Under the pieces are notes generated by a model, which searched no databases, was not told the DNA's origin, and worked only from the letters and a program-made list of their open reading frames with translations. From the NCBI GenBank assembly GCA_024653485.1, contig JANLFY010000001.1, forward strand, positions 230,160 through 294,159: 64,000 bases of DNA, in the 5' to 3' direction. This document shows positions 1 to 64,000 of this stretch, one piece after another. This DNA comes from Bacillota bacterium (GTDB taxonomy: Bacteria > Bacillota > SHA-98 > UBA4971). The stretch's first letter is position 1; every line of letters begins with the position of its first letter. The position numbers were made by a program, and so were the translations under genes.

Positions 1-2
1 TA

Positions 3-1490
3 GTGTTCCTGCTTTCTGTGGTTTGTGTCCTGCCGGCGGCGGCGGCGCCCGCCAGCGGCCATATCGTCATCCTGTACACTAACGACGTCCACGGGAGACT
101 TGAGGCCTTCAAACCATCGGGTTCGAACGAGGCAATCGGAGGCATGATCAAGCTGGCGACTCTCGTGGAAGACATCGTTGCCAAGGAGGGCGAGAACGTC
201 CTCATACTCAACGCGGGCGACTCCATTCACGGTACCAACATCGTCAACCTTTTCGAGGGGAAGTCGATGATAGAGGTGATGGAGGCAGTCGGCGTCCAGG
301 CTATGGCCGTCGGCAACCACGAGTTCAACTATGGCCAGCCGGTGCTGCTCGAGAGGGCAAACGAAGCTGACTTCCCGTTCCTGTCGGCCAACACCATCAG
401 AGTGATTGACGGGCGTGCGATCCTCCCCGGCGTTCTCATAGTCACCGTGGACGGGATCCGCGTCGGCATTTTGGGGTTGTCTCCGCTGGACACGTACACG
501 TCCACCCATCCGAAGAACGTCGTTGGACTTGAGTTCGTCGACCCCATCAGGGTGGCGGGGTGGATGGTGCCGTTCCTGCGCGAACAGGAGGGTGTGGATA
601 TCGTAATCGCCCTCAGTCATATCGGCTACGAAGAAGACAAGAAGCTCGCCTCGGCTGTTCCGGGCATAGACGTGATAGTGGGTGGGCACAGCCACACTCG
701 ACTCGAGAAACCGGAGAAAGTCGGGGGCACGATCATAGTCTCCGCTGGCGAGCATGCTAGGGACCTGGGAAAGCTCGAGATCACCGTTGAGAATGGCATT
801 GTCACGGCGTTCTCAGGTGGGCTTGTTCCCGTGGCCGCGGGCGTGGCCGAGGACAATGAGGTCAAGGCGATCGTCGCCGGCTACCAAAAGCAGCTCGAGG
901 AGAGGCTGTCCGCTGTTGTGGGTGAGTCCATGGTGACGCTCGACGGCGAGCGCGCGCACGTGCGCACACGTGAGACCAACCTGGGGAATCTCGTCGCAGA
1001 CGTGATGCGCGCTGCAGGCCAAGCTGACATCGCCCTCACGAACGGAGGCGGTATCAGGGCATCCATGGACAAGGGGCCCATCACGGTTGGAGAGATCTTC
1101 ACAGTCCTTCCCTTCGACAACACCCTTGTCGTGCTCGAGGTGAGCGGTGAGAACGTCAAGAAGGCGTTGGAGCGAGCGGTGAGCGATTACCCGAAGGAGC
1201 TCGGCGCGTTCCTGCAGGTCTCGGGGGTGCGGTTCGAGTTCGATCCCGCCAAACCGGCTGGAGGGCGTGTGATGTCAGTGGAGATCGCAGGCGCTCCTCT
1301 CGATCCGAAGAAGCTCTATAAGGTAGCTACCAACGACTTCATGGCTGCCGGCGGCGACGGTTACGACATGTTCAAAGGCGCGAAGGTTCTGTTCTCTTCG
1401 GGAGAGATGCTCCGCGACGTCATGGCGCGGTACATAGCGGAGGCGGGCGCGGTCTCGCCCCAAGTTGAGGCAAGGATAGTGGTCAAATAG
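3..1490 (+). CDS. Secreted 5'-nucleotidase / metallophosphatase (UshA family), 5' end possibly cut
   Basis: Two-domain 5'-nucleotidase that hydrolyses nucleotides or UDP-sugars outside the membrane. The N-terminal calcineurin-like metallophosphatase carries the family metal-binding motifs NDVHG (about residue 27), NAGDSIHG, GNHEF and GGHSH. The C-terminal substrate domain has NLVADVMR, TNGGGIRA, FPFDN and the NDFMAAGGDGY loop. The visible N-terminus is a short hydrophobic Ala-rich stretch, the core of a signal peptide. It begins with GTG at the third base of the window, so the true start and the positively charged n-region may lie upstream. Length (about 495 residues) fits the family. A GC-rich hairpin follows the stop. 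The exact substrate cannot be told from sequence. Confidence 0.9.
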   Translation: MFLLSVVCVLPAAAAPASGHIVILYTNDVHGRLEAFKPSGSNEAIGGMIKLATLVEDIVAKEGENVLILNAGDSIHGTNIVNLFEGKSMIEVMEAVGVQAMAVGNHEFNYGQPVLLERANEADFPFLSANTIRVIDGRAILPGVLIVTVDGIRVGILGLSPLDTYTSTHPKNVVGLEFVDPIRVAGWMVPFLREQEGVDIVIALSHIGYEEDKKLASAVPGIDVIVGGHSHTRLEKPEKVGGTIIVSAGEHARDLGKLEITVENGIVTAFSGGLVPVAAGVAEDNEVKAIVAGYQKQLEERLSAVVGESMVTLDGERAHVRTRETNLGNLVADVMRAAGQADIALTNGGGIRASMDKGPITVGEIFTVLPFDNTLVVLEVSGENVKKALERAVSDYPKELGAFLQVSGVRFEFDPAKPAGGRVMSVEIAGAPLDPKKLYKVATNDFMAAGGDGYDMFKGAKVLFSSGEMLRDVMARYIAEAGAVSPQVEARIVVK

Positions 1491-1523
1491 TCGCCCTTCC
1501 TGCGCGCCGTGCGGGTGGCAGTG

Positions 1524-1555
1524 GCGTGACAGGACACGGGCGTGACAGGAAACGC
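1524..1555. repeat. Tandem 16-bp direct repeat
   Basis: Two adjacent copies of a 16-base unit beginning GCGTGACAGG (14 of 16 bases identical) lie between the nucleotidase and the GH1 gene. The function is unknown. The repeat could be a protein-binding site for the gene downstream or a simple slippage duplication. Confidence 0.5.
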
Positions 1556-1595
1556 GCAGGAACGGGGCATCGACCCCTGCTCCGGTAGTGGCTCT

Positions 1596-1626
1596 GGCTC
1601 GGCCCGGGTTCCGCCTGGGCCGAGCC
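1596..1626. terminator. GC-rich hairpin downstream of the nucleotidase
   Basis: GGCTCGGCCC pairs perfectly with GGGCCGAGCC around an 11-base loop. There is no T-tract on the + side, so this is either a weak terminator or an RNA-stabilising hairpin. It sits midway between the nucleotidase stop and the GH1 start. Confidence 0.4.
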
Positions 1627-1687
1627 GCGGGTTGAGGACGAGTTGAGGATGAGGAGAGCGGAAGAGCGGGCCGGGAGGGGAGACGTC

Positions 1688-2983
1688 ATGGATGGTGAAG
1701 CCGACGGGACAGGGAAGCTCTTCCCCAAGGGTTTCTTGTGGGGTGCTGCGACTTCGTCGCATCAAGTCGAGGGAAACAACGTAAACAATGACTGGTGGGA
1801 CTGGGAGCAGCTGCCGGGCAAGGTAGCCCGCGGCGACAAATCGGGCGACGCTTGCGACCACTACAACCGGTACAAGCGTGACTTCGAGATAGCGCGCGAC
1901 CTCGGGCACAACGCCCACAGGTTGTCTCTGGAGTGGAGCAGGATAGAGCCTGACGAGGGCCGTTTCGACCGAGGGGCCATCGAGCATTACCGCGAGGTTC
2001 TAGGCACGTTGAGGTCATTCGGCATGGCGACCATGGTGACGCTGCACCACTTCACGAATCCGCGATGGCTTGCGGCCAAAGGCGGCTGGGCGCTTGCCGA
2101 GGTCGTGGACCTCTTTGAGAGGTATTCACGTCACGTGGCGGAGCAGCTGGGAGAGCTCGTTGACTTCTGGATCACCGTAAACGAGCCGATGGTGTATGCA
2201 ACACATGGGTATTTGCTCGGCTGGTGGCCGCCGGAGAAGAGATCCATCGTGCTCGCGTTTCGCGTAGCCAAGAATCTCGCGAGAGCGCACGGCCGGGCGT
2301 ACCACGCCATCCATGACGTGCTTGGGGCGCGGGGCCGCACTCCCGCCGTGGGAATCGCCAAGAACATGATGATCTTCGATCCAAAGAACCCAGGAAACAA
2401 ACTAGATGGAGTGGTGGCAAGGAAGCTGGACCGCATTTTCAATACGTCATTTCTCGACGCACTGACAACTGGGGTCATGGATTTCCCTCTGGTGACGCGG
2501 GAGTCCGACCGGGGGATCGCGGGCACTCAGGACTTCATCGGCGTGAACTACTATTCGCGCACTCTCGCTTCGTTCAGCTTCTGCAAGCCCAGGACCCTGT
2601 TCATGGACATGTCGGTGAAGGAGGATGCCGAGAAGAATAGCCTCGGATGGGAGATCTACCCTGAGGGGCTCTATCGGATCCTCATGCGTGTGAAGGGATA
2701 CGGCCTGCCCGTGTACATAACGGAGAACGGCATATGCACCGATGATGACCGACAGAGGGAGCGTTTCATCCTTCTGCACCTCCGCGAGGCGGCTCGCGCG
2801 ATAGCCGACGGAGTTGACGTGTGCGGCTATTTCCACTGGTCGCTAATGGACAACTTCGAATGGAAAGAGGGGTTTACGCCCAGGTTTGGCCTTGTGGGGG
2901 TGGATTACAAGACTCAGAAGAGAACGATTCGCCCGAGTGCGAGACTCTACTCCGAGGTAATTCGCGAAGGGAAGCTGCCGTGA
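1688..2983 (+). CDS. Glycoside hydrolase family 1 (beta-glucosidase/beta-galactosidase)
   Basis: Retaining beta-glycosidase of family GH1, a cytoplasmic TIM barrel of 431 residues (family usually 430-480). The start FPKGFLWGAATSSHQVEG is the GH1 N-terminal signature. The acid/base glutamate is in WITVNEPM (about E166) and the nucleophile in YITENG (about E346). The C-terminal WSLMDNFEW motif, which binds the sugar in the -1 site, is intact. The ATG chosen follows GGGAGGGGAG at good spacing; an upstream in-frame start would add 15 Arg/Glu-rich residues with no family similarity. No signal peptide is seen, so it probably acts on imported disaccharides. It lies with the GH57 and GH13 genes in a carbohydrate cluster. 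Confidence 0.93.
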   Translation: MDGEADGTGKLFPKGFLWGAATSSHQVEGNNVNNDWWDWEQLPGKVARGDKSGDACDHYNRYKRDFEIARDLGHNAHRLSLEWSRIEPDEGRFDRGAIEHYREVLGTLRSFGMATMVTLHHFTNPRWLAAKGGWALAEVVDLFERYSRHVAEQLGELVDFWITVNEPMVYATHGYLLGWWPPEKRSIVLAFRVAKNLARAHGRAYHAIHDVLGARGRTPAVGIAKNMMIFDPKNPGNKLDGVVARKLDRIFNTSFLDALTTGVMDFPLVTRESDRGIAGTQDFIGVNYYSRTLASFSFCKPRTLFMDMSVKEDAEKNSLGWEIYPEGLYRILMRVKGYGLPVYITENGICTDDDRQRERFILLHLREAARAIADGVDVCGYFHWSLMDNFEWKEGFTPRFGLVGVDYKTQKRTIRPSARLYSEVIREGKLP

Positions 2984-3042
2984 CATCTCCCGCTCGTGAT
3001 CCGCGGAGTCCGCGGCGCGGGTCTATTACTCATTGTCGCGTG

Positions 3043-3056
3043 CTACAACGTTGTAG
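3043..3056. promoter_or_regulatory. Perfect 14-bp palindrome, LacI-type operator candidate
   Basis: CTACAACGTTGTAG is a perfect palindrome with a central CG. This half-site layout (AAC|GTT core) is typical of LacI-family repressors, which often control polysaccharide genes. It lies about 200 bases upstream of the GH57 start, in the 268-base gap after the GH1 gene. No LacI-family gene is in the window, so the regulator would be encoded elsewhere. Confidence 0.45.
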
Positions 3057-3251
3057 TAGCTCTGTTTCGCAGTGCCTCTCGGTCCCGAGGAGGTCGAGGA
3101 GTCCTTCGGCGGGCGCGTTAGGTGCCCCACGGCCTTTCGGTTTCGGTCCGAATTGAGGCGCGTCGAGTGCGCTGCGTGCGCGCCCGAATGCTCCAACGGC
3201 GGCGCGCATGGTCCGGAAAGGAGATCAAGGAGCAAGGGAGGGCGAACCTGC

Positions 3252-6200
3252 GTGAGACAATACCGAAACCTGTCAGCGGCGATTGTCGCTACGCTTCTCT
3301 TGGGAGTCATCTGGGGCTGTCCCGGACGCGTGCTGAGCGCTGAGGAGCCGCTCTACGTGGCCCTCATCTGGCACAACCACCAACCTTTCTACAAGAACCC
3401 CGCGACCGGCGAGTACATGCTGCCGTGGGTGAGGATGCACGCTGTCAAAGACTACTACGACATGGTCTCAATCCTCAAAGAGTACCCAGGTGTCCATTGC
3501 ACGTTCAATCTGGTGCCGTCCCTCATTCTCCAGCTCGATGAGTGCTCTCAAGGCGCGAAAGACGTGTGGCAGGCCATCTCCGAGAAGCCGGCTTCAGAAC
3601 TTACCCGTGAGGAGAGAGAGTTCATCCTACGGAGATTCTTCGACGCAAACTGGGAGAGGATCATCAAGAGGCATCCGCGATACTGGCAGCTCTTACAAGA
3701 GCGCGGAGAGGCGGTGACCGACGCGAGCATCTCCCGGGCCCTCCAGACGTTCACGGATCAAGACTACAGGGATCTTCAGGTCTGGTTCAACCTCGCTTGG
3801 CTCGATCCCGACTTCAAAGAGGGCGATCCTCTGATGAAGGCGTTGATTGACAAGGGCCAGGGTTTCACGGAGGAAGATAAGCGCCGGGTGCTCGAGAAGC
3901 ACGTTCAGATCATGAGACAGGTAATCCCGCTGTACCGGTCCATGCAGGACTCCGGCCACATCGAGGTCACTACCACCCCGTTCTACCATCCCATCATGCC
4001 GCTCTTGTACAACGTGGAGCTTGCCCGCGTGGCCAGTCCGAAGCTGAACCTGCCCAGCCGGGCGTTCGCGCATGTAGAGGATGTCGAGTCTCAGCTAGAT
4101 ATGGCTGTGCGGTTCTACGAGGACCATTTCGGACGCAAACCGCGCGGACTGTGGCCTTCCGAGCAGGCCGTGGGACAAGACATCGTGGGGCTCGTCAGCG
4201 ACGCGGGCTTTCAGTGGATGGTGTCTAGCGAGGGAGTGCTCGCGAGGTCTCTCGGGGTGAGCCTCCGTGACGGCTCGGGAAACGTCGTCAGGCCTGACCT
4301 CTTGTACAAGCCGTACATAGTCAAAGATGAGGGCAGGTCCGTTGTCGTGCTCTTCCGCGACATCGTGCTCTCGGACAAGATAGGGTTCAGCTACTCCGGC
4401 ATGAACGGTGCCGCCGCAGCCCTCGACTTCATGAATTACCTGCGTAAAGTGAAGCGAGACCTTGCAGGGACGCCAGGGCCGCACGTGGTGACGGTGGCGC
4501 TCGATGGCGAGAACTGCTGGGAGTACTACGATAATGATGGGAAGGAATTCCTACATTCCCTGTACAAGATGCTGAGCGCGGATCCCGGTTTCAAGGCCGT
4601 GACGGTTGAAGAGTACCTGAAAGTTCACCCCGCCAAGGACAGAATCCCGGTCCTGCACACGGGCTCCTGGATTTCCGACAATCTGGAGACCTGGGTGGGT
4701 GAGGCCGAAGAGAACAAGGCATGGGATTACCTGGCGAGAGCGCGCGATGTCCTCGCGGCGTACACGTCGGAGAACGCCGGGAACGAGGCGGCGCAGGGGG
4801 CCGTCGCCCTCGCGTGGGACGAGCTCTACGCCGCGGAGGGGAGCGACTGGTTCTGGTGGTACGGTGACGACCAGGACTCCGGCAACGACGCCGCGTTCGA
4901 CGAGCTCTTCAGGACCCACCTCCAGAACGTGTACTCAGCTATCGGGCAGGCGATTCCGGCTTACCTGTACATGCCCATAATCCCGAAAGAGGCGGCCAAG
5001 CCCGACGTCCAGATGACCGGCTTTGCGAAGGTAACTCCTGACGGCAAGATAGATCCGGGCGAGTGGGCGCCTGCGGCCATGTACTTCAAGACTGAGGCGG
5101 CTCCCATGCCAGGCGGCGGAGGGGAGATGATCCTCAGAGCCCTCTGGGTAGGGGTGGATGCGGAAAGCCTCTACCTGCGCTTCGATATGAGGAGCAGCTT
5201 CAAGGATTTCCTGGGCACCGACGCCACGCTGGCCGCTTACCTTTCGAACCCCAGGCGTGCGGAGGCGAACAGCGTTCCGAGGTTAAGCGGCCAGGGAAGC
5301 GCCGCGACCGCTCTCGGGTTCGCGCCCGGTGCCGAGGTGCTCGTGAGTTTCAAGGACCTCGCAAGCCCGGGCCCCGCGAAGGCACGCCTCGCGTTCGCTG
5401 GCGGCGACGAGACGTGGGTTGACGTGAAAGAGCTCCCCGGCGCAGCCGCCGACCGCACCATTGAGCTAAAGGTCCCGTTCGCTGATGTGGGGCTCCGGCC
5501 TGGGGATGCTGTGAGCCTCGCGGTGGTGGCTTCCAAGAACGGCAGGAACGTGGACATGCTACCGCTCGGGGGACCCGCCGAGGCGAGGATGCCCGAAATC
5601 ATCGCCGGCGAGACTCTTTTCAAATGGGACGACCCCGCCGGCGACGACCACGGCCCGGGCAGCTACACGTACCCTCTGAACGCTGCCTTCAAGCCCGGAG
5701 TCTTCGACATGCTGTCCTTTGAGGTCCTCAAGACGGGAGACGAGGTCGTGTTCCAGGTGAGGCTCGCCGGAGACATCACGAACCCTTGGAACTCGCCTGT
5801 GGGCGTGTCCCTCCAGACCATCGACGTGTATATCGACACCGACCGCAAAGCTGGGTCGGGAAAGATCGAGGGGCTTGGTGGAAGGCACGTGACCTTCGCG
5901 CCAGAGTCGGCGTGGGAGTACGCCATCTGGGTCGAAGGCTGGAACCAGAGGATATTTGCGGCAGACGGCAAAGAGGTCCAGGCGGGCGTGAGAGTGAGCC
6001 AGGACCCGGTCAATAAGATCATCTCCATCCGGATCCCTGGTGCTGCTCTGGGCGAACCGCAGCCAACCTGGGGCTACCAGGTCTTCATCCTGAGCCAGGA
6101 GGGTTATCCGGCGCCCGGGAACCTGCGGGTGAGGGAAGTCCTGTCCACGGCTCAAGAGTGGCGCTTGGGCGGAGGAGACGATTCCGAGATAGACCCGAAC

Positions 6201-6311
6201 GTCATCGATCTACTGGCTCCTCCCGGAAAGACCCAGGAGGAGATCCTCGGAGCTTACGACGTGGGCGCGGGCAGGCTCGCGGAAGTCCCGATGGTGTATG
6301 GAGGCAGGTGA
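3252..6311 (+). CDS. Secreted GH57 glycoside hydrolase (amylopullulanase-like) with C-terminal glucodextranase/DOMON-like domain
   Basis: Large exported alpha-glucan hydrolase of about 1019 residues. From the chosen GTG the protein starts with a signal peptide (Arg near the N-terminus, an AAIVATLLLGVIW core, cleavage near VLSAEE). The GH57 domain follows, with HNHQP at about residue 41, WPSEQAV carrying the presumed nucleophile (E304) and ALDGEN carrying the presumed acid (D418). After about residue 600, two beta-rich segments (around 590-790 and 800-1010) resemble the glucodextranase/DOMON-type sugar-binding modules found behind GH57 domains. The GTG was preferred because AAGGAG and GGGAGGG precede it and the upstream frame is Cys/Arg-rich and unlike a signal sequence. 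Likely role: extracellular starch or pullulan attack feeding the GH13 enzyme next door. Substrate specificity is inferred. Confidence 0.88.
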   Translation: MRQYRNLSAAIVATLLLGVIWGCPGRVLSAEEPLYVALIWHNHQPFYKNPATGEYMLPWVRMHAVKDYYDMVSILKEYPGVHCTFNLVPSLILQLDECSQGAKDVWQAISEKPASELTREEREFILRRFFDANWERIIKRHPRYWQLLQERGEAVTDASISRALQTFTDQDYRDLQVWFNLAWLDPDFKEGDPLMKALIDKGQGFTEEDKRRVLEKHVQIMRQVIPLYRSMQDSGHIEVTTTPFYHPIMPLLYNVELARVASPKLNLPSRAFAHVEDVESQLDMAVRFYEDHFGRKPRGLWPSEQAVGQDIVGLVSDAGFQWMVSSEGVLARSLGVSLRDGSGNVVRPDLLYKPYIVKDEGRSVVVLFRDIVLSDKIGFSYSGMNGAAAALDFMNYLRKVKRDLAGTPGPHVVTVALDGENCWEYYDNDGKEFLHSLYKMLSADPGFKAVTVEEYLKVHPAKDRIPVLHTGSWISDNLETWVGEAEENKAWDYLARARDVLAAYTSENAGNEAAQGAVALAWDELYAAEGSDWFWWYGDDQDSGNDAAFDELFRTHLQNVYSAIGQAIPAYLYMPIIPKEAAKPDVQMTGFAKVTPDGKIDPGEWAPAAMYFKTEAAPMPGGGGEMILRALWVGVDAESLYLRFDMRSSFKDFLGTDATLAAYLSNPRRAEANSVPRLSGQGSAATALGFAPGAEVLVSFKDLASPGPAKARLAFAGGDETWVDVKELPGAAADRTIELKVPFADVGLRPGDAVSLAVVASKNGRNVDMLPLGGPAEARMPEIIAGETLFKWDDPAGDDHGPGSYTYPLNAAFKPGVFDMLSFEVLKTGDEVVFQVRLAGDITNPWNSPVGVSLQTIDVYIDTDRKAGSGKIEGLGGRHVTFAPESAWEYAIWVEGWNQRIFAADGKEVQAGVRVSQDPVNKIISIRIPGAALGEPQPTWGYQVFILSQEGYPAPGNLRVREVLSTAQEWRLGGGDDSEIDPNVIDLLAPPGKTQEEILGAYDVGAGRLAEVPMVYGGR

Positions 6312-6511
6312 CCATCGCAGGCGAGTGAAGAGGCGTGTTCTCTGGTAGCTGCGCGAAGGCGGGGCCGGCCATCCCCGACCCAGCAGGCGGTCGGTGGCGG
6401 CCCCAGCCTTGCGCGGAGCGTGTCCGTTGGGATATCATCGGTGGTGTCGAGCGGTGATGTCCGGCGCGGGATACATCACAGGTCAACGTCACGGGTTCTG
6501 AGGAGGCGACC

Positions 6512-8482
6512 ATGGAAGCGTTTCGCGAGAACGAGGCTTGTGCGCGCGTGGGGTTGCGAGGGTCTAGGAATGGCGTTGGGGAGGACGCCCGAGTCTTGAC
6601 CATAGCGGGAGCGGGAGAGGGAGACGGAGAGGGACTTGCGCTGGTGGGAGCATGGCACGGGCAGGAGACCCCGTATGTGGAACGTCCCGACGAGAACACG
6701 GTCGCCATCAGGTTCAGGGTGAAGTCGGACGATGTAAGCGGCGTCTTCTTGGAAGTGCGAGGGGGGTCTTGCTCGGGACGCCGCCAAGTCGTGGCTATGG
6801 ATCCGTATGCTGTCCAGGGCGGATTCACTCAGTATCGCGCCGAGGTCGCCGCCTCGGGAGGCCTGCTTTCCTACAGGTTCCTCCTGCAGCTGGACGGCGC
6901 AGCGGCCTCCACTTTCGGCGCGGCCCGAACGGCGTGGCACGTGCTGACAGGGGAGCGCGAGAGCGGGTCGACAGACTCAACAGGATGGCACACGCTGGAT
7001 GTCTCGCGTCTTCGTGTGTTCAAGACGCCTGGGTGGGTGCGCGACGCCGTGTTCTATCAGATTTTCCCGGATAGATTCGCGAACGGGGACCCGGCCAACG
7101 ATCCCGTCGGCACTCGGCCTTGGGGGGAGGCTCCCACTCGCGACAACTTCTTCGGCGGCGACTTCCAGGGGATCATCGACAAGATCCCTTACCTTAGGGC
7201 TCTAGGGATCACGGCCGTGTGGCTGAACCCGGTGTTCGAGTCCGTGTCGAACCACAAGTACGACACCGCGGACTACCTGCGGGTGGATAGAGCCTTCGGA
7301 GACCTCGCCAAGTTTCGAGAGCTTGTTGCGAAGCTTCACGCGTCCGGGATCAGGGTGATACTGGATGGCGTGTTCAACCATACCGGCGACGAGTTCTGGG
7401 CTTTCCAGGACATAGTGGCGAGAGGTTCTGCATCGCCCTACCTCAACTGGTACTACGTTCACGATCTGCCGGTAAGACGCCATCCAAGACCTAATTACGA
7501 GGCGTGGTGGGGATTCGCGGACCTTCCCAAGCTCAATATGGATAATCCGGAGGTTCGCAGGTACATACTCAACGTGGCCACCTTTTGGATGGAGGAGGTC
7601 GGCATCGACGGGTGGCGCCTGGACGTTCCAAACGAGGTGGATCACTCGTTTTGGAAGGTCTTCCGCGATCATGTGAAGAGAGTGAATCCCGATGCGTACA
7701 TAGTGGGTGAGATCTGGCGTGATGGCTCGCCATGGCTCAAGGGAGACGAGTTCGACGCGGTGATGAACTACGTGTTCCGTGATGCTGTGCTCGACTTCTT
7801 CGCAAGGGGCAGGACATCCGCGTCTGAACTCGCGGATAGCCTGGAGAAGCTGAAAGCGGAGTACCCCGAGCAGGCCAGCGCGGCCTTGCTCAACCTCCTC
7901 GGGAGCCACGACACGGAGCGCGTCCTCACGGCGTTCGAGGGCGACAGACAGCGGATGATCCCTGCGGTCGTGTTCCAGATGACCTTCCCAGGGGCGCCTA
8001 TGGTATATTACGGAGACGAGGTAGGGATGGCCGGCGAGAAAGACCCCGGATGCCGAGGGACCATGATCTGGGACGAGCACCTCCAAGATCGCGAGTTGTT
8101 CGGGATCTATCGCAGACTCATCCACCTTCGGCGCCGGAGCGCAGCCTTGAGACGAGGGGACATGCGATGGCTTCTCGTGGACGATCCTTCGAGGACTCTA
8201 GCTTTCATGCGGAGATCCGAGGACGAGGTCGCGGTGATAGTCGTGTGCGCGGACGAAAGACAAGTCACGCTCGATCTGAATCTCGGGGCGGTGCACGGCT
8301 GGCGCGAGTGGAGGCATCCGGAATGCGCCGGCATGGCGAGGGAGTACGGCGTCCGCGCGCTCTCTGACGCGCTGACGGGGCGCGTGTACCCGGTGGTAGA
8401 CGGCAGGGTGAGGCTGGAATGCGTCGGCCGGCACCAGGCTGTCGTCCTGACTTCGGGACCATGCGGGGTAGAGGCGGGTTGA
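6512..8482 (+). CDS. GH13 alpha-amylase family enzyme (neopullulanase/cyclomaltodextrinase/maltogenic type)
   Basis: Cytoplasmic maltodextrin-hydrolysing enzyme of 656 residues. An N-terminal CBM34-like domain (about 1-170) precedes the barrel, which starts at VFYQIFPDRFANGDP, a hallmark of the neopullulanase subfamily. Catalytic residues are visible: the nucleophile in GWRLDVPNE (about D371), the acid in IVGEIW (about E400) and the transition-state Asp in GSHDTERV (about D467). FNHTGDEFW is region I. There is no signal peptide. The ATG follows GAGGAGG at optimal distance. Together with the GH57 and GH1 genes this suggests secreted depolymerisation followed by internal hydrolysis of imported oligosaccharides. 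No sugar transporter is in the cluster. Confidence 0.92.
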   Translation: MEAFRENEACARVGLRGSRNGVGEDARVLTIAGAGEGDGEGLALVGAWHGQETPYVERPDENTVAIRFRVKSDDVSGVFLEVRGGSCSGRRQVVAMDPYAVQGGFTQYRAEVAASGGLLSYRFLLQLDGAAASTFGAARTAWHVLTGERESGSTDSTGWHTLDVSRLRVFKTPGWVRDAVFYQIFPDRFANGDPANDPVGTRPWGEAPTRDNFFGGDFQGIIDKIPYLRALGITAVWLNPVFESVSNHKYDTADYLRVDRAFGDLAKFRELVAKLHASGIRVILDGVFNHTGDEFWAFQDIVARGSASPYLNWYYVHDLPVRRHPRPNYEAWWGFADLPKLNMDNPEVRRYILNVATFWMEEVGIDGWRLDVPNEVDHSFWKVFRDHVKRVNPDAYIVGEIWRDGSPWLKGDEFDAVMNYVFRDAVLDFFARGRTSASELADSLEKLKAEYPEQASAALLNLLGSHDTERVLTAFEGDRQRMIPAVVFQMTFPGAPMVYYGDEVGMAGEKDPGCRGTMIWDEHLQDRELFGIYRRLIHLRRRSAALRRGDMRWLLVDDPSRTLAFMRRSEDEVAVIVVCADERQVTLDLNLGAVHGWREWRHPECAGMAREYGVRALSDALTGRVYPVVDGRVRLECVGRHQAVVLTSGPCGVEAG

Positions 8483-8615
8483 GCGTCGGGAGGGAGGTAG
8501 CGCTGTGTTGGGGGGGCGGGGGCGGGTCATATCGACCCCAGGGCGGCAGGACTGCGAGGACGTAGTTGCTTCGGAAGGCGCGATGCCCACACAGTTCTCT
8601 GTTGCCTTTTAATGG

Positions 8616-8634
8616 CAAGAGGCGTTGCCTCTTG
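8616..8634. promoter_or_regulatory. Perfect 8-bp inverted repeat overlapping a -35 box
   Basis: CAAGAGGC and GCCTCTTG are separated by three bases, and the right arm runs into the TTGACA of the T-box promoter. The position suits a repressor operator. It lacks a T-tract, so it is unlikely to be the terminator of the GH13 gene. Confidence 0.4.
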
Positions 8635-8660
8635 ACAAGGCGTACTCCACATGCTAGATT
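8632..8660 (+). promoter_or_regulatory. Sigma-A type promoter of the T-box leader
   Basis: TTGACA and TAGATT are separated by exactly 17 bases, one of the best consensus matches in the window. Transcription would start about 8667, leaving a roughly 680-base leader before the transporter gene. Confidence 0.8.
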
Positions 8661-8966
8661 ATGAATTAACATACACATCCTGGCGAGAATGGCCTGCGCA
8701 GGCGAAGAAAGCACAGGATGCTGCAGGCGACAGCGGAAGAGCTCTCTAAAAGCGATGACGGGGAAGAGTAGGCCGGACGCGCCTCCCTAGAGAGCTGGGG
8801 GCGGTGGAATCCCGGTGGGGCAAGCCGGCTGAACCACACCCTTGAGCGCGGACCGAAACCGCTGCGGCAACGAAGGTGGGCCGGGGTCCAGTTACCCCTC
8901 TCACCACGGCAGTTCGGGAGTAGGCTCCGACGGGTCTCGCCCGTTAGTGCGAGGAGGTATAAGCCC

Positions 8967-9017
8967 ATGGCTTGCGGCACGCTTGCTGTGCCTTCACCAA
9001 CCGCGGTCGAGCCGTGA
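8967..9017 (+). CDS. Possible 16-residue ORF inside the T-box leader
   Basis: A short frame encoding MACGTLAVPSPTAVEP begins with ATG eight bases after a perfect AGGAGGT. It lies in the extra segment between the Stem I region and the T-box. It contains no histidine codons, so it is not a classical attenuation leader peptide. It may be chance or a translated regulatory ORF; nothing else supports it. Confidence 0.25.
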   Translation: MACGTLAVPSPTAVEP

Positions 9018-9209
9018 GTCGCCTCAAGACTCAAGATTCGAGTCGTGAGCGCGTAAGACGTTCGGCGACAGACGGACAGAAGGCGACAGACTCGGGGCGT
9101 GGTGGGAGCGCGACGCGCGACGCTGGGGCCGTGCAGAGCCGGGCCGTACCGGAGAATGAGCGGGTCGCGGCGCTACGCCGCGACCAATGAGGGTGGGACC
9201 ACGGGAGAT

Positions 9210-9246
9210 CACCTCTCGTCCCTTGCGGGACGGGAGGTGTTTTTTT
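9210..9246 (+). terminator. T-box intrinsic terminator
   Basis: CACCTCTCGTCCC pairs with GGGACGGGAGGTG (one G-T wobble) around a TTGC loop and is followed by seven Ts. The 5' arm overlaps bases that would otherwise pair with the T-box sequence, giving the usual terminator/antiterminator switch. Confidence 0.9.
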
Positions 9247-9345
9247 GCGCGAAAGCCGGAGGAGATGAGGAGAGAACCCCTAACAGGAATCGAGAAGAAG
9301 CTGTGCTGAGAAGACAGACGAAAGAAAATCGAGGAGGTAACCAGG

Positions 9346-10143
9346 ATGAACGCAAAGAGACTCGGCGAAATAGTGTTGCTCGCGCTGATCACTGCCATGA
9401 TGATCGTCGGAGGAGTCGCGGCTGCCGCGACAGATGACTCTCTTGCCAAGGTCAAGGCCGCGGGCGTGCTCAGGATCGGTGTGGACGACGCGTTTCCGCC
9501 AATGGAATACCGCGACGAGAAAGGCAAACTGATCGGGTTCGACGTTGATCTGGCAGACGAGATCGGGCGCCGGATCGGAGTTGCCATCGAATGGGTGCCT
9601 ACGGCATGGGACGGAGTGATTCTCGCCCTCCAGTCCGGCAAGTTTGACATCATCCTCTCCTCAATGACCATCACCGAGGAACGGGCGAAGATGATCGACT
9701 TCAGCCCGCCGTACATTCAGGGAGCGCAGATCGTCGTCGTCAGGGAGAAAGATGACTCGATAAAGAGCCTGCCTGACCTCGCCGGCAAGGTCGTGGGCAG
9801 CCAGCTCGGAAGCACGGGAGAGGTTGCCGCGAGGAAGATCTCAGGCATAAAGGAGCTCAAACTATACGGTCAGTTCACCGAGGCGCTTACCGACCTCGCC
9901 ATAGGCAGGGTTCAGGCGGTGGTGCTGGACGAGTTCGTCGGGCGCTACTACGTGACCAGGAGGCCTGGAGTCTACCGGGTGCTTGGCGAGCGACTGTCGG
10001 AGGAAGAGCTGGGCATCGCCTTCCGCAAGGGAGATCAGTCCCTTCGTGACGCTGTATGCGCGGCGCTCGAAGCCATCAAGGCGGACGGAACGTACGCCGC
10101 CATCTCGAAGAAATGGTTCGGCGTCGACGTCTCCAAGCGTTGA
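9346..10143 (+). CDS. Amino-acid ABC transporter substrate-binding protein (family 3)
   Basis: Exported solute-binding protein of 265 residues for a polar amino-acid uptake system. A signal peptide (MNAKRLGEI, then a hydrophobic run, cleavage near AAAATDD) precedes the bacterial extracellular solute-binding family 3 fold: VLRIGVDDAFPPMEYRD, GFDVDLADEIGRR, IILSSMTITEER and the hinge motif VVGSQLGSTGE. No lipobox is visible, so it may be soluble or anchored by an uncleaved signal. The ATG follows GAGGAGGTAACC. The T-box directly upstream predicts induction when a tRNA, probably tRNA-His, is uncharged, so histidine (or a precursor) is the likely ligand. That is inference from regulation. Confidence 0.92.
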   Translation: MNAKRLGEIVLLALITAMMIVGGVAAAATDDSLAKVKAAGVLRIGVDDAFPPMEYRDEKGKLIGFDVDLADEIGRRIGVAIEWVPTAWDGVILALQSGKFDIILSSMTITEERAKMIDFSPPYIQGAQIVVVREKDDSIKSLPDLAGKVVGSQLGSTGEVAARKISGIKELKLYGQFTEALTDLAIGRVQAVVLDEFVGRYYVTRRPGVYRVLGERLSEEELGIAFRKGDQSLRDAVCAALEAIKADGTYAAISKKWFGVDVSKR

Positions 10144-10249
10144 GCGTATCAGCGGGTCCCTGATCTTTGACCAGCGCGACGGTCGCCGGCGGCGTGCTCG
10201 TTGAGGCAGCTTCCCGCCGGCGGCCCGGCGTGCCGCGTGCGCCGTACTC

Positions 10250-10459
10250 GCTGTTCTCCCCTGGAGCTCGAGGCTGATAGACGCGCGCGAGCGCAGCGAG
10301 CGTCTCGGCGGCGAACGAGGACCTCAAATCGCCCTGGCGCGTGACCGACCGTTCAATGCGACTGAGGCTGGATTGAGACAACGACCGGCCAAAGAGCCGA
10401 GCAGCGGCCTCAGGTGAGGAAACGCGAATAGGCAACGCCGGTAGAGCGAAAGCCGGCAA
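10250..10459 (-). pseudogene. Possible IS1380-like transposase remnant
   Basis: The 330-base gap between the binding protein and permease genes carries, on the opposite strand, an open frame whose first 65-70 residues (EAAARLFGRSLSQSSLSRIE and what follows) resemble the segment before the catalytic Asp in IS1380-type transposases. No DDE residues, N-terminal region or terminal inverted repeats are seen, and similarity fades after about 70 residues. If right, it is a scar of an old insertion that separated two transporter genes. The assignment is by eye and tentative; it could be a spurious frame. Confidence 0.3.
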
Positions 10460-10473
10460 GGAGCGAGCCTGAC

Positions 10474-11205
10474 ATGGATGTTGTGCTCATGGTGCAGCTT
10501 GTGCCGATCCTGGTGAGAGGCGCCGCGATGACGATGGAGCTCACCTGTCTAGCGGTGGTGTTAGGGACGGCGCTCGGCCTTCCGATAGCCTTGGCGCGGC
10601 TATCAAGGCATCCACTCCTGCGCGCACCGGCGTCGATGTATACATGGTGGATGAGAGGAACGCCGTTGCTCATGCAGCTTTTCCTCATCTACTACGGTCT
10701 GCCGCAGGTGGGGATCACACTGGACCCGTTTCCCGCAGCGGCGGCCGGAATGACGCTGAACGCCGCGGCATACATCGCCGAGATCCTGCGCGGGGGCATA
10801 CTGTCAATCGATAGAGGCCAGATGGAAGCGGCGAGATCTCTGGGGATGAGCTACCTCCAAGCGATGAGATGGGTGATCCTGCCCCAGGCCGTTCCAAGGC
10901 TCATCCCGCCCATGGGCAATGAGGTCATCGCTCGCCTCAAAGACTCATCGCTCGTGTCGACGATAGCCATGGTGGATCTCATGCGCGCGGCACAGCAGAT
11001 GATAGCCACGACTTTCCGGCCGCTGGAGATCTTCTTCGCAGCAGGGGTGTTCTATCTCGTCATGACGACCGCATTTACCATTGTGTTCGGGTCTTGGGAA
11101 AAGCGGATCGCCGAAAGGGGTGAAAGGGGCAAGAGCAGGGAGCCGGTGATGGCTAGGCTTCGCCGGGGGCTCGCCGGACTTGCAAGCGTGCGTGGGTTAT
11201 GGTAA
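10474..11205 (+). CDS. Amino-acid ABC transporter permease (HisM/GlnP type)
   Basis: Integral membrane permease of 243 residues of the polar amino-acid family. It has four to five hydrophobic segments, the N-terminal GAAMTMELTCLAVVLGTALG helix typical of this family, and the ATPase-contact EAA loop (QMEAARSLGMSYLQAMRWVI, then LPQAVPRLIPP). The ATG follows AAGGAG. It probably works with the binding protein upstream. No ATP-binding subunit gene follows; the next feature is tRNA-Arg. The ATPase must be encoded elsewhere, or the operon has been broken. Confidence 0.9.
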   Translation: MDVVLMVQLVPILVRGAAMTMELTCLAVVLGTALGLPIALARLSRHPLLRAPASMYTWWMRGTPLLMQLFLIYYGLPQVGITLDPFPAAAAGMTLNAAAYIAEILRGGILSIDRGQMEAARSLGMSYLQAMRWVILPQAVPRLIPPMGNEVIARLKDSSLVSTIAMVDLMRAAQQMIATTFRPLEIFFAAGVFYLVMTTAFTIVFGSWEKRIAERGERGKSREPVMARLRRGLAGLASVRGLW

Positions 11206-11271
11206 CATAAGAATCGACACGCGAAGCGCTCCGAGTGCCCGCTTGATGTTAGGTTCGTGTGAGGTCTTAAT

Positions 11272-11347
11272 GCGCCTGTAGCTCAGGGGATAGAGCAACT
11301 GCCTTCTAAGCAGTGGGCCGCAGGTTCGATTCCTGCCAGGCGCGCCA
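11272..11347 (+). tRNA. tRNA-Arg (anticodon TCT)
   Basis: Complete cloverleaf of 76 bases: acceptor GCGCCTG/CAGGCGC, D-arm GCTC/GAGC, anticodon arm ACTGC/GCAGT with loop CTTCTAA (anticodon TCT at 11305-11307), and T-arm GCAGG/CCTGC with TTCGATT. The CCA end is encoded. It reads AGA, and AGG by wobble. Confidence 0.97.
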
Positions 11348-11385
11348 TCGTTTTTTGATGTCGTTCGCTTAGAGACGGGCGATCT

Positions 11386-11415
11386 GCGACCCCGGGCTTG
11401 CCCGGGGTCGCGGTT
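11386..11415 (+). terminator. Intrinsic terminator after tRNA-Arg
   Basis: GCGACCCCGGGC and GCCCGGGGTCGC form a perfect 12-bp stem with a TT loop, followed by GGTTTT. It ends the tRNA transcript before the antiporter gene. Confidence 0.85.
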
Positions 11416-11575
11416 TTCACATGGGCGAGAGCGCGAGAGCGGATGAGCCGTGAGCGGAGCGGCGGGCGTTTCGGACGCACGGTGCCCGGTGCGGGACTCA
11501 GCGGACTCAAGGATAATGGTGGCTTCCAGGGAGGTGCCGGCCTTGCAAAGGGGCTTTTCCGAGGAGGAGTCTTCC

Positions 11576-13078
11576 ATGATCCTCGTCGGGATCGTGTTCG
11601 TGCTCTTTACGTGCATCGTCGCGCTTCATGCGGCCGCGTACCTCCCTCTCTTCGCCGCGTTGCTTGCGTGCGTGTGTCTTGCGCTGCAGCGCGGGTTCTC
11701 ACTCAGGGCCGTGGCTCACATGGCTTGGGACGGGATCGGGAAGGCGGTCGTGCCCATCGAGATGCTGTCGCTCATCGGTGTTCTCATGGGCCTGTGGCGC
11801 CTCAATGGGACGGCCGCGACGGTCGCGGCGTACGGCAGCGCCCTCATCAGTCCTCGTCATCTCGCTCTGAGTGCTTTCGTTCTGTGCGCAGTGGTGTCCA
11901 TGGCCGTCGGGACGGCAAACGGCGCCGCGAGCATCATCGGGCTTCCCCTCATGATGGCGGGGCATGCTCGTCACTTCCCGCAAGGGCTCCTGGCGGGTGC
12001 CATCATTTCAGGGGTCTACCTTGGTGATCGGTCATCGCTGGTCTCAAGCGTCTTGCACATGGCGTCTCGCCTCACCGGGACGAGCGCATCGACTCTCTTT
12101 CGGCGACTTCTCGTGACCCTTGCTCCCGCACTGGTTGCGTCGGCCTTCTTGTACTCGGTCACGACTCCCCCCGTCACGCCTGACGCCGCGTTCCACGTCG
12201 CGTCTCGAGTCGCCTCCCGTGCGGAAAAGGGGAGCATTGAGGGAGAACTTGATCTCGCCGGCGTCGCCGGAGGTATCGCTGAGATGACCGCCCCCGAGTC
12301 CGCACCGGCCCCGGACCCACCTCTCGTCCCGGACCTCCATCGCGGGGACGGTTCCTTGTCCCCGGCTCTCCTGCTGGTGCCCGGCTTCATGCTTGTCATG
12401 GCTGTGTTCGGGGTGCACATCCTCGCAAATCTTGCGCTGAATGTCGTTCTGGCCGTAGTGGTCGCCCAGGTCGCGCGGCACGCTCCGCCGGACGAGATCG
12501 TTCGCGCAGCCCTGTTCGGCTGTCGAGCAATGGGCGGTCCGTCAGCCGCCCCCGTGGCCGCCGGAGGAGGGTTCGTGTCAATGATCGGTGTGTTGCTCGT
12601 GCTCATTTCCTCGACCGCTTTGTCGGGAGTACTCTTAGGCACCAGGATCTTCGACGCCGCCCTTGGACGATGGCTGTCGCGGCTCGCCTGTCCGCGCAAG
12701 GTACTCCTTGCCACGATGGGTTTCAGCGTCGCCACGGGAATGGTTGCCGCCAACCAAGCGCTCTCTGTGGTCCTTCCGTGCACGCTTCTCAAACGTGTGT
12801 ACCAGGAGAGGAGGATGTCAGGGCTCGCGCTTGCGCACGCGGTGTCAGACTCCGGTGTAATAGCCGCGCCCCTGGTGCCGTGGAGCGTCGCCGCCCTGGG
12901 ACCAGCCGCCATCCTTGGAGTGACGCCCGGAGCCTATATCCCGTACGCCTTCTTCTGTTGGCTACTTCCCGTGGCGTTCGCCGTGTGGGCGCTATCGAGG
13001 CCTGCGAGTTGCGCGAAGTGTGGGGAGTCTGGCCAAGGTTTTCACGGGGATGCAGCCAGAGAAGGAAACAGTGTATAA
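11576..13078 (+). CDS. NhaC-like Na+/H+ antiporter family membrane protein
   Basis: Polytopic membrane protein of about 500 residues with some ten to twelve hydrophobic segments. The region around GTANGAASIIGLPLMMAG, ISGVYLGDRSSLVSS and the C-terminal MVAANQALSVVLPCTL and SDSGVIAAPLVPWS motifs resembles the NhaC/lactate-malate antiporter superfamily. A long hydrophilic loop (about 205-265, rich in Pro/Ala/Asp) splits two homologous halves. The ATG follows GAGGAGG; an upstream in-frame start would add 42 polar residues and is unlikely. Role: exchange of Na+ or a small organic acid against protons. Substrate is unknown. The gene stands alone behind the tRNA terminator. Confidence 0.8.
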   Translation: MILVGIVFVLFTCIVALHAAAYLPLFAALLACVCLALQRGFSLRAVAHMAWDGIGKAVVPIEMLSLIGVLMGLWRLNGTAATVAAYGSALISPRHLALSAFVLCAVVSMAVGTANGAASIIGLPLMMAGHARHFPQGLLAGAIISGVYLGDRSSLVSSVLHMASRLTGTSASTLFRRLLVTLAPALVASAFLYSVTTPPVTPDAAFHVASRVASRAEKGSIEGELDLAGVAGGIAEMTAPESAPAPDPPLVPDLHRGDGSLSPALLLVPGFMLVMAVFGVHILANLALNVVLAVVVAQVARHAPPDEIVRAALFGCRAMGGPSAAPVAAGGGFVSMIGVLLVLISSTALSGVLLGTRIFDAALGRWLSRLACPRKVLLATMGFSVATGMVAANQALSVVLPCTLLKRVYQERRMSGLALAHAVSDSGVIAAPLVPWSVAALGPAAILGVTPGAYIPYAFFCWLLPVAFAVWALSRPASCAKCGESGQGFHGDAAREGNSV

Positions 13079-13163
13079 TAGGCATGGACTGTCGCGCTTT
13101 TCCATAGGATCCGGTCGACGGGTCCGGTTCCCGCTACATCGATGACGGATTGGGGTTGATAGG

Positions 13164-13640
13164 ATGCCGCGGCCTCCCAAGTGCAGGAGAGTGGAGTTCT
13201 TGCCGCAGGTGACCGTGTTCAAGCCAGCGGGCGTGCCCATGCGTGGGATCCCGGAGGAAGTCCTCTCCGTGGAAGAGCTGGAGGCCGTTCGCCTGAAGGA
13301 TCTGGAAGGCCTTGAGCAGGAGGAATGCGCGGAGAGGATGCAAGTCTCGCGTCCCACGTTCCAGAGGGTGCTCGTTTCAGCCAGACAGAAGATCGCGAGG
13401 GCACTCGTTGTGGGAGAGGCCATTCGTGTCGAAGGCGGCAACTACCGCCTCGCGGTGCGCAAGTTCCAGTGCCGAGCGTGCGGACACGAGTTCGAAGCGC
13501 CGTTCGGGACGGGCGAGAGGGGCGTGGACATGACTTGCCCCAAGTGCGGCGCCGCCGAGGTGCATCGAACCGACCAGAACGGCCACGGATTCGGCAACAT
13601 GCCCTGGGGGCGTCACGGGCGGGGATGGAACCGGGAGTGA
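13164..13640 (+). CDS. DUF134 (UPF0251) DNA-binding protein with C-terminal zinc-ribbon-like segment
   Basis: Small putative regulator of 158 residues. Residues 1-100 match the DUF134 family: the start [14 protein letters not shown], then [30 protein letters not shown] and an HTH resembling sigma-70 region 4 ([20 protein letters not shown]). The C-terminal third has two CxxC pairs (CRACG and CPKCG) that could hold a zinc ion. A good -10 (TATAAT) lies at 13074-13079, overlapping the stop of the antiporter gene, but without a clear -35. A hairpin follows the stop. The target genes are unknown. Confidence 0.8.
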
Positions 13641-13665
13641 TAGAGAGACGGACGATCCACCGATC

Positions 13666-13689
13666 CACCGACGCGCCTGCGCATCGGTG
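13666..13689 (+). terminator. Hairpin after the DUF134 gene
   Basis: CACCGA pairs with TCGGTG, with an inner GCG/CGC extension. There is no T-run, so it is a weak or factor-dependent terminator at best. The tandem GATCCACC duplication partly overlaps it. Confidence 0.35.
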
Positions 13690-13786
13690 ACTCCAAAAGT
13701 CGCCCAACGTCATGGTGACGCGACCTTGCGGAGCGGACGGCTTGCGCTCGCTTGGAAGGCAGACGGCACAGCAAGGGGGATGCGGT

Positions 13787-14824
13787 ATGAACCAGACCCA
13801 CCAGGTCCTTGATCTTTCAGATGTACGAAGGCGCGCGAAGGAGAGAATGGGCGGGATCTGCCGGGTGTGCCGGGTGTGCGATGGGAGGGTCTGCGCGGGT
13901 GAGGTCCCGGGCATGGGTGGGATAGGAACGGGCGCGGGCTTCATTCGCAACGCCGACGCCCTTGCCGAAGTCAAGCTGAACATGCGGGTCTTGCATGAAG
14001 CCGGTGAGCCGGATCTGAGGACTACCTTGTTCGGGCTGGATCTCGAGATGCCGGTTCTCGGGGCGGCCGTGGCGGGCGTCAAGGTAAACTTCCGGGAGCT
14101 TCTAAGCGAGGCCGATCTTGCCCATGCGATGGTGTTTGGCTGTCTCGACGCGGGCGTCATTTCCATGACCGGAGATGGCGGCCACCCCGAGGTGTTCGCG
14201 TCGGGGGTCGAGGCGGTTCGCGAGGCGGGCGGACGCGGGATTCCCATAATCAAGCCGGGACCGAACGCCGACATCATTCGCAAGTTCAGAGCGGCCGAGG
14301 AAGCAGGGGCGCCCGCGGTTGGAGTGGACGTGGATGCGGCCGGCCTTGTGAACATGAGGCTTCTGGGCGCTCCCGTGGGACCCAAGTCCCCGGAGGACGT
14401 TCGCGAGCTGGTGCGATCCACTTCGCTGCCGGTGATCTTGAAGGGGATCATGACGCCGGACGAAGCTGAGATCGCCGCTGAGTGTCAAGCCGCGGCGATC
14501 GTCGTGTCAAACCACGGTGGGCGTGCGCTTGACCACACTCCTGGAGTGGCGGAGGTCCTTCCCGAGATCGCGCAGCGAGTCAAAGGTAGGGTCGTCGTCT
14601 TGGCTGACGGCGCCGTGCGAACAGGCACAGACGTCCTCAAGTATCTTGCCCTGGGAGCGGACGCGGTCCTGGTGGGGCGGCCGCTCGCCATCGGCGCGTT
14701 CGGCGGCGGCCGCGACGGAGTAGCCCGCGTGCTCGCGACCATCAGAGACGAGCTTCGCGTGGCCATGATCCTTACCGGGAGCCGCACGGTGCGGGACATC
14801 GGCCCACGGGTTCTCTGGCGTTGA
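13787..14824 (+). CDS. FMN-dependent alpha-hydroxy-acid dehydrogenase family protein
   Basis: TIM-barrel flavoenzyme of 345 residues related to lactate oxidase/glycolate oxidase. The C-terminal half has the family catalytic and FMN phosphate-binding motifs: VILKGIMTPDEAEIA (Lys on FMN), IVVSNHGGRALDHTPG (catalytic His), VVLADGAVRTGTDVLKYLAL and DAVLVGRPLA. The N-terminus has an unusual Cys cluster (GGICRVCRVCDGRVCAG, about residues 20-36) that could bind a metal or an iron-sulfur cluster, as in anaerobe members of this family. The ATG follows AAGGGGG. The substrate is not predictable. It stands alone, with no neighbouring lactate permease. Confidence 0.85.
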   Translation: MNQTHQVLDLSDVRRRAKERMGGICRVCRVCDGRVCAGEVPGMGGIGTGAGFIRNADALAEVKLNMRVLHEAGEPDLRTTLFGLDLEMPVLGAAVAGVKVNFRELLSEADLAHAMVFGCLDAGVISMTGDGGHPEVFASGVEAVREAGGRGIPIIKPGPNADIIRKFRAAEEAGAPAVGVDVDAAGLVNMRLLGAPVGPKSPEDVRELVRSTSLPVILKGIMTPDEAEIAAECQAAAIVVSNHGGRALDHTPGVAEVLPEIAQRVKGRVVVLADGAVRTGTDVLKYLALGADAVLVGRPLAIGAFGGGRDGVARVLATIRDELRVAMILTGSRTVRDIGPRVLWR

Positions 14825-14847
14825 CAGGGGACGATGCGTGATGACCA

Positions 14848-15609
14848 TCAAGTGATCTCCACTATATCCCCCTCGGATGGGCCCAGCTTGAGCCTGAGGA
14901 CACCCTCCTCAAGTCGAACGGGGGCGTTTCGGCGCCAGGACCAGGCCCGTTGTGCGGCGCCTCCAGGGACGATGACGGAGACCGTGTGCACGTGTGGCTC
15001 GTGATTGGCTAACACTATCACCCGCCGTGCGCCCGACGAGAACTCCCTCGTCTCGACGGCCGGATTCGCCTCCGCTTGCATGCCCTTAATGCCCGCGAGC
15101 TTCCCAACGAACGAGTAAACTTCGTGGTACGGCTGGCAGCCATGTTCGAACGCGTAGGGAGTCATCGCCAGACAAAACTCGAACGGGATGGTCACGAGGA
15201 CGGCGTGGCCTTGTCCGTACTCGTTCACGAGCAAGCTGGAGCTCATACCTTTCGCGGAGCGTGCTGATACGCTCAGGTGTCTCTTGACGTGGAGGGGAGA
15301 GATCGGACTCGGGAGTGGTCCCGACAGCGGGCTCTCCCGGCCCGGGACGTGCAGGGACCAGGCGTCGCCCTGAGGAACGCTCGAGCAGACGATGTCGACC
15401 CCGAACAACTCCTCAAACCCATCCACGGCGAGGCCATCGTACGAACAGTACAACGTCCCGCCGGCCTCCACAAACGCCCTGAGAGCCTGAAAGTCAGTCA
15501 CGTTCAGCGTGCGGCCTGACGAATGATCAGAGTCGACCGCCGGCGCGAGGGGGCTTGTCTCGTCTCCCAGTAGCGTGAGGCTTTGCCTGCCACCGCTTTG
15601 GCGGTAAAA
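14848..15609 (-). pseudogene. 3' remnant of a glycosidase-like gene (5' truncated)
   Basis: The reading frame remains coding-like from a stop codon at 15610-15612 to its own stop. The first possible start is GTG at 15501, with no good ribosome site. The protein-like stretch upstream (LTLLGDETSPLAPAVD, then GRTLNVTDFQALRAFVEAGG) reads straight through that GTG. The pattern FVEAGGTLYCSYDG-x5-GFEELFGV resembles the GATase-like/trimerisation domain and trailing beta-sandwich of GH42/GH5-type glycosidases. The catalytic barrel that should precede it is missing. The preceding DNA belongs to the divergent DUF1848 gene, so a deletion probably removed the 5' part. A shorter functional protein from the GTG cannot be excluded. 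Confidence 0.5.
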
Positions 15610-15698
15610 TCATAGTGGGACGGGAGCTGTGCTAGAGTGTGCATTAGACAGATCGGTGCGGAGCGGGAACGAGAAGCTTGCGCGATGGGGTGGGTAGA

Positions 15699-16565
15699 GT
15701 GATAATCAGCGCGAGCCGCAGGACGGACATGCCGAAGTTCTTTGCTGAGTGGTTCATGGACCGTATCCGGTCGGGATCGTGCAGGTATTCCAATCCGTTC
15801 AACCCTAGCCAAGTTCTCGAGGTGTCCCTGCGCCCCGAGGATGTCGACGTGATCGTGTTTTGGAGCAAGGACCCAGAGCCTATGATCGGGCACTTGCGCG
15901 AACTCGAACGTATGGGATTTCGATACTACTTCCACTTCACTTTGAACGGGTACCCGGCGTTCCTCGAACCCGGTGTCCCGCCTATCGAGCAGGTTGTTGC
16001 GACGTTCCGACGACTCTCAGACGCGGTCTCCCCGGATAGAGTGATATGGCGTTACGACCCGATAGTCCTCACCAGCGTGACAGATGTCTCATATCACAAG
16101 CGCCGGTTCGCAGAGCTCGCGAGGGCTCTGGATGGCTGGACGAAGCGCGTGGTCATAAGCCTACTCGACGACTATCCGTCATCGAGAGCCCGCCTCGAGC
16201 ATCTGGTCGACCACGGAATACGTGTCGAGCGGCCGCGCAGCGCGGGCGACCCGGTCACGGCGGACCTCCTCGCGACCATCGCGCAGCTTGCTGCAGGCTC
16301 GGGCATGGAGATCTCGGCGTGCGCCGAGGCGTGGGATCTCGAAGCCCTCGGGATCAGGCGCGGGAAATGCATCGACGACGAGTACATCGCTCGCGTCTTT
16401 GGCGTGCGCGTGCCGTCGAGGAAGGATCCTGGACAGCGTGCTGAATGCAGGTGCGTCGTGAGCAGGGATATCGGCGTGTACGGCACGTGCCGACATGGTT
16501 GTCTGTATTGCTACGCTTCCGGTCACAAGGCTGCACCTGCCGCCGCCCTTCGCCATTTTCATTGA
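15699..16565 (+). CDS. DUF1848 family protein with Cys-rich C-terminus
   Basis: Protein of about 288 residues matching DUF1848: the start VIISASRRTDMP, then YSNPFNPSQV, DVIVFWSKDPEPM, YYFHFTLNGYP, RVIWRYDPI and the C-terminal DIGVYGTCRHGCLYCYA. The closing Cys residues (CRCVV-x9-CRHGCLYC) suggest an iron-sulfur cluster, and the family is sometimes described as radical-SAM-like. Biochemical function is not established. The start is ambiguous: GTG after GGGGTGGG was preferred over a TTG 21 bases upstream because family members begin with MIISASRRTD. A strong promoter for the next transcript overlaps its stop codon. Confidence 0.85.
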   Translation: MIISASRRTDMPKFFAEWFMDRIRSGSCRYSNPFNPSQVLEVSLRPEDVDVIVFWSKDPEPMIGHLRELERMGFRYYFHFTLNGYPAFLEPGVPPIEQVVATFRRLSDAVSPDRVIWRYDPIVLTSVTDVSYHKRRFAELARALDGWTKRVVISLLDDYPSSRARLEHLVDHGIRVERPRSAGDPVTADLLATIAQLAAGSGMEISACAEAWDLEALGIRRGKCIDDEYIARVFGVRVPSRKDPGQRAECRCVVSRDIGVYGTCRHGCLYCYASGHKAAPAAALRHFH

Positions 16566-16590
16566 CTGCCCACTTCGGGCAGCGTATAGT
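16562..16590 (+). promoter_or_regulatory. Sigma-A type promoter of the corA leader
   Basis: TTGACT and TATAGT with a 17-base spacer, overlapping the stop codon of the DUF1848 gene. It would start a leader of about 490 bases ahead of corA. Confidence 0.75.
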
Positions 16591-16596
16591 ATTGGT

Positions 16597-17082
16597 GAAA
16601 GGGGGGAGACGAGCGTGGACGGCGACCCAGGTAGTACCGGGCTACGCTGCCTCCGGTGCTCGAGTCGGCGGACCACGGCGGTTCTCGGCGTGCAGCCTTT
16701 ACCCATGCCTCGCTAGGGAGACGTAATGGCGCTTTGAGCTGCCGGTGTGCGGCCTTGCGTGCTCAAGGTGTGTTCTCACTCGCGTGCGAGGGCTGTTGCG
16801 TGGGAACGCCGGGGCCTGTGCGGGGTCTTTGAGGCCTTGTCCGCGACGGGGTATCGGAGAGGCCATGGCCCGACGGGACGAAACCGGTCGTTCCTTTCGT
16901 GTGTACGCCCTCAAGAGCCCTACGGGTTCGATTGACGACGCGACTTGCGCACCACTGAGAGCACGCGTGGGACACGCGGCAGGCTGCGGACGGGACTTGC
17001 GGCAAGCACTGCGCTTCAACTAGGCCGCACCCTTCCCGGCACCAAACTGCAGGCCGCACCGTGCTAGCGGGGAGGGGTTTCC
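16597..17082 (+). promoter_or_regulatory. Long structured leader of corA, candidate cis-regulatory RNA
   Basis: About 490 bases without a convincing gene between a strong promoter and corA. Several hairpins are visible: TTGAGC(x)GCTCAA enclosing GCCG-GTGTG-CGGC around 16733-16775, CTCGC/GCGAG near 16780-16795, and CGCGTG-GGA-CACGCG near 16964-16978. I looked for the M-box (Mg2+) and yybP-ykoY (Mn2+) consensus sequences and could not match either. No U-tract terminator was found. The length and location upstream of a divalent-metal channel make a metal-responsive leader plausible, but this is inference. Confidence 0.4.
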
Positions 17083-18057
17083 GTGATAACGGCATACAAA
17101 ACGGTCGGAGACGACCTCGTCAAGACAGATGCCATAGGCGAAAAAGGGACCTGGGTAAACCTACTGAACCCTACAGAAGAGGAGATCCTCAGAGTCCACC
17201 GCGAGCTGAGCATCGTCCTGGATTTCCTGAGGGCGCCACTCGATGAGGAAGAGAGGCCGCGTATAGAGTCAGACGAAGGGCAAGTGATGGTTCTCATCAA
17301 CGTCCCCATAGTCCATGGAAACGGCGACCCGGTCTTGTATGACACCATCCCAGTGGGAGTGATCATCGCCGAGGACAACGTGGTCACCGTATGCCTTCAG
17401 GATAACCCCATCCTTGCCGAACTGGCTGGCGGGAGGCCGAAGACGCTATACACTTTCAAGAAGACCCGGTTCCTGCTGCAGGTTCTCTTCAAGACAGCAG
17501 GGCTCTACTTGAAGTACCTGCGTCAGATCGACAAGCAAACCGCCGAGATCGAAGAGCGGCTTCACCGCTCGATGAAGAACGAAGAGCTGATAAAGCTGCT
17601 CAACTTGGAGAAGAGCCTCGTGTACTTCACGACCTCCCTCAAGTCCAACGAGATCGTAATGGAGAAGCTCCTCAGGCTATATCTCGTGAAGACAGACCCC
17701 GCTTCCCATGCGCCGACCCGGGTGCTCAGGGCGTATCCTGAAGACGAGGACCTGCTGGAGGACGTCATAACCGAGAACAAGCAGGCCATCGAGATGGGGG
17801 ACATATACACGAGCATTTTGACGGGCATGATGGACGCGTTCGCGTCGATGATATCCAACAACCTCAACATAGTGATGAAGTTCCTGACGTCCGTGACGAT
17901 AGTCCTCTCCATTCCGACCATAGTGGCGAGTTTCTACGGGATGAACGTATCTCTTCCGTTCCAGAGGTCTCCATACGCGTTTCTCGGCACAATGGCCGTT
18001 TCGGCGCTTGCGAGCCTGTCAGCAGTGATCATGCTCGCAAGGAGGAGGATGTTCTGA
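17083..18057 (+). CDS. corA: CorA-type divalent cation transporter
   Basis: Inner-membrane Mg2+/Co2+ channel of 324 residues. A cytoplasmic alpha/beta N-domain with long helices (KTAGLYLKYLRQIDKQTAEI) leads to two C-terminal membrane segments. The first ends in the diagnostic pore motif GMN (SFYGMNVSLPF). The short loop and the Arg-rich tail (ARRRMF) after TM2 match the CorA topology. The start GTG follows GGGGAGGGG. Expression is probably set by the long leader upstream. Confidence 0.93.
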   Translation: MITAYKTVGDDLVKTDAIGEKGTWVNLLNPTEEEILRVHRELSIVLDFLRAPLDEEERPRIESDEGQVMVLINVPIVHGNGDPVLYDTIPVGVIIAEDNVVTVCLQDNPILAELAGGRPKTLYTFKKTRFLLQVLFKTAGLYLKYLRQIDKQTAEIEERLHRSMKNEELIKLLNLEKSLVYFTTSLKSNEIVMEKLLRLYLVKTDPASHAPTRVLRAYPEDEDLLEDVITENKQAIEMGDIYTSILTGMMDAFASMISNNLNIVMKFLTSVTIVLSIPTIVASFYGMNVSLPFQRSPYAFLGTMAVSALASLSAVIMLARRRMF

Positions 18058-18089
18058 AACCTTTCCTCAAGTCATGCGAGTCGTGGAAT

Positions 18090-18149
18090 GGTCCCGGGAT
18101 CGTTCCTAAGCCGAACAGGGACCGTGTCAACGGCGTTTCGTGGTTTTTT
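18090..18149 (+). terminator. Possible terminator region after corA
   Basis: GGTCCC and GGGACC flank a 22-base loop, followed within 30 bases by a run of six Ts. The hairpin is not directly next to the T-run, so the assignment is weak. Confidence 0.25.
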
Positions 18150-18347
18150 GTTATGGATCTGTGAAAAGTCTCAGATTTGTGATATCATGTTAGCAATAGA
18201 ATTCTGATGGAACCGCGCTCATAGTTTGGAAAAACGGTGCGAGACGCAAGGGCGTTGCGTCGAGGGCGGGGGTTCAGGCGAATGCGTTCCGCAAGGCCGA
18301 CGCAGGGATAGGCGCATCCTCGGGACAGCAGGGGGTGGGGAATAGAA

Positions 18348-19589
18348 GTGAGTCAGGCCCGAGGTTCGGCACGTGAGTCAACGGTTGAACCTTCTGGAGA
18401 TGTACGCGCAATTGTCTGGATGAAGGTGGAGGGGCTGCTTCGCGGGCGCCGTGAGGCGGCCCTAGCGTTGGCGCTGATGCTCGCGACCGCATGCTTGCTC
18501 CCGCATGAGCTTGCGTTCGGACTCAGCGTGCTTGCGGTGCTGGTGGGGTGCGTCCACGGGGGCGTGAGAGGCGGTCTCGCGTTTGCGGGGGTAGCGGCCG
18601 CACGAGCGGGTGCATTCGGAATAATCCGGCTTCATGAGCTTCCTGCGACGTTTCTGGTGGAAGCGGCTTTGTTGGGGCTGGTCGCCACGGCGTTCGGGAG
18701 CCTGGTTGACGTTGCAGGCGGACGGACTACGCAGCGCGTCGGTGATGCTGACGAACGCCACGCGTATGAAGCCCTCGTCAACCTCATGCAGGAAGGGATG
18801 GTCCTGGTAGACCTCAAGGAGAACATCCTATTCGCAAACAACGCCTTCGCTCAGATGTTGGGGTACGACAGCGGCGATCTGGTTGGGAGGAGTCTGTCGG
18901 AGCTGACCTCTCCCGAGCAGTTCAGGGTGTACCGTGAGAAGACGAAGTGGCGCAAGAAGGGTCGCTCGGACAGGTATGAGTCCAAGATGTTCAGAAAGAA
19001 CGGCGAAATAGTGGACGTGCTGGTCTCGGCGACACCCTTTGTGGCGTCGGACGGTACGGTGAAGGGCACTATCGGGGTCTTCTGGGACATCACCGACCGC
19101 AAGAGGGAAGAAGAACAACTCAAGTACTTGAGCATGCACGACGGGCTCACGGGCGTGTACAACCGCTCGCACTTCGAGCGCGAGATGAGACGGCTCGACG
19201 CCGAGCGTTACCTGCCTGTTTCGATGATAGTCTGCGACGTGGATGATCTCAAGGGAGTGAACGACGCACATGGTCACTCGGCCGGCGACGCCCTCCTCAA
19301 ACGCGCGGCGGAGATCGTGAGAGGGGCCGTGCGCTCTTCAGACATCGTCGCGAGGATCGGCGGGGATGAGTTTGCCGTGCTCCTTCCCAATACCAGCGCG
19401 AACGCTGCCAAGGCTATCCGCGAGCGAATAAGGCAACACGCGGCGATGGCAGCTGACCTCTTGAGCAGCTTCTCTCTCGGCGTGGCCACGAGGGAAACCA
19501 TGGACGTGAGCATGGCCCAGCTGTTCAAGAGCGCAGACGACGCCATGTACAGCGCAAAGCCGCGTTCCACGCACGCCTGGGCGACGTGA
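18348..19589 (+). CDS. Membrane PAS-GGDEF diguanylate cyclase
   Basis: Signalling enzyme of 413 residues that makes cyclic di-GMP from two GTP. Residues about 35-125 contain three to four hydrophobic segments. A PAS domain follows (ALVNLMQEGMVLVDLKENIL, then GRSLSELTSPEQF, VFWDITDRKREEEQ). The GGDEF domain runs from LTGVYNRSHFEREM to the end, with the active-site signature RIGGDEFAVLLP intact. No EAL domain is present. The GTG start follows GGGGGTGGGG; an ATG 72 bases downstream is possible. The 290-base gap upstream has a GACGCAA/TTGCGTC hairpin, but I could not match the c-di-GMP riboswitch core. The signal sensed is unknown. Confidence 0.9.
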   Translation: MSQARGSARESTVEPSGDVRAIVWMKVEGLLRGRREAALALALMLATACLLPHELAFGLSVLAVLVGCVHGGVRGGLAFAGVAAARAGAFGIIRLHELPATFLVEAALLGLVATAFGSLVDVAGGRTTQRVGDADERHAYEALVNLMQEGMVLVDLKENILFANNAFAQMLGYDSGDLVGRSLSELTSPEQFRVYREKTKWRKKGRSDRYESKMFRKNGEIVDVLVSATPFVASDGTVKGTIGVFWDITDRKREEEQLKYLSMHDGLTGVYNRSHFEREMRRLDAERYLPVSMIVCDVDDLKGVNDAHGHSAGDALLKRAAEIVRGAVRSSDIVARIGGDEFAVLLPNTSANAAKAIRERIRQHAAMAADLLSSFSLGVATRETMDVSMAQLFKSADDAMYSAKPRSTHAWAT

Positions 19590-19602
19590 GGTGCAAAGCA
19601 GC

Positions 19603-19640
19603 GCCGGGTGCCGGGCGCCGGGTGCCGGGCGCCGGGTGTG
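19603..19640. repeat. GC-rich 14-bp tandem repeat
   Basis: GCCGGGTGCCGGGC occurs twice plus a partial third copy between the diguanylate cyclase and the convergent M20 gene. The 13-base core also appears in inverted orientation at 21069-21081 on the other side of the M20 gene. Confidence 0.6.
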
Positions 19641-19818
19641 GGCCTTCGCGGTGGTGTGGCGCTCGCGGCGCTGCGCGTCAACCTTGTGACCAGCCTTCTT
19701 CGCAACGGGTCGCGCGCCCGGTGTCTGTCGCACGGCCGTCGCAGGCCAACCCGTCCCATGGCGTTCGCGGATGCGGCTTTGTTATTGGTAGCTTGCGGCT
19801 CGAGTCTCGGTCCGTCTC

Positions 19819-21036
19819 TCAGTCCATCGTGGACGCGATGTACACTAGCTGCTTTATGCCCGCGTAGATGGGTTCTATCTCGGAGCATTCATTCACCGAG
19901 TGCCCGTTCTGGCTTTTCGTGACGCCGACCGCCACCGAGTAGATGCCTTTGGCTATCGACGCGTTAGAGTCGCAAGCCCCCGCGTCGCTGAACCCGGGCT
20001 CCGCCACGCCCACCGCTTTGAGTGCTTCGGCGGCGACTCTAGTGAGCTTGTGGTCCTTTGCGCCAGGGAGCAAACCCGCCGGGATTATGGTGAGCGGTTC
20101 GAGGGATACCTCAGCGCCTGTCGCCTTCGCCTGGTCCTTTATCGCGGCGTGAACTTGGTCCCTGAGTTTCGCGAGCTCCGTCGCTGATTGAGACCTCATG
20201 TCCACGGTGAACCAGGTCTCGGCGGCTATGGCGTTGGGCACGGTTCCGCCCCCGAGGGTGCCGACGTTCATGTAGCATCTGGGATCGGCGTTGAGGGGGA
20301 TCTCATACAGCTTCGAGATGGCCGCGGCGAGCGATCTCGCACCGCTCGGCTTGCCCGTGCTCGAAAGCGTGTGACCGCCGGGCACCTTCAGCGTGGCCTT
20401 GTACCACTCGATGCCGAGCGCCCCATACGTGACTCCTCCGAATCCACCGTCCACGGCGACCACGTAGTCCGGTGTCATCCCGCTGTTCTCGAGGAAGTAT
20501 CTCATGCCGTTCAGCCCTATCTCTTCCTCAACCGTGGCGAGGAAGATCACCCGGCACTTCGGGACGATTCCCGCGGCCTTGATCGCCTTCGCGGTGTATA
20601 GGAGCCCCACGACGGACGAAGTATTGTCACCCGAGCCCGGGGCGAAGATCTTACCCTCTTTCACCTCGGGGTTTATCGGGGTGTCCTTGGAGAACACCGT
20701 GTCCATGTGGGCAGCGAAGACGAGGATCGGTCCACTCGAGGGAACGGGATACGCGCCCCACACGTTCCCGGCATCGTCCGAGCCTATGTCGACAAGGCCG
20801 ATCTCCTGCATTCTGGCCTTTACCCAGGCCGCCCGTTCGTCCTCCTGCCTTGACGGAGCGGGGATCCTTATCAGAGCAAGCCAGTCCTGGAGGATCGCTT
20901 CCTTTTGGGAGTCAACGTACGCGAACGCATCGTCAAGCGGACTTGCGGCGAGCGCGGCGCCCACCGCCGTCGTTACGAGAACCAGGACCCCGACAAGTGC
21001 CCATAGTGCGCGAGATCTGCTACTCAACCTACTCAT
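19819..21036 (-). CDS. Secreted M20-family peptidase
   Basis: Exported zinc aminopeptidase/carboxypeptidase of 405 residues. The N-terminus is a signal peptide (two to three Arg, WALVGVLVLVTTAVGAALA, cleavage near LAASP). The M20 core shows metal ligands in FAAHMDTVF, SGDNTSSVVGLL, TVEEEIGLNG (catalytic Glu pair) and AVDGGFGG; the C-terminal ligand region is NGHSVNECSEIE. A lid domain (GHTLSSTGKPSGARSLAAAI) interrupts the core. The ATG follows AAGGAG. It has its own strong promoter, separate from the amidohydrolase cluster beside it. Likely role: trimming peptides outside the membrane. Confidence 0.88.
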   Translation of the reverse strand: MSRLSSRSRALWALVGVLVLVTTAVGAALAASPLDDAFAYVDSQKEAILQDWLALIRIPAPSRQEDERAAWVKARMQEIGLVDIGSDDAGNVWGAYPVPSSGPILVFAAHMDTVFSKDTPINPEVKEGKIFAPGSGDNTSSVVGLLYTAKAIKAAGIVPKCRVIFLATVEEEIGLNGMRYFLENSGMTPDYVVAVDGGFGGVTYGALGIEWYKATLKVPGGHTLSSTGKPSGARSLAAAISKLYEIPLNADPRCYMNVGTLGGGTVPNAIAAETWFTVDMRSQSATELAKLRDQVHAAIKDQAKATGAEVSLEPLTIIPAGLLPGAKDHKLTRVAAEALKAVGVAEPGFSDAGACDSNASIAKGIYSVAVGVTKSQNGHSVNECSEIEPIYAGIKQLVYIASTMD

Positions 21037-21068
21037 CTCCTTGTCTTCTCCTTTCCTGAGCGCTCCTC

Positions 21069-21081
21069 TGCCCGGCACCCG
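21069..21081. repeat. Inverted copy of the CCGGGTGCCGGGC element
   Basis: The + strand reads GCCCGGCACCCGG, the exact reverse complement of the 13-base core repeated at 19604-19616 and 19618-19630. It lies in the leader of the M20 peptidase gene, so the gene is bracketed by the element in opposite orientations. Confidence 0.5.
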
Positions 21082-21180
21082 GTGTACCTCCTGCTCCGAG
21101 TCAGGCTCGTCTTGCTCATCTCCCCTACTCACCAAGCCGTCCGGAGCGGCACACACCCATCCACGCTCTGTTTTCCTACT

Positions 21181-21209
21181 ACTATACTGAGGCGTGGATA
21201 CTGTGTCAA
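21181..21209 (-). promoter_or_regulatory. Sigma-A type promoter of the secreted M20 peptidase
   Basis: Reading the minus strand, TTGACA and TATAGT are separated by 17 bases. A leader of about 135 bases follows before the start codon. Confidence 0.8.
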
Positions 21210-21248
21210 TTGTATCTTGAGCTGACGTGAGCTGGATCTTCAGGATGC

Positions 21249-21281
21249 CTCCGGCCCCAGAGCGTCTCCGGCCCCAGAGCG
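21249..21281. repeat. 16-bp direct repeat pair
   Basis: CTCCGGCCCCAGAGCG occurs twice, one base apart, in the gap between the D-aminoacylase stop and the M20 promoter. Probably a local duplication; no function is evident. Confidence 0.6.
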
Positions 21282-21391
21282 GGGAGGGCCGTTGGGTCTC
21301 GCGCAAACGTTCAGCGTCACGACGCTTCTGGTGTTGCGCTGCCCCGAGGAGGAGCCGGTCTTCAGAAGAGGGTGTGTGTCGAGCAACGCCC

Positions 21392-23008
21392 TCACGCGGC
21401 GTGCCCGTGCTCGTGCCGGTGCCGGAGGACTCTTCCCGGAGTCGCGCCGGTGTGTTCGCCGCGCTCTATTACGGGTGTTCCCGCCACGAAGACCCAGTCA
21501 ATTCCCGTGGGATAGCGGTGAGGATCGTCGTACGTGGCCGTGTCGGCCACCTTGTCAGGATCGAATACCACGAGATCCGCGACCATGCCCGGACGGATGA
21601 TCCCTCGGTCGAGGATTCCGAGGCGCTGTGCAGGGAGGGAGGTCATCTTTCGGACGGCTTCTTCCAGCGTGAGGACGCCTCGTTCCCTCACGTATCGAGC
21701 CAGTACCCTGGGGAACGTTCCGTAGCTCCTCGGATGGGGCTTTCCCTTGCCCAAAGGACCATACGGTGCCCGCACCGACGCGTCGCTGCCGATCGAGGAG
21801 GCAGGCCAGGCCAGCACGTATTCCACGTCTTCCTCGCACATGCCAAACCTCACGGTCTGCACTGCGGCCGACTCGTCCACGATTAGGTCAAGAGCTGCGG
21901 TGAATGGGTCCTTCCCTGTCATCTCCGCGATCTCCACGAGGTTCTTCCCCTCGAACCGCTTGTTGCGGTCCCTCGTGCAAGACGCGATGACTGTCTTGTC
22001 CCAACCGCGCTTCGCGCCCTCCTCTTCCTCCACCTGTCGGCGGATGCCCTCACGCACGGCTGTGTCCTTGAGCCGCGCCATGGCCGCCTCCAGCCCCCCA
22101 TCGAATATCCACTGGGGCAGGATGACGGCAAGGCCCGTGGACGACGCTGTATACGGGTAGACATCACAAGCGACATCCACTCCGCGCGCTCTCGCCTTGC
22201 TCATGAGTTCTATGGTCATCCGGACCTTGCCCCAGTTCTGGACTCCGCCTGCCTTGTGATGGGATACCTGCACCGGTACCCGCGCTCTCTCGCCTATGGC
22301 GATGGCTTCCTCCACGGCTTCCACGACCCTGTCTTCCTCGTAGCGTATGTGACTTGCGTACATGCCCCCCGCGCTGGCGGAGACCTGCGCGAGCTCGACC
22401 AACTCATCCATGGACGCGTAGCACGACGGGGGATAGATGAGGCCGGTGGACAGGCCCCACGCGCCCTCCGCCAAAGCGCCGGACAAGAGCGACTTCATGC
22501 GCTCCATTTCTTCCCGCGACGGCGCGCGGTCCACACATCCCATGACCGCACGCCTGATCGTTCCGTGGCCGACGAGCGATGCGACGTTCACAGCTGTGCC
22601 ACACTTCTCGATGGCACGAAGGTACTCGCCGAAGGACCTCCAGCTCAAGTCAAGCCCCGCTTCCCCAAGGTCCCGCCTTACGTCGGCGAGCGCCTCTCCT
22701 TCCAGCGGCGCGAGCGAGTAGCCGCAGTTGCCGACCACCTCACAAGTCACGCCCTGCCGGACCTTGCTCTCGGCGCGGGGGTTCAAGAGGATCGTGTCGT
22801 CGGAGTGGGAGTGGATGTCGATGAACCCCGGCGCGACGACCCGCCCATCGGCGCGTATCTCTCTGGTGCCTCGCGGCACATCGAGGCATCTCCCCACACG
22901 GGCTATCCTGTCGCCTGCGACTTCCACGTCTCCTACGAACCAAGGAGCGCCGGTTCCGTCAACTACCCTCGCCGCGCGGATCACGAACCTCTGCTCCCGC
23001 ACGAGCAC
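21392..23008 (-). CDS. D-aminoacylase (N-acyl-D-amino-acid deacylase)
   Basis: Amidohydrolase-superfamily enzyme of 538 residues that removes acyl groups from N-acyl-D-amino acids. The signature parts are VVAPGFIDIHSHSD (metal ligands at the end of strand 1), GVTCEVVGNCGYSLAP (the conserved Cys ligand of this subfamily), VQVSHHKAGG, and GSDASVRAPYG with the catalytic Asp. The C-terminal beta-sandwich (GRDIRPGMVADLVVFDP type) is present. The GTG start shares one base with the stop of the upstream M20 gene (TAGTG), so the two are translationally coupled. With the M55 D-aminopeptidase nearby, this indicates use of D-amino-acid peptides, perhaps from peptidoglycan. Confidence 0.92.
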   Translation of the reverse strand: MLVREQRFVIRAARVVDGTGAPWFVGDVEVAGDRIARVGRCLDVPRGTREIRADGRVVAPGFIDIHSHSDDTILLNPRAESKVRQGVTCEVVGNCGYSLAPLEGEALADVRRDLGEAGLDLSWRSFGEYLRAIEKCGTAVNVASLVGHGTIRRAVMGCVDRAPSREEMERMKSLLSGALAEGAWGLSTGLIYPPSCYASMDELVELAQVSASAGGMYASHIRYEEDRVVEAVEEAIAIGERARVPVQVSHHKAGGVQNWGKVRMTIELMSKARARGVDVACDVYPYTASSTGLAVILPQWIFDGGLEAAMARLKDTAVREGIRRQVEEEEGAKRGWDKTVIASCTRDRNKRFEGKNLVEIAEMTGKDPFTAALDLIVDESAAVQTVRFGMCEEDVEYVLAWPASSIGSDASVRAPYGPLGKGKPHPRSYGTFPRVLARYVRERGVLTLEEAVRKMTSLPAQRLGILDRGIIRPGMVADLVVFDPDKVADTATYDDPHRYPTGIDWVFVAGTPVIERGEHTGATPGRVLRHRHEHGHAA

Positions 23009-24261
23009 TACCTCCTCTCAAGCAGCTCGAGCACGACATCGACCATCAGCGCGGCGCCCAGGGCCATGGCTTCCTCGTCGAAATCGAATCTCGGATGGTG
23101 CGCCGGGTACTTGGCGCCTCTGTCGGGGTTTCCCGCGCCTAGCATGAACATGGCGCCCGGAACCTCCTGGAGGAAGTAGGCGAAATCCTCTCCTCCCATG
23201 GAGGGCTCTATATCCTCAATGACCTGGCGCCTGCCGAAAATCCTCCTCGCGCTCGCGGCTACGAGCGCTGCCACCCTTTCGTCGTTGGCAAGGGGCGGGT
23301 AGCCCGGCGAAAACGTGAACTCGAATTTGGCTCCGGCACTACGCGTTATTCCCTCGAGCGTTTGCCTGATCATGTCAGGAACGGCTCCACGCAACGCCGG
23401 ATTCAGGGTGCGGACCGTGCCGCTCATGGTGACCTGGTCCGCGATGACGTTCTGACGGTATCCGCCGGAGATCGTCCCGATCGTCAGGACAAGGGGATCC
23501 ACCGGGTTCACTCGGCGGCTTGCGATCGTCTGGAGCGCCATTACGGCCTGCGCCGCCACGACCACGGCGTCCACCGATCTGTGAGGCGCGGCGCCGTGGC
23601 CTCCCTCGCCTCTGATCGTGATGGTCACGCTGTCCGCCGCCGCCATGACCGGGCCGCCCCTGATCGCCACGACGCCCGTCGGAAGATCCGGCCAGATGTG
23701 TCCTGCCACTATTACATTCACATCGGGCTCTGACAGCACGCCCTCCCTTATCATCGGCAGCGCCCCGCCCGGCCCTTCTTCAGCCGGCTGGAATATCAGC
23801 TTTACGCTTCCGCAAAACTCCTTCGCAAGCGATGAGAGGAGCTTGGCGGCTCCAAGCAGCATGGCCACGTGGCCGTCATGGCCGCAGGCGTGCATGACTC
23901 CCGGGATGCGCGACCTGTAGTCCACGTCTTTGCAATCCTGTATGGGCAGGGCGTCCATGTCCGCCCGGAGGGCTACGCAGGGACCGGACGGCGAGTCGGG
24001 GCTGGCTTGGGATCCGGATCGGCGCGGTTCGGATGCGAGCCCCCTGATTACGCCGACGACGCCCGTCCCGCCGATGCCTTCCCGCACGCTCACCCCAAGT
24101 TCGCACAGCTTCGAGGCGACCATTCCCGCAGTCCGTCTTTCTTCCCCGCCCAGCTCCGGGTTCATGTGAAGGTCGCGGCGCACTGCGATCATCTGTGGGA
24201 GCAGTTCGCGCGCCTTGGTGAGGAGCGCGCGTCTCCTGGACTTCCTTCCGCCGTCCGTCAT
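23008..24261 (-). CDS. M20 family metal-dependent amidohydrolase (N-acyl-amino-acid hydrolase/carboxypeptidase type)
   Basis: Cytoplasmic M20D-type amidohydrolase of 417 residues, related to hippurate and N-acyl-L-amino-acid hydrolases. It begins RELLPQMIAVRRDLHMNPELG, the family N-terminal motif. ALRADMDALPIQD, MHACGHDGHVAMLLGAA and FQPAEEGPGGALPMI supply the two-metal site and general base. GGHGAAPHRSVDAVVVAAQ marks the dimerisation domain, and SMGGEDFAYFLQEVPGAMFMLG is the C-terminal ligand region. The ATG follows GAGGTGG. It lies 19 bases after the M55 gene and overlaps the D-aminoacylase start by one base, forming a three-gene operon. Confidence 0.92.
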   Translation of the reverse strand: MTDGGRKSRRRALLTKARELLPQMIAVRRDLHMNPELGGEERRTAGMVASKLCELGVSVREGIGGTGVVGVIRGLASEPRRSGSQASPDSPSGPCVALRADMDALPIQDCKDVDYRSRIPGVMHACGHDGHVAMLLGAAKLLSSLAKEFCGSVKLIFQPAEEGPGGALPMIREGVLSEPDVNVIVAGHIWPDLPTGVVAIRGGPVMAAADSVTITIRGEGGHGAAPHRSVDAVVVAAQAVMALQTIASRRVNPVDPLVLTIGTISGGYRQNVIADQVTMSGTVRTLNPALRGAVPDMIRQTLEGITRSAGAKFEFTFSPGYPPLANDERVAALVAASARRIFGRRQVIEDIEPSMGGEDFAYFLQEVPGAMFMLGAGNPDRGAKYPAHHPRFDFDEEAMALGAALMVDVVLELLERR

Positions 24262-24280
24262 GCTCGGCCACCACCTCTAT

Positions 24281-25111
24281 TCACTGCGCGGTCTCGCCCG
24301 CAAGAGCGATGGCCACCCTCATCGCCTTGAACACGGAGAGGTAATTATCTGCTGTGAAGCCGACCGACCTTGGACCCGTCCTTTCCATTCCAGGGACGAG
24401 CTCCGCCATGTCAGCCATGCCTGTTTGGTTCAAGTGCAGCTCGAGGCGGATGGGAGGGCGTATCTCGAAACAACCTATGGACCTCAAGTCCGCGAGGGCT
24501 TTCCTTGCCGCCTCTCTGATGAGCGCCTGCGCTCTCTCGGGATGGAGCGATCTCGCCGCGTAACGCCCTATGGCTTCCTTCACCGCAACCGTCACGACCC
24601 TGGGGACGAGCTCCCTGGCCTGGCGTGCAACGGCGGTGTCGCCGGTGACCAACACTAGGGGAACGCCAAAGTGGCCAGCTACAGCCGCATTTATGCCTGT
24701 TTCTCCGAGCTCCATCCCGTTTATCACCACTCGTGCCACGGTGCGTCCCGCGTAAGTGTGGTCCAACACGGCGTCCGGAGTGCCACATGCCGCGTGGTAC
24801 CCGAGGAACATGGCGGCGTCGAACGTTGAGTCGATGCCCTCCATCATGCTCAAGGGCTTGGGCGCTCCTGATATGAGATAAGCGTCCTTGTGAAGCTTCT
24901 CGGGGATGATGTTGCGCATCGTGCCGTGAGAGTCGTTGACCACGACCTCGGTCGCCCCCGCCTCAATGGCCCCGGTGACGGCCGCGTTGATCTCATCCGT
25001 CATGAGCGCCCGCGCTCGCTCGTGTTCCTTGCCGTCTCTCGCCGTATGCTCTGAGTGCGTTACCCCCGCCACGCCCTCTAGGTCGGCGGAAATGTACACT
25101 TTCATCGACAT
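24281..25111 (-). CDS. M55 family D-aminopeptidase (DppA-like)
   Basis: Zinc-dependent D-aminopeptidase of 276 residues. The M55 metal site is readable: SADLEG (D10, E12) at the N-terminus, VNDSHGTMRN, FLGYHAACGT and LDHTYAGR, which hold the three conserved His. Family members such as Bacillus DppA form decamers and release N-terminal D-alanine from D-Ala peptides. The ATG follows CAGGAGG. First gene of the operon with the M20 amidohydrolase and D-aminoacylase. No dipeptide ABC transporter is adjacent, unlike the Bacillus dpp operon. Confidence 0.92.
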   Translation of the reverse strand: MSMKVYISADLEGVAGVTHSEHTARDGKEHERARALMTDEINAAVTGAIEAGATEVVVNDSHGTMRNIIPEKLHKDAYLISGAPKPLSMMEGIDSTFDAAMFLGYHAACGTPDAVLDHTYAGRTVARVVINGMELGETGINAAVAGHFGVPLVLVTGDTAVARQARELVPRVVTVAVKEAIGRYAARSLHPERAQALIREAARKALADLRSIGCFEIRPPIRLELHLNQTGMADMAELVPGMERTGPRSVGFTADNYLSVFKAMRVAIALAGETAQ

Positions 25112-25201
25112 GCACCTCCTGCCCGGCCATTCTCAAGTGTCAACGAGGTCGCCAAGACGCCCTTCCTTGCCCTTGGACGACCCATCCCGCGCCGGGCCAT
25201 T

Positions 25202-25235
25202 TCTGCCTCTGCCTCTGCTTCTGCTTCTGCCTCTT
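25202..25235. repeat. Hexanucleotide tandem repeat (TCTGCY)
   Basis: Five to six imperfect copies of TCTGCC/TCTGCT in the 245-base gap upstream of the M55 gene. It lies in non-coding DNA by all other evidence. Its length could vary by slippage, but no affected gene is evident. Confidence 0.6.
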
Positions 25236-25332
25236 GTCTCGATCCCGTCCCCTCGCTCGGCCGCTCATTGGGCGTTCGATCCGGCTCCATGTCCTGCTCG
25301 ATGCCTGAGAACCGCAGCTCTGTCTCTCGTGA

Positions 25333-25370
25333 GCCGCGCCTCGGTCAACGCCTCGGCTAACGCCTCGACT
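25333..25370. repeat. Three imperfect 12-bp repeats
   Basis: The unit GCCTCGGTCAAC recurs as GCCTCGGCTAAC and GCCTCGACTTGA, directly before the stop codon of the asparaginase gene on the other strand. No function is visible. Confidence 0.4.
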
Positions 25371-26373
25371 TGAGTTCGAAGTCCACGACGATCTCTCCCA
25401 CCGCCTCGCCACGATGGTTCAGAACTTGAGGACGGTGATGAGGTGCGAGCGCTCTTAGGTGGCCCGCTTCGAGGGCGCCCATTCGCGCCAGAACCTCCAG
25501 CACCAGCGGGCCTACGGCCCTCGTGCTTCCGTCCTCGATCTTGATTGCCACACCGAGTCCCCTCTCGAGGAGGCCCACGCAGTACACGCCTTCCGCGCCG
25601 CTCTTGGCCACGACTCGGTCCCCGGCCACCCGCATGAGATCAGTCGTAAGTCTGCCTCGTCCCGCCACCATATGGGGGTGGGTTCGCATGGCGCGGCACA
25701 CTCGCCGTGCCGCCTTCGCGCAAGCGACGTCGGTCATCAGGTGGTCCGGACTTGCGAGCGTGGCGAACGCCCTTGCCATGGACGCGAGGGACAGCCCGAA
25801 GACCGGCACGCCGCATCCGTCCACTCCGATGGCAATGTCTCTTTGAGGCACGCCTGTGAAGAGCGACACTTCCCGCAACATGATGCGCTGGACGGGATGG
25901 TCCACGCGATAATACCCTTGGACCGAATAGCCCAAGTGAACCGCCACGGCGAGCATCGCCGAGTGCTTTCCCGAGCAGTTGGAGTGGAGCTGCCACGGCG
26001 CCACTCCGCACGCCGTGAGCCGCCTGGATGAGTCCCTGTCGAGCGGTGGGTGGACCCCGCAGGCGAGCGCGGCGTCGGGGAGACCGATCTTGCGCAGGAT
26101 ACCTGCCACCGTCGTAACGTGCGCGCACTCTCCGCTATGGGACGCGCACATCACTGCGATCTCCCGATCGTCGAACCCGAATCGCTCCGCGGCTCCCGTC
26201 TCGATGACAGGGATCGCCTGGATTGGCTTCGCGCAAGAACGCCAGTACGTTACCTTGTTTGGATCCCCGACCCAGTACAAAACGTCGCCCGAGCCATCGG
26301 CGACCGCAACGTCGACCCTGTGGACGCTTTCGACGATCGAACCACGCGTCACCTTGACGGCCGGCTCTGACAA
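25357..26373 (-). CDS. Class 3 (Rhizobium etli-type) L-asparaginase
   Basis: Asparagine amidohydrolase of 338 residues, unrelated to the E. coli enzymes. The key positions of the R. etli AsparaginaseAV family are present: S46 and K49 in RSCAKPIQ, S80 in CASHSGE, the zinc-site NCSGKHSAM and DGCGVP. These numbers nearly coincide with the characterised enzyme (S48, K51, S80, known from the family literature). The start codon is TTG, after GAGGAAGGTGG. It releases ammonia and aspartate and sits just downstream of the gamma-glutamyl hydrolase gene, in line with a nitrogen-scavenging block. Confidence 0.9.
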   Translation of the reverse strand: MSEPAVKVTRGSIVESVHRVDVAVADGSGDVLYWVGDPNKVTYWRSCAKPIQAIPVIETGAAERFGFDDREIAVMCASHSGECAHVTTVAGILRKIGLPDAALACGVHPPLDRDSSRRLTACGVAPWQLHSNCSGKHSAMLAVAVHLGYSVQGYYRVDHPVQRIMLREVSLFTGVPQRDIAIGVDGCGVPVFGLSLASMARAFATLASPDHLMTDVACAKAARRVCRAMRTHPHMVAGRGRLTTDLMRVAGDRVVAKSGAEGVYCVGLLERGLGVAIKIEDGSTRAVGPLVLEVLARMGALEAGHLRALAPHHRPQVLNHRGEAVGEIVVDFELKSRR

Positions 26374-26431
26374 TCAAACCACCTTCCTCAAGACGGAGAC
26401 ACACTGCCAGGAACTACGCCGTACTCTCGAT

Positions 26432-27154
26432 TCAGCGTCTGGCTGCGGCTTCGGCCACGAACGCCGCGAATATCTCGAGCATCGCGGGGTATGAGTCTGT
26501 CATGCACTCTGGATGCCATTGCACACCTACTACGAAGAGATCATGGGCTGACTCGATTGCCTCAATCACTCCATCAGTGGAGCGCGCTGACACGAAGAAG
26601 CCTGGGGCGACATTCCGGATGGCTTGGTGGTGGAAGGAGTTCACGGCCACGTCGCCCGCGCCCACCATCCCGGCCAGTTTGGAGTGGCGCTCCACGACGA
26701 CTTTGTGGCTGGCGTGGTACCGAGGCGCGTCTTGCCTATGTTTGATGGCCCCTTTGACCTGGGACTGGATGTCTTGGTACAGGGTTCCGCCCATGGCAAC
26801 GTTCAAGACCTGAATCCCGCGGCAGATCGCGAGGAGAGGGGTGCCCGCCTCGATGGCCGCCCGAACCAGGGCTAGCTCGAATTCGTCGCGCTCGGGATCG
26901 ATGTGTCCGAGATGCGGGTGGGGCTCCTCTCCGAAGTAGCTGGGATCGAGGTCCGCTCCGCCCGAAAGGAGGATGCCGTCAAGGACGCCCGCCAGGCGCG
27001 CCGCGGATTCACCGTCGCTCGCAGGCAGAATCACGACCTGACCCCCGGCTTTGGTGACGGCACATACGTAGTCCTGGGGCAGCGAGTACTTCCTTGACTC
27101 TCCCGTCTCACCAGCAGCGGAACTCGTACACGTCACTCCAACGAGTGGCCGCAA
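26432..27154 (-). CDS. Gamma-glutamyl hydrolase, PuuD-like class I glutamine amidotransferase
   Basis: Class I GATase-fold peptidase C26 of about 240 residues. Catalytic residues are clear: the nucleophile Cys in LLAICRGIQVLN, and His/Glu in GVQWHPECM; GILLSGGADLDPSYF is the oxyanion strand. The closest described function is cleavage of gamma-glutamyl-GABA, but gamma-D-glutamyl or other gamma-Glu peptides are equally possible here. I prefer the TTG six bases after GGGAGAGGGA. An ATG at 27253 would add 33 residues without homology, has no ribosome site and abuts the T-tract of the mazF terminator. It lies 58 bases upstream of the asparaginase gene. Confidence 0.85.
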   Translation of the reverse strand: MRPLVGVTCTSSAAGETGESRKYSLPQDYVCAVTKAGGQVVILPASDGESAARLAGVLDGILLSGGADLDPSYFGEEPHPHLGHIDPERDEFELALVRAAIEAGTPLLAICRGIQVLNVAMGGTLYQDIQSQVKGAIKHRQDAPRYHASHKVVVERHSKLAGMVGAGDVAVNSFHHQAIRNVAPGFFVSARSTDGVIEAIESAHDLFVVGVQWHPECMTDSYPAMLEIFAAFVAEAAARR

Positions 27155-27254
27155 GCTCAATCCCTCTCCCGCGGCGCGCGCTCGGGCGCGAGATAGCGCG
27201 TCGCCCCAGCTAGTATTCGCCTGCACGGCGCGAAATCCTTCGGGCCGGCCCATG

Positions 27255-27292
27255 AAAAGCCGCGAGCCGAGGGGCTAGTGACTCCGCGGCTC
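27255..27292 (-). terminator. Intrinsic terminator after mazF
   Basis: On the minus strand, AGCCGCGGAG and CTCGCGGCT form a stem with one bulge around a Gly/Leu-rich loop, followed by TTTT. It ends the toxin-antitoxin transcript before the gamma-glutamyl hydrolase gene. Confidence 0.65.
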
Positions 27293-27331
27293 GCTCCTTG
27301 TGAGCCGTGCCGAGCGATGCTAGGCTCCCGT

Positions 27332-27691
27332 TCAGATTTCCACCAGGCCTAGGCTGATCTCGAGCGCCTTGTCGACCCGATCCATGGTGACGGGGTCCAG
27401 ATGGGAGACTTTCTCGATGAGCCGGCGGCGGTCTATGGTTCGCACCTGCTCGAGGAGGATCACCGAATCCGCCGGCAGTCGGCTCTTGGTCGCGGGCAGT
27501 TCCACGTGGGTGGGAAGTCGCGCCTTGTCGATGCGCGACGTGATGGCGGCCACGATCGTGGTTGGGCTGTAGCGGTTCCCGATGTCGTTCTGGAGGACGA
27601 GCACCGGCCGGGTGCCCCCTTGCTCCGAGCCTATTACAGGATTAAGGTCAGCGTAAAAGACGTCGCCGCGCCTAAGCTCCCTCGGTTCCAT
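27332..27691 (-). CDS. mazF: MazF/PemK-type endoribonuclease toxin
   Basis: mRNA interferase of 119 residues. It has the PemK-family SH3-like barrel: [19 protein letters not shown] (catalytic Arg region), [30 protein letters not shown] and [13 protein letters not shown] with the second catalytic segment. The C-terminal half matches Bacillus NdoA (EndoA), which cleaves U^ACAU. The ATG chosen lies 20 bases inside the end of the antitoxin gene; a start 24 bases further upstream (ATG AGG AGG) is possible. It pairs with the ribbon-helix-helix gene immediately upstream. Unlike in Bacillus, alr is not adjacent. Confidence 0.93.
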
Positions 27692-27965
27692 TACCCCGCG
27701 CCAGGACCTCCTCATATAGGGCAAGGGCTTCGTTCTCCGCAGCCAAAGCCTCGCCGGCGAGTTGGAGGTTCAGGCCAGCCATCTCGCGGTAGCCCTCTTT
27801 CAGCTTCTCACGCAGCTCCAGCCTGCGCTTCTCCTCGATGTAGAGCCGCATGGCCTCTCTAATGAACTCGCTACGGTTCCGATGCTCCTGCCTCGCGGCC
27901 CCGTCGACTTCCTGCAAGAGACTATCCGGCAGGGTGATCATGATCCTCCTGACATGCTGGGCCAC
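27672..27965 (-). CDS. mazE: Ribbon-helix-helix antitoxin of the MazF pair
   Basis: Protein of 97 residues whose N-terminus ([17 protein letters not shown], then [15 protein letters not shown]) is a CopG-type RHH DNA-binding fold, like Bacillus NdoAI. The rest is a charged helical tail ([20 protein letters not shown]) that should wrap the toxin. GTG was chosen as start because GGAGGGG precedes it by five bases and the RHH begins nine residues later; longer in-frame versions run through the promoter. RHH antitoxins usually repress their own operon, and a 12-bp palindrome lies in the leader. Confidence 0.88.
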
Positions 27966-27993
27966 CGCAACCCCTCCGCTCCCCCAGGCGCCA

Positions 27994-28005
27994 CAGTATA
28001 TACTG
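27994..28005. promoter_or_regulatory. Perfect 12-bp palindrome, likely RHH operator
   Basis: CAGTATATACTG lies between the -10 box and the start codon of the antitoxin gene, where binding would block transcription. RHH proteins commonly bind short AT-centred palindromes. The link to this antitoxin is inferred from position. Confidence 0.6.
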
Positions 28006-28019
28006 CAGTCTACACCGGC

Positions 28020-28049
28020 ATTATATACACGCGCGGGAAAGGCTGTCAA
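28020..28049 (-). promoter_or_regulatory. Sigma-A type promoter of the mazEF operon
   Basis: On the minus strand, TTGACA and TATAAT with an 18-base spacer; both hexamers are perfect matches. It fires away from tsaE. Confidence 0.85.
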
Positions 28050-28254
28050 CGACATATGCAGACACCGAGCGCATTTGAACGAGGCTGGGTCCGCCTGGCC
28101 GCAGCATTGTTCAGAGGGGCTTTGCGCCCGTGGGATGTGCGACGGGGGATGGGATCGCTCGACTTTCGGCCAGGCGAGGTCGGGACTATTTGTACACGGG
28201 GTCAGCTGGGGTCGGCAGTCGGCATCCTCATTGTGGATTCCAGGCTCATGCATG

Positions 28255-28263
28255 TGGTATAAT
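28255..28263 (+). promoter_or_regulatory. Extended -10 promoter of the tsaE operon
   Basis: TGGTATAAT gives a perfect -10 with a TGn extension. No good -35 is present at 16-18 bases. The tsaE start lies 38 bases downstream. The rest of the 335-base divergent gap, apart from the mazEF promoter and palindrome, shows nothing else recognisable. Confidence 0.65.
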
Positions 28264-28300
28264 CTGCTTGGATTTCTGCTACGGGCAGGAGGTTCGGCCG

Positions 28301-28912
28301 TTGCTTGTGTACCGGGCTTGCAGCCCGCGTGACACGAGAAAGCTGGGTGAAGCCCTCGGGAGGCTCCTTGGACCGGGAGACGTGGTCTGTCTCGAAGGCC
28401 ATCTAGGCGCGGGTAAGACCGTGTTCGTGCAGGGCCTGGCGGCGGGCATGGAAGTCAAGGGGCGGGTGACGAGCCCGACTTTCACCATAGTTCACGAGCA
28501 TCCGGGGAAGGTCCCCCTGTACCACATCGACGCCTACAGGTTGGAGGGGGTCTCGGACGCCGAGACTGCAGGAATAGACGAATGCCTGTACGGGGGAGGG
28601 GCCGCGGCCGTCGAATGGCCGGAGAGGATCCGTCATCTCCTGCCCGAAGAAAGACTGGACGTGGAGATCAGGATTCCTCCGGATGGCGACTCGGGTGCCG
28701 ACGATGGTGACCGGGATGGTGACCGGATAGAGGGCAACACGCGCGGCGGAAGATGCGGCGATGGAGAGGGACCGAATGCGGGAGGGACCGGGCTCGACGG
28801 ATGTGACTGCGACGAGGGCAGCAGCGCCAGGGAGATAGTGTTCCTCCCTCGCGGGGAGAGGTTTCGTTGCATGATCGAGGAGTTGAGGGCGCTTGCGGGT
28901 CCTGGGTATTGA
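28301..28912 (+). CDS. tsaE: TsaE, ATPase of tRNA t6A synthesis
   Basis: P-loop ATPase that assists TsaB-TsaD in forming N6-threonylcarbamoyl-adenosine at tRNA position 37. It has DVVCLEGHLGAGKTVFVQGL (Walker A), RVTSPTFTIVHEH, LYHIDAYRLE and AAVEWPERI, the family core. TTG after AGGAGG is the likely start; GTG two codons on is the alternative. At about 203 residues it is longer than usual (about 150-160). The excess is a Gly/Asp-rich, low-complexity insertion near the C-terminus (from PPDGDSGADDGDRDGD to DEGSSAREI), after which family sequence resumes (REIVFLPRGERF). Its 3' end overlaps tsaB. Confidence 0.92.
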   Translation: MLVYRACSPRDTRKLGEALGRLLGPGDVVCLEGHLGAGKTVFVQGLAAGMEVKGRVTSPTFTIVHEHPGKVPLYHIDAYRLEGVSDAETAGIDECLYGGGAAAVEWPERIRHLLPEERLDVEIRIPPDGDSGADDGDRDGDRIEGNTRGGRCGDGEGPNAGGTGLDGCDCDEGSSAREIVFLPRGERFRCMIEELRALAGPGY

Positions 28913-29699
28913 CACTTCGACGTTCACCGGAGGCGTGGCGCTAGTATCCGACGACGAAGTGGTCGCCGAATACAGCGCCATTGTAACGAGGAGGAACTCT
29001 GAAAGTGTCGCAGCCGCATGTGAGAGGCTCCTGGCGGAGGCTGGATGGAGTGTCTGTGACCTCGACGCCGTGGCGGTGGCAGTAGGCCCCGGGTCGTTCA
29101 CCGGCGTCCGCATAGGGGTGGCTACCGCCAAAGCCCTCGCCTACGTGCTCGACGTGCCTATCGGCGCGGTAGTGACCCTGGACGCCATAGCGGCGAACCT
29201 TCCGTTTTCGGACGCACTCATCTGCCCGCTCATTTCGGCCAGGCGCGACATCGTCTACTCGGCTGTGTACCGCGTGCGAGGGCTCTATCCCGAGAGGGTG
29301 AGCGACTACGAGGTGGGGAGCGTACGTGAGGTCGTAAGACGCGTGCTCGACCGCGCGGGTGCGGGTGTTTGCGACGGCGTGCATGCCCTTGGCGCCGCAG
29401 GTGTCGCTTTGGGAGACGGGCGGGGCGTGAGGAAAGAAAGGGTTGTCTTCGTGGGCGATGGCGCGAGGGCGCACAGACGGCTCATCCTGGAGAGCGCGGG
29501 CGAAGGGCTTGCGACCGGACCGGAATGGTGCGTCGCCCCTCGTCCGGCTGTTGTGGCTGCTCTCGGAAGGATCGCTGTCGGCTCCGGTCAATCCAGGAAC
29601 GCGTTTGAAGTTGAGCCGTTCTATCTGGGGAAGTCCAGCGCCGAAACGGCGCACGGTGGGACGGCGTCATGCGGGGGGCGTGCGCGAGGTGGATGTTGA
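28893..29699 (+). CDS. tsaB: TsaB, scaffold subunit of t6A synthesis
   Basis: Non-catalytic ASKHA-fold partner of TsaD, 268 residues. The N-terminal half is typical: VLGIDTSTFTGGVALV, AVAVGPGSFTGVRIGVATAK and VVTLDAIAANLPF. The C-terminal half is more divergent, with a Gly-rich segment around residues 155-190. TTG start overlaps tsaE by 20 bases. It is the second gene of tsaE-tsaB-rimI-tsaD, the standard Bacillota order. Confidence 0.92.
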   Translation: MRVLGIDTSTFTGGVALVSDDEVVAEYSAIVTRRNSESVAAACERLLAEAGWSVCDLDAVAVAVGPGSFTGVRIGVATAKALAYVLDVPIGAVVTLDAIAANLPFSDALICPLISARRDIVYSAVYRVRGLYPERVSDYEVGSVREVVRRVLDRAGAGVCDGVHALGAAGVALGDGRGVRKERVVFVGDGARAHRRLILESAGEGLATGPEWCVAPRPAVVAALGRIAVGSGQSRNAFEVEPFYLGKSSAETAHGGTASCGGRARGGC

Positions 29700-30171
29700 G
29701 ATCAGCCCCATGCGGCAGTCGGATCTCGATGACGTCATGAGGATAGAGAAGGCTTCATTCCCGACTCCGTGGTCACGTAACGCGTTCCTCTCGGAGATCT
29801 ACGAAAACAGCAGGGCGTGTTACCTTGTTGCGCGCCAGAGCGGCAAGGTGATAGGCTATGTGGGCATATGGATAATCCTCGAGGAAGGCCACATCACCAA
29901 CATCGCCGTGCACCCTGACTTTCGACGCCGCGGCATAGGGGAGAGGCTCATGAAGGCCATCATGGATTACGCGCGGTCGAAAGGGGCAAAGAGGTTCACC
30001 CTCGAGGTGAGAGTCTCGAACGTGGGGGCGCAGAAGCTCTACGAGAAACTTGGGTTCGTGAGCGCCGGCATACGTCCTGGTTACTACCACGACAACGGTG
30101 AGGACGCCATGATCATGTGGAGGAACGAACAACGTCCGCGCGGTCGGCCTGCGAGGGACGACAATGGGTGA
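29680..30171 (+). CDS. rimI: RimI, ribosomal protein S18 N-acetyltransferase
   Basis: GNAT acetyltransferase of about 163 residues predicted to acetylate the N-terminus of ribosomal protein S18. Acetyl-CoA binding motif A is readable (ITNIAVHPDFRRRGIGERLM), followed by ARSKGAKRFTLEVRVSN and KLYEKLGFVSAGIRPGYY, the RimI signature. It overlaps tsaB by 20 bases and tsaD by 8. The GTG start after GGGGGG is uncertain; a GTG nine bases later and an ATG at about 29710 are alternatives. Confidence 0.9.
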   Translation: MREVDVEISPMRQSDLDDVMRIEKASFPTPWSRNAFLSEIYENSRACYLVARQSGKVIGYVGIWIILEEGHITNIAVHPDFRRRGIGERLMKAIMDYARSKGAKRFTLEVRVSNVGAQKLYEKLGFVSAGIRPGYYHDNGEDAMIMWRNEQRPRGRPARDDNG

Positions 30172-31201
30172 GACTAGTTACGGCGCGTTCCACGTGCTTG
30201 GGCTGGAGACAAGCTGCGATGAGACTTCATGTGCAGTGTTGGAAGGGAACGGTTCGTGTGAAGCACCGGGATTGCGCTTGCGGTCAAACGTAGTCGCCTC
30301 CCAGGTGAATCTTCACCGGAGATTCGGCGGCGTCGTTCCCGAGGTGGCCTCGCGGAGGCACGTCGAGGTCATCATTCCCGTGATAGACCAGGCACTGAGG
30401 AACGCCGGGCTCCGCGCGTCGGACGTCGCGGCGGTGGCGGCCACGCATGGTCCGGGCCTCGTGGGCGCCATACTAGTGGGTCTATCCGCAGCCAAGGCGA
30501 TCGCGATGGCCCGGCGGGTGCCGTTCATCGGGGTGAATCACGTCGAGGCGCACTTGTACGCGAATTTCATCGAGCATCCGGACCTCCGCCCTCCATTTGT
30601 GTGCCTCGTGGTGTCAGGTGGGCATACGGACCTCGTGTACCTTGAGAGCCACGGCAGCCGCGAGGTAATGGGTCGGACTCGCGACGACGCAGCTGGCGAA
30701 GCGTTCGACAAGGTCGCGCGGGTTCTTGGGCTGGGCTATCCAGGTGGGCCCGCCATCGACGATGCGGCGCGCGTCGGAGACCCCAGTGCGATCCGGTTTC
30801 CCAGGGCATTCCTTGAGGAAGGCTCGTACGATTTCAGCTTCAGCGGGCTAAAGACGGCTGTAGTTAACTACGTGAAGAAAGCCCGCTCGGCAAACGTGCC
30901 TGATATCGCCGCCGGCTTTCAGGAGGCGGTGGTGGACGTGCTCGTCGAGAAGACCGTGAGGGCGGCTCGGGACAAGGGCGTGGAGATTGTAGCGCTCGCG
31001 GGAGGCGTGGCGGCCAACTCGAGGCTGAGAGAGAGAATGGGGGCCCGGTCATCAGAAGTTGGATTGAGGCTGGTGATTCCCTCGCCCGGTCTGTGCACCG
31101 ACAACGCTGCGATGGTGGCATGCGCGGGTTACTTCCGGCTCTGTAGAGGTGAAAGAAGCCCCTTGGAGCTTCCGGCCGTCCCTGACCTGGGGCTCGAGTA
31201 G
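30164..31201 (+). CDS. tsaD: TsaD, catalytic subunit of tRNA t6A synthesis
   Basis: Universal Kae1/TsaD threonylcarbamoyl transferase of 345 residues. The metal-binding HVEAH in GVNHVEAHLYANF, VSGGHTDLVYL, GEAFDKVARVLGLGYPGGP, FSFSGLKTAVVNYV and LAGGVAANSRLRERM are all intact. It uses threonylcarbamoyl-AMP (made by TsaC, not in this window). Last gene of the four-gene operon. A DnaA-box cluster starts about 90 bases after its stop. Confidence 0.96.
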   Translation: MGETSYGAFHVLGLETSCDETSCAVLEGNGSCEAPGLRLRSNVVASQVNLHRRFGGVVPEVASRRHVEVIIPVIDQALRNAGLRASDVAAVAATHGPGLVGAILVGLSAAKAIAMARRVPFIGVNHVEAHLYANFIEHPDLRPPFVCLVVSGGHTDLVYLESHGSREVMGRTRDDAAGEAFDKVARVLGLGYPGGPAIDDAARVGDPSAIRFPRAFLEEGSYDFSFSGLKTAVVNYVKKARSANVPDIAAGFQEAVVDVLVEKTVRAARDKGVEIVALAGGVAANSRLRERMGARSSEVGLRLVIPSPGLCTDNAAMVACAGYFRLCRGERSPLELPAVPDLGLE

Positions 31202-31293
31202 TGAGGGGTTGGGGACGAGGTAAAGTTGCGGGACCGGCTTGGCGCGCCGTGCCGCCGCGCGCTGCGGACCATCCCGCCACGGGACTTCGCGGC

Positions 31294-31323
31294 TGTGGAT
31301 AAGGCTGTGGATAATGTGGATTA
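31294..31323. promoter_or_regulatory. Cluster of three DnaA boxes
   Basis: TGTGGATAA occurs twice (31294 and 31306) and TGTGGATTA once (31315). The first two are exact matches to the DnaA box (TTATCCACA on the other strand); the third has one mismatch. Spacing start to start is 12 and 9 bases, all in one orientation. They lie in the 313-base gap between tsaD and the LCP gene, with AT-richer sequence (ATTAATGTATATG) 40 bases downstream. No dnaA, dnaN or gidA gene is near, so this is not an obvious oriC; DnaA-regulated transcription or a titration site is more likely. Confidence 0.65.
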
Positions 31324-31514
31324 GAGGGAATATCTGGGAGATACGGATACACCACCCATTAATGTATATGCGACACCCCTCGGGATCATGACGGCGTCCT
31401 GAGGGGGCTTTCCCCCGCGCAATCGGCTTTGCGGGCTCCAGGTCGGGGTAAGCGGCCAGGGCGGGATGTCTGGCGTGGCACTGCTGAGGCGCGGGATAAA
31501 GGGGGAGTTGGAAC

Positions 31515-32483
31515 ATGGAACGTATGGGGGGCGACGGCATCGGCGCCGGGCTTGCGGGGCTGCAGCCAGGCCCCATAGGCCCTAGCCCGTTTGAGCCAGC
31601 GGAGGGGCCGCGCCACGTGACGGTGCGGCGGGTTCTCTTCGTGTTACTCGTTGCCCTCGCCGCGCTTGCGATCTCTGTGTACGTGCTGGTGTCCTCCTGG
31701 CTCGCGCCCGGAGCAACCTTCGGCGTGGAGGACCGGCCTGTGAACGTCCTTGTCCTCGGAACGGACAGAACGTACGACGACCGCGGGAAACCCATGGAAG
31801 GCCCAGCAAGGGCAGACGCCATCATGCTCGTGTCGGTGAACCCGAAGGCGAACAGAATGTACCTGGTTTCGATTCCGAGGGACACCAAGGCGCGGATCGA
31901 AGGCCACGGAACGGGCAAGGTGAACGCGTCGCATACCTACGGCGGCCAGGACCTCACGAGGAGGACTGTCGAGGATCTCGTTGGCGTCCCGATAGACCGG
32001 TATGTGGAGATCGACTTCCAAGGATTCGTGCGCGTCATCGACGCTTTGGGAGGCGTGGAGGTCGAGGTGGACAAGGACCTGTACTACGTGGACAGGGCGG
32101 GGGGCTTAAAGGTCGACTTGAAGAAGGGCAGGCAGGTGCTCAACGGCGCGGAAGCGCTCGGGTACGTGAGGTATCGAGCCGACGCGCTCGGTGACATCAA
32201 CCGGGTGAAGCGCCAGCAGAACCTCCTGAAGGCCGTCGCCCGCAAGGCCACACGAATCCGGGACCTGGGCAAGGCCACCAAGATCCTGGCCATCTTGATG
32301 GAGCACGTCCGGACCGACATGTCCCGGCGGGATATAGCGTCCATCGGGTGGTTCTTGGTGAGGACCAGGGCAGAGGTCGTGTCGGAGACGTTGCCCGGGG
32401 AGTTTTCCCCGTTGTATTGGGTCCCCGATCATGAACGCATAGGCGACCTAGTGGAGGCGATGAACGAGGGCTTCAACCGATGA
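31515..32483 (+). CDS. LytR-CpsA-Psr (LCP) family cell-wall ligase
   Basis: Membrane-anchored phosphotransferase of 322 residues that attaches teichoic acid or other glycopolymers to peptidoglycan. One transmembrane segment (VLFVLLVALAALAISVYVLV, about residues 38-57) is followed by the extracellular LCP domain: NVLVLGTDRTYDDRG, GPARADAIMLVSVNPK, LVSIPRDTKARIEG (catalytic Arg/Asp), NASHTYGG and YVRYRADALGDINRVKRQQ with the lipid-phosphate contacts. The ATG follows AAAGGGGGAG. The DnaA-box cluster lies in its upstream region. Confidence 0.93.
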   Translation: MERMGGDGIGAGLAGLQPGPIGPSPFEPAEGPRHVTVRRVLFVLLVALAALAISVYVLVSSWLAPGATFGVEDRPVNVLVLGTDRTYDDRGKPMEGPARADAIMLVSVNPKANRMYLVSIPRDTKARIEGHGTGKVNASHTYGGQDLTRRTVEDLVGVPIDRYVEIDFQGFVRVIDALGGVEVEVDKDLYYVDRAGGLKVDLKKGRQVLNGAEALGYVRYRADALGDINRVKRQQNLLKAVARKATRIRDLGKATKILAILMEHVRTDMSRRDIASIGWFLVRTRAEVVSETLPGEFSPLYWVPDHERIGDLVEAMNEGFNR

Positions 32484-32540
32484 GGCGCGGTTGACTGAGG
32501 CGGTCGATAGGCGTGGGCAGAGTGAGGGAGGTATCGGGGG

Positions 32541-33266
32541 ATGGTGCACATCGACGTGGCGCTTGTTCCACAGGAGATCGAGGCCAGGAGCTTGAGCGGG
32601 ATCACGGCGGTAGTCATCGATGTGTTGAGAGCCAGCACTACTATCTCATGCGCAATCTCGAATGGCTGCGACGAGGTCATTCCCACCGTCTCAGTGGAGG
32701 AGGCGGTGGAGATCTCGCGCGCCTACGCGAGGGGTGACTATCTTCTTTGCGGGGAGAGGAAAGGGGAGAAGATAGAGGGCTTCGACCTGGGCAACTCACC
32801 GCTGGAATACACGGAGGATCGCGTGGCGGGAAAGAAGATAATCATAACCACCACCAACGGCACGTGCGCAATCAGGGCGGCGAAGGCTGCGGACGAAGTC
32901 ATCGTCGGATCGTGTTGGAACCTGTCGGCAGCTTGTGAGCGTGCCGTGTCCACCGGCAGGGACATCCTAATCGTGTGTGCAGGCGAGGGCAAGAGATTCA
33001 CCCTGGAAGACGCGGTATGCGCCGGCATGATGTGCGAGCGCATCGCTTCCATGATCGAAGTGGACGAGTCCGACGGGTGCGTCGCAGCACGGCGCCTCTA
33101 CGCTGCTTTTCGTGACAACGTCGCGGCGGCGATCGCCGGCTCGGAACACGCCCGTCATCTTGCGCGCATAGGCTTCGGCGACGACGTGGCGATAGCCGCG
33201 CAGGTGGACAAGATCAGCGTGGTGCCGGTGCTGCACGGCGGGCATATCGTGCGTAGGGCAGAGTGA
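32541..33266 (+). CDS. comB: ComB, 2-phosphosulfolactate phosphatase
   Basis: Mg2+-dependent phosphatase of 241 residues that converts 2-phosphosulfolactate to 3-sulfolactate. The family motifs AVVIDVLRASTTI, LCGERKGEKIEGFDLGNSP and IITTTNGTCAIRAAK are present. In methanogens the step belongs to coenzyme M synthesis; in Bacillus, sulfolactate accumulates in spores. No comA or comC is nearby. It shares four bases (GTGA) with the SpoIID-like gene, so the two are co-translated, which favours the spore explanation. The ATG follows GAGGGAGG. Confidence 0.93.
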   Translation: MVHIDVALVPQEIEARSLSGITAVVIDVLRASTTISCAISNGCDEVIPTVSVEEAVEISRAYARGDYLLCGERKGEKIEGFDLGNSPLEYTEDRVAGKKIIITTTNGTCAIRAAKAADEVIVGSCWNLSAACERAVSTGRDILIVCAGEGKRFTLEDAVCAGMMCERIASMIEVDESDGCVAARRLYAAFRDNVAAAIAGSEHARHLARIGFGDDVAIAAQVDKISVVPVLHGGHIVRRAE

Positions 33267-35224
33267 GTGGCGGGGTGGGCGAGTTGCGCAGGGCAACTGC
33301 GGTGTGCGCGATGATTCTGGGGGCCGCAGCCATGTGGGCGTGCGGCGCCTTCGCTTCGGGGACCGGCATGGCGGGCGGCTGGGTCGGCGGCGACGACGCG
33401 GCCGTGGGCGGCGCGGGTGACGCGGTCGAAGGGCAGAGGATAGTGATGCGAGTGCGTCTGTCGGTCAAGCTCCCGCTCAGGTTCGAATTGAGGCAGGATT
33501 CCGAGGCGATGGCGGTCTCTCACGAGGTGGTGGAGCGGGAGACGGCTTCCGCGCGGCCGTTCACCAAGGTTCTTGAGGGGTCGTGCTCGGATGAGGAGGC
33601 CTACGCGGTTGAGGTTGCGGGGCTCGACAGCGCCGATGACGTCCTTCTCTTGAGATCCGCTCTGGCGGCGCGGCTTTCGCAGAGCGACAGACTGCGCTAT
33701 TCGCCGAGCATATGCCGCGATGATGGCCGGTGGATCCTTCGAGTCGGCGCGACAGGCGACCCGGAAGCCGTGCACAAGCTGAGGGAGGAACTCGCGCGGG
33801 CTGGTGCGGGCATGGAGCATAGCGTCATCCCCACGACGGTCATCCTCAGGCCGAAGGTCATCGAGAGAGTTCACCTCAAGGCCTCACATGAGCCCTACGA
33901 GGTGCGAGCGGGGGATCGCCCCGGCGAGCTCGTGCTCGCAGCTCCATCCGGCGAGCTCGTATCGTTCTTGGGCGAGGGTGTGCGAGTCGTGCCGCGAGAC
34001 CCGCTCGACATGGCGTTCAATCTGGGAGGAGTCTGGTACAAAGGCGAGCTTCAGATAACGCGGAAGGACTCATGGGACGGCCGCGTCGAACTCGTGGCGA
34101 CGAACAGGATAGACATCGAGTGCTACGTTGAGGGAGTCCTGGCGGGCGAAGTATACCCGAATTGGGAGCTAGAGGCGCTCAAGGCGCAAGCGGTGGCTGC
34201 AAGGACGTACGCGCTGTATCGAAAGGCCGGCAGCTGCGGTCGTGAGTATGACGTGGACGACACCGTGGCGTACCAGCGATACTCCGGAGGACACTACGTG
34301 GAGTCGTTCAGCAAGGCGGTGGCTCAAACGCGCGGAGAGGTCATCACGTACGGGGGGCGTCTCGCCAAGGCACACTACTTCGCTTCCAGCGGTGGCATGA
34401 CTGAAGGTGACGAAGAGATCTGGCTGGGCGGGGGAGACGAACCATATCTCGAGCCAGTGGCCGACTTCGATCAGTCGTGCCCTCACTACGTCTGGCAGAA
34501 CCTCCCGGCGCTGTGGGCCGCGGATTTCCTCGCGAAGCTCGGACTCCAACCAGGTTTTCCTGCCTGGATAGAGCCTGCATTGGCGCTGGACGGCAAGATC
34601 CTCAGCTATCGTTTCAGGACGCCCTCGGACAGTCTTACCCTGACGCGGGAACAAGTGAGGCACAAGCTCGGTCTGAAGAGCCCGCGTTTCACCCTGAGGC
34701 TCGTGGGCTCGGAGGAGACGGGCGTATCGCTCGCCGCAATGTCCGGCTCGCCTCGTGACGAGGTGACGGGCGTGCGTGACGCAGGAGCACGACCAGCCTT
34801 GCCCGACGTTCGGCAATGTGTGCCGTTGAGGTCGGGGGGGCTCACCACAGGTTACAGGGTCACGCTCGAGAAGGGCGTGACGGTGAAGGGGAACGCGGTA
34901 GAGGCCGCGAGCGCGAGACAGCTATCTCCCGAGACACTGGTGATAGTGGACGGCAGGGGATATGGCCACGGAGTCGGCCTCAGCCAATGGGGCGCTCAGG
35001 GAATGGCCACGATGCGGAACGAGGCGGGAGAACCCGCGTATGATTACGTGGCGATTCTGAAGCACTACTACACCGGCGTGGACGTCGCGGACGGCTACGG
35101 TCTACGCTCGGCCGGCGCCGTCGTCGGGTTCGACGCTGCTTCCGGGCTGGAGATCGCGCCCCGGGCCAGCGGGCCCGAGCAAGCTGGCGAACTCGAGCCC
35201 TCGCAACCGCTTACCTGCGACTAG
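33263..35224 (+). CDS. SpoIID/LytB domain protein, exported
   Basis: Protein of 653 residues with a signal peptide (ATAVCAMILGAAAMWACGAFA). A beta-rich region of unknown role (about 30-250) includes an SPOR-like segment (AYAVEVAGLDSADDVLLLRS, about 112-190). The SpoIID/LytB domain follows: IDIECYVEGVLAGEVYPNW, LKAQAVAARTYALYR, the SSGGMTEGDEEIW motif and the closing GYGHGVGLSQWGAQGMA. SpoIID is a lytic transglycosylase acting on peptidoglycan in engulfment; YkuD-unrelated paralogs of this architecture also occur outside sporulation. Its last 41 codons overlap the convergent permease gene by 123 bases. Confidence 0.9.
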   Translation: MSGGVGELRRATAVCAMILGAAAMWACGAFASGTGMAGGWVGGDDAAVGGAGDAVEGQRIVMRVRLSVKLPLRFELRQDSEAMAVSHEVVERETASARPFTKVLEGSCSDEEAYAVEVAGLDSADDVLLLRSALAARLSQSDRLRYSPSICRDDGRWILRVGATGDPEAVHKLREELARAGAGMEHSVIPTTVILRPKVIERVHLKASHEPYEVRAGDRPGELVLAAPSGELVSFLGEGVRVVPRDPLDMAFNLGGVWYKGELQITRKDSWDGRVELVATNRIDIECYVEGVLAGEVYPNWELEALKAQAVAARTYALYRKAGSCGREYDVDDTVAYQRYSGGHYVESFSKAVAQTRGEVITYGGRLAKAHYFASSGGMTEGDEEIWLGGGDEPYLEPVADFDQSCPHYVWQNLPALWAADFLAKLGLQPGFPAWIEPALALDGKILSYRFRTPSDSLTLTREQVRHKLGLKSPRFTLRLVGSEETGVSLAAMSGSPRDEVTGVRDAGARPALPDVRQCVPLRSGGLTTGYRVTLEKGVTVKGNAVEAASARQLSPETLVIVDGRGYGHGVGLSQWGAQGMATMRNEAGEPAYDYVAILKHYYTGVDVADGYGLRSAGAVVGFDAASGLEIAPRASGPEQAGELEPSQPLTCD

Positions 35225-36598
35225 CCTTGGGGAGAAGCGTTTCTCGCATGAAATGAACCAGTAAAGGGACACGACGCCCAGCCAGACGAGTCCTGAAACG
35301 AAGCCGATCCGCTGTTCTGGCACGAACGGGAGCGTGAAGATGACTACGCTGATGAGAGCCACCGTCATCCACGATGTGTAGGGATAGCCTGGCATCTTGA
35401 ACTTGAGCGCGGACGGATCACGGGCCAGAACCCGCCGACGCATGTATATTTGGGACAGGCTTATGATAAGCCATGAGAACAGGAACCCGAAGCCTCCGAT
35501 CCCGGTGATGAAGAGGAAGGCCGTCTTGGGCACTAGATAGTACAGGATCACGCCCACGTAGAGGAAAAACGTGCTGCCGAGCACAGCCAGGTAGGGGACT
35601 CCAGACTTCTTGCCGAGCCGCGTGAGGAACTTTGGGGCGGCACCCGCTTCCGCCAGCGAGTACAGCATGCGTGAGCTTGTGTACAGACCAGAGTTCATAC
35701 TGGACAGAGCGGCCGTTATGACTACGAAGTTCATGACGTCGGCAGCCGCAGGGATCTTGAGGAGCTGGTATACCCGCACGAAGGGGCTCTGGCCGAGCCC
35801 CACCTCAAACCAAGGTATGGTTCCCACAAGCACTATCATCGACCCGATGTACAGGAACACGGTCCTGAACGCCACGCCGGCTACAGCCCGCGGCACGTCG
35901 ACGGCCGGGTCTCGCGTCTCCGCCGCAGCTATTCCAATGGCTTCCGTCCCGCCGTACGCCACCATCACCATTACCATGGCGAGGAGCACGCCCGTTATGC
36001 CCTTTGGCGCGAATCCCCCATGTCCTACGTAGTTCCTGAGACCTATTGGGGTGAAGGGACCGATTCCGAGTATTGCGCTCCCGCCTATGAGGATGAAGGC
36101 CACTATGGCGACGACCTTGATCATGGCGAACCAGAATTCGAACTCTCCAAAAGACCGTACGCTGGTCAGGTTCACGAGGGTCATGGCGACGGCAAACAAG
36201 AGGCCGAAGGCGAGCGCTAGCCGTGGAGAGACCCAAAACCGCATGTACGTGGAGGCCGCGACGATCTCTGCCGCCATGATGACTACCCATGCGATCCAGT
36301 AAGTCCACCCGACCACGTAGCCGGCATACGGATGGAGCGACTCCGCCGCGTGGGTTCGAAACGAGCCCTCCACAGGCTCAACCACGGACATCTCCGCGAG
36401 GGCCAGCATCACCATCATCATGATGACGCCCCCGAGTGCGAAGGACAGGATCACAGCTGGGCCGGCCAGCCTCACCGTGGCCGCGCTGCCCAAGAACATG
36501 CCTACGCCGATCACGCCGCCGATGGATATCATGGATAGGTGACGCGAGGCAAGGCCACGGCGAAGTCTGTCTGTGCCGTGAGAGGCCAATGAATTCAC
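35102..36598 (-). CDS. Amino-acid permease, APC superfamily (AAT/GABA permease-like)
   Basis: Twelve-helix amino-acid/proton symporter of 498 residues. The N-terminus RRGLASRHLSMISIGGVIGVG is the AAT-family signature that unwinds TM1 at the substrate site; LAEMSVVEPVEGSFRTHAAE and VVGWTYWIAWVVIMAAEIV follow. The last about 40 residues are a hydrophilic tail that overlaps the 3' end of the SpoIID-like gene. Substrate is not predictable; family members carry GABA, proline, aromatic or basic amino acids. The upstream 22-base gap to the divergent lipoprotein frame leaves little promoter room. Confidence 0.88.
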   Translation of the reverse strand: MNSLASHGTDRLRRGLASRHLSMISIGGVIGVGMFLGSAATVRLAGPAVILSFALGGVIMMMVMLALAEMSVVEPVEGSFRTHAAESLHPYAGYVVGWTYWIAWVVIMAAEIVAASTYMRFWVSPRLALAFGLLFAVAMTLVNLTSVRSFGEFEFWFAMIKVVAIVAFILIGGSAILGIGPFTPIGLRNYVGHGGFAPKGITGVLLAMVMVMVAYGGTEAIGIAAAETRDPAVDVPRAVAGVAFRTVFLYIGSMIVLVGTIPWFEVGLGQSPFVRVYQLLKIPAAADVMNFVVITAALSSMNSGLYTSSRMLYSLAEAGAAPKFLTRLGKKSGVPYLAVLGSTFFLYVGVILYYLVPKTAFLFITGIGGFGFLFSWLIISLSQIYMRRRVLARDPSALKFKMPGYPYTSWMTVALISVVIFTLPFVPEQRIGFVSGLVWLGVVSLYWFISCEKRFSPRLVAGKRLRGLEFASLLGPAGPGRDLQPGSSVEPDDGAGRA

Positions 36599-36709
36599 CC
36601 CTCATACTAGGATTTCGGTATGGTCTGTCGAATATTCGATCACGGGCTGGACCGCACAGAGCGGGCTCACTATCGAACCGAGGACGTACTATGGGGGAAG
36701 GAACGCGGG

Positions 36710-37543
36710 GTGTTGGGGGGTGGGTGCTCCTTGGACAGGGCGGTAGGTCGGTTCGCTGTCTGCGCTGTCGTTGTGCTATGGTGTTCAGCGTTGAACGCCG
36801 GCTGTTTTCCGAACGCGCGTGAGGCCGCACGGGACCCGGCGGAACTCCTCAGGGCCGCCGTGGACAACACTCTCGCGCTGAAGAGCGTGCGGGTGACGGA
36901 AGAGACCGCTTTTCCTTCCTCAGAAGAGTTGCTTTCTGCCGAGGAGGCGAAGCGTCTCGGCACGGGGATATGGACTCGCATCGTGGAGTTCGTTGCGCCC
37001 GACCGTGTGCATTACTCATCGTCTTCGGAGGATGGCGGATTGGAGGCGTACCGTGTGGGCTCGTCCATCGCATATCGCCTCATGGAGCTCGAGGCTCCTG
37101 ATGGCGACCGGAACCAGGAAGGGGACGGAAGATGGATTAGGGTGGGAAGCGTTGCTGACGTGAGCGACGAGGCCGTGCGCGCAGAGCTTGAGTGGCTTTC
37201 TTGCGTGACGGGGATGGAGAGCATCCTCGACGGAGGGCTACGCGACGTCGAGAATGTCACGAAAATCGGTGAAGAGGACGTAGATCGGGTGCGCTGCGCG
37301 GTGCTCCGCTTTGAGAGTCCCGCATTGCTGCGGCGATTTGAAACGAGCTTGGCGGAGGCGGGCGTAGGAGGCAAGCCGGTGAAGTACGAAATCAGGGCGT
37401 GGGTGACCTTGAGAGGAGAGGCGCTCATCTCCAAGATCGAGGACATGTGGATTCATCAGGAACCAGGGTCCGGGGCATATGAGTACACGATAAGCACGAG
37501 GCTGCTCGAACCCCTGCCTGACTTGCGAATAGAATTGCCCTGA
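36710..37543 (+). CDS. Putative lipoprotein (LolA/LppX-like)
   Basis: Secreted lipoprotein of about 277 residues without a named function. A signal sequence ends in a lipobox (ALNAGC), so the mature protein would start at Cys and be lipid-anchored. The rest is a mixed alpha/beta protein (TLALKSVRVTEETAFPS, IAYRLMELEAPDGDRNQ, AWVTLRGEALISKIEDMWI), with the feel of LolA/LppX or DUF6612 lipid-carrier folds, inferred only from pattern. GTG after GGGGGAAGGA was chosen; a TTG seven codons on (after GGGGGGTGGG) gives a classic 24-residue lipoprotein signal and is equally likely. Confidence 0.7.
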   Translation: MLGGGCSLDRAVGRFAVCAVVVLWCSALNAGCFPNAREAARDPAELLRAAVDNTLALKSVRVTEETAFPSSEELLSAEEAKRLGTGIWTRIVEFVAPDRVHYSSSSEDGGLEAYRVGSSIAYRLMELEAPDGDRNQEGDGRWIRVGSVADVSDEAVRAELEWLSCVTGMESILDGGLRDVENVTKIGEEDVDRVRCAVLRFESPALLRRFETSLAEAGVGGKPVKYEIRAWVTLRGEALISKIEDMWIHQEPGSGAYEYTISTRLLEPLPDLRIELP

Positions 37544-37636
37544 AGGCAGCCGGATCAAGCCAGGGGAAGAGGAGAAGCAGAACGGGCGAAGCATGAAAGG
37601 AGTGATGTCTCCGGTACGCGTGCGCCCCATGCGTTG

Positions 37637-37645
37637 TGGTATACT
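37637..37645 (+). promoter_or_regulatory. Extended -10 promoter before the Moco/Tuco RNA
   Basis: TGGTATACT is an extended -10 (TGn plus TATACT). No strong -35 is visible. Transcription from here would include the whole riboswitch-like element. Confidence 0.55.
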
Positions 37646-37665
37646 GAGGTCAAGTTGGTAGTTTA

Positions 37666-37806
37666 CGCTCCGAGTCAGCGTGCCTGTACCTCCCACGGAT
37701 GGCAGCTGACCGGCAGCCGGGAGCGGCCAGTTCATGACAGCGCGTGCTCGCGGCTCGAGGGCATGCTGGGAAACCGGCAGGCCTCCCATCATTGGAAAGG
37801 AGATGT
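37666..37806 (+). ncRNA. Moco/Tuco RNA motif (tungsten/molybdenum cofactor riboswitch candidate)
   Basis: Leader element upstream of the tungstate transporter operon. The 5' part has GCTCCGAGTCAG; the 3' part reads CTGGGAAACCGGC, then AGGCCTCCCATC and GGAAAGGAG. The last portion closely resembles the end of the E. coli moaA Moco RNA, as I recall it (GCCTCCCGTATC, then GGAAAGG). The ribosome binding site of tupA is part of the motif, so ligand binding could hide it and block translation. Location before tungstate genes suggests the tungsten-cofactor (Tuco) variant. Made by motif recall, not by covariance search. Confidence 0.7.
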
Positions 37807-37813
37807 AAAGACC

Positions 37814-38698
37814 ATGCTTCGTACAAAGGCCTCTGTTTCGTGCCGCACAAGATTTCGACGCCTCTCACTCGCCCTCCTCACGAGCCTCCTTGTCACGGTT
37901 TACGGGGTTGCGGCCATGGCCGCGCCAGCAAACCGAGTGGTCATCCTGGCCACCACTACGAGCACCCAGGACAGCGGCCTCCTCGACGTGCTCGTTCCGA
38001 TGTTCGAAAGCCAGACCGGGTACGTAGTGAAGACCATTGCGGTCGGCACCGGACAAGCCCTTGCGCTGGGGGCGCGAGGCGAGGCAGACGTGCTGCTGTG
38101 CCATGCACCTGAAGCCGAGATGGAGCTCGTCGCAAGCGGCGCCGTCACACACCGCAGGCTCGTGATGCACAACGACTTTGTCGTCGTCGGTTGGGCGGAC
38201 GACCCCGCACGCGTGCGCGGCAGCAAGTCGGCCGCGGAGGCTTTCGCGAGGATCGGAACGGCGCAGGCGGTTTTCGTGTCGAGGGGGGACGACTCGGGCA
38301 CACACAAGAAAGAGATGCAGATCTGGTCGAAAGCCGGGATAACGCCGGGCGGACGGTGGTACCAGGAAGCAGGCGCGGGCATGGGGCAGACTCTCAATAT
38401 AACATCGGAGAAGAGAGGCTACACGCTTACGGACCGCGCCACGTACCTCGCGCTGAGGAAGTATCTCGGCCTTGAGATCCTCGTGGAGGGAGACCCGGAA
38501 CTGCTGAACGTGTACCACGTAATGGCGGTGAACCCCGAGAAGTTCAAGAAGGTGAACGAACCGGGCGCCCTTGCGTTCGTGGACTTCATGGTGGCCCCGA
38601 AGACTCAGGAAGTCATAGCCTCTTTCGGTATCGAGGATTACGGCGAGCCGCTGTTCTTCGCGGATGCCGGCAAGAGAGAAGAGGATCTCGGGCGGTGA
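37814..38698 (+). CDS. tupA: TupA, tungstate ABC transporter binding protein
   Basis: Exported tungstate-binding protein of about 294 residues. A signal peptide (SLALLTSLLVTVYGVAAMA) is followed by the TupA hallmark LATTTSTQDSGLLDVLVP, whose Thr/Ser residues bind the oxyanion; VGTGQALALGARGEADVLL, FVSRGDDSGTHKKE (second anion-binding segment) and GYTLTDRATYLAL complete the family pattern. The ATG follows GGAAAGGAG, embedded in the RNA motif upstream. First gene of an operon with the permease, ATPase and cofactor genes. Confidence 0.95.
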   Translation: MLRTKASVSCRTRFRRLSLALLTSLLVTVYGVAAMAAPANRVVILATTTSTQDSGLLDVLVPMFESQTGYVVKTIAVGTGQALALGARGEADVLLCHAPEAEMELVASGAVTHRRLVMHNDFVVVGWADDPARVRGSKSAAEAFARIGTAQAVFVSRGDDSGTHKKEMQIWSKAGITPGGRWYQEAGAGMGQTLNITSEKRGYTLTDRATYLALRKYLGLEILVEGDPELLNVYHVMAVNPEKFKKVNEPGALAFVDFMVAPKTQEVIASFGIEDYGEPLFFADAGKREEDLGR

Positions 38699-38705
38699 GG
38701 CGAGG

Positions 38706-39404
38706 ATGGACCTTGTGGTCGAAGGCATCGCGAAAGCATTGCGGCTTCTCGTCACGGCTGACCGTGAGGTCGTAAGGATTTCCCTCCTCACCCTGCGGGT
38801 GTCGGGGCTCGCGACCCTCCTGGCGGTGGTGACGGGAGTGCCCCTCGGGACGGCGCTCGCGCTTTCCACCTTCCGAGGGCGCAAGATCTCCGCGACTATC
38901 GTGAACACCGGCATGGGCCTTCCTCCCGTAGTCGTGGGGCTGTGGGTCAGCATCCTGCTGTGGCGGTACGGTCCGCTGGGCTTCCTGCATCTCATGTACA
39001 CTCCCACCGCAATGGTGATAGCCCAGTGGATGATAGCCCTTCCGATAGTGACCGGCTTCACCATGGCCGGAATCGGACAGCTCGATCCGGGGGTGCGGCT
39101 CCAGATACTCTCGCTCGGAGCGTCGCGGTTGCAGCTCGTGTGGGCGCTTCTCCGCGAGGCGAGGCTTTCGGTCCTAGCTGCGGTGATGGCTGGATTCGGC
39201 GGGGCGATATCAGAGGTGGGCGCGTCCATGATGGTCGGCGGGAACGTGATGGGCCAGACGCGCGTCCTTACTACCGCGACAGCTATGGAAGCGGCGCGCG
39301 GCCACTTCGATACCGCCATAGCGCTCAGCGTGATCCTGCTGGCACTCGCCTTTGGGGTCACGTTCGGCCTTACCCACATTCAACAGAAGGGCAGGCACAC
39401 CTGA
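38706..39404 (+). CDS. tupB: TupB, tungstate ABC transporter permease
   Basis: Membrane permease of 232 residues with about five to six helices. The ATPase-coupling loop is visible as GVRLQILSLGASRLQLVWAL. The end AISEVGASMMVGGNVMGQTR is characteristic of TupB/WtpB-like permeases. The ATG follows GGTGAGGCGAGG, seven bases after the tupA stop. Confidence 0.93.
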   Translation: MDLVVEGIAKALRLLVTADREVVRISLLTLRVSGLATLLAVVTGVPLGTALALSTFRGRKISATIVNTGMGLPPVVVGLWVSILLWRYGPLGFLHLMYTPTAMVIAQWMIALPIVTGFTMAGIGQLDPGVRLQILSLGASRLQLVWALLREARLSVLAAVMAGFGGAISEVGASMMVGGNVMGQTRVLTTATAMEAARGHFDTAIALSVILLALAFGVTFGLTHIQQKGRHT

Positions 39405-39599
39405 GTGGCAGCCGTTCGGCGCTGGCGAGGGGTCCTGATTGGAAGGCTCGGATCGAAGGATCGAAGGAAGAGTGTCCTGATACTTGCGGGATGCGGCGGG
39501 GCTCTCGCGAGACGGTGGACGGGACGGCACGGGCGGGGCCGGGGCGAACGAACGATGCGAAGGCTCCGGCGAAGAGGCGCCGAAGAGAGGAATGCCGGG

Positions 39600-40388
39600 T
39601 TGAGGGAAGCGATTCTCGAACTAGAGGATGTGAAGGTGTGCCGCGGCGCGCACCTAGTTGTGGATGTTGGGCGTCTTGCGGTCGCGCGCGGCGAGACGGT
39701 CGCCGTGGTTGGCCCGAACGGGGCGGGGAAGACCACTCTCCTGCAGGTCATGGCGTGTCTTCTCAGGCCGCGGGAGGGCAAGGTGTCCGTGTTCGGCGAG
39801 AGGCTGGAACGGCGCACTGACCTCGTGAGGCTGCGACGCAGAATGGCATTGGTGCTTCAGCGTCCGTACCTTCTGGACGGCACGGTGTTCGACAACTTGG
39901 CGGTCGGCCTTCGGCTGCGAGGTGTCCCGAAAGACGAGGTCCGCGCGAGAGTGGAGCGGGCGCTCGACACTTTCGGGATCGAGCACCTCGCCGGGCGGCG
40001 CGCGAGGACGCTCTCCGGAGGCGAAAGCCAGAGGGTGAGCCTGGCGAGGGCTTTCGCGCTCGATCCCGAGCTGTTGTTCCTGGACGAGCCCACGAGCTCG
40101 TTGGACATGCCGACCAGGATGGAGCTCCTCCGAGAACTCGGCGAGGTCGTGAGGATGACGAGGGTGACGACGGTATTCGTAACCCACGATGTCGTCGAGA
40201 TCCCCTTCGTAGCGGACAGGACCTTGGTCATGAAAGGCGGTCGGATAATCGCTGACGGGCCGCTTAGAAGCGTGCTGGGTGCGGACGTTAGGCAAGCCGT
40301 CGCGGGTGTCGCCGCATCGGCCAGCTGGATTCTGTGTGGGGATGGTGATGGCGGTGCCGGTTTTCCTGTCGCTCGTGACCCCCGATGA
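39600..40388 (+). CDS. tupC: TupC, tungstate ABC transporter ATPase
   Basis: ABC ATPase of about 262 residues. Walker A GPNGAGKTTLL (about 38-48), Q-loop VLQRPYLLDGTVFDN, signature LSGGESQRVSLARA, Walker B LLFLDEPTSSLD and H-loop VFVTHDV are intact. The frame is open back to the tupB stop, but the 65 upstream codons are Arg/Gly-rich and not conserved. TTG after GAGAGGA matches the family N-terminus (ILELEDVKV). The gap of 195 bases to tupB is therefore probably non-coding. The C-terminus overlaps moeA by 41 bases. Confidence 0.92.
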   Translation: MREAILELEDVKVCRGAHLVVDVGRLAVARGETVAVVGPNGAGKTTLLQVMACLLRPREGKVSVFGERLERRTDLVRLRRRMALVLQRPYLLDGTVFDNLAVGLRLRGVPKDEVRARVERALDTFGIEHLAGRRARTLSGGESQRVSLARAFALDPELLFLDEPTSSLDMPTRMELLRELGEVVRMTRVTTVFVTHDVVEIPFVADRTLVMKGGRIIADGPLRSVLGADVRQAVAGVAASASWILCGDGDGGAGFPVARDPR

Positions 40389-41583
40389 GGCTCGGCGAAG
40401 GCTCGAAGAACACATTCAGCCGGGGCCGCGCGAGGTCGAAACGTGCGAGCTTCTCGAAGCCTGCGGCCGCGTGCTTGCGGAGGACGTTGCGTCCCCTTGC
40501 GATCTGCCGGGTTTTGCCAGGTCAACCGTTGACGGCTTCGCGGTCCGCGCCGCCGACACGTTCGGCGCAAGCGATTCCATGCCCGCGTTGCTCACAGTCT
40601 CGGGGGAGGTGCGAATGGGGGAGGCTGCCTGCTTCGCGCTGGGCCCGGGGGAATGCGCTCGCCTCGCGACCGGCGCTATGCTGCCCAGTGGCTCTGATGC
40701 CGTGGTGATGGTGGAGACCACCGAAGACGTAGGGAGCACGCTCATCGCGGTGTCGAGACCCGTGGTCCCCGGCGAGAACGTCGTCGGCGCGACGGAGGAC
40801 GTGGCGCGGGGCGGCGTGCTCATGAGGCGGGGCTGCAGACTACGTCCCCAAGACATCGGGATGCTCGCCGCCGCGGGAGTGTCCAGAGTGAAGGTGGCGA
40901 CAGGCCCACGGGTGGCGATAGTGTCAACAGGAGACGAGCTCGTGGAAGTCGACGAGGTACCTGCACCGGGCAAGGTACGCGACGCCAACTCGTACTCCCT
41001 GTATGCGGCGGCGCTCGCTGCCGGCGCAAGGCCCGTGTCCGCAGGTGTGGTAAGGGATGACTACCATGAGGTCATCTCGACCATGCGCGAGAAGCTCGCC
41101 CAGGCCGACATGCTCGTTGTCTCGGGTGGCAGTTCCATTGGAACGCAGGACCTGGCGCATGACGCGGTGGACTCTCTCGGAGCGCCTGGCGTGCTGGTGC
41201 ATGGGGTGGCCGTTCGACCGGGCAAGCCCACGATTATAGCCGTGGCCGACGGAAAACCGGTGTTCGGACTGCCGGGCCACCCTGTGTCGTGTCTCACGAT
41301 GTTCAGGGTGTTCGTGGAGCCGGCCATAGCGCGGTGGATGGGAGCGATACCCGAGAGGCGGGAGGTAACGGGGCGCCTTGGGGCGAACGTGGCGTCGGTG
41401 GCCGGCCGGGAGGATTACGTGGGGGTGAGGATATCCGTGCGTGGCGGGGTGACGTGGGCAGACCCGGTCTTCACCAAGTCAGCTCTCATATCCGGCCTGG
41501 TAGAGTCAGACGGCTTCGTGAGGATCCCCCCGGAGGTCACTGGCCTCGAGAGGGGAGCCCTCGTGACGATCATTCTGTTCTAA
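40348..41583 (+). CDS. moeA: MoeA, molybdopterin molybdenumtransferase (first paralog)
   Basis: Inserts the metal into adenylylated molybdopterin. About 411 residues with the MoeA core: FARSTVDGFAVRAADTFG, LATGAMLPSGSDAVVMVE, GENVVGATEDVARGGVLMRR, IVSTGDELVE, VVSGGSSIGTQDLAHDAV and VRPGKPTIIAVADGKPVFGLPGHP are read in order (quoted piecewise). Start is one of two ATGs six bases apart. With tupABC immediately upstream, tungsten is the likely metal. A second, fused MoeA follows directly. Confidence 0.93.
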   Translation: MAVPVFLSLVTPDEARRRLEEHIQPGPREVETCELLEACGRVLAEDVASPCDLPGFARSTVDGFAVRAADTFGASDSMPALLTVSGEVRMGEAACFALGPGECARLATGAMLPSGSDAVVMVETTEDVGSTLIAVSRPVVPGENVVGATEDVARGGVLMRRGCRLRPQDIGMLAAAGVSRVKVATGPRVAIVSTGDELVEVDEVPAPGKVRDANSYSLYAAALAAGARPVSAGVVRDDYHEVISTMREKLAQADMLVVSGGSSIGTQDLAHDAVDSLGAPGVLVHGVAVRPGKPTIIAVADGKPVFGLPGHPVSCLTMFRVFVEPAIARWMGAIPERREVTGRLGANVASVAGREDYVGVRISVRGGVTWADPVFTKSALISGLVESDGFVRIPPEVTGLERGALVTIILF

Positions 41584-41621
41584 CCGGCTGTCTGCTGTCA
41601 AGTTGACGGGAGGAGGCGGCT

Positions 41622-43550
41622 ATCACGAGACGCAACGTTTACCTGCAAGAGACGCCTCTCGACGAGGCGACGTCGAAGTTTCTCGCTGCCCTTGATAGAG
41701 AGGGGCTCTCCGTCCCGCGAGAGGGTGAGGCGGTCCCAGTGGACATCCCAGCGCTCGGTCGCGTCACAGCCTCGCCCGTGTTCGCGCGCGCCTCGTCTCC
41801 TCACTACCACGCGTGCGCCATGGACGGCATTGCCACGCAAGCCCGGCTCACGTTCGGAGCGAGCGAGAGAAACCCGACTGCGCTGCGCCTGGGGACGGAG
41901 GCCCGATGGGTGGACACTGGCGATCCCCTGCCTGCCGGGTGCGACGCAGTGATCATGGTGGAAGACCTCGTGGACGTGAGGGACGATTCCGTTACAATCA
42001 TAGCCCCGGCGAAGCCCTGGCAGCATGTGCGCACCGTGGGCGAGGACATCGTGCTCTCCGAGCTCGTCGTGCCTGAGAACCACGTCATTCGACCGGTCGA
42101 CCTCGGTCCCATGCTGGCGGCTGGTGTGACCGAGGTGGCCGTCCGCAAGAAACCCAAGGTAGCGGTGATTCCGACCGGGAGCGAGCTGGTTCCGCCGGGG
42201 GCTCGGCTTTCGCCTGGCGACATCGGGGAATTCAACTCGAGGATCATAGGCGGCCTCGTGCACGAATGGGGAGGGGAGCCTGTTTTCCACGATGTCGTGA
42301 GGGACGATTACGACGACCTCGTTCGGGCAGTCCGCGCCGCTAGCTCCGAGGCCGACGTCGTGGTGGTGAACGCCGGGTCGTCGGCAGGGAGCGAGGACTA
42401 CACATGTCACGTTGTGAGGGCTCTCGGCGAGCTCCTCGTGCACGGGGTCGCCATCAAGCCCGGCAAACCTACGATCCTCGGCATAGTCTATGGCCGGCCC
42501 TTTCTCGGTATCCCGGGGTATCCCGTATCCGCGTCTCTCGCTTGCGAGCTCTTCCTGAAGCCCGTGGTGGCGAAGATGCTCGGGCGACCCGTCCGGAGAC
42601 CGGCGAGGGTGGGCGCCTTGGTAACGCGGCGCATACTCTCGACCCCGGGAGTGGACGAGTTTGTGAGGGTAAAGCTGGGTGAAGTGGGAGACAAGCGCAT
42701 AGCGACCCCCCTTGCACGGGGGGCGGGGGCGATAATGTCGCTCGTGAGAGCTGATGGCCAAATCCGCATCCCCGCCTCAGCCCAAGGCGTGGAGGAGTCG
42801 TCCGTGGTCGAGGTGGAGCTCCTGCGAGATCCCGAGGAGATAACCGACACGATAGTCGTGATAGGGAGCCACGATCTCGCTCTAGATGTTCTCGCGAGCC
42901 ACCTGGCGCGCGCGTACCCTGGGATGCGGCTGTCCTCTGCCCACGTCGGAAGCATGGGAGGGATCATGGCCATTCGGCGAGGAGATGCGCATCTCGCGGG
43001 CGTTCATCTCATAGACGAAGAGACCGGAGAGTACAACGTCCCCTATGTCAAACGACTCCTTGGATCGGAGGGTTTTGCCCTGGTGAACCTGGTCCACCGC
43101 GAGCAGGGGTTCATTGTCGCCAAGGGGAACCCCAAAGGCATTTCGGGGTTCGCGGACATCGCAAGGCCAGGGGTAGTGTTCGTCAACAGGCAGAGGGGCG
43201 CCGGGACGAGGATCCTGTTGGACCTGGAGCTTTCCAGAATCGGTGTGGACCCGGCGAGCGTGGCCGGGTATGAACATGAAGAGTACACCCACATGGGCGT
43301 GGCGTCCTGCGTGGCGAGCGGGGCGGCCGACGTGGGGCTCGGGATTCGGAGCGCCGCCGTGGCGCTAGGGCTCGACTTCGTTCCCATGGCGAATGAGAGG
43401 TACGACCTTCTTACTCGAATCGAGTTTCTCAAGTCTCCGAAGATTGAGAGGCTCATCGCGGTTATGAGGTCCGATGACTTCCGGAGAGACGTTGTGGCCC
43501 TTGGCGGCTACGATGTCTCGCAAACGGGAAAGGTCGTGTGGCAGGGATGA
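41622..43550 (+). CDS. MoeA fused to a periplasmic-binding-like (LysR-substrate/PBP) domain, probable AUC start
   Basis: Second MoeA paralog, about 642 residues. MoeA core to about residue 400 (AMDGIATQARLTFG, WVDTGDPLPAGCDAVIMVED, VIPTGSELVPPG, VVVNAGSSAGSEDYTCHVV). After about residue 415 a PBP domain follows (VVIGSHDLALDVLASHLARA, LVNLVHREQGFIVAKGNPKG, FVNRQRGAGTRILLDLEL), an arrangement known in archaea and anaerobes. The first in-frame ATG/GTG/TTG is GTG at 41739, which would delete a conserved start. The codons before it read TRRNVYLQETPLDEA, as in homologs, and begin with ATC five bases after GGGAGGAGG, so AUC initiation is likely. Confidence 0.88.
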   Translation: MTRRNVYLQETPLDEATSKFLAALDREGLSVPREGEAVPVDIPALGRVTASPVFARASSPHYHACAMDGIATQARLTFGASERNPTALRLGTEARWVDTGDPLPAGCDAVIMVEDLVDVRDDSVTIIAPAKPWQHVRTVGEDIVLSELVVPENHVIRPVDLGPMLAAGVTEVAVRKKPKVAVIPTGSELVPPGARLSPGDIGEFNSRIIGGLVHEWGGEPVFHDVVRDDYDDLVRAVRAASSEADVVVVNAGSSAGSEDYTCHVVRALGELLVHGVAIKPGKPTILGIVYGRPFLGIPGYPVSASLACELFLKPVVAKMLGRPVRRPARVGALVTRRILSTPGVDEFVRVKLGEVGDKRIATPLARGAGAIMSLVRADGQIRIPASAQGVEESSVVEVELLRDPEEITDTIVVIGSHDLALDVLASHLARAYPGMRLSSAHVGSMGGIMAIRRGDAHLAGVHLIDEETGEYNVPYVKRLLGSEGFALVNLVHREQGFIVAKGNPKGISGFADIARPGVVFVNRQRGAGTRILLDLELSRIGVDPASVAGYEHEEYTHMGVASCVASGAADVGLGIRSAAVALGLDFVPMANERYDLLTRIEFLKSPKIERLIAVMRSDDFRRDVVALGGYDVSQTGKVVWQG

Positions 43551-44626
43551 CCGGGCTTAGCGAAGGCCGAGCGCTGTACGACGGCTACGGGAGAAGAATC
43601 ACGTACCTGCGCGTGTCCGTGACGGACAAGTGCAACCTCCGGTGCGTGTACTGCATGCCCGAGGAGGGCGTGGAACCCCGCCGCCACCACGACTTGCTGC
43701 GGCTCGAGGAGATCTCCCGCGTGATCCGGGTGGCGGCCCGCCTCGGCATCGAGAAGGTCCGTATCACCGGCGGGGAGCCGCTCGTGCGGAAGGGGTTGCC
43801 TGATCTGGTGAGGATGATAGCCTCGATCACAGAGATCCGCGATCTGTCCATGACCACCAACGGCACGCTCCTCGCCGGGTTCGCTCGCGACCTCGTCGCC
43901 TCAGGCCTGAAGCGGGTGAACATCAGCCTTGACACGCTGAAGCCCGATGTGTACTCGAAGATGACGCGATGCGGTGATATCCAGGGAGTATTCGCGGGGA
44001 TCGCGGCGGCAGAGACGGCGGGCCTCCTCCCGATAAGGCTGAACGCGGTGGTTGTTCGCGGGATGAATGACGGGGAGATCGAGGACCTCGCCAGGCTCAC
44101 GTTGGAACACGCTTGGGACGTGAGATTCATAGAGCTCATGCCTTTCTGGGGAAACGGTGGTCGGTTCGAGCGCGCGCATGTGGTCCCGGTCGAGGAGATC
44201 AGGGAGAGGGTGAGAGCCCTGGGAGCTCTGCCGGAGGCTTCTTCCGCGCTCCCCGCGCCGGAGTGGTCGAGGGCTGCGGGCGCGCTTAGCAGTGAAGCGG
44301 CTCCTGCCGCGGACGACTGCGCGGGCCCAGCCTCATACATGCGGCTGCCCGGCGCGGCAGGGCGAGTGGGGTTCATATCCAGGGAAGGCGATGGATTCTG
44401 CGTGAGGTGCAACAGGTTGCGCCTCACCGCCGAAGGCAAACTCATGCCGTGCCTTCTCTCGGACCTCGCCGTTGACCTACGGGCTCCGCTTCGCGCCGGG
44501 GCGGACGACGACGCCATCGCCTCGCTCATCCGCAAGGCCGTGAGCCTGAAACCGGCAGCTGGCGCGGGACGCGCAGGAGGCGAGATCGGGGCTTGCAGGC
44601 CCCCCCTGTCAGACATCGGGGGCTGA
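43547..44626 (+). CDS. moaA: MoaA, GTP 3',8-cyclase
   Basis: Radical SAM enzyme that starts molybdopterin synthesis by making 3',8-cyclo-GTP. The N-terminal cluster is CNLRCVYC (C29, C33, C36), with RITGGEPLVRKG next; the C-terminal substrate cluster is C285, C288 and C302 in FCVRCNRLRLTAEG and KLMPCL. Length 359 is slightly long because of an Ala-rich insertion (around 225-265, ASSALPAPEWSRAAG). The ATG overlaps the previous stop (ATGA); a GTG nine bases upstream after GGGAAAGG is an alternative. The terminal GG motif of the family is present (DIGG end). Confidence 0.95.
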   Translation: MTGLSEGRALYDGYGRRITYLRVSVTDKCNLRCVYCMPEEGVEPRRHHDLLRLEEISRVIRVAARLGIEKVRITGGEPLVRKGLPDLVRMIASITEIRDLSMTTNGTLLAGFARDLVASGLKRVNISLDTLKPDVYSKMTRCGDIQGVFAGIAAAETAGLLPIRLNAVVVRGMNDGEIEDLARLTLEHAWDVRFIELMPFWGNGGRFERAHVVPVEEIRERVRALGALPEASSALPAPEWSRAAGALSSEAAPAADDCAGPASYMRLPGAAGRVGFISREGDGFCVRCNRLRLTAEGKLMPCLLSDLAVDLRAPLRAGADDDAIASLIRKAVSLKPAAGAGRAGGEIGACRPPLSDIGG

Positions 44627-44685
44627 GGCCGCTGAAACGGAGCTGAAACGGAACGGAAGTTGGTGAATTGGAGATGAGACAGGAC

Positions 44686-45189
44686 ATGTCTGATGAGACC
44701 TTGACTCACCTGGACGGCTCTGGTAAGGCCCGCATGGTTGACGTCACCTCGAAGCCCGATACGCCCCGCGAGGCTCGAGCCAGGTGCAGGATCCTGATGG
44801 CCCCACGGACGCTCGCCATGGCAGAGAGGGGCGAGGGACCGAAGGGCGACGTTTTCGGCGTGGCAAGAGTGGCCGCGATCATGGCCGCGAAGAACGCTTC
44901 CGGTCTCATCCCGATGTGCCATCCCATCTCCGTAACCGGGGTGGACGTTGCCTTCCGGACCGATGGCCGGTCAGGGGCGGTTGACATACAGGTGACTGTG
45001 CGCACTCTTGGGAAGACCGGGGCAGAGATGGAGGCGCTCACAGGGGCGTGCGTGGCTGCGCTTACCATCTACGACATGTGCAAGGCGGTGGACCGGTCCA
45101 TGGTGATCGGAGACTTGAGGCTTGTACGGAAGTCCGGGGGCAAGAGCGGAGAGTTCGTACGGGAGGGAGAGGAACCTTGGGAGGAGTAG
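44686..45189 (+). CDS. moaC: MoaC, cyclic pyranopterin monophosphate synthase
   Basis: Converts cyclo-GTP to cyclic pyranopterin phosphate, the step after MoaA. About 167 residues with LTHLDGSGKARMVDVTSKP, GDVFGVARVAAIMAAKNAS, LIPMCHPISVTGVDV, TGAEMEALTGACVAALTIYD (catalytic Lys nearby) and MCKAVDRSM. ATG after GGAG was chosen; an upstream ATG and TTG are possible. Its stop overlaps the next gene by 13 bases. Confidence 0.95.
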   Translation: MSDETLTHLDGSGKARMVDVTSKPDTPREARARCRILMAPRTLAMAERGEGPKGDVFGVARVAAIMAAKNASGLIPMCHPISVTGVDVAFRTDGRSGAVDIQVTVRTLGKTGAEMEALTGACVAALTIYDMCKAVDRSMVIGDLRLVRKSGGKSGEFVREGEEPWEE

Positions 45190-46109
45190 TCGTTGCCGTG
45201 TGTGTGAGCGAGACGAAGGGCGTGAGCAAGCGTGACGTGGGTCGGGCAAGACTGGTTGAGGGACACGGCCTGGAGGGGGACGCCCATGCGGGGCCGTGGC
45301 ATCGCCAGGTTAGCCTCCTTGGAGAGGAAAGCATAGAAAGGATGAGGGCGAAAGGGGTGGAAGTAGCGCCCGGGTCGTTCGCGGAGAACATAACCACGCG
45401 GGGTGTCGACCTTTGCCACCTTCCCTTGGGCACGCGTCTCGACGTGGGTTCAGAGGTCGTGCTCGAGATCACGCAGATAGGCAAGGAATGTCACACGGGG
45501 TGCGCCGTCTTCCGGCAGGTGGGGGAATGCGTGATGCCGAGGGAAGGGGTCTTTGCGAGAGTCGTGCGCGGGGGATGGGTCGCGCGGGGGGATGAGATAC
45601 GCGTGAAGACGGCCATCGACTTCGCTGTGCTGACGGTGAGCGACAAGGGCTCGCGAGGCGAAAGATACGATGAGAGCGGCGACGTAATAGAGCGAATGGT
45701 ATCCTCCCTCGGCAGAGTCGTAGAGAGGCGAATCGTTCCCGACGAGTACGACATGATCGTGGAGGAACTGCGCCGCATGTCCGACAAGCTCAGGGTGGAT
45801 GTGGTGCTGACAACTGGAGGCACCGGATTCAGCCCGCGAGACGTGACGCCAGAGGCTACGCGCTCAGTCATCGACAGGCTCGTTCCCGGCATTCCGGAAG
45901 CCATGCGTGCCGCTGGTCTCGCAAAGACGCCCCATGCCATGTTGAGCAGGGCCGCAGCAGGGATCCGCCGGAAGACGCTCATCGTGAACCTGCCTGGGAG
46001 CCCGAAAGGCGTGGAGGAGAGCCTCGCGGTCGTCCTTCCTGCCATTCCCCATGCGGTGGAAACGCTGCGAGGGATCGCTGGCGATTGCGCGCGCCCGAGT
46101 GCCGGCTGA
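45177..46109 (+). CDS. MOSC domain - MogA/MoaB fusion protein
   Basis: Two cofactor domains in one chain of about 310 residues. Residues 1-145 are a MOSC domain (VAVCVSETKGVSKRDVGR, GLEGDAHAG, RQVSLLGEESIERM, FAENITTRGVDL, GKECHTGCAVF with its Cys), thought to handle sulfur on the cofactor. Residues 148-310 are MogA/MoaB, the molybdopterin adenylyltransferase (FAVLTVSDKGSRGERYDESG, VLTTGGTGFSPRDVTPEAT, NLPGSPKGVEE). TTG start follows GGGAGGGAGAGG. Adenylylation is the step just before MoeA, so the operon supplies metal uptake, pterin synthesis and insertion, but no moaD, moaE or moeB is in the window. Confidence 0.92.
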   Translation: MGGVVVAVCVSETKGVSKRDVGRARLVEGHGLEGDAHAGPWHRQVSLLGEESIERMRAKGVEVAPGSFAENITTRGVDLCHLPLGTRLDVGSEVVLEITQIGKECHTGCAVFRQVGECVMPREGVFARVVRGGWVARGDEIRVKTAIDFAVLTVSDKGSRGERYDESGDVIERMVSSLGRVVERRIVPDEYDMIVEELRRMSDKLRVDVVLTTGGTGFSPRDVTPEATRSVIDRLVPGIPEAMRAAGLAKTPHAMLSRAAAGIRRKTLIVNLPGSPKGVEESLAVVLPAIPHAVETLRGIAGDCARPSAG

Positions 46110-46217
46110 ACGCTGAACATGGATCCGCCCTGCCTGTTGATGGACCCGCCCTTCGCCTGGAATGACGCCGCGTTCGTCTCGCGCGGTGGCGCCTCCGTCG
46201 GGTGCGGCGCACGACGC

Positions 46218-46246
46218 TTGTTCCCCGGGGGCGGAGGTTGTATAAT
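46218..46246 (+). promoter_or_regulatory. Sigma-A type promoter of hpt-guaA
   Basis: TTGTTC and TATAAT with a 17-base spacer; the -10 is perfect. The remaining leader (about 100 bases) has no recognisable purine riboswitch. Confidence 0.75.
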
Positions 46247-46355
46247 GTATTCGTTGTTTCGGCCGGCGGGCGGGAATAGCGCGAGGAACCTTTGGAAGCC
46301 TGCCGGACACTCGCTCGGTCGCTAGCGCACAAGCGTACTGCGGGAGGCGGAGGCA

Positions 46356-46895
46356 GTGGTAAATGACCTTGAGCAAGTCCTCTTGACTGAGGAAGTCATT
46401 GCGAGAAGGGTAAAGGAGCTGGGCGAGCAGATCTCCCGAGATTATCGCGGTTGCGATCTCGTGGTAGTGGGGATACTGAAGGGCGCCCTGGTGTTCATGG
46501 CGGACCTCATCAGGCACCTGTCCATCCCGGTGATAATGGATTTCGCGGTTGTGTCGAGCTACGGCGCGGCCACGACAACCTCAGGGGTCGTTCGGATCCT
46601 CAAAGACCTGGATCAGCCCATCGAGGGAAAGCACGTGCTCATTGTGGAGGACATCATAGACACCGGTCTCACCATGCACTATCTCGTGAACAATCTCAAG
46701 GCGAGGAAGCCTCTCTCCGTGAAGGTGTGCACTCTCCTCGACAAGCCCAGCCGCAGGGAAGTGGACATAGCGCCTGACTATTGCGGCTTTGCCATTCCCG
46801 ACCACTTCGTGGTGGGGTACGGGCTGGACTATGCAGAATACTACCGCAACCTGCCCCAGGTTGGCGTGTTGAAACCGGAAGTATACAAGAAATGA
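46356..46895 (+). CDS. hpt: Hypoxanthine(-guanine) phosphoribosyltransferase
   Basis: Purine-salvage enzyme of 179 residues that makes IMP/GMP from base and PRPP. The PRPP-binding motif [17 protein letters not shown], the start-side [17 protein letters not shown] and the C-terminal [20 protein letters not shown] are classic. The GTG start follows GGGAGGCGGAGG. The stop overlaps guaA (ATGA), so the two are co-translated. Confidence 0.96.
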
Positions 46896-48421
46896 TAGCT
46901 ATCCTTGATTTTGGTTCGCAATACAACATGCTCATCGCGCGCAAAGTGCGCGAGCTCTCCGTGTACTGCGAGATCCTGCCCCACGACACACCTGTGTCCA
47001 GATTGGCGGCGTTGAGGCCCGAAGGCGTGATCCTGTCGGGCGGCCCGTCCAGCGTGTACGAAGAGGACGCGCCTCGTTGCGACGTTCGCGTCTTCGAAAT
47101 GGGCGTCCCGGTGCTCGGGATCTGCTACGGGATGCAGCTCATGGCGCACGTCCTCGGAGGGGAAGTGGCCCACTCCGGAGTAAGGGAGTACGGTAAGGCG
47201 ACTGTCTTCGTAGACGATGGAGCCGACCTCTTCGCCGGCGTCGGGTCAAGCTTTGCATCGTGGATGAGTCATCAAGACAGAGTGAACGCTCTGCCGCGCG
47301 GGTTCGAGGTGATAGCTCACACAGGCAGTACCCCCGTCGCAGCCATGCGCGACCGCGCGCGGAAACTGTACGCCCTCCAGTTCCACCCCGAGGTAGTCCA
47401 CACGGAGCGCGGTAAGGAGATCCTCGCGAATTTCCTGTTCGGGGTGTGCGGGTGCGAGAGATCGTGGACTCCCGGGAGGTTCGTCGATGATCAAGTGGGC
47501 CGCATCAGGGAGGAGGTGGGCGATGGGCGCGCCATCGCCGCGCTGTCAGGCGGAGTTGACTCATCCGTGGCCGCCCTGCTAGTTCACCGGGCGATAGGGG
47601 ACAGGCTCACGTGCGTTTTCGTCGACACCGGCTTGCTCCGGAAGGATGAGGCGGAGCAGGTGAAGGCGACCTTCGGTGAGACCTTCAGCATGAACCTGCG
47701 TGCCGTGGACGCGAGAGAGAGGTTCCTGGCCGTGCTCAGGGGGGTCGTCGATCCCGAGGAGAAGAGGAAGAGGATAGGCCGGGAGTTCATAAGGGTCTTC
47801 GAGGAGGAGTCCCGGAGGTGCGGCGACGTAGATTTCCTTGTCCAGGGCACGTTGTATCCGGACGTCATCGAGAGCGCGGGCTCTCGTCTAGGTCCTGCTG
47901 CCAAGATCAAGTCCCACCACAACGTGGGGGGGCTTCCTGAGAACATGCGACTCCGGCTCATCGAACCCCTGCGCTACCTGTTCAAAGACGAGGTCCGTGC
48001 AATCGGAAGAGACCTGGGGCTTCCCGCCTCGATAATCGACCGTCATCCCTTCCCAGGGCCGGGGCTGGCTGTGAGGATAGTGGGAGAGGTGACTTGCGAG
48101 AATCTCCAGACGGTGCGTGAAGCCGACGCCATCGTCGAGGAAGAGATGAAGGCCGCGGGGTTGTATGAGAAGGTTTGGCAGGCGTTCGCGGTGCTCCTTG
48201 ACGTCCGGAGCGTCGGCGTGATGGGGGACATGCGCACGTACGAACGGCCCATAGTGGTGCGCGCCGTGACGAGCGAGGACGGCATGACGTGCGATTGGGC
48301 AAGACTGCCCAGTGGCGTGCTGGAGAGGATCTCGGCGCGCATCGTCAACGAGGTCAAGGGAGTGAACCGAGTCGCGTACGACATAAGCACGAAACCGCCT
48401 GCGACGATTGAGTGGGAGTAG
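46892..48421 (+). CDS. guaA: GMP synthase (glutamine-hydrolysing)
   Basis: Converts XMP to GMP with glutamine. 509 residues. N-terminal class I GATase: [48 protein letters not shown] (nucleophile about C78), [13 protein letters not shown]. Then the ATP-pyrophosphatase P-loop ([17 protein letters not shown]) and the dimerisation domain to the end ([16 protein letters not shown]). The ATG was chosen by the ATGA overlap with hpt and exact family N-terminus. Confidence 0.97.
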
Positions 48422-48500
48422 TGTACCTCTTGGGCGGAGCGCTCATCTGACTGGTGACGGGTGACGCGCCGAGCGTGGATCCAAGGTTGTCAGTGGAGTG

Positions 48501-48544
48501 ACGAGGCCCTTGCTGAGCTTCTAGAGCTTCAGCAAGGGCCTCGT
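48501..48544. terminator. Long hairpin between convergent guaA and purine permease
   Basis: ACGAGGCCCTTGCTGA and TCAGCAAGGGCCTCGT are a perfect 16-bp inverted repeat with a 12-base spacer that can extend the stem (GC/GC). No T-run follows on either strand, so it may act as a bidirectional, factor-assisted terminator and 3' RNA protector. Confidence 0.6.
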
Positions 48545-48645
48545 GGTCTCCATGGCGGCTCTGCCGGTTCTCTGCGTTCGCTGCAGGGTGCCATTGACTC
48601 CCGCCTTCCGGCTTCAGACTCCGGTCGGGAGCCGCCGACGGACCA

Positions 48646-49992
48646 TCAGGTTATGAACGGGAGGACGAACCTGATGACGAAGAGCAAGGCAAGCACCCAC
48701 ATGGTTACGCTGATCTCCTTCGCCCTCGCCGCCAGCAGCTTGATGACGACGTACCCAAGGACCCCGAACACGAGGCCTTCAGCGATGCTGTACGCGAAGG
48801 GCATCATGGCGATGGCGAGGAACGCGGGAATGGCCTCGGTGAAGTCGGTGAAATCGATCTTCATGACCGGCTCCATCATGAATATGCCCACGATGATGAG
48901 GGCTGGGGCCGTCGCCGCTGCGGGGATCAGCTTCACGAGCGGCGCGAAGAACAGGGACAACAAGAAGAGCACGGCTACTGTGACCGCAGTCAGGCCGGTG
49001 CGGCCGCCCTCGGCGACGCCGGAGGCGCTTTCTATGTAGGTGGTCACGGTGCTGGTTCCGAAGACCGCTCCGGCGACGGTGCCGACAGCGTCAGCAAGGA
49101 GTGCCTGGTCGGCCTTTGGCAGCTCTCCTTTCTTGTTCAAGAAGCCAGCTTTCGTCGAAACGCCGATCAGGGTTCCGGCAGTATCGAACATGTCCACGAA
49201 CGTAAAGGTGAAGATAACGGTGATGAGCCCGACGTCGAGTAGCCCTCTGAAATCCATCTTGAGGAAGGTCGGAGCCAGGCTGGGCGGGGCGCTCACGATT
49301 CCCGCCAAACCACTTGGCGCCGGATTCAGCTTGAATATCATCCCTACGACGGTGGTAATGAGGATGCCTAGGAGAAGCGATCCTTTGACACGCCGCGAGA
49401 CCAGCAGCCCCATCACGACCAGCCCGAACAGGGACAACAGGACGTTGGGAGACGCCACGTTCCCCAGGCCCACGAGCGTGGCGTCGTTCCTCACGATGAT
49501 GCCGGCTTCCTGCAGTCCTATGAACGCTATGAACAGGCCTATTCCGACGCTAACCGCCAGCTTCAGTGTCATGGGGACGCCGTTGATGATCGCTCTCCGG
49601 ACCGGGAGGATGGTGAGTATGAGGAAGATCACACCGTCGACGAACACGGCGGCCAGCGCCGTCTGCCAACTAACGCCCATTCCGAGGACCACAGTGAACG
49701 CGAAGAAAGCGTTCAGTCCCATGCCTGGTGCCATGGCGAACGGGTAGTTCGCATGGAACGCCATGATGAGCGTGCCGAGAGCCGCGCCCAGGATGGTCGC
49801 AACCATCACGGCCCCGACGTCCATGCCGGTGTTGCCCAAGATTGAGGGGTTGACGATGATGATGTACGCCATGGTCATGAATGTCGTGATTCCCGCCAGT
49901 ATCTCGGTCCTCACGTTGGTCCCGTTCTCTCGCAGATGGAAAACGCTTTCTAGGAACCCGTTACCATCACTCTTCAGCTTCGCCTGCGCCAT
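48646..49992 (-). CDS. NCS2/AzgA-type purine (hypoxanthine/guanine) permease
   Basis: Membrane transporter of 448 residues with about 12-14 segments. The start FLESVFHLRENGTNVRTEIL and AGITTFMTMAYIIIVNP is the PbuG/AzgA signature; MAPGMGLNAFFAFTVVLGMG and TVTTYIESASGVAEGGRTGL (substrate site) follow. ATG after AAGGAGG. It faces hpt-guaA, which would use the imported bases. Confidence 0.93.
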   Translation of the reverse strand: MAQAKLKSDGNGFLESVFHLRENGTNVRTEILAGITTFMTMAYIIIVNPSILGNTGMDVGAVMVATILGAALGTLIMAFHANYPFAMAPGMGLNAFFAFTVVLGMGVSWQTALAAVFVDGVIFLILTILPVRRAIINGVPMTLKLAVSVGIGLFIAFIGLQEAGIIVRNDATLVGLGNVASPNVLLSLFGLVVMGLLVSRRVKGSLLLGILITTVVGMIFKLNPAPSGLAGIVSAPPSLAPTFLKMDFRGLLDVGLITVIFTFTFVDMFDTAGTLIGVSTKAGFLNKKGELPKADQALLADAVGTVAGAVFGTSTVTTYIESASGVAEGGRTGLTAVTVAVLFLLSLFFAPLVKLIPAAATAPALIIVGIFMMEPVMKIDFTDFTEAIPAFLAIAMMPFAYSIAEGLVFGVLGYVVIKLLAARAKEISVTMWVLALLFVIRFVLPFIT

Positions 49993-50379
49993 ACCCGAAC
50001 CTCCTTAGGTGCATCACATGGTATTCATCTTCTTCCCCGTGTACCAAGACACGGGATCTTCTCTCGATTCTTTGCGAGGCACTCGGCGATCATCTCACCA
50101 GAGGGGAACTCCATCGCGCGGCTTGACGACGCGGGGCTGCACTGCCCGCCATTCGCCCACCCGACCATGCCTCACCGCATCAGGTAACCGTTGGAGCCTT
50201 CCGTTCGACCGCTCGCTCCGAGGCTATCCCTCCCTCCTCATGAAACTTTGACCGAAGCCTCGTCCACCTGATCCCTGTCCCCGAGTAGTTCGCCATATCT
50301 ACAGAAAGCCCTCCTCCTGGAGTGGCCTGCATTCACGCGTCCGCGCCTTCCTCCCCGGCACGGATCACGCCTCACATGC
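49993..50379. other. 387-base intergenic region without a recognised gene
   Basis: Between the purine permease and the StrS-type aminotransferase, both on the minus strand. A perfect CCCGTGT/ACACGGG hairpin sits at 50036-50055, about 45 bases ahead of the permease start. I searched for the purine riboswitch core and did not find it. No convincing promoter was seen. Nothing else is recognisable. Confidence 0.5.
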
Positions 50380-51534
50380 TCATCGCCTGAGACCCACGGA
50401 CATGGCGAGGGCCGAAACGACGTGATCCAGATCGTCCTTCGCAAGCGACTGGTGGACGGGAAGCGAGAGCACGCTCCGGCACGCCCGCTCTGTCACCGGG
50501 CAAACCTCGGCTTGCCCGCCAAAGCGCTCCCGCAACGCGGGCTGAGCGTATATCGGCTCTGGGTAGTGCACGCCCGTCTCTACGCCGACGGACCTCATCG
50601 CCGCTGCGACCTCGTCACGCGTGCGTCCCGTCGTCTCCTCATCTATGCTAGTGGTGTACTGGTGGAAGACGCAGGTGACGTGCGGCATGACATGGGGAGG
50701 GGTGATTCCGGGAACCGACGACAGTGCGGCGGTGAGGTACTCCGCGTTTTCGCGACGTAACCGCGAGAACTCGTCAATGAGGCCCACCTGCGCGCTTCCG
50801 ATGGCGGCGGCGACTTCGGTCATGCGGTAGTTGAACCCGACCATGGAGTGATGGTACTTCCTTTCCTGGCCGATGTTCCGCAGGCGTCGAATTCTCGCCG
50901 CCACGTCGTCGCTTGACGTAGTGACGAACCCTCCTTCCATGGTGTGGAGGTTTTTCGTGGCATAAGTGCTGAAGCACGTCACGTCGCCGATAGTTCCTAT
51001 CTTCCTTCCCCGGTAGTCGGCTCCAATGGCTTGAGCGGCGTCTTCCACGACAAACAAGCCGTGGCGAGCCGCGATACCGCGGATGGCGTCCATCTCCGCC
51101 GGCTGCCCATACAGGTGCACAGGCTCGATGCCGACCGTTCGTGCAGTTATTCGCGCCTCGATCGAGGCCGGATCTATGTTGAACGTCTTGGGATCTATGT
51201 CCGCGAACACCGGTGTGGCGCCGCAGTGCATTATGGCGTAGGCGGAGGAAGCGAAGCTGAACGGAGTCGTGATGACTTCGTCGCCCGGCCCCACGCCCAG
51301 GGCGAGAAACGCCAGGTGCAGCGCGGCTGTGCCGCTGGATACGGCGATCACGTGTTTCGCGCCGAGATACTCGGCAAGGCGCGTCTCGAACTCCTCAACC
51401 AACCTCCCCTGGATCAGCATTCCCGACCGCAACACCGCCACCACGGCTTCTTCGACCTCGGGGCCGTGATAAGGCCTCGCCATGGAAACCCGTCGGAACT
51501 CGAGACCCGCTGTACATCTCGATTCGAGCTCCAT
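50380..51534 (-). CDS. DegT/DnrJ/EryC1/StrS-family PLP aminotransferase
   Basis: Sugar-nucleotide aminotransferase of 384 residues. The family features are AVSSGTAALHLAFLALGVGPG, TTPFSFASSAYAI, VVEDAAQAIGADYRGRKIG and the Schiff-base lysine in STYATKNLHTMEGG (about K194). FNYRMTEVAAAIGSAQ completes the pattern. ATG after CGAGGAG was chosen; longer in-frame starts lack a ribosome site. No nucleotide-sugar genes are adjacent, so the product sugar is unknown. Confidence 0.9.
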   Translation of the reverse strand: MELESRCTAGLEFRRVSMARPYHGPEVEEAVVAVLRSGMLIQGRLVEEFETRLAEYLGAKHVIAVSSGTAALHLAFLALGVGPGDEVITTPFSFASSAYAIMHCGATPVFADIDPKTFNIDPASIEARITARTVGIEPVHLYGQPAEMDAIRGIAARHGLFVVEDAAQAIGADYRGRKIGTIGDVTCFSTYATKNLHTMEGGFVTTSSDDVAARIRRLRNIGQERKYHHSMVGFNYRMTEVAAAIGSAQVGLIDEFSRLRRENAEYLTAALSSVPGITPPHVMPHVTCVFHQYTTSIDEETTGRTRDEVAAAMRSVGVETGVHYPEPIYAQPALRERFGGQAEVCPVTERACRSVLSLPVHQSLAKDDLDHVVSALAMSVGLRR

Positions 51535-51836
51535 CTCATCTCTCCTCGTATCATGGCTCATGCCAGCGTGACCGGCGGTCTTGTGGACCGCCATCGTATG
51601 TCACTCTCTATTCTGCGCGGTGCGCTGATTTCCTTCCTAGGGAGCCGTTGCCTGGGAAGCCGCTCGGCAACCGTCCTGCGCCGCCCGGAAGGCCGCGCTC
51701 ATCGGTGAAGGGATGTGGCGACATCGTGTAGAATACCTCTTTGGCGCGGGAGCCGCCGGGCGGAGCTTGTGTCGGCCTGCCGGGAAAGCGAAGAGACTGT
51801 TAGCCGGTCGGATGGCGGCCGTGGGAGGGATGGGTC
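51535..51836. other. Divergent intergenic region, 302 bases
   Basis: Lies between the aminotransferase and tldD. A possible -10 (TAGAAT at 51729-51734) is present, but without a convincing -35. No RNA motif or small gene could be supported. Confidence 0.4.
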
Positions 51837-53288
51837 TTGCGGAACATACCTGAGCTCAGAGACGCGCTCGACCTCGCCGTGGCGAAAGGGGCGAGCTATG
51901 CGGATGTGCGAGCTGTCAGAAGGCGGCACGAATCCATCTCGGTCAAGAACGGGGCGGTCGAGGGTGTGTCCATGAGCGAGAGCCAAGGGTTCGGCGTGCG
52001 GGTTCTCGTGGACGGCGCCTGGGGCTTTGCGTCCAGCTGCAAGCTGGACTTGGACGAAGCGCTGAGAGTCGCGGGCGACGCGGTCAGGATAGCCCGGGCG
52101 AGTGCGAGGGTGAAAGGGCACGACGTGACGCTTGCGCCCGTGAAGCCCGTCGTCGATTCCCACGCCACGCCATGCCGGATCGATCCGTTCGAAGTACCTG
52201 TGGACGAGAAAATCCAGACCCTGTTGGACGCTGACAGGCTCATCCGCGAGGACCAGAGGGTCAGGGTGTCCACCGCTTCGATGACCTTCTTCGAGGAGGA
52301 GAAGACCTTCCTGTCGACGGAGGGTGCGATGATAGATCAGAAGAGGATCGAGAGCGGCGCCGGGATCTCCGCTCTTGCGGTGGGCCAAGGCGAGGTGCAG
52401 ACGAGATCATACCCGGGGGCGTTCGGAGGGGATTTCGCCTGCGCCGGGTACGAGTTCGTGGAAGCACTCGATCTGCCCGGACACGCGGAGCGAGTGGGAC
52501 GGGAGGCAGGGGACCTCCTCGGGGCCGTGCAGTGCCCTTCCATGACCACCACAGTCATCCTGGGGACCAATCAGATGGCACTGCAGATCCATGAGTCGTG
52601 CGGGCACCCATCGGAGTTGGATAGAGTGTTCGGGACTGAGGCGAGCTACGCAGGGACGAGTTTCCTTACTCCCGAGAAGCGTAGGAAGTTCAGGTACGGG
52701 TCCGAGGTCGTGAACATCACCGCGGATGCGACGATCCCGGGGGGCTTGGGCAGCTTCGGTTACGACGACGAGGGCGTGCCCGCCCAGAGAACGTCTCTCG
52801 TGGATGGCGGGATATTCGCGAACTATCTTACGTCCAGGGAGACGGCGGCGAGATTCGGCGAGACGAGCGGGGGCACCATGCGCGCCGACGGACCTCATAG
52901 GATGCCTATCATAAGGATGACCAACATCAATCTGGAGCCTGGCGATTGGACGCTGGAGGAGATGATTCGAGACACGAAGGAGGGCATCTTCCTCGATACA
53001 AACAAGAGCTGGAGCATAGACGACAAACGCCTGAATTTCCAGTTCGGAACGGAGGTAGGGTACCTGATCAAGGACGGCGCCATCGCGGACATGGTGAAGA
53101 ACCCGACGTACACCGGATTGACTCCAGAGTTCTGGGGGAGTTGTGACGCTGTGGCCGGCAGGGAGGAGTGGCACCTTTGGGGCCTCCCGAATTGCGGCAA
53201 GGGCGAGCCACAGCAGCTGGCGCACGTCGGCCATGGCTCGGCGCCCGCGAGATTCCGTAACGTGCGGGTAGGTGTTGGAAGATGGTAG
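51837..53288 (+). CDS. tldD: TldD metalloprotease
   Basis: Catalytic half of the TldD/TldE zinc protease, which matures microcin B17-like peptides in E. coli and degrades unfolded peptides. 483 residues. The active-site motif is HESCGH (H252, E253, H257), in place of the usual HEAxGH; the C-terminal Cys ligand is near NPTYTGLTPEFWGSCDAVAG (written piecewise). TTG start follows GGGAGGGATGGG. The ATG of tldE overlaps the stop. Confidence 0.94.
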   Translation: MRNIPELRDALDLAVAKGASYADVRAVRRRHESISVKNGAVEGVSMSESQGFGVRVLVDGAWGFASSCKLDLDEALRVAGDAVRIARASARVKGHDVTLAPVKPVVDSHATPCRIDPFEVPVDEKIQTLLDADRLIREDQRVRVSTASMTFFEEEKTFLSTEGAMIDQKRIESGAGISALAVGQGEVQTRSYPGAFGGDFACAGYEFVEALDLPGHAERVGREAGDLLGAVQCPSMTTTVILGTNQMALQIHESCGHPSELDRVFGTEASYAGTSFLTPEKRRKFRYGSEVVNITADATIPGGLGSFGYDDEGVPAQRTSLVDGGIFANYLTSRETAARFGETSGGTMRADGPHRMPIIRMTNINLEPGDWTLEEMIRDTKEGIFLDTNKSWSIDDKRLNFQFGTEVGYLIKDGAIADMVKNPTYTGLTPEFWGSCDAVAGREEWHLWGLPNCGKGEPQQLAHVGHGSAPARFRNVRVGVGRW

Positions 53289-54640
53289 GCATGAAAGGCA
53301 TCTTGAGGAGCAGGGAGCACGCCCGTGTGGCCGACATCGTGATGAACACGTCCAAGGCGGATCAGGTGGAAGCGGCGGTCGAGACGGCTGACACCTACCT
53401 CACTCGATTCGCGAATTCAGAGATCCACCAAAACACGGGCGAACACACCACCGAGGTCGTGGTGAGGTCGGTCTTTGGTCAGAGGGTGGGCGTGGCCTCG
53501 ACTACCAGCTTAGACCGTGAAGCGATCGAGGCCACGGTGAGGCGGGCGGAGCAGATAGCGCTGCTCCAGCCCGAGAACCCTGGATTCCCGGGTCTGCCGG
53601 ACCCCGCCCAGTACGGGGCTGTTGAGGCGTATTCCGAAGAGACGGCGATGTGCACACCAGAGCAAAGGGCAGCGGGGGTCGGTGAGATTTGCAGGCTAGC
53701 GGTGAAAGAGGGCCTCGTTGCCTCAGGCTCGTTCTCCACGACCGCGCGGGAGGTAATGGTCGTGAATTCCCGAGGCCTCCTGGCGGAGGTAAGGTTCACG
53801 CGAGCCAACCTCCTCACAGTCGTGATGTCCTCGACGGGCTCGGGATACGCCGAGCGGTTCTCCGTGGACGTCGCGGACATTGACTCGCGCCAGGTAGCGG
53901 AGGAGGCGGTGAAAGGGTGTCTTGCCGACTCCGAGCCGGGGAGCGTCGAACCAGGAGAGTACGAGGCCATCTTCGAGGACTACGCCGTGGCCGACATGAT
54001 CCAGATGCTGGCGTACATGGGGTTCGGGGCACGCGCGTTCCAGGAGGGCCGCAGTTTCATGTCGGGCAATATCGGGAGGAAGATAACGGGCGCGAACATC
54101 ACCATATGGGACGACGGGCTCGATCCCGGCGGGGCGCCGTTGCCTTTCGACGCCGAGGGCGTGCCCAAGAAGAAGGTCATGCTAATAGAGGATGGAGTCG
54201 CGCGCGGCGTCGTGTACGATTCGTTCACGGCTGCACGCGAGGGGAAACGCTCCACAGGTCATGCGGTGTCGCCGTTGCCATCGGTGGGGCCGTTTGCCGT
54301 CAACCTGTTCATGGCGGGAGGCGACTCCTGCCTTGATGAGATGATAGCCGAGACGAGACGCGGCATCTACGTGAAACGGCTTCATTACACGAACCCGGTC
54401 CATCCGGTGAAGTCCCTCTTGACGGGCATGACGCGGGACGGCACGTTCCTCGTGGAAAACGGCGAGATCGTGCGACCCGTGAAGAACCTTCGGTTCACAG
54501 AGAGCATACTCGGTGCGCTGTCGTCGGCCGAGCTCATCTCCAAGGAGACGAAGCTCCTGCCGCTTTACTCGCTGGGAGGCGTGAGGGCCCCGGCGGTGAA
54601 GGTGGGCAAGTTCACGTTCACCGGTGTAACGGGGTATTAG
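53282..54640 (+). CDS. tldE: TldE/PmbA subunit
   Basis: Non-catalytic partner of TldD, 452 residues, lacking the HExxxH site as expected. Typical sequence: RFANSEIHQNTGEHTTEV, YEAIFEDYAVADMIQMLAYM, GRKITGANITIWDDG and the C-terminal GEIVRPVKNLRFTESI. Its ATG overlaps the tldD stop by seven bases. No obvious RiPP precursor or azole-forming enzyme lies nearby, so a general peptide-processing role is likeliest. Confidence 0.93.
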   Translation: MVGMKGILRSREHARVADIVMNTSKADQVEAAVETADTYLTRFANSEIHQNTGEHTTEVVVRSVFGQRVGVASTTSLDREAIEATVRRAEQIALLQPENPGFPGLPDPAQYGAVEAYSEETAMCTPEQRAAGVGEICRLAVKEGLVASGSFSTTAREVMVVNSRGLLAEVRFTRANLLTVVMSSTGSGYAERFSVDVADIDSRQVAEEAVKGCLADSEPGSVEPGEYEAIFEDYAVADMIQMLAYMGFGARAFQEGRSFMSGNIGRKITGANITIWDDGLDPGGAPLPFDAEGVPKKKVMLIEDGVARGVVYDSFTAAREGKRSTGHAVSPLPSVGPFAVNLFMAGGDSCLDEMIAETRRGIYVKRLHYTNPVHPVKSLLTGMTRDGTFLVENGEIVRPVKNLRFTESILGALSSAELISKETKLLPLYSLGGVRAPAVKVGKFTFTGVTGY

Positions 54641-54802
54641 ACCATGGCACCTTGTCCGCTGTCTCGGAGCGCCGGGCTGGTTGTGAGCTGTCTTGGGACC
54701 ATGCCAGCCTTCGGCCTCGAGGAGAGCTTCAGGCAGCCTGAGAGTCGGTCAGCAGGTGATGGCACGGTGCTCGGCCGCGGCGCGACGTTCTCTGCGGGAG
54801 CA

Positions 54803-54831
54803 TTGATGTCGAGCGCAGCGTTTGGTACAAT
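54803..54831 (+). promoter_or_regulatory. Promoter of the AAA ATPase - Toprim-like pair
   Basis: TTGATG and TACAAT with a 17-base spacer and a TGG extension at the -10. It separates this two-gene unit from tldDE. Confidence 0.65.
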
Positions 54832-54869
54832 CGTGTCAGAGTATGCGGGGCCCTTGTGGAGGTATCGTC

Positions 54870-56144
54870 ATGACCGTCGGGCGTAGCTCAGACTGCTTTG
54901 ATGACGCTCCGGGACCTCCCCGGATAGTCAGCGTCCGGATCAAGAACTATCGTGTCTTCAAGGACGTGCAGTTCAAAGACTTGACGCCCTTGACCGTGCT
55001 CCTCGGCCCGAATGGTAGCGGCAAGTCCACAGTGTTTGACGTGTTCGGGTTCCTTTCTGAATGTCTTGGTGAAGGTCTCCGTAAGGCGTGGGATAGGCGC
55101 GGTCGCTTTAAGGAGCTTCGAAGCAGAGACGCATCTGGTCCCATAGAGCTGGAGCTGAAGTACCGTGAGGCGCCAAGAAGCCAGCTCATCACGTATCACC
55201 TTTCGATCGATGAGTCTCGAAGAGGACCGTTCGTCGCTCAGGAGTGGCTGCAATGGACGCGAGGGAGCCGGGGCAGGCCCTTCCGTTTCCTCGATTGTGC
55301 CAGAGGCGAGGGTCAGGTCATTACAGGGGAACAGCCGGAAACGAGTGACACCCGAGTTCCGTTCAAGCTTGCCTCGGAGGACTTGCTAGCGGTCAACGCG
55401 ATAGGGCAGCTTGCGGAGAACCCTCGGGTCATGGCGTTGAGAAGTTTCATACAGGGGTGGTACCTATCCTATCTCAACGCCAATGAGATACGCGGCATTC
55501 CGGAGGCGGGTCCCAATGAGCGGCTGAGTCGGACGGGGGACAATTTGCCTAACGTCATTCAATATCTGAGTGAACAACACCCGGAACGGCTGTCGCAGAT
55601 ACTCAGCATCCTCGCCGAGCGGGTTCCCCGCCTGGAAAGAGTGACGGCGGAATCCATGCCAGACGGTCGGCTCCTGCTCCGTATCAAGGACGCTCCGTTC
55701 GCGGAGCCATTTCTCGCGCGGTACGCGTCCGACGGGACGCTCAAGATGCTGGCTTATCTGATCCTCCTGTATGACCCGGATCCTGTGCCGCTTCTCGGTA
55801 TAGAGGAGCCTGAGAACTTCCTTCATCCTCGCTTGCTCCGAACTCTTGCAGAGGAATGTAGAAACGTCTCAGGGAGGTCTCAGGTCTTGATCTCCACTCA
55901 CTCACCTTTCTTCGTGGATGCGTTGAAGCCGGAAGAACTCTGGGTTCTTGAGAGAGACGACAGCGGTTATGCACGGGCATACCGCGTGTCGGAGATGCAG
56001 GGCATCAAGGAGTTCGTCCAGCACGGTGCGATGCTCGGAGCTTTGTGGATGGAGGGCCACTTCAGGGTCGGCGACCCACTCAAGCGGCAGAACCGAGACC
56101 ACAGCGCGCACGCGGGGGCAGGCGAGCGCAAGCATGCATATTGA
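54870..56144 (+). CDS. AAA/ABC-type ATPase (AAA_21, OLD/RecF-like), putative defence protein
   Basis: P-loop ATPase of 424 residues without membrane segments. It begins [18 protein letters not shown] and carries Walker [10 protein letters not shown] (about 46-54), a degenerate signature [16 protein letters not shown], Walker [17 protein letters not shown] (about 308-323) and an H-loop [11 protein letters not shown] (about 342). This is the head-domain layout of OLD-family and COG4637-type ATPases, in which a short insertion replaces the long coiled coil. It overlaps the next gene by 11 bases. Paired ATPase-Toprim systems (OLD, Gabija, PARIS) act in phage defence; that role here is inference. 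Confidence 0.82.
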
Positions 56145-56711
56145 GTTCCTCGTGGAGGAGTATTCCGTCGAGAGAGTGCTGCGATGCCTGCTCCCCAGGA
56201 TGCTCCCGGAGCAGGTCACCTTCGAGATCCACCCCCATCAAGGCAAGCCTGATTTGCTCTCGAAGCTGCCCGGGAAGCTCGCTGGCTATGCGAGATGGAT
56301 GCCCCCGGACTGGTGTATCTGCATCCTTGTCGATCAAGATGAGGACGACTGCCTGGATTTGAAGGGCACGATTACGAGAATTGCCTCGCGAGCCGGGGTC
56401 CGGGCGCTGGTTCGCATCGCCGTCAAGGAGCTCGAATCGTGGTTCTTTGGCGACGCACAAGCGATTCACCAGGCATACCCCAGAGTGTCGTGCACCTTGG
56501 ATCGAAGAGCGAAATACAGGAATCCTGATGCGATTCGCGGGGGGCATGGGAAGCGCTTGAACGCGAGCTCCAACGGGCGCGCTACTACCCTGGCGGGATG
56601 CCCAAGGCTCAGGTGGCTTACGACATAGCACGATTCATGGACCCAGCGCGGAACTGCTCCAAGAGTTTTCAGGTATTCCATGCGGGCTTGCGGACGATTG
56701 TCGGGTCCTGA
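56134..56711 (+). pseudogene. DUF4276 Toprim-like protein, frameshifted at a G6 tract
   Basis: Partner gene of the ATPase. Residues 1-137 in the first frame give a Toprim-like protein: FLVEEYSVERVL (acidic residue E8/E9), ILVDQDEDD (D67, D69, D71) and the DUF4276 hallmark KELESWFFGDAQAI. After IRGG the frame turns to nonsense and stops at 56628. In the -1 frame the expected C-terminus continues at once (AWEALERELQRARYYPGGMP, then VAYDIARFMDPAR and FQVFHAGLRTIVG) to a stop at 56709-56711. The switch lies at GGGGGG (56539-56544); one more G would restore a 192-residue protein. Causes may be a sequencing error, a phase-variable tract, ribosomal slippage or real decay. Confidence 0.8.
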
Positions 56712-56780
56712 GGACCGCTGCCCCCACAATCTCGATCTCCTGGGCAGCCTCTCGTGAAGAATGACGCCCTCCTTTGCGGC

Positions 56781-56809
56781 TTGTCTTGCCTTCCAGCCTG
56801 CGCTACAAT
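56781..56809 (+). promoter_or_regulatory. Sigma-A type promoter of pcrA
   Basis: TTGTCT and TACAAT with a 17-base spacer, just upstream of the pcrA ribosome site. It restarts transcription after the ATPase-Toprim unit. Confidence 0.7.
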
Positions 56810-56828
56810 GCTTGCAGGAGGGCAATCC

Positions 56829-59105
56829 ATGGAAGCACCTTGCGATATTCTGGCGGATCTCAACCCCGTTCAGCGGCAAGCGGCCTGCCACACCGAAGGG
56901 CCGCTGCTCATATTGGCGGGCGCGGGGTCAGGCAAGACCCGCGTGCTCACGCACCGCATCGCTTACCTCATCGGTGAGCGGGCGGTCTTCCCCGACAACA
57001 TCCTCGCAGTGACGTTCACCAACAAGGCCGCCAACGAGATGCGCGACCGGGTCGCGCGCCTCGTAGGGCCGTGGAGCCGCAGCATCTGGGTGAGCACTTT
57101 CCATGCATTTTGTGCAAGAGTGCTCAGACGCGACATCGATAAGCTGGGCATTTCGACGGGGTTCACCATCTTCGACGAGGCCGATCAGAAGTCGGCCATG
57201 AAGCGAGCGTTGAAGGAGCTCGGCATCGACGAGACCAGATTTCAGCCGGAGAGCGTGCTCGCTGCGGTGAGCAGCGCCAAGAACGAGCTTATTGACCCAG
57301 AGGAATACGAGAAACGGGCGCACGGGTTCTGGGAGGAGACGGTGGCGCGCGCCTACCGTGTGTACCAGCGTGTCTTGCGGGAGAGTTCAGGTCTCGACTT
57401 CGACGATCTGCTTGTCGAGACGGTTAGATTGTTCAAGGAGCATCCAACCGTTCTCCAGTGGTACCAGAGGCAGCTCAAGTACATCCTCGTTGACGAGTAC
57501 CAAGATACGAACCATGCCCAGTACGAACTGGTGAACTTGCTATCTGCCGAACACCGCAACATATGCGTGTGCGGCGATCCCGACCAGTCGATTTACGGAT
57601 GGCGAGGGGCCGACATCCGTAACATACTCGAGTTCGAGAAGGATTACCCAGACGCAACCGTCATCAAGCTCGAGCAGAACTACCGGTCGACTCAGGTGAT
57701 ACTGGACATAGCAAACAAGGTGATCTCGAGGAACCGGTCCCGCAAAGAGAAGAACCTCTGGACCGCCAACGGCCGCGGACATGAGGCCGTCTACTACGAG
57801 GCCTGGGACGAGCGAGACGAAGCCTCTTTCGTGGCTTCCGAGATAGAACAAGCTCTGCGGAGGGGGCGGCGCTCGAAGGATTTCGCGATCCTGTATCGCA
57901 CCAACGCGCAGTCCAGGGTGTTTGAGGAGACACTTTTGGGGATGGGCCTGCCTTACAAGGTGGTAGGAGGGCTCAGGTTCTACGAAAGGAAGGAGATCAA
58001 GGACATCCTCGCCTACCTCAAGCTAGTCCTGAACCCCGACGACCTCGTGAGCTTGTCAAGGGTGGTGAACGTGCCCAGAAGGGGAGTGGGTGAAGCAACC
58101 CTCGCGAAGTACGTAACATATGCCAGAGAGGCGGGAGTGCCGCTCGCCTTCGCGCTGGACGACGCGCAAGGGGCGGTCTCGGGTGTCACGTCGAAGGCGC
58201 GGACAGCCCTTTCGGAACTCGCGTCCCTCATCCGGGGCCTGGCTGAGGTCGCGGATACCCTACCGGTCTTTGAGATCGCTAAGAGGATCATCGACGGGTC
58301 TGGGTATATCGAGGCTCTCCGGCAAGAGCGCACGGTCGAAGCCGACACGAGAGCTGAGAACATCAAGGAGCTCCTCTCGGTGACGCGCGAGTTCGACTCG
58401 AGGGACAGCGAGCACAGGGGGCTTGCAGGGTTCATTGAAGAGATCACGCTCGCGACAGACGTCGATCTGCTGAGCGAGGAGCAAGAGGGCGTCACTCTAA
58501 TGACGCTCCACTCGGCAAAGGGTTTGGAGTTCCCCGTGGTGTTCCTCGTAGGCATGGAGGAAGGGTTGTTTCCTCACGCCCGAACCCTTGACGACGAGGA
58601 CGAACTGGAGGAAGAGCGTCGACTCTGCTACGTGGGGATAACGCGGGCAAAGGAGGGTCTGTACTTCACCAGGGCAAGACAACGCCTGCTTTACGGGGAG
58701 ATCGTGGTGAACGACCCATCCCGCTTCCTCGAAGACGTTCCCGAACACCTGTGCCGCGAGGTGCTAACGAGGCCGGGCGTGGGCTGGGGACTGGTGAGGA
58801 GGACTATCACTCTATCTACCTGGAACGAGAAGAGCGACGGTTGCGATCCGCGGCGCTCGAGGGACCTTGGCCACCAGTCAAACGAGGGCGTTGACGCAGC
58901 TGCGATGGGACGACCCTCGCCGGGCGAACCTGTGCCCGCGCACTCATATAACCCTGGAGACAGGGTGAAGCACCGGGAGTGGGGGGTTGGCACCGTCTTG
59001 ACTGCGGAAGGCGAAGGCAGGTCCGCCATAATCACCGTAGAATTCGAGTCACTCGGGGTCAAGAGGCTGGCGGTGGCCTACGCGCCCATTGAGCCTGAGC
59101 GATGA
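56829..59105 (+). CDS. pcrA: PcrA/UvrD-type 3'-5' DNA helicase
   Basis: Superfamily 1A helicase of 758 residues for repair and rolling-circle replication. Motif I AGAGSGKTRVL (K36), motif Ia TFTNKAANEM, motif II DEYQDTNHAQ, motif III GDPDQSIYGWRGAD, motif V TLHSAKGLEFPVVFLVG and motif VI CYVGITRAKEGL are complete. The C-terminal end (YNPGDRVKHREWGVGTVL) is the Tudor-like RNA-polymerase-binding domain of PcrA. ATG after AGGAGGG. It is directly upstream of ligA, a Bacillota signature arrangement. Confidence 0.96.
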   Translation: MEAPCDILADLNPVQRQAACHTEGPLLILAGAGSGKTRVLTHRIAYLIGERAVFPDNILAVTFTNKAANEMRDRVARLVGPWSRSIWVSTFHAFCARVLRRDIDKLGISTGFTIFDEADQKSAMKRALKELGIDETRFQPESVLAAVSSAKNELIDPEEYEKRAHGFWEETVARAYRVYQRVLRESSGLDFDDLLVETVRLFKEHPTVLQWYQRQLKYILVDEYQDTNHAQYELVNLLSAEHRNICVCGDPDQSIYGWRGADIRNILEFEKDYPDATVIKLEQNYRSTQVILDIANKVISRNRSRKEKNLWTANGRGHEAVYYEAWDERDEASFVASEIEQALRRGRRSKDFAILYRTNAQSRVFEETLLGMGLPYKVVGGLRFYERKEIKDILAYLKLVLNPDDLVSLSRVVNVPRRGVGEATLAKYVTYAREAGVPLAFALDDAQGAVSGVTSKARTALSELASLIRGLAEVADTLPVFEIAKRIIDGSGYIEALRQERTVEADTRAENIKELLSVTREFDSRDSEHRGLAGFIEEITLATDVDLLSEEQEGVTLMTLHSAKGLEFPVVFLVGMEEGLFPHARTLDDEDELEEERRLCYVGITRAKEGLYFTRARQRLLYGEIVVNDPSRFLEDVPEHLCREVLTRPGVGWGLVRRTITLSTWNEKSDGCDPRRSRDLGHQSNEGVDAAAMGRPSPGEPVPAHSYNPGDRVKHREWGVGTVLTAEGEGRSAIITVEFESLGVKRLAVAYAPIEPER

Positions 59106-59211
59106 GGCGTGCTTTCGTGGGTCTTTTCGGTATGGGCTTCTCTGCAGACCGGCGGAACCTCGGCGTCGGGACCTTGGCGAGGGCCGGCGGGCGACCTCTT
59201 TGGAGAGCTGA

Positions 59212-61374
<2,163 letters not shown>

Positions 61375-61443
61375 CCGTGGGCTCCCTGGGCAGACTTGGA
61401 ATGACGACCGGTCCCGCAGCGGGATGTCGGAGGGGGATGATGC

Positions 61444-61737
61444 TTGAAGATCACTATGGCTACTGTGGACCACGTGGCGATGCTGGCGAGGCTCGATTTC
61501 GACCCGAGCGAGAAGGCCGACATGGCGAGGCAGCTGTCACGGATAGTCGAGTACGTCGAGAAGTTGAATGAGCTTGACACGGAGGACGTAAGCCCGACGG
61601 CCCATGCGGTTCCTCTTCGCAACGTGCTGAGAGACGATGAGGTCAGCCCGCCTCTCGACCGGGAGGATGCGCTATTGAACGCGCCTGACCGCGAAGGCGG
61701 CTTCTTCAGGGTGCCGAGGGTGCTGGAAGCAGATTGA
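61444..61737 (+). CDS. gatC: GatC, Asp/Glu-tRNA amidotransferase subunit C
   Basis: Small stabilising subunit of 97 residues. [37 protein letters not shown] and the C-terminal [11 protein letters not shown] with the closing FFRVPRVLE are typical. TTG start after GGGGGATGATG. The stop overlaps the frame leading into gatA. Confidence 0.95.
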
Positions 61738-61802
61738 GCGGACCCGGACGAGGCTTCGGACGGAACGACGGTCTTGCGTGTTGGAAAGGCGGATGGTCTT
61801 CG

Positions 61803-63401
61803 TTGAGGGCATGTGAACTCACTGCGCATGAGCTTAGAGACGTGGTCCGGCGGCGCGAGGCGAGCGTAGAGGAAGTGGTCAGATCCTCTCTTGACAGGAT
61901 AGCCGAGGTCGATGAGTCCGTCTGCGCTTACGTGACGGTCGCGAGGGAGCGCGCGCTGGCGAAAGCGCGACTTGCGGACGAGAGGCTCGCACGGGGGGAG
62001 CCGGCAAGACCCCTCGAGGGAATCCCGATTGCCCTCAAGGACAACATGTGCACGAAGGGGATCGAAACCACGTGTTCCTCGAAGATCCTCAGAGGCTTCG
62101 TGCCGCCGTACGATGCGACGGTGGTAGGTCTCCTCGAGAGCGCCGGAGCCGTGATAATTGGAAAGACCAACATGGATGAGTTCGCCATGGGATCGTCCAC
62201 TGAGAACTCTGGGTTCTTTCCGACCAGGAACCCCTGGGATCTAGGACGAGTGCCCGGCGGGTCGAGCGGCGGCAGTGCGGCCGCGGTCGCGGCGGATGAG
62301 GCCGTCGCTGCGCTGGGGTCGGATACAGGGGGTTCCGTGCGCCAGCCCGCGTCGTTTTGCGGCGTGGTTGGCCTCAAGCCCACTTACGGTTTGGTTTCGA
62401 GGTACGGTCTCATCGCGTTCGCCTCGTCACTCGACCAGATAGGGCCTTTGACGAAAGACGTGCGCGACTGCGCTCTCGTGCTGAGTGTCATAGCGGGCCA
62501 CGATCCGAGGGACTCGACATCCGTTCCCCGTGAGCCTTGCGACTATCTGAAGGCTCTTGTGCCGGATGTCCGCGGGTTGAGGATAGGTGTCCCTAGGGAA
62601 TACTTTGGGGACGGTATGTCGCCGGCGGTTAGGGCGGCCGTCGGAGCGGCGCTCAAGACCTTCCAGGACATGGGGGCGATCTTGGCGGACGTGTCTCTCC
62701 CGCACTCAGAGTACGCCCTCGCCACGTACTACATAGTGGCTCCTGCCGAGGCCAGCTCGAACCTTGCACGCTACGACGGCGTGAGATACGGCTACCGGTC
62801 CCGAGAGTCCTCCGATTGCGTGTCCATGATGGTCAGGACGAGGAGCGAGGGATTCGGAGCTGAGGTGAAGCGCAGGATCATGCTGGGCACCTACACGCTG
62901 AGCGCGGGGTACTATGAGGCATACTACCTCAAGGCGCTAAAGGTGAGGACCCTGATCACCCGCGACTTCGATCGCGCTTTCGAGGAGTGCGACTGCCTGG
63001 TTTCGCCCACCTCGCCGACGGTGGCGTTCAGGTTCGGGGAAAGGACCGAGGACCCGCTCGCCATGTATCTATCGGACGTGTACACCGTCACCGCGAACCT
63101 AGTGGGCATACCTGCGGTGTCGATCCCGTGTGGGTTCGGCGAGGACGGGATGCCTGTCGGTCTTCAGATCCTCGGGAAGCACTATGGAGAGGGCACTGTG
63201 CTGCGTGTGGCGTACGCCTTCGAGCAGGCCGCGGGGTTTCACAAGCCAAAGCCCACCTTTCGGGAGTCCCGAGGAGGGTGCGCATGTGCGGATGAAGCGG
63301 GCGCACGGGGCGGGTCTCATGGAGAGGCTGGCTCCGGAGGTTCCAGGGAAGGCCGTCCCCGGAGATCGTCCGGACGTGAGGAGGATGCCCAAGGTGCCTG
63401 A
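61803..63401 (+). CDS. gatA: GatA, glutamyl-tRNA(Gln) amidotransferase subunit A
   Basis: Amidase-signature subunit that releases ammonia from glutamine for Gln-tRNA or Asn-tRNA formation. The catalytic triad is K79 (GIPIALKDN), S154 ([11 protein letters not shown]) and S178 ([14 protein letters not shown]), the same numbering as in Staphylococcus GatA. TTG was chosen on homology ([10 protein letters not shown]). At 532 residues it exceeds the usual about 485. The excess is a Gly/Arg/Ser-rich tail ([17 protein letters not shown] and on) that overlaps the gatB start. Confidence 0.95.
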
Positions 63402-64000
63402 GAAGACTGGAGCTGACGCTCCCCAATTCGAGCCTGTGATCGGCCTTGAGGTCCACGTGGAGCTCTCCACCAAGTCCAAGCTGTTCTGCGGGTGCTCGAC
63501 GGCGTTCAACGCTCCCCCAAACAGCCAAACATGCCCTGTATGCCTGGGGCTGCCGGGCGTGTTGCCCGTCCTCAACCGAACAGCCGTGGAGTTCGGCATT
63601 AGGACGGCGCTCGCGTTGAATTGCCAAGTGGCGGGCTTCTCGAAGTTCGACAGGAAGAACTACTTCTATCCGGACTTGCCGAAGAACTACCAGATATCCC
63701 AGTACGACCTGCCCCTTGCCACCTGTGGGCACGTAGAAGTCTGCGCGGACGGCCTGAGACGCAGAGTGCGAATCAAGCGCGTCCATGTCGAGGAGGACGC
63801 GGGCAAGTCCGTGCATGAGAGCGGAACGATAACCGGGTCCAGGTTCTCGCTGGAGGACTACAACCGTACGGGAGTGCCGCTCCTCGAGATCGTGAGCGAG
63901 CCGGACATCACTTCACCCTCCGAGGCGTACGCGTACCTCTCCACGCTGAAGAGCATCCTCCGCTACTTGGACGTATCCGACTGCAAGATGGAGGAAGGCT
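63394..64000 (+). CDS. gatB: GatB, Asp/Glu-tRNA amidotransferase subunit B (3' end cut by window)
   Basis: Open to the window edge, about 202 residues visible. It starts in GTG (nine bases after GAGGAGG; an ATG three codons earlier abuts that site). [39 protein letters not shown] with its CxxC zinc ligand, [18 protein letters not shown] and [19 protein letters not shown] are the GatB hallmarks. GatB is the kinase that phosphorylates misacylated Glu-tRNA. Confidence 0.96.

Follow-up and report, generated by a model that had tools for sequence, protein, structure and literature searches.

In the window (the whole 64-kb stretch of DNA analysed here, from a 3.0-Mb genome), two genes lie between tldE, which ends at 54640, and pcrA, whose ATG is at 56829. 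The first encodes an OLD-type ABC ATPase with Pfam matches to AAA_21 and AAA_15, and the second a DUF4276 protein whose reading frame is broken; the ATG of the second (56134) overlaps the end of the first by 11 nt. For the ATPase, the likely start is the ATG at 54870 rather than the TTG at 54822, because a GGAGG ribosome-binding sequence stands immediately 5′ of the former and because of the position of the −10 box. An earlier note on this DNA had given the unit a promoter of its own. A sigma-70-like site is indeed present upstream, but it is one of two promoter-type sites found in the region where 0.7 would be expected by chance, and we list it in Table 1 as a weak candidate.

By profile matching, the pair is a member of HEC-01, a candidate defence type in PADLOC-DB 2.0 (HEC-01A/HEC-01B), and hence already described. 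The ATPase matches the HEC-01A model PDLC04182 at 1.1e-165, with its residues 17-402 aligned on positions 2-404 of 406, and the first frame of the adjacent DUF4276 gene matches the HEC-01B model PDLC04202 at 3e-54; these are the top matches of both proteins, and the gene pairing is identical. The one departure is that the second gene is not intact in the window, which affects function in this genome, not family membership. The Pfam and PADLOC matches and the motifs thus bear out the earlier proposal of a defence-type unit made of an OLD-like ATPase and a Toprim-like DUF4276 protein. Its description as a poorly described system does not stand, since both genes match HEC-01 and a published study describes TOPRIM-linked OLD-ABC dyads embedded in BREX loci (PMC12839542). 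In the literature searched we found no anti-phage test of HEC-01, the sole mention being a listing of predicted systems. The window adds one more genome to the map of a widespread, apparently untested candidate type. As a side observation, the HEC-01A and HEC-01B labels of two further PADLOC models, PDLC04143 and PDLC04144, seem to be swapped, as the model labelled "B" there is one that the ATPase matches.

Table 1. Features of the tldE–pcrA interval, in window coordinates.
Feature	Position	Strand	Description
Promoter candidate, sigma-70-like	54803..54831	+	TTGATG-17-TACAAT, TG before −10; weak
Acquired segment, tldE to pcrA promoter region	54641..56775	+	without match in congener G005
HEC-01 ATPase gene	54870..56144	+	OLD-type ABC ATPase, 424 aa, intact
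ATPase motifs	54870..56144	+	Walker (18 protein letters not shown) signature, Walker (10 protein letters not shown)-loop THSPFF
HEC-01 DUF4276 gene, first frame	56134..56628	+	164 aa; Toprim-like E..DxD and KELESWFFGD motifs
GGGGGG run, frame-break point	56539..56544	+	within conserved PDAIxGGTWEAF motif
DUF4276 remainder, second frame	56544..56711	+	conserved RNxSxSF C-terminal motif; stop TGA

The ATPase keeps all of the ABC motifs, and its structure model has a pLDDT of 87. Its nearest relatives by both fold and sequence are PtuA, OLD, Rad50, GajA and AriA, with matches to solved structures at 1.6e-15 for PtuA, 3.9e-12 for OLD and 1e-4 for the AriA chains. It falls in the same ATPase superfamily as OLD, GajA of Gabija, PtuA of Septu and MAD3 of MADS, but the likeness to these systems goes only so far. 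In OLD and GajA the Toprim domain sits in the same chain as the ATPase, whereas the 424-residue protein of the window has none and the Toprim-like domain occupies its own gene; the pair therefore does not have the single-chain architecture of the class 1/2 OLD nucleases. PtuA has an HNH nuclease as its partner, unlike DUF4276, and the match to MAD3 (1.6e-37) is far under the cut-off, at 130 of 420 bits. We also considered a Gabija system with pcrA in the role of the UvrD-like helicase GajB, and rejected it: pcrA is a housekeeping gene that all the relatives searched possess, whether or not they carry the pair. PARIS (AriA/AriB; "Class 4" OLD) likewise combines a separate OLD-type ABC ATPase with a Toprim-type partner, and our ATPase matches the PADLOC AriA model at 6.2e-32. 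However, its match to HEC-01A is over 130 orders of magnitude better than that to AriA, which places it outside the AriA family, and its partner belongs to DUF4276 rather than to the AriB family: with the PADLOC models, the second protein gave no match to AriB.

Across 62 DUF4276 proteins, E10, D69, D71, E111 and E113 are invariant, as are S188, S190 and F191 in the C-terminal part. For the intact DUF4276 protein of one homologous locus (L081), AlphaFold predicts a structure with a pLDDT of 94.7 and a β-α-β-α-β-α-β order, in which E10 follows strand 1 and D69 and D71 (the DxD motif) follow strand 3. This is the Toprim arrangement, and the predicted fold is Toprim-like. Closest to the model in fold are PH0156 (2p62) and a viral protein of RloB-like type, each with a probability of 1.00 but an E value above 0.001 and a TM score of about 0.5, and neither is accompanied by a significant sequence match; the DUF4276 profile gave chance matches only when compared with the sequences of solved structures. 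DUF4276 does have weak sequence similarity (0.002) to DUF3226, the family to which we take 2p62 to belong, and this may point toward the same fold as the PH0156 match. A loop of about 12 residues that precedes KELESW is shorter in the window's protein than in most homologues.

A search of 84,980 species confirmed 267 relatives, and the locus analyses below cover the best 80 of these. Those 80, with ATPase identities of 61-67%, come from Deinococcota, Planctomycetota, Proteobacteria, Acidobacteriota, Cyanobacteria, Latescibacteria and others; homologues of at least 60% identity are spread across many phyla, and one is plasmid-borne. Within the window's own phylum, matches were found in 8 of 398 genomes, and none of the five congeners has one. 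A search of a phage collection yielded a single distant match at 35% identity. The DUF4276 gene lies directly 3′ of the ATPase gene in 78 of the best 80 loci, and where it has a full open frame (74 loci) the spacing between the two ranges from −11 to +33 nt, with a median of 2. Judged from these genomic patterns, the two genes form a tight pair that has spread horizontally.

The company that the homologues keep points to defence. Genes for type I restriction (hsd) or BREX occur in the fetched flanks of 35 of the 80 homologue loci vs none of 40 tldE/pcrA control loci, a control set that is smaller in total length (171 vs 893 kb). Among the immediate neighbours, whose names were checked on representatives, HsdS occurs 8 times and PglX 6 times upstream, and PglZ 5 times and HsdR 4 times downstream; others are DarG, Septu PtuA and a KwaB-like protein. 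Several pairs are positioned as pglX-[pair]-pglZ or hsdS-[pair]-hsdR. The co-occurrence in defence contexts that the earlier note had proposed to look for is present. The placement also matches that of the TOPRIM-linked OLD-ABC dyads embedded in BREX and BREX-related loci, which have been described as backup effectors of BREX (PMC12839542): the homologues in pglX-[pair]-pglZ or hsdS-[pair]-hsdR order are placed like auxiliary effectors, whereas the window pair stands alone among housekeeping genes. We infer that the HEC-01 pair and those dyads are the same; the name DUF4276 did not appear in the literature searched. It is quite improbable that the pair is instead a module for DNA repair or housekeeping. 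The relation of its ATPase to Rad50, RecF and SMC and its position beside tldE and pcrA would suit such a role, but its distribution across phyla is patchy, its homologues are placed in restriction and BREX operons, and 0 of 5 congeners carry it. The evidence from sequence, structure and neighbourhood instead presents HEC-01 as a PARIS-like pair of OLD-type ATPase and Toprim-like protein, commonly situated within operons for restriction or BREX.

G014 and G016, which represent two further genera of the window's class, have tldE and pcrA directly side by side. Within the window's genus the junction varies: about 394 bp of intergenic DNA in G005, apparently the same in G004 (where the contigs end with an 18-base overlap), a type II methyltransferase and restriction enzyme in G003 (REase_II, 1.8e-107; L142 509-2924), a remnant of a restriction enzyme of the G003 type in G001 (L147 2039-2750), and a cluster of sugar transport, ROK and glycosidase (GH4) genes in G002 (L143 2455-9312). 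Restriction or HEC-01 genes occupy it in 3 of the 6 genomes of the genus. The tldE–pcrA junction is thus a variable-cargo site in this genus, and a place to look for more defence genes. The earlier placement of the unit as an insertion between two housekeeping genes holds: the segment without a match in G005 starts after the tldE stop and stops before the conserved promoter region of pcrA. Overall G+C is 0.592 in this segment and about 0.62 on either side of it; at third codon positions it is 0.67 for the ATPase gene, below the 0.76-0.80 of the neighbouring genes. These lower values fit a fairly recent acquisition. We also noticed an intergenic palindrome of about 150 bp that is repeated: the G005 contig has several copies, full or partial (L144, about 2625-2780), whereas the window has none. 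The contig ends of G004 fall at this element (L145 end, L146 start), which also occurs in L147.

As had been reported from the sequence, the coding-like signal of the second gene passes from one frame to another at the GGGGGG run; the first of these frames continues to a stop at 56628 and the second to one at 56711. The Pfam DUF4276 profile matches the first frame over its positions 1-145 (7e-15) and the second over 140-191 (1e-5), so that the pieces meet, and a profile search of the whole genome found no DUF4276 other than this match in two pieces. G+C by codon position agrees, with a coding-like pattern of 0.61/0.42/0.72 for the first frame up to the switch and of 0.64/0.49/0.69 for the second frame beyond it. 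In the alignment of homologues the break falls in PDAIxGGTWEAFER, among the most conserved stretches of the family; the conserved part of the first frame stops at the G run, and its final 27 codons are out of frame with the homologues. A full single open frame is present in 74 of the 80 homologue loci. When tract length was compared across the homologue loci, as the earlier note had suggested, no homologue was found to have a G run at this site.

The earlier note had offered several readings of this break, and of these recent decay fits best: the frame break is most likely a real, recent loss-of-function mutation in which one base is missing, and the HEC-01 unit of this genome has most likely been inactivated recently. 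The argument for recency is that DUF4276 is as diverged as the ATPase predicts (residual +0.008, sd 0.027) in both halves of the gene, which also rules out a slow decay of the gene as a whole, the shorter loop ahead of KELESW notwithstanding. To judge from its sequence, the first-frame product is probably non-functional, because it keeps the Toprim core but has the conserved C-terminal helices swapped for 27 unrelated residues.

It is unlikely that the break is an artefact of sequencing or assembly and the organism's HEC-01 intact, although such an error would account for the loss of a single base in a homopolymer of a 41-contig assembly and for the normal conservation of both gene halves. Systematic homopolymer errors are ruled out by comparison with G005: there are no frame breaks in the 31 coding segments shared between the two, which cover 34.9 kb of the window, and all 13 of the G/C runs of at least 6 in conserved genes are in frame.

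That the G run is a functional switch, whether on/off or dosage, for a dangerous Toprim effector is very improbable overall. For a phase-variable contingency switch, in which the nuclease would be switched on or off as the run gains or loses a G, one may point to a homopolymer within the gene of a probably costly effector and to a second half that is still conserved. However, six is a short run, runs of G/C at least that long are common here (25 in 64 kb, including the 13 just mentioned), and the site lacks a run in every homologue, all of which makes this reading far-fetched. Scarcely any probability attaches to programmed −1 frameshifting or transcriptional slippage that yields the full protein at a set ratio. 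The break is in the −1 direction and GGG could re-pair on GGG, but the intact homologues are read through in a single frame, C GGG GGG does not fit the canonical heptamer X XXY YYZ, and the RNA beyond the site folds no more stably than its shuffles (z 0.42); the homologue alignment and the RNA fold led us to reject programmed frameshifting. If there were a switch after all, the abortive system would be active in only a fraction of cells, with the ATPase always made.

Building on the families, operon, catalytic-type motifs, fold topology, mobility and defence neighbourhood described above, we regard it as reasonably probable that the locus is a horizontally acquired HEC-01, a PARIS-like ATPase-gated Toprim effector now broken by the frame break. 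In PARIS, AriA keeps AriB inactive; phage triggers free AriB, which then cuts tRNA (PMC12409363). By analogy, the OLD-type ABC ATPase of HEC-01 would oligomerise and keep the Toprim-like DUF4276 protein inactive; sensing of a phage product by the ATPase could then lead, through an ATP- or trigger-driven change, to release or activation of DUF4276, which might cut nucleic acid, perhaps tRNA, at its E..DxD metal site and so stop the infected cell. In the window, the frame break would remove the conserved C-terminal helices of this putative effector.

Breakage of the second gene is occasionally seen elsewhere in the HEC-01 family. Among the 80 homologue loci, L043, L066, L077, L082 and L085 are affected by loss or lesion of DUF4276, a count that leaves aside L088, where the gene is cut by a contig end; as the loci were chosen by their ATPase, the rate of ATPase breakage offers no fair comparison. 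In L082, from an unrelated metagenome-assembled genome, the frame breaks at the same GG codon pair (about 7660) in the opposite direction; this locus has an additional break upstream, and its DUF4276 terminates at a contig end. In L066 (about 5640-5830) and L085 (after 1418), which are BREX-associated, DUF4276 is truncated or missing behind an intact ATPase, and a PglZ-type gene follows.
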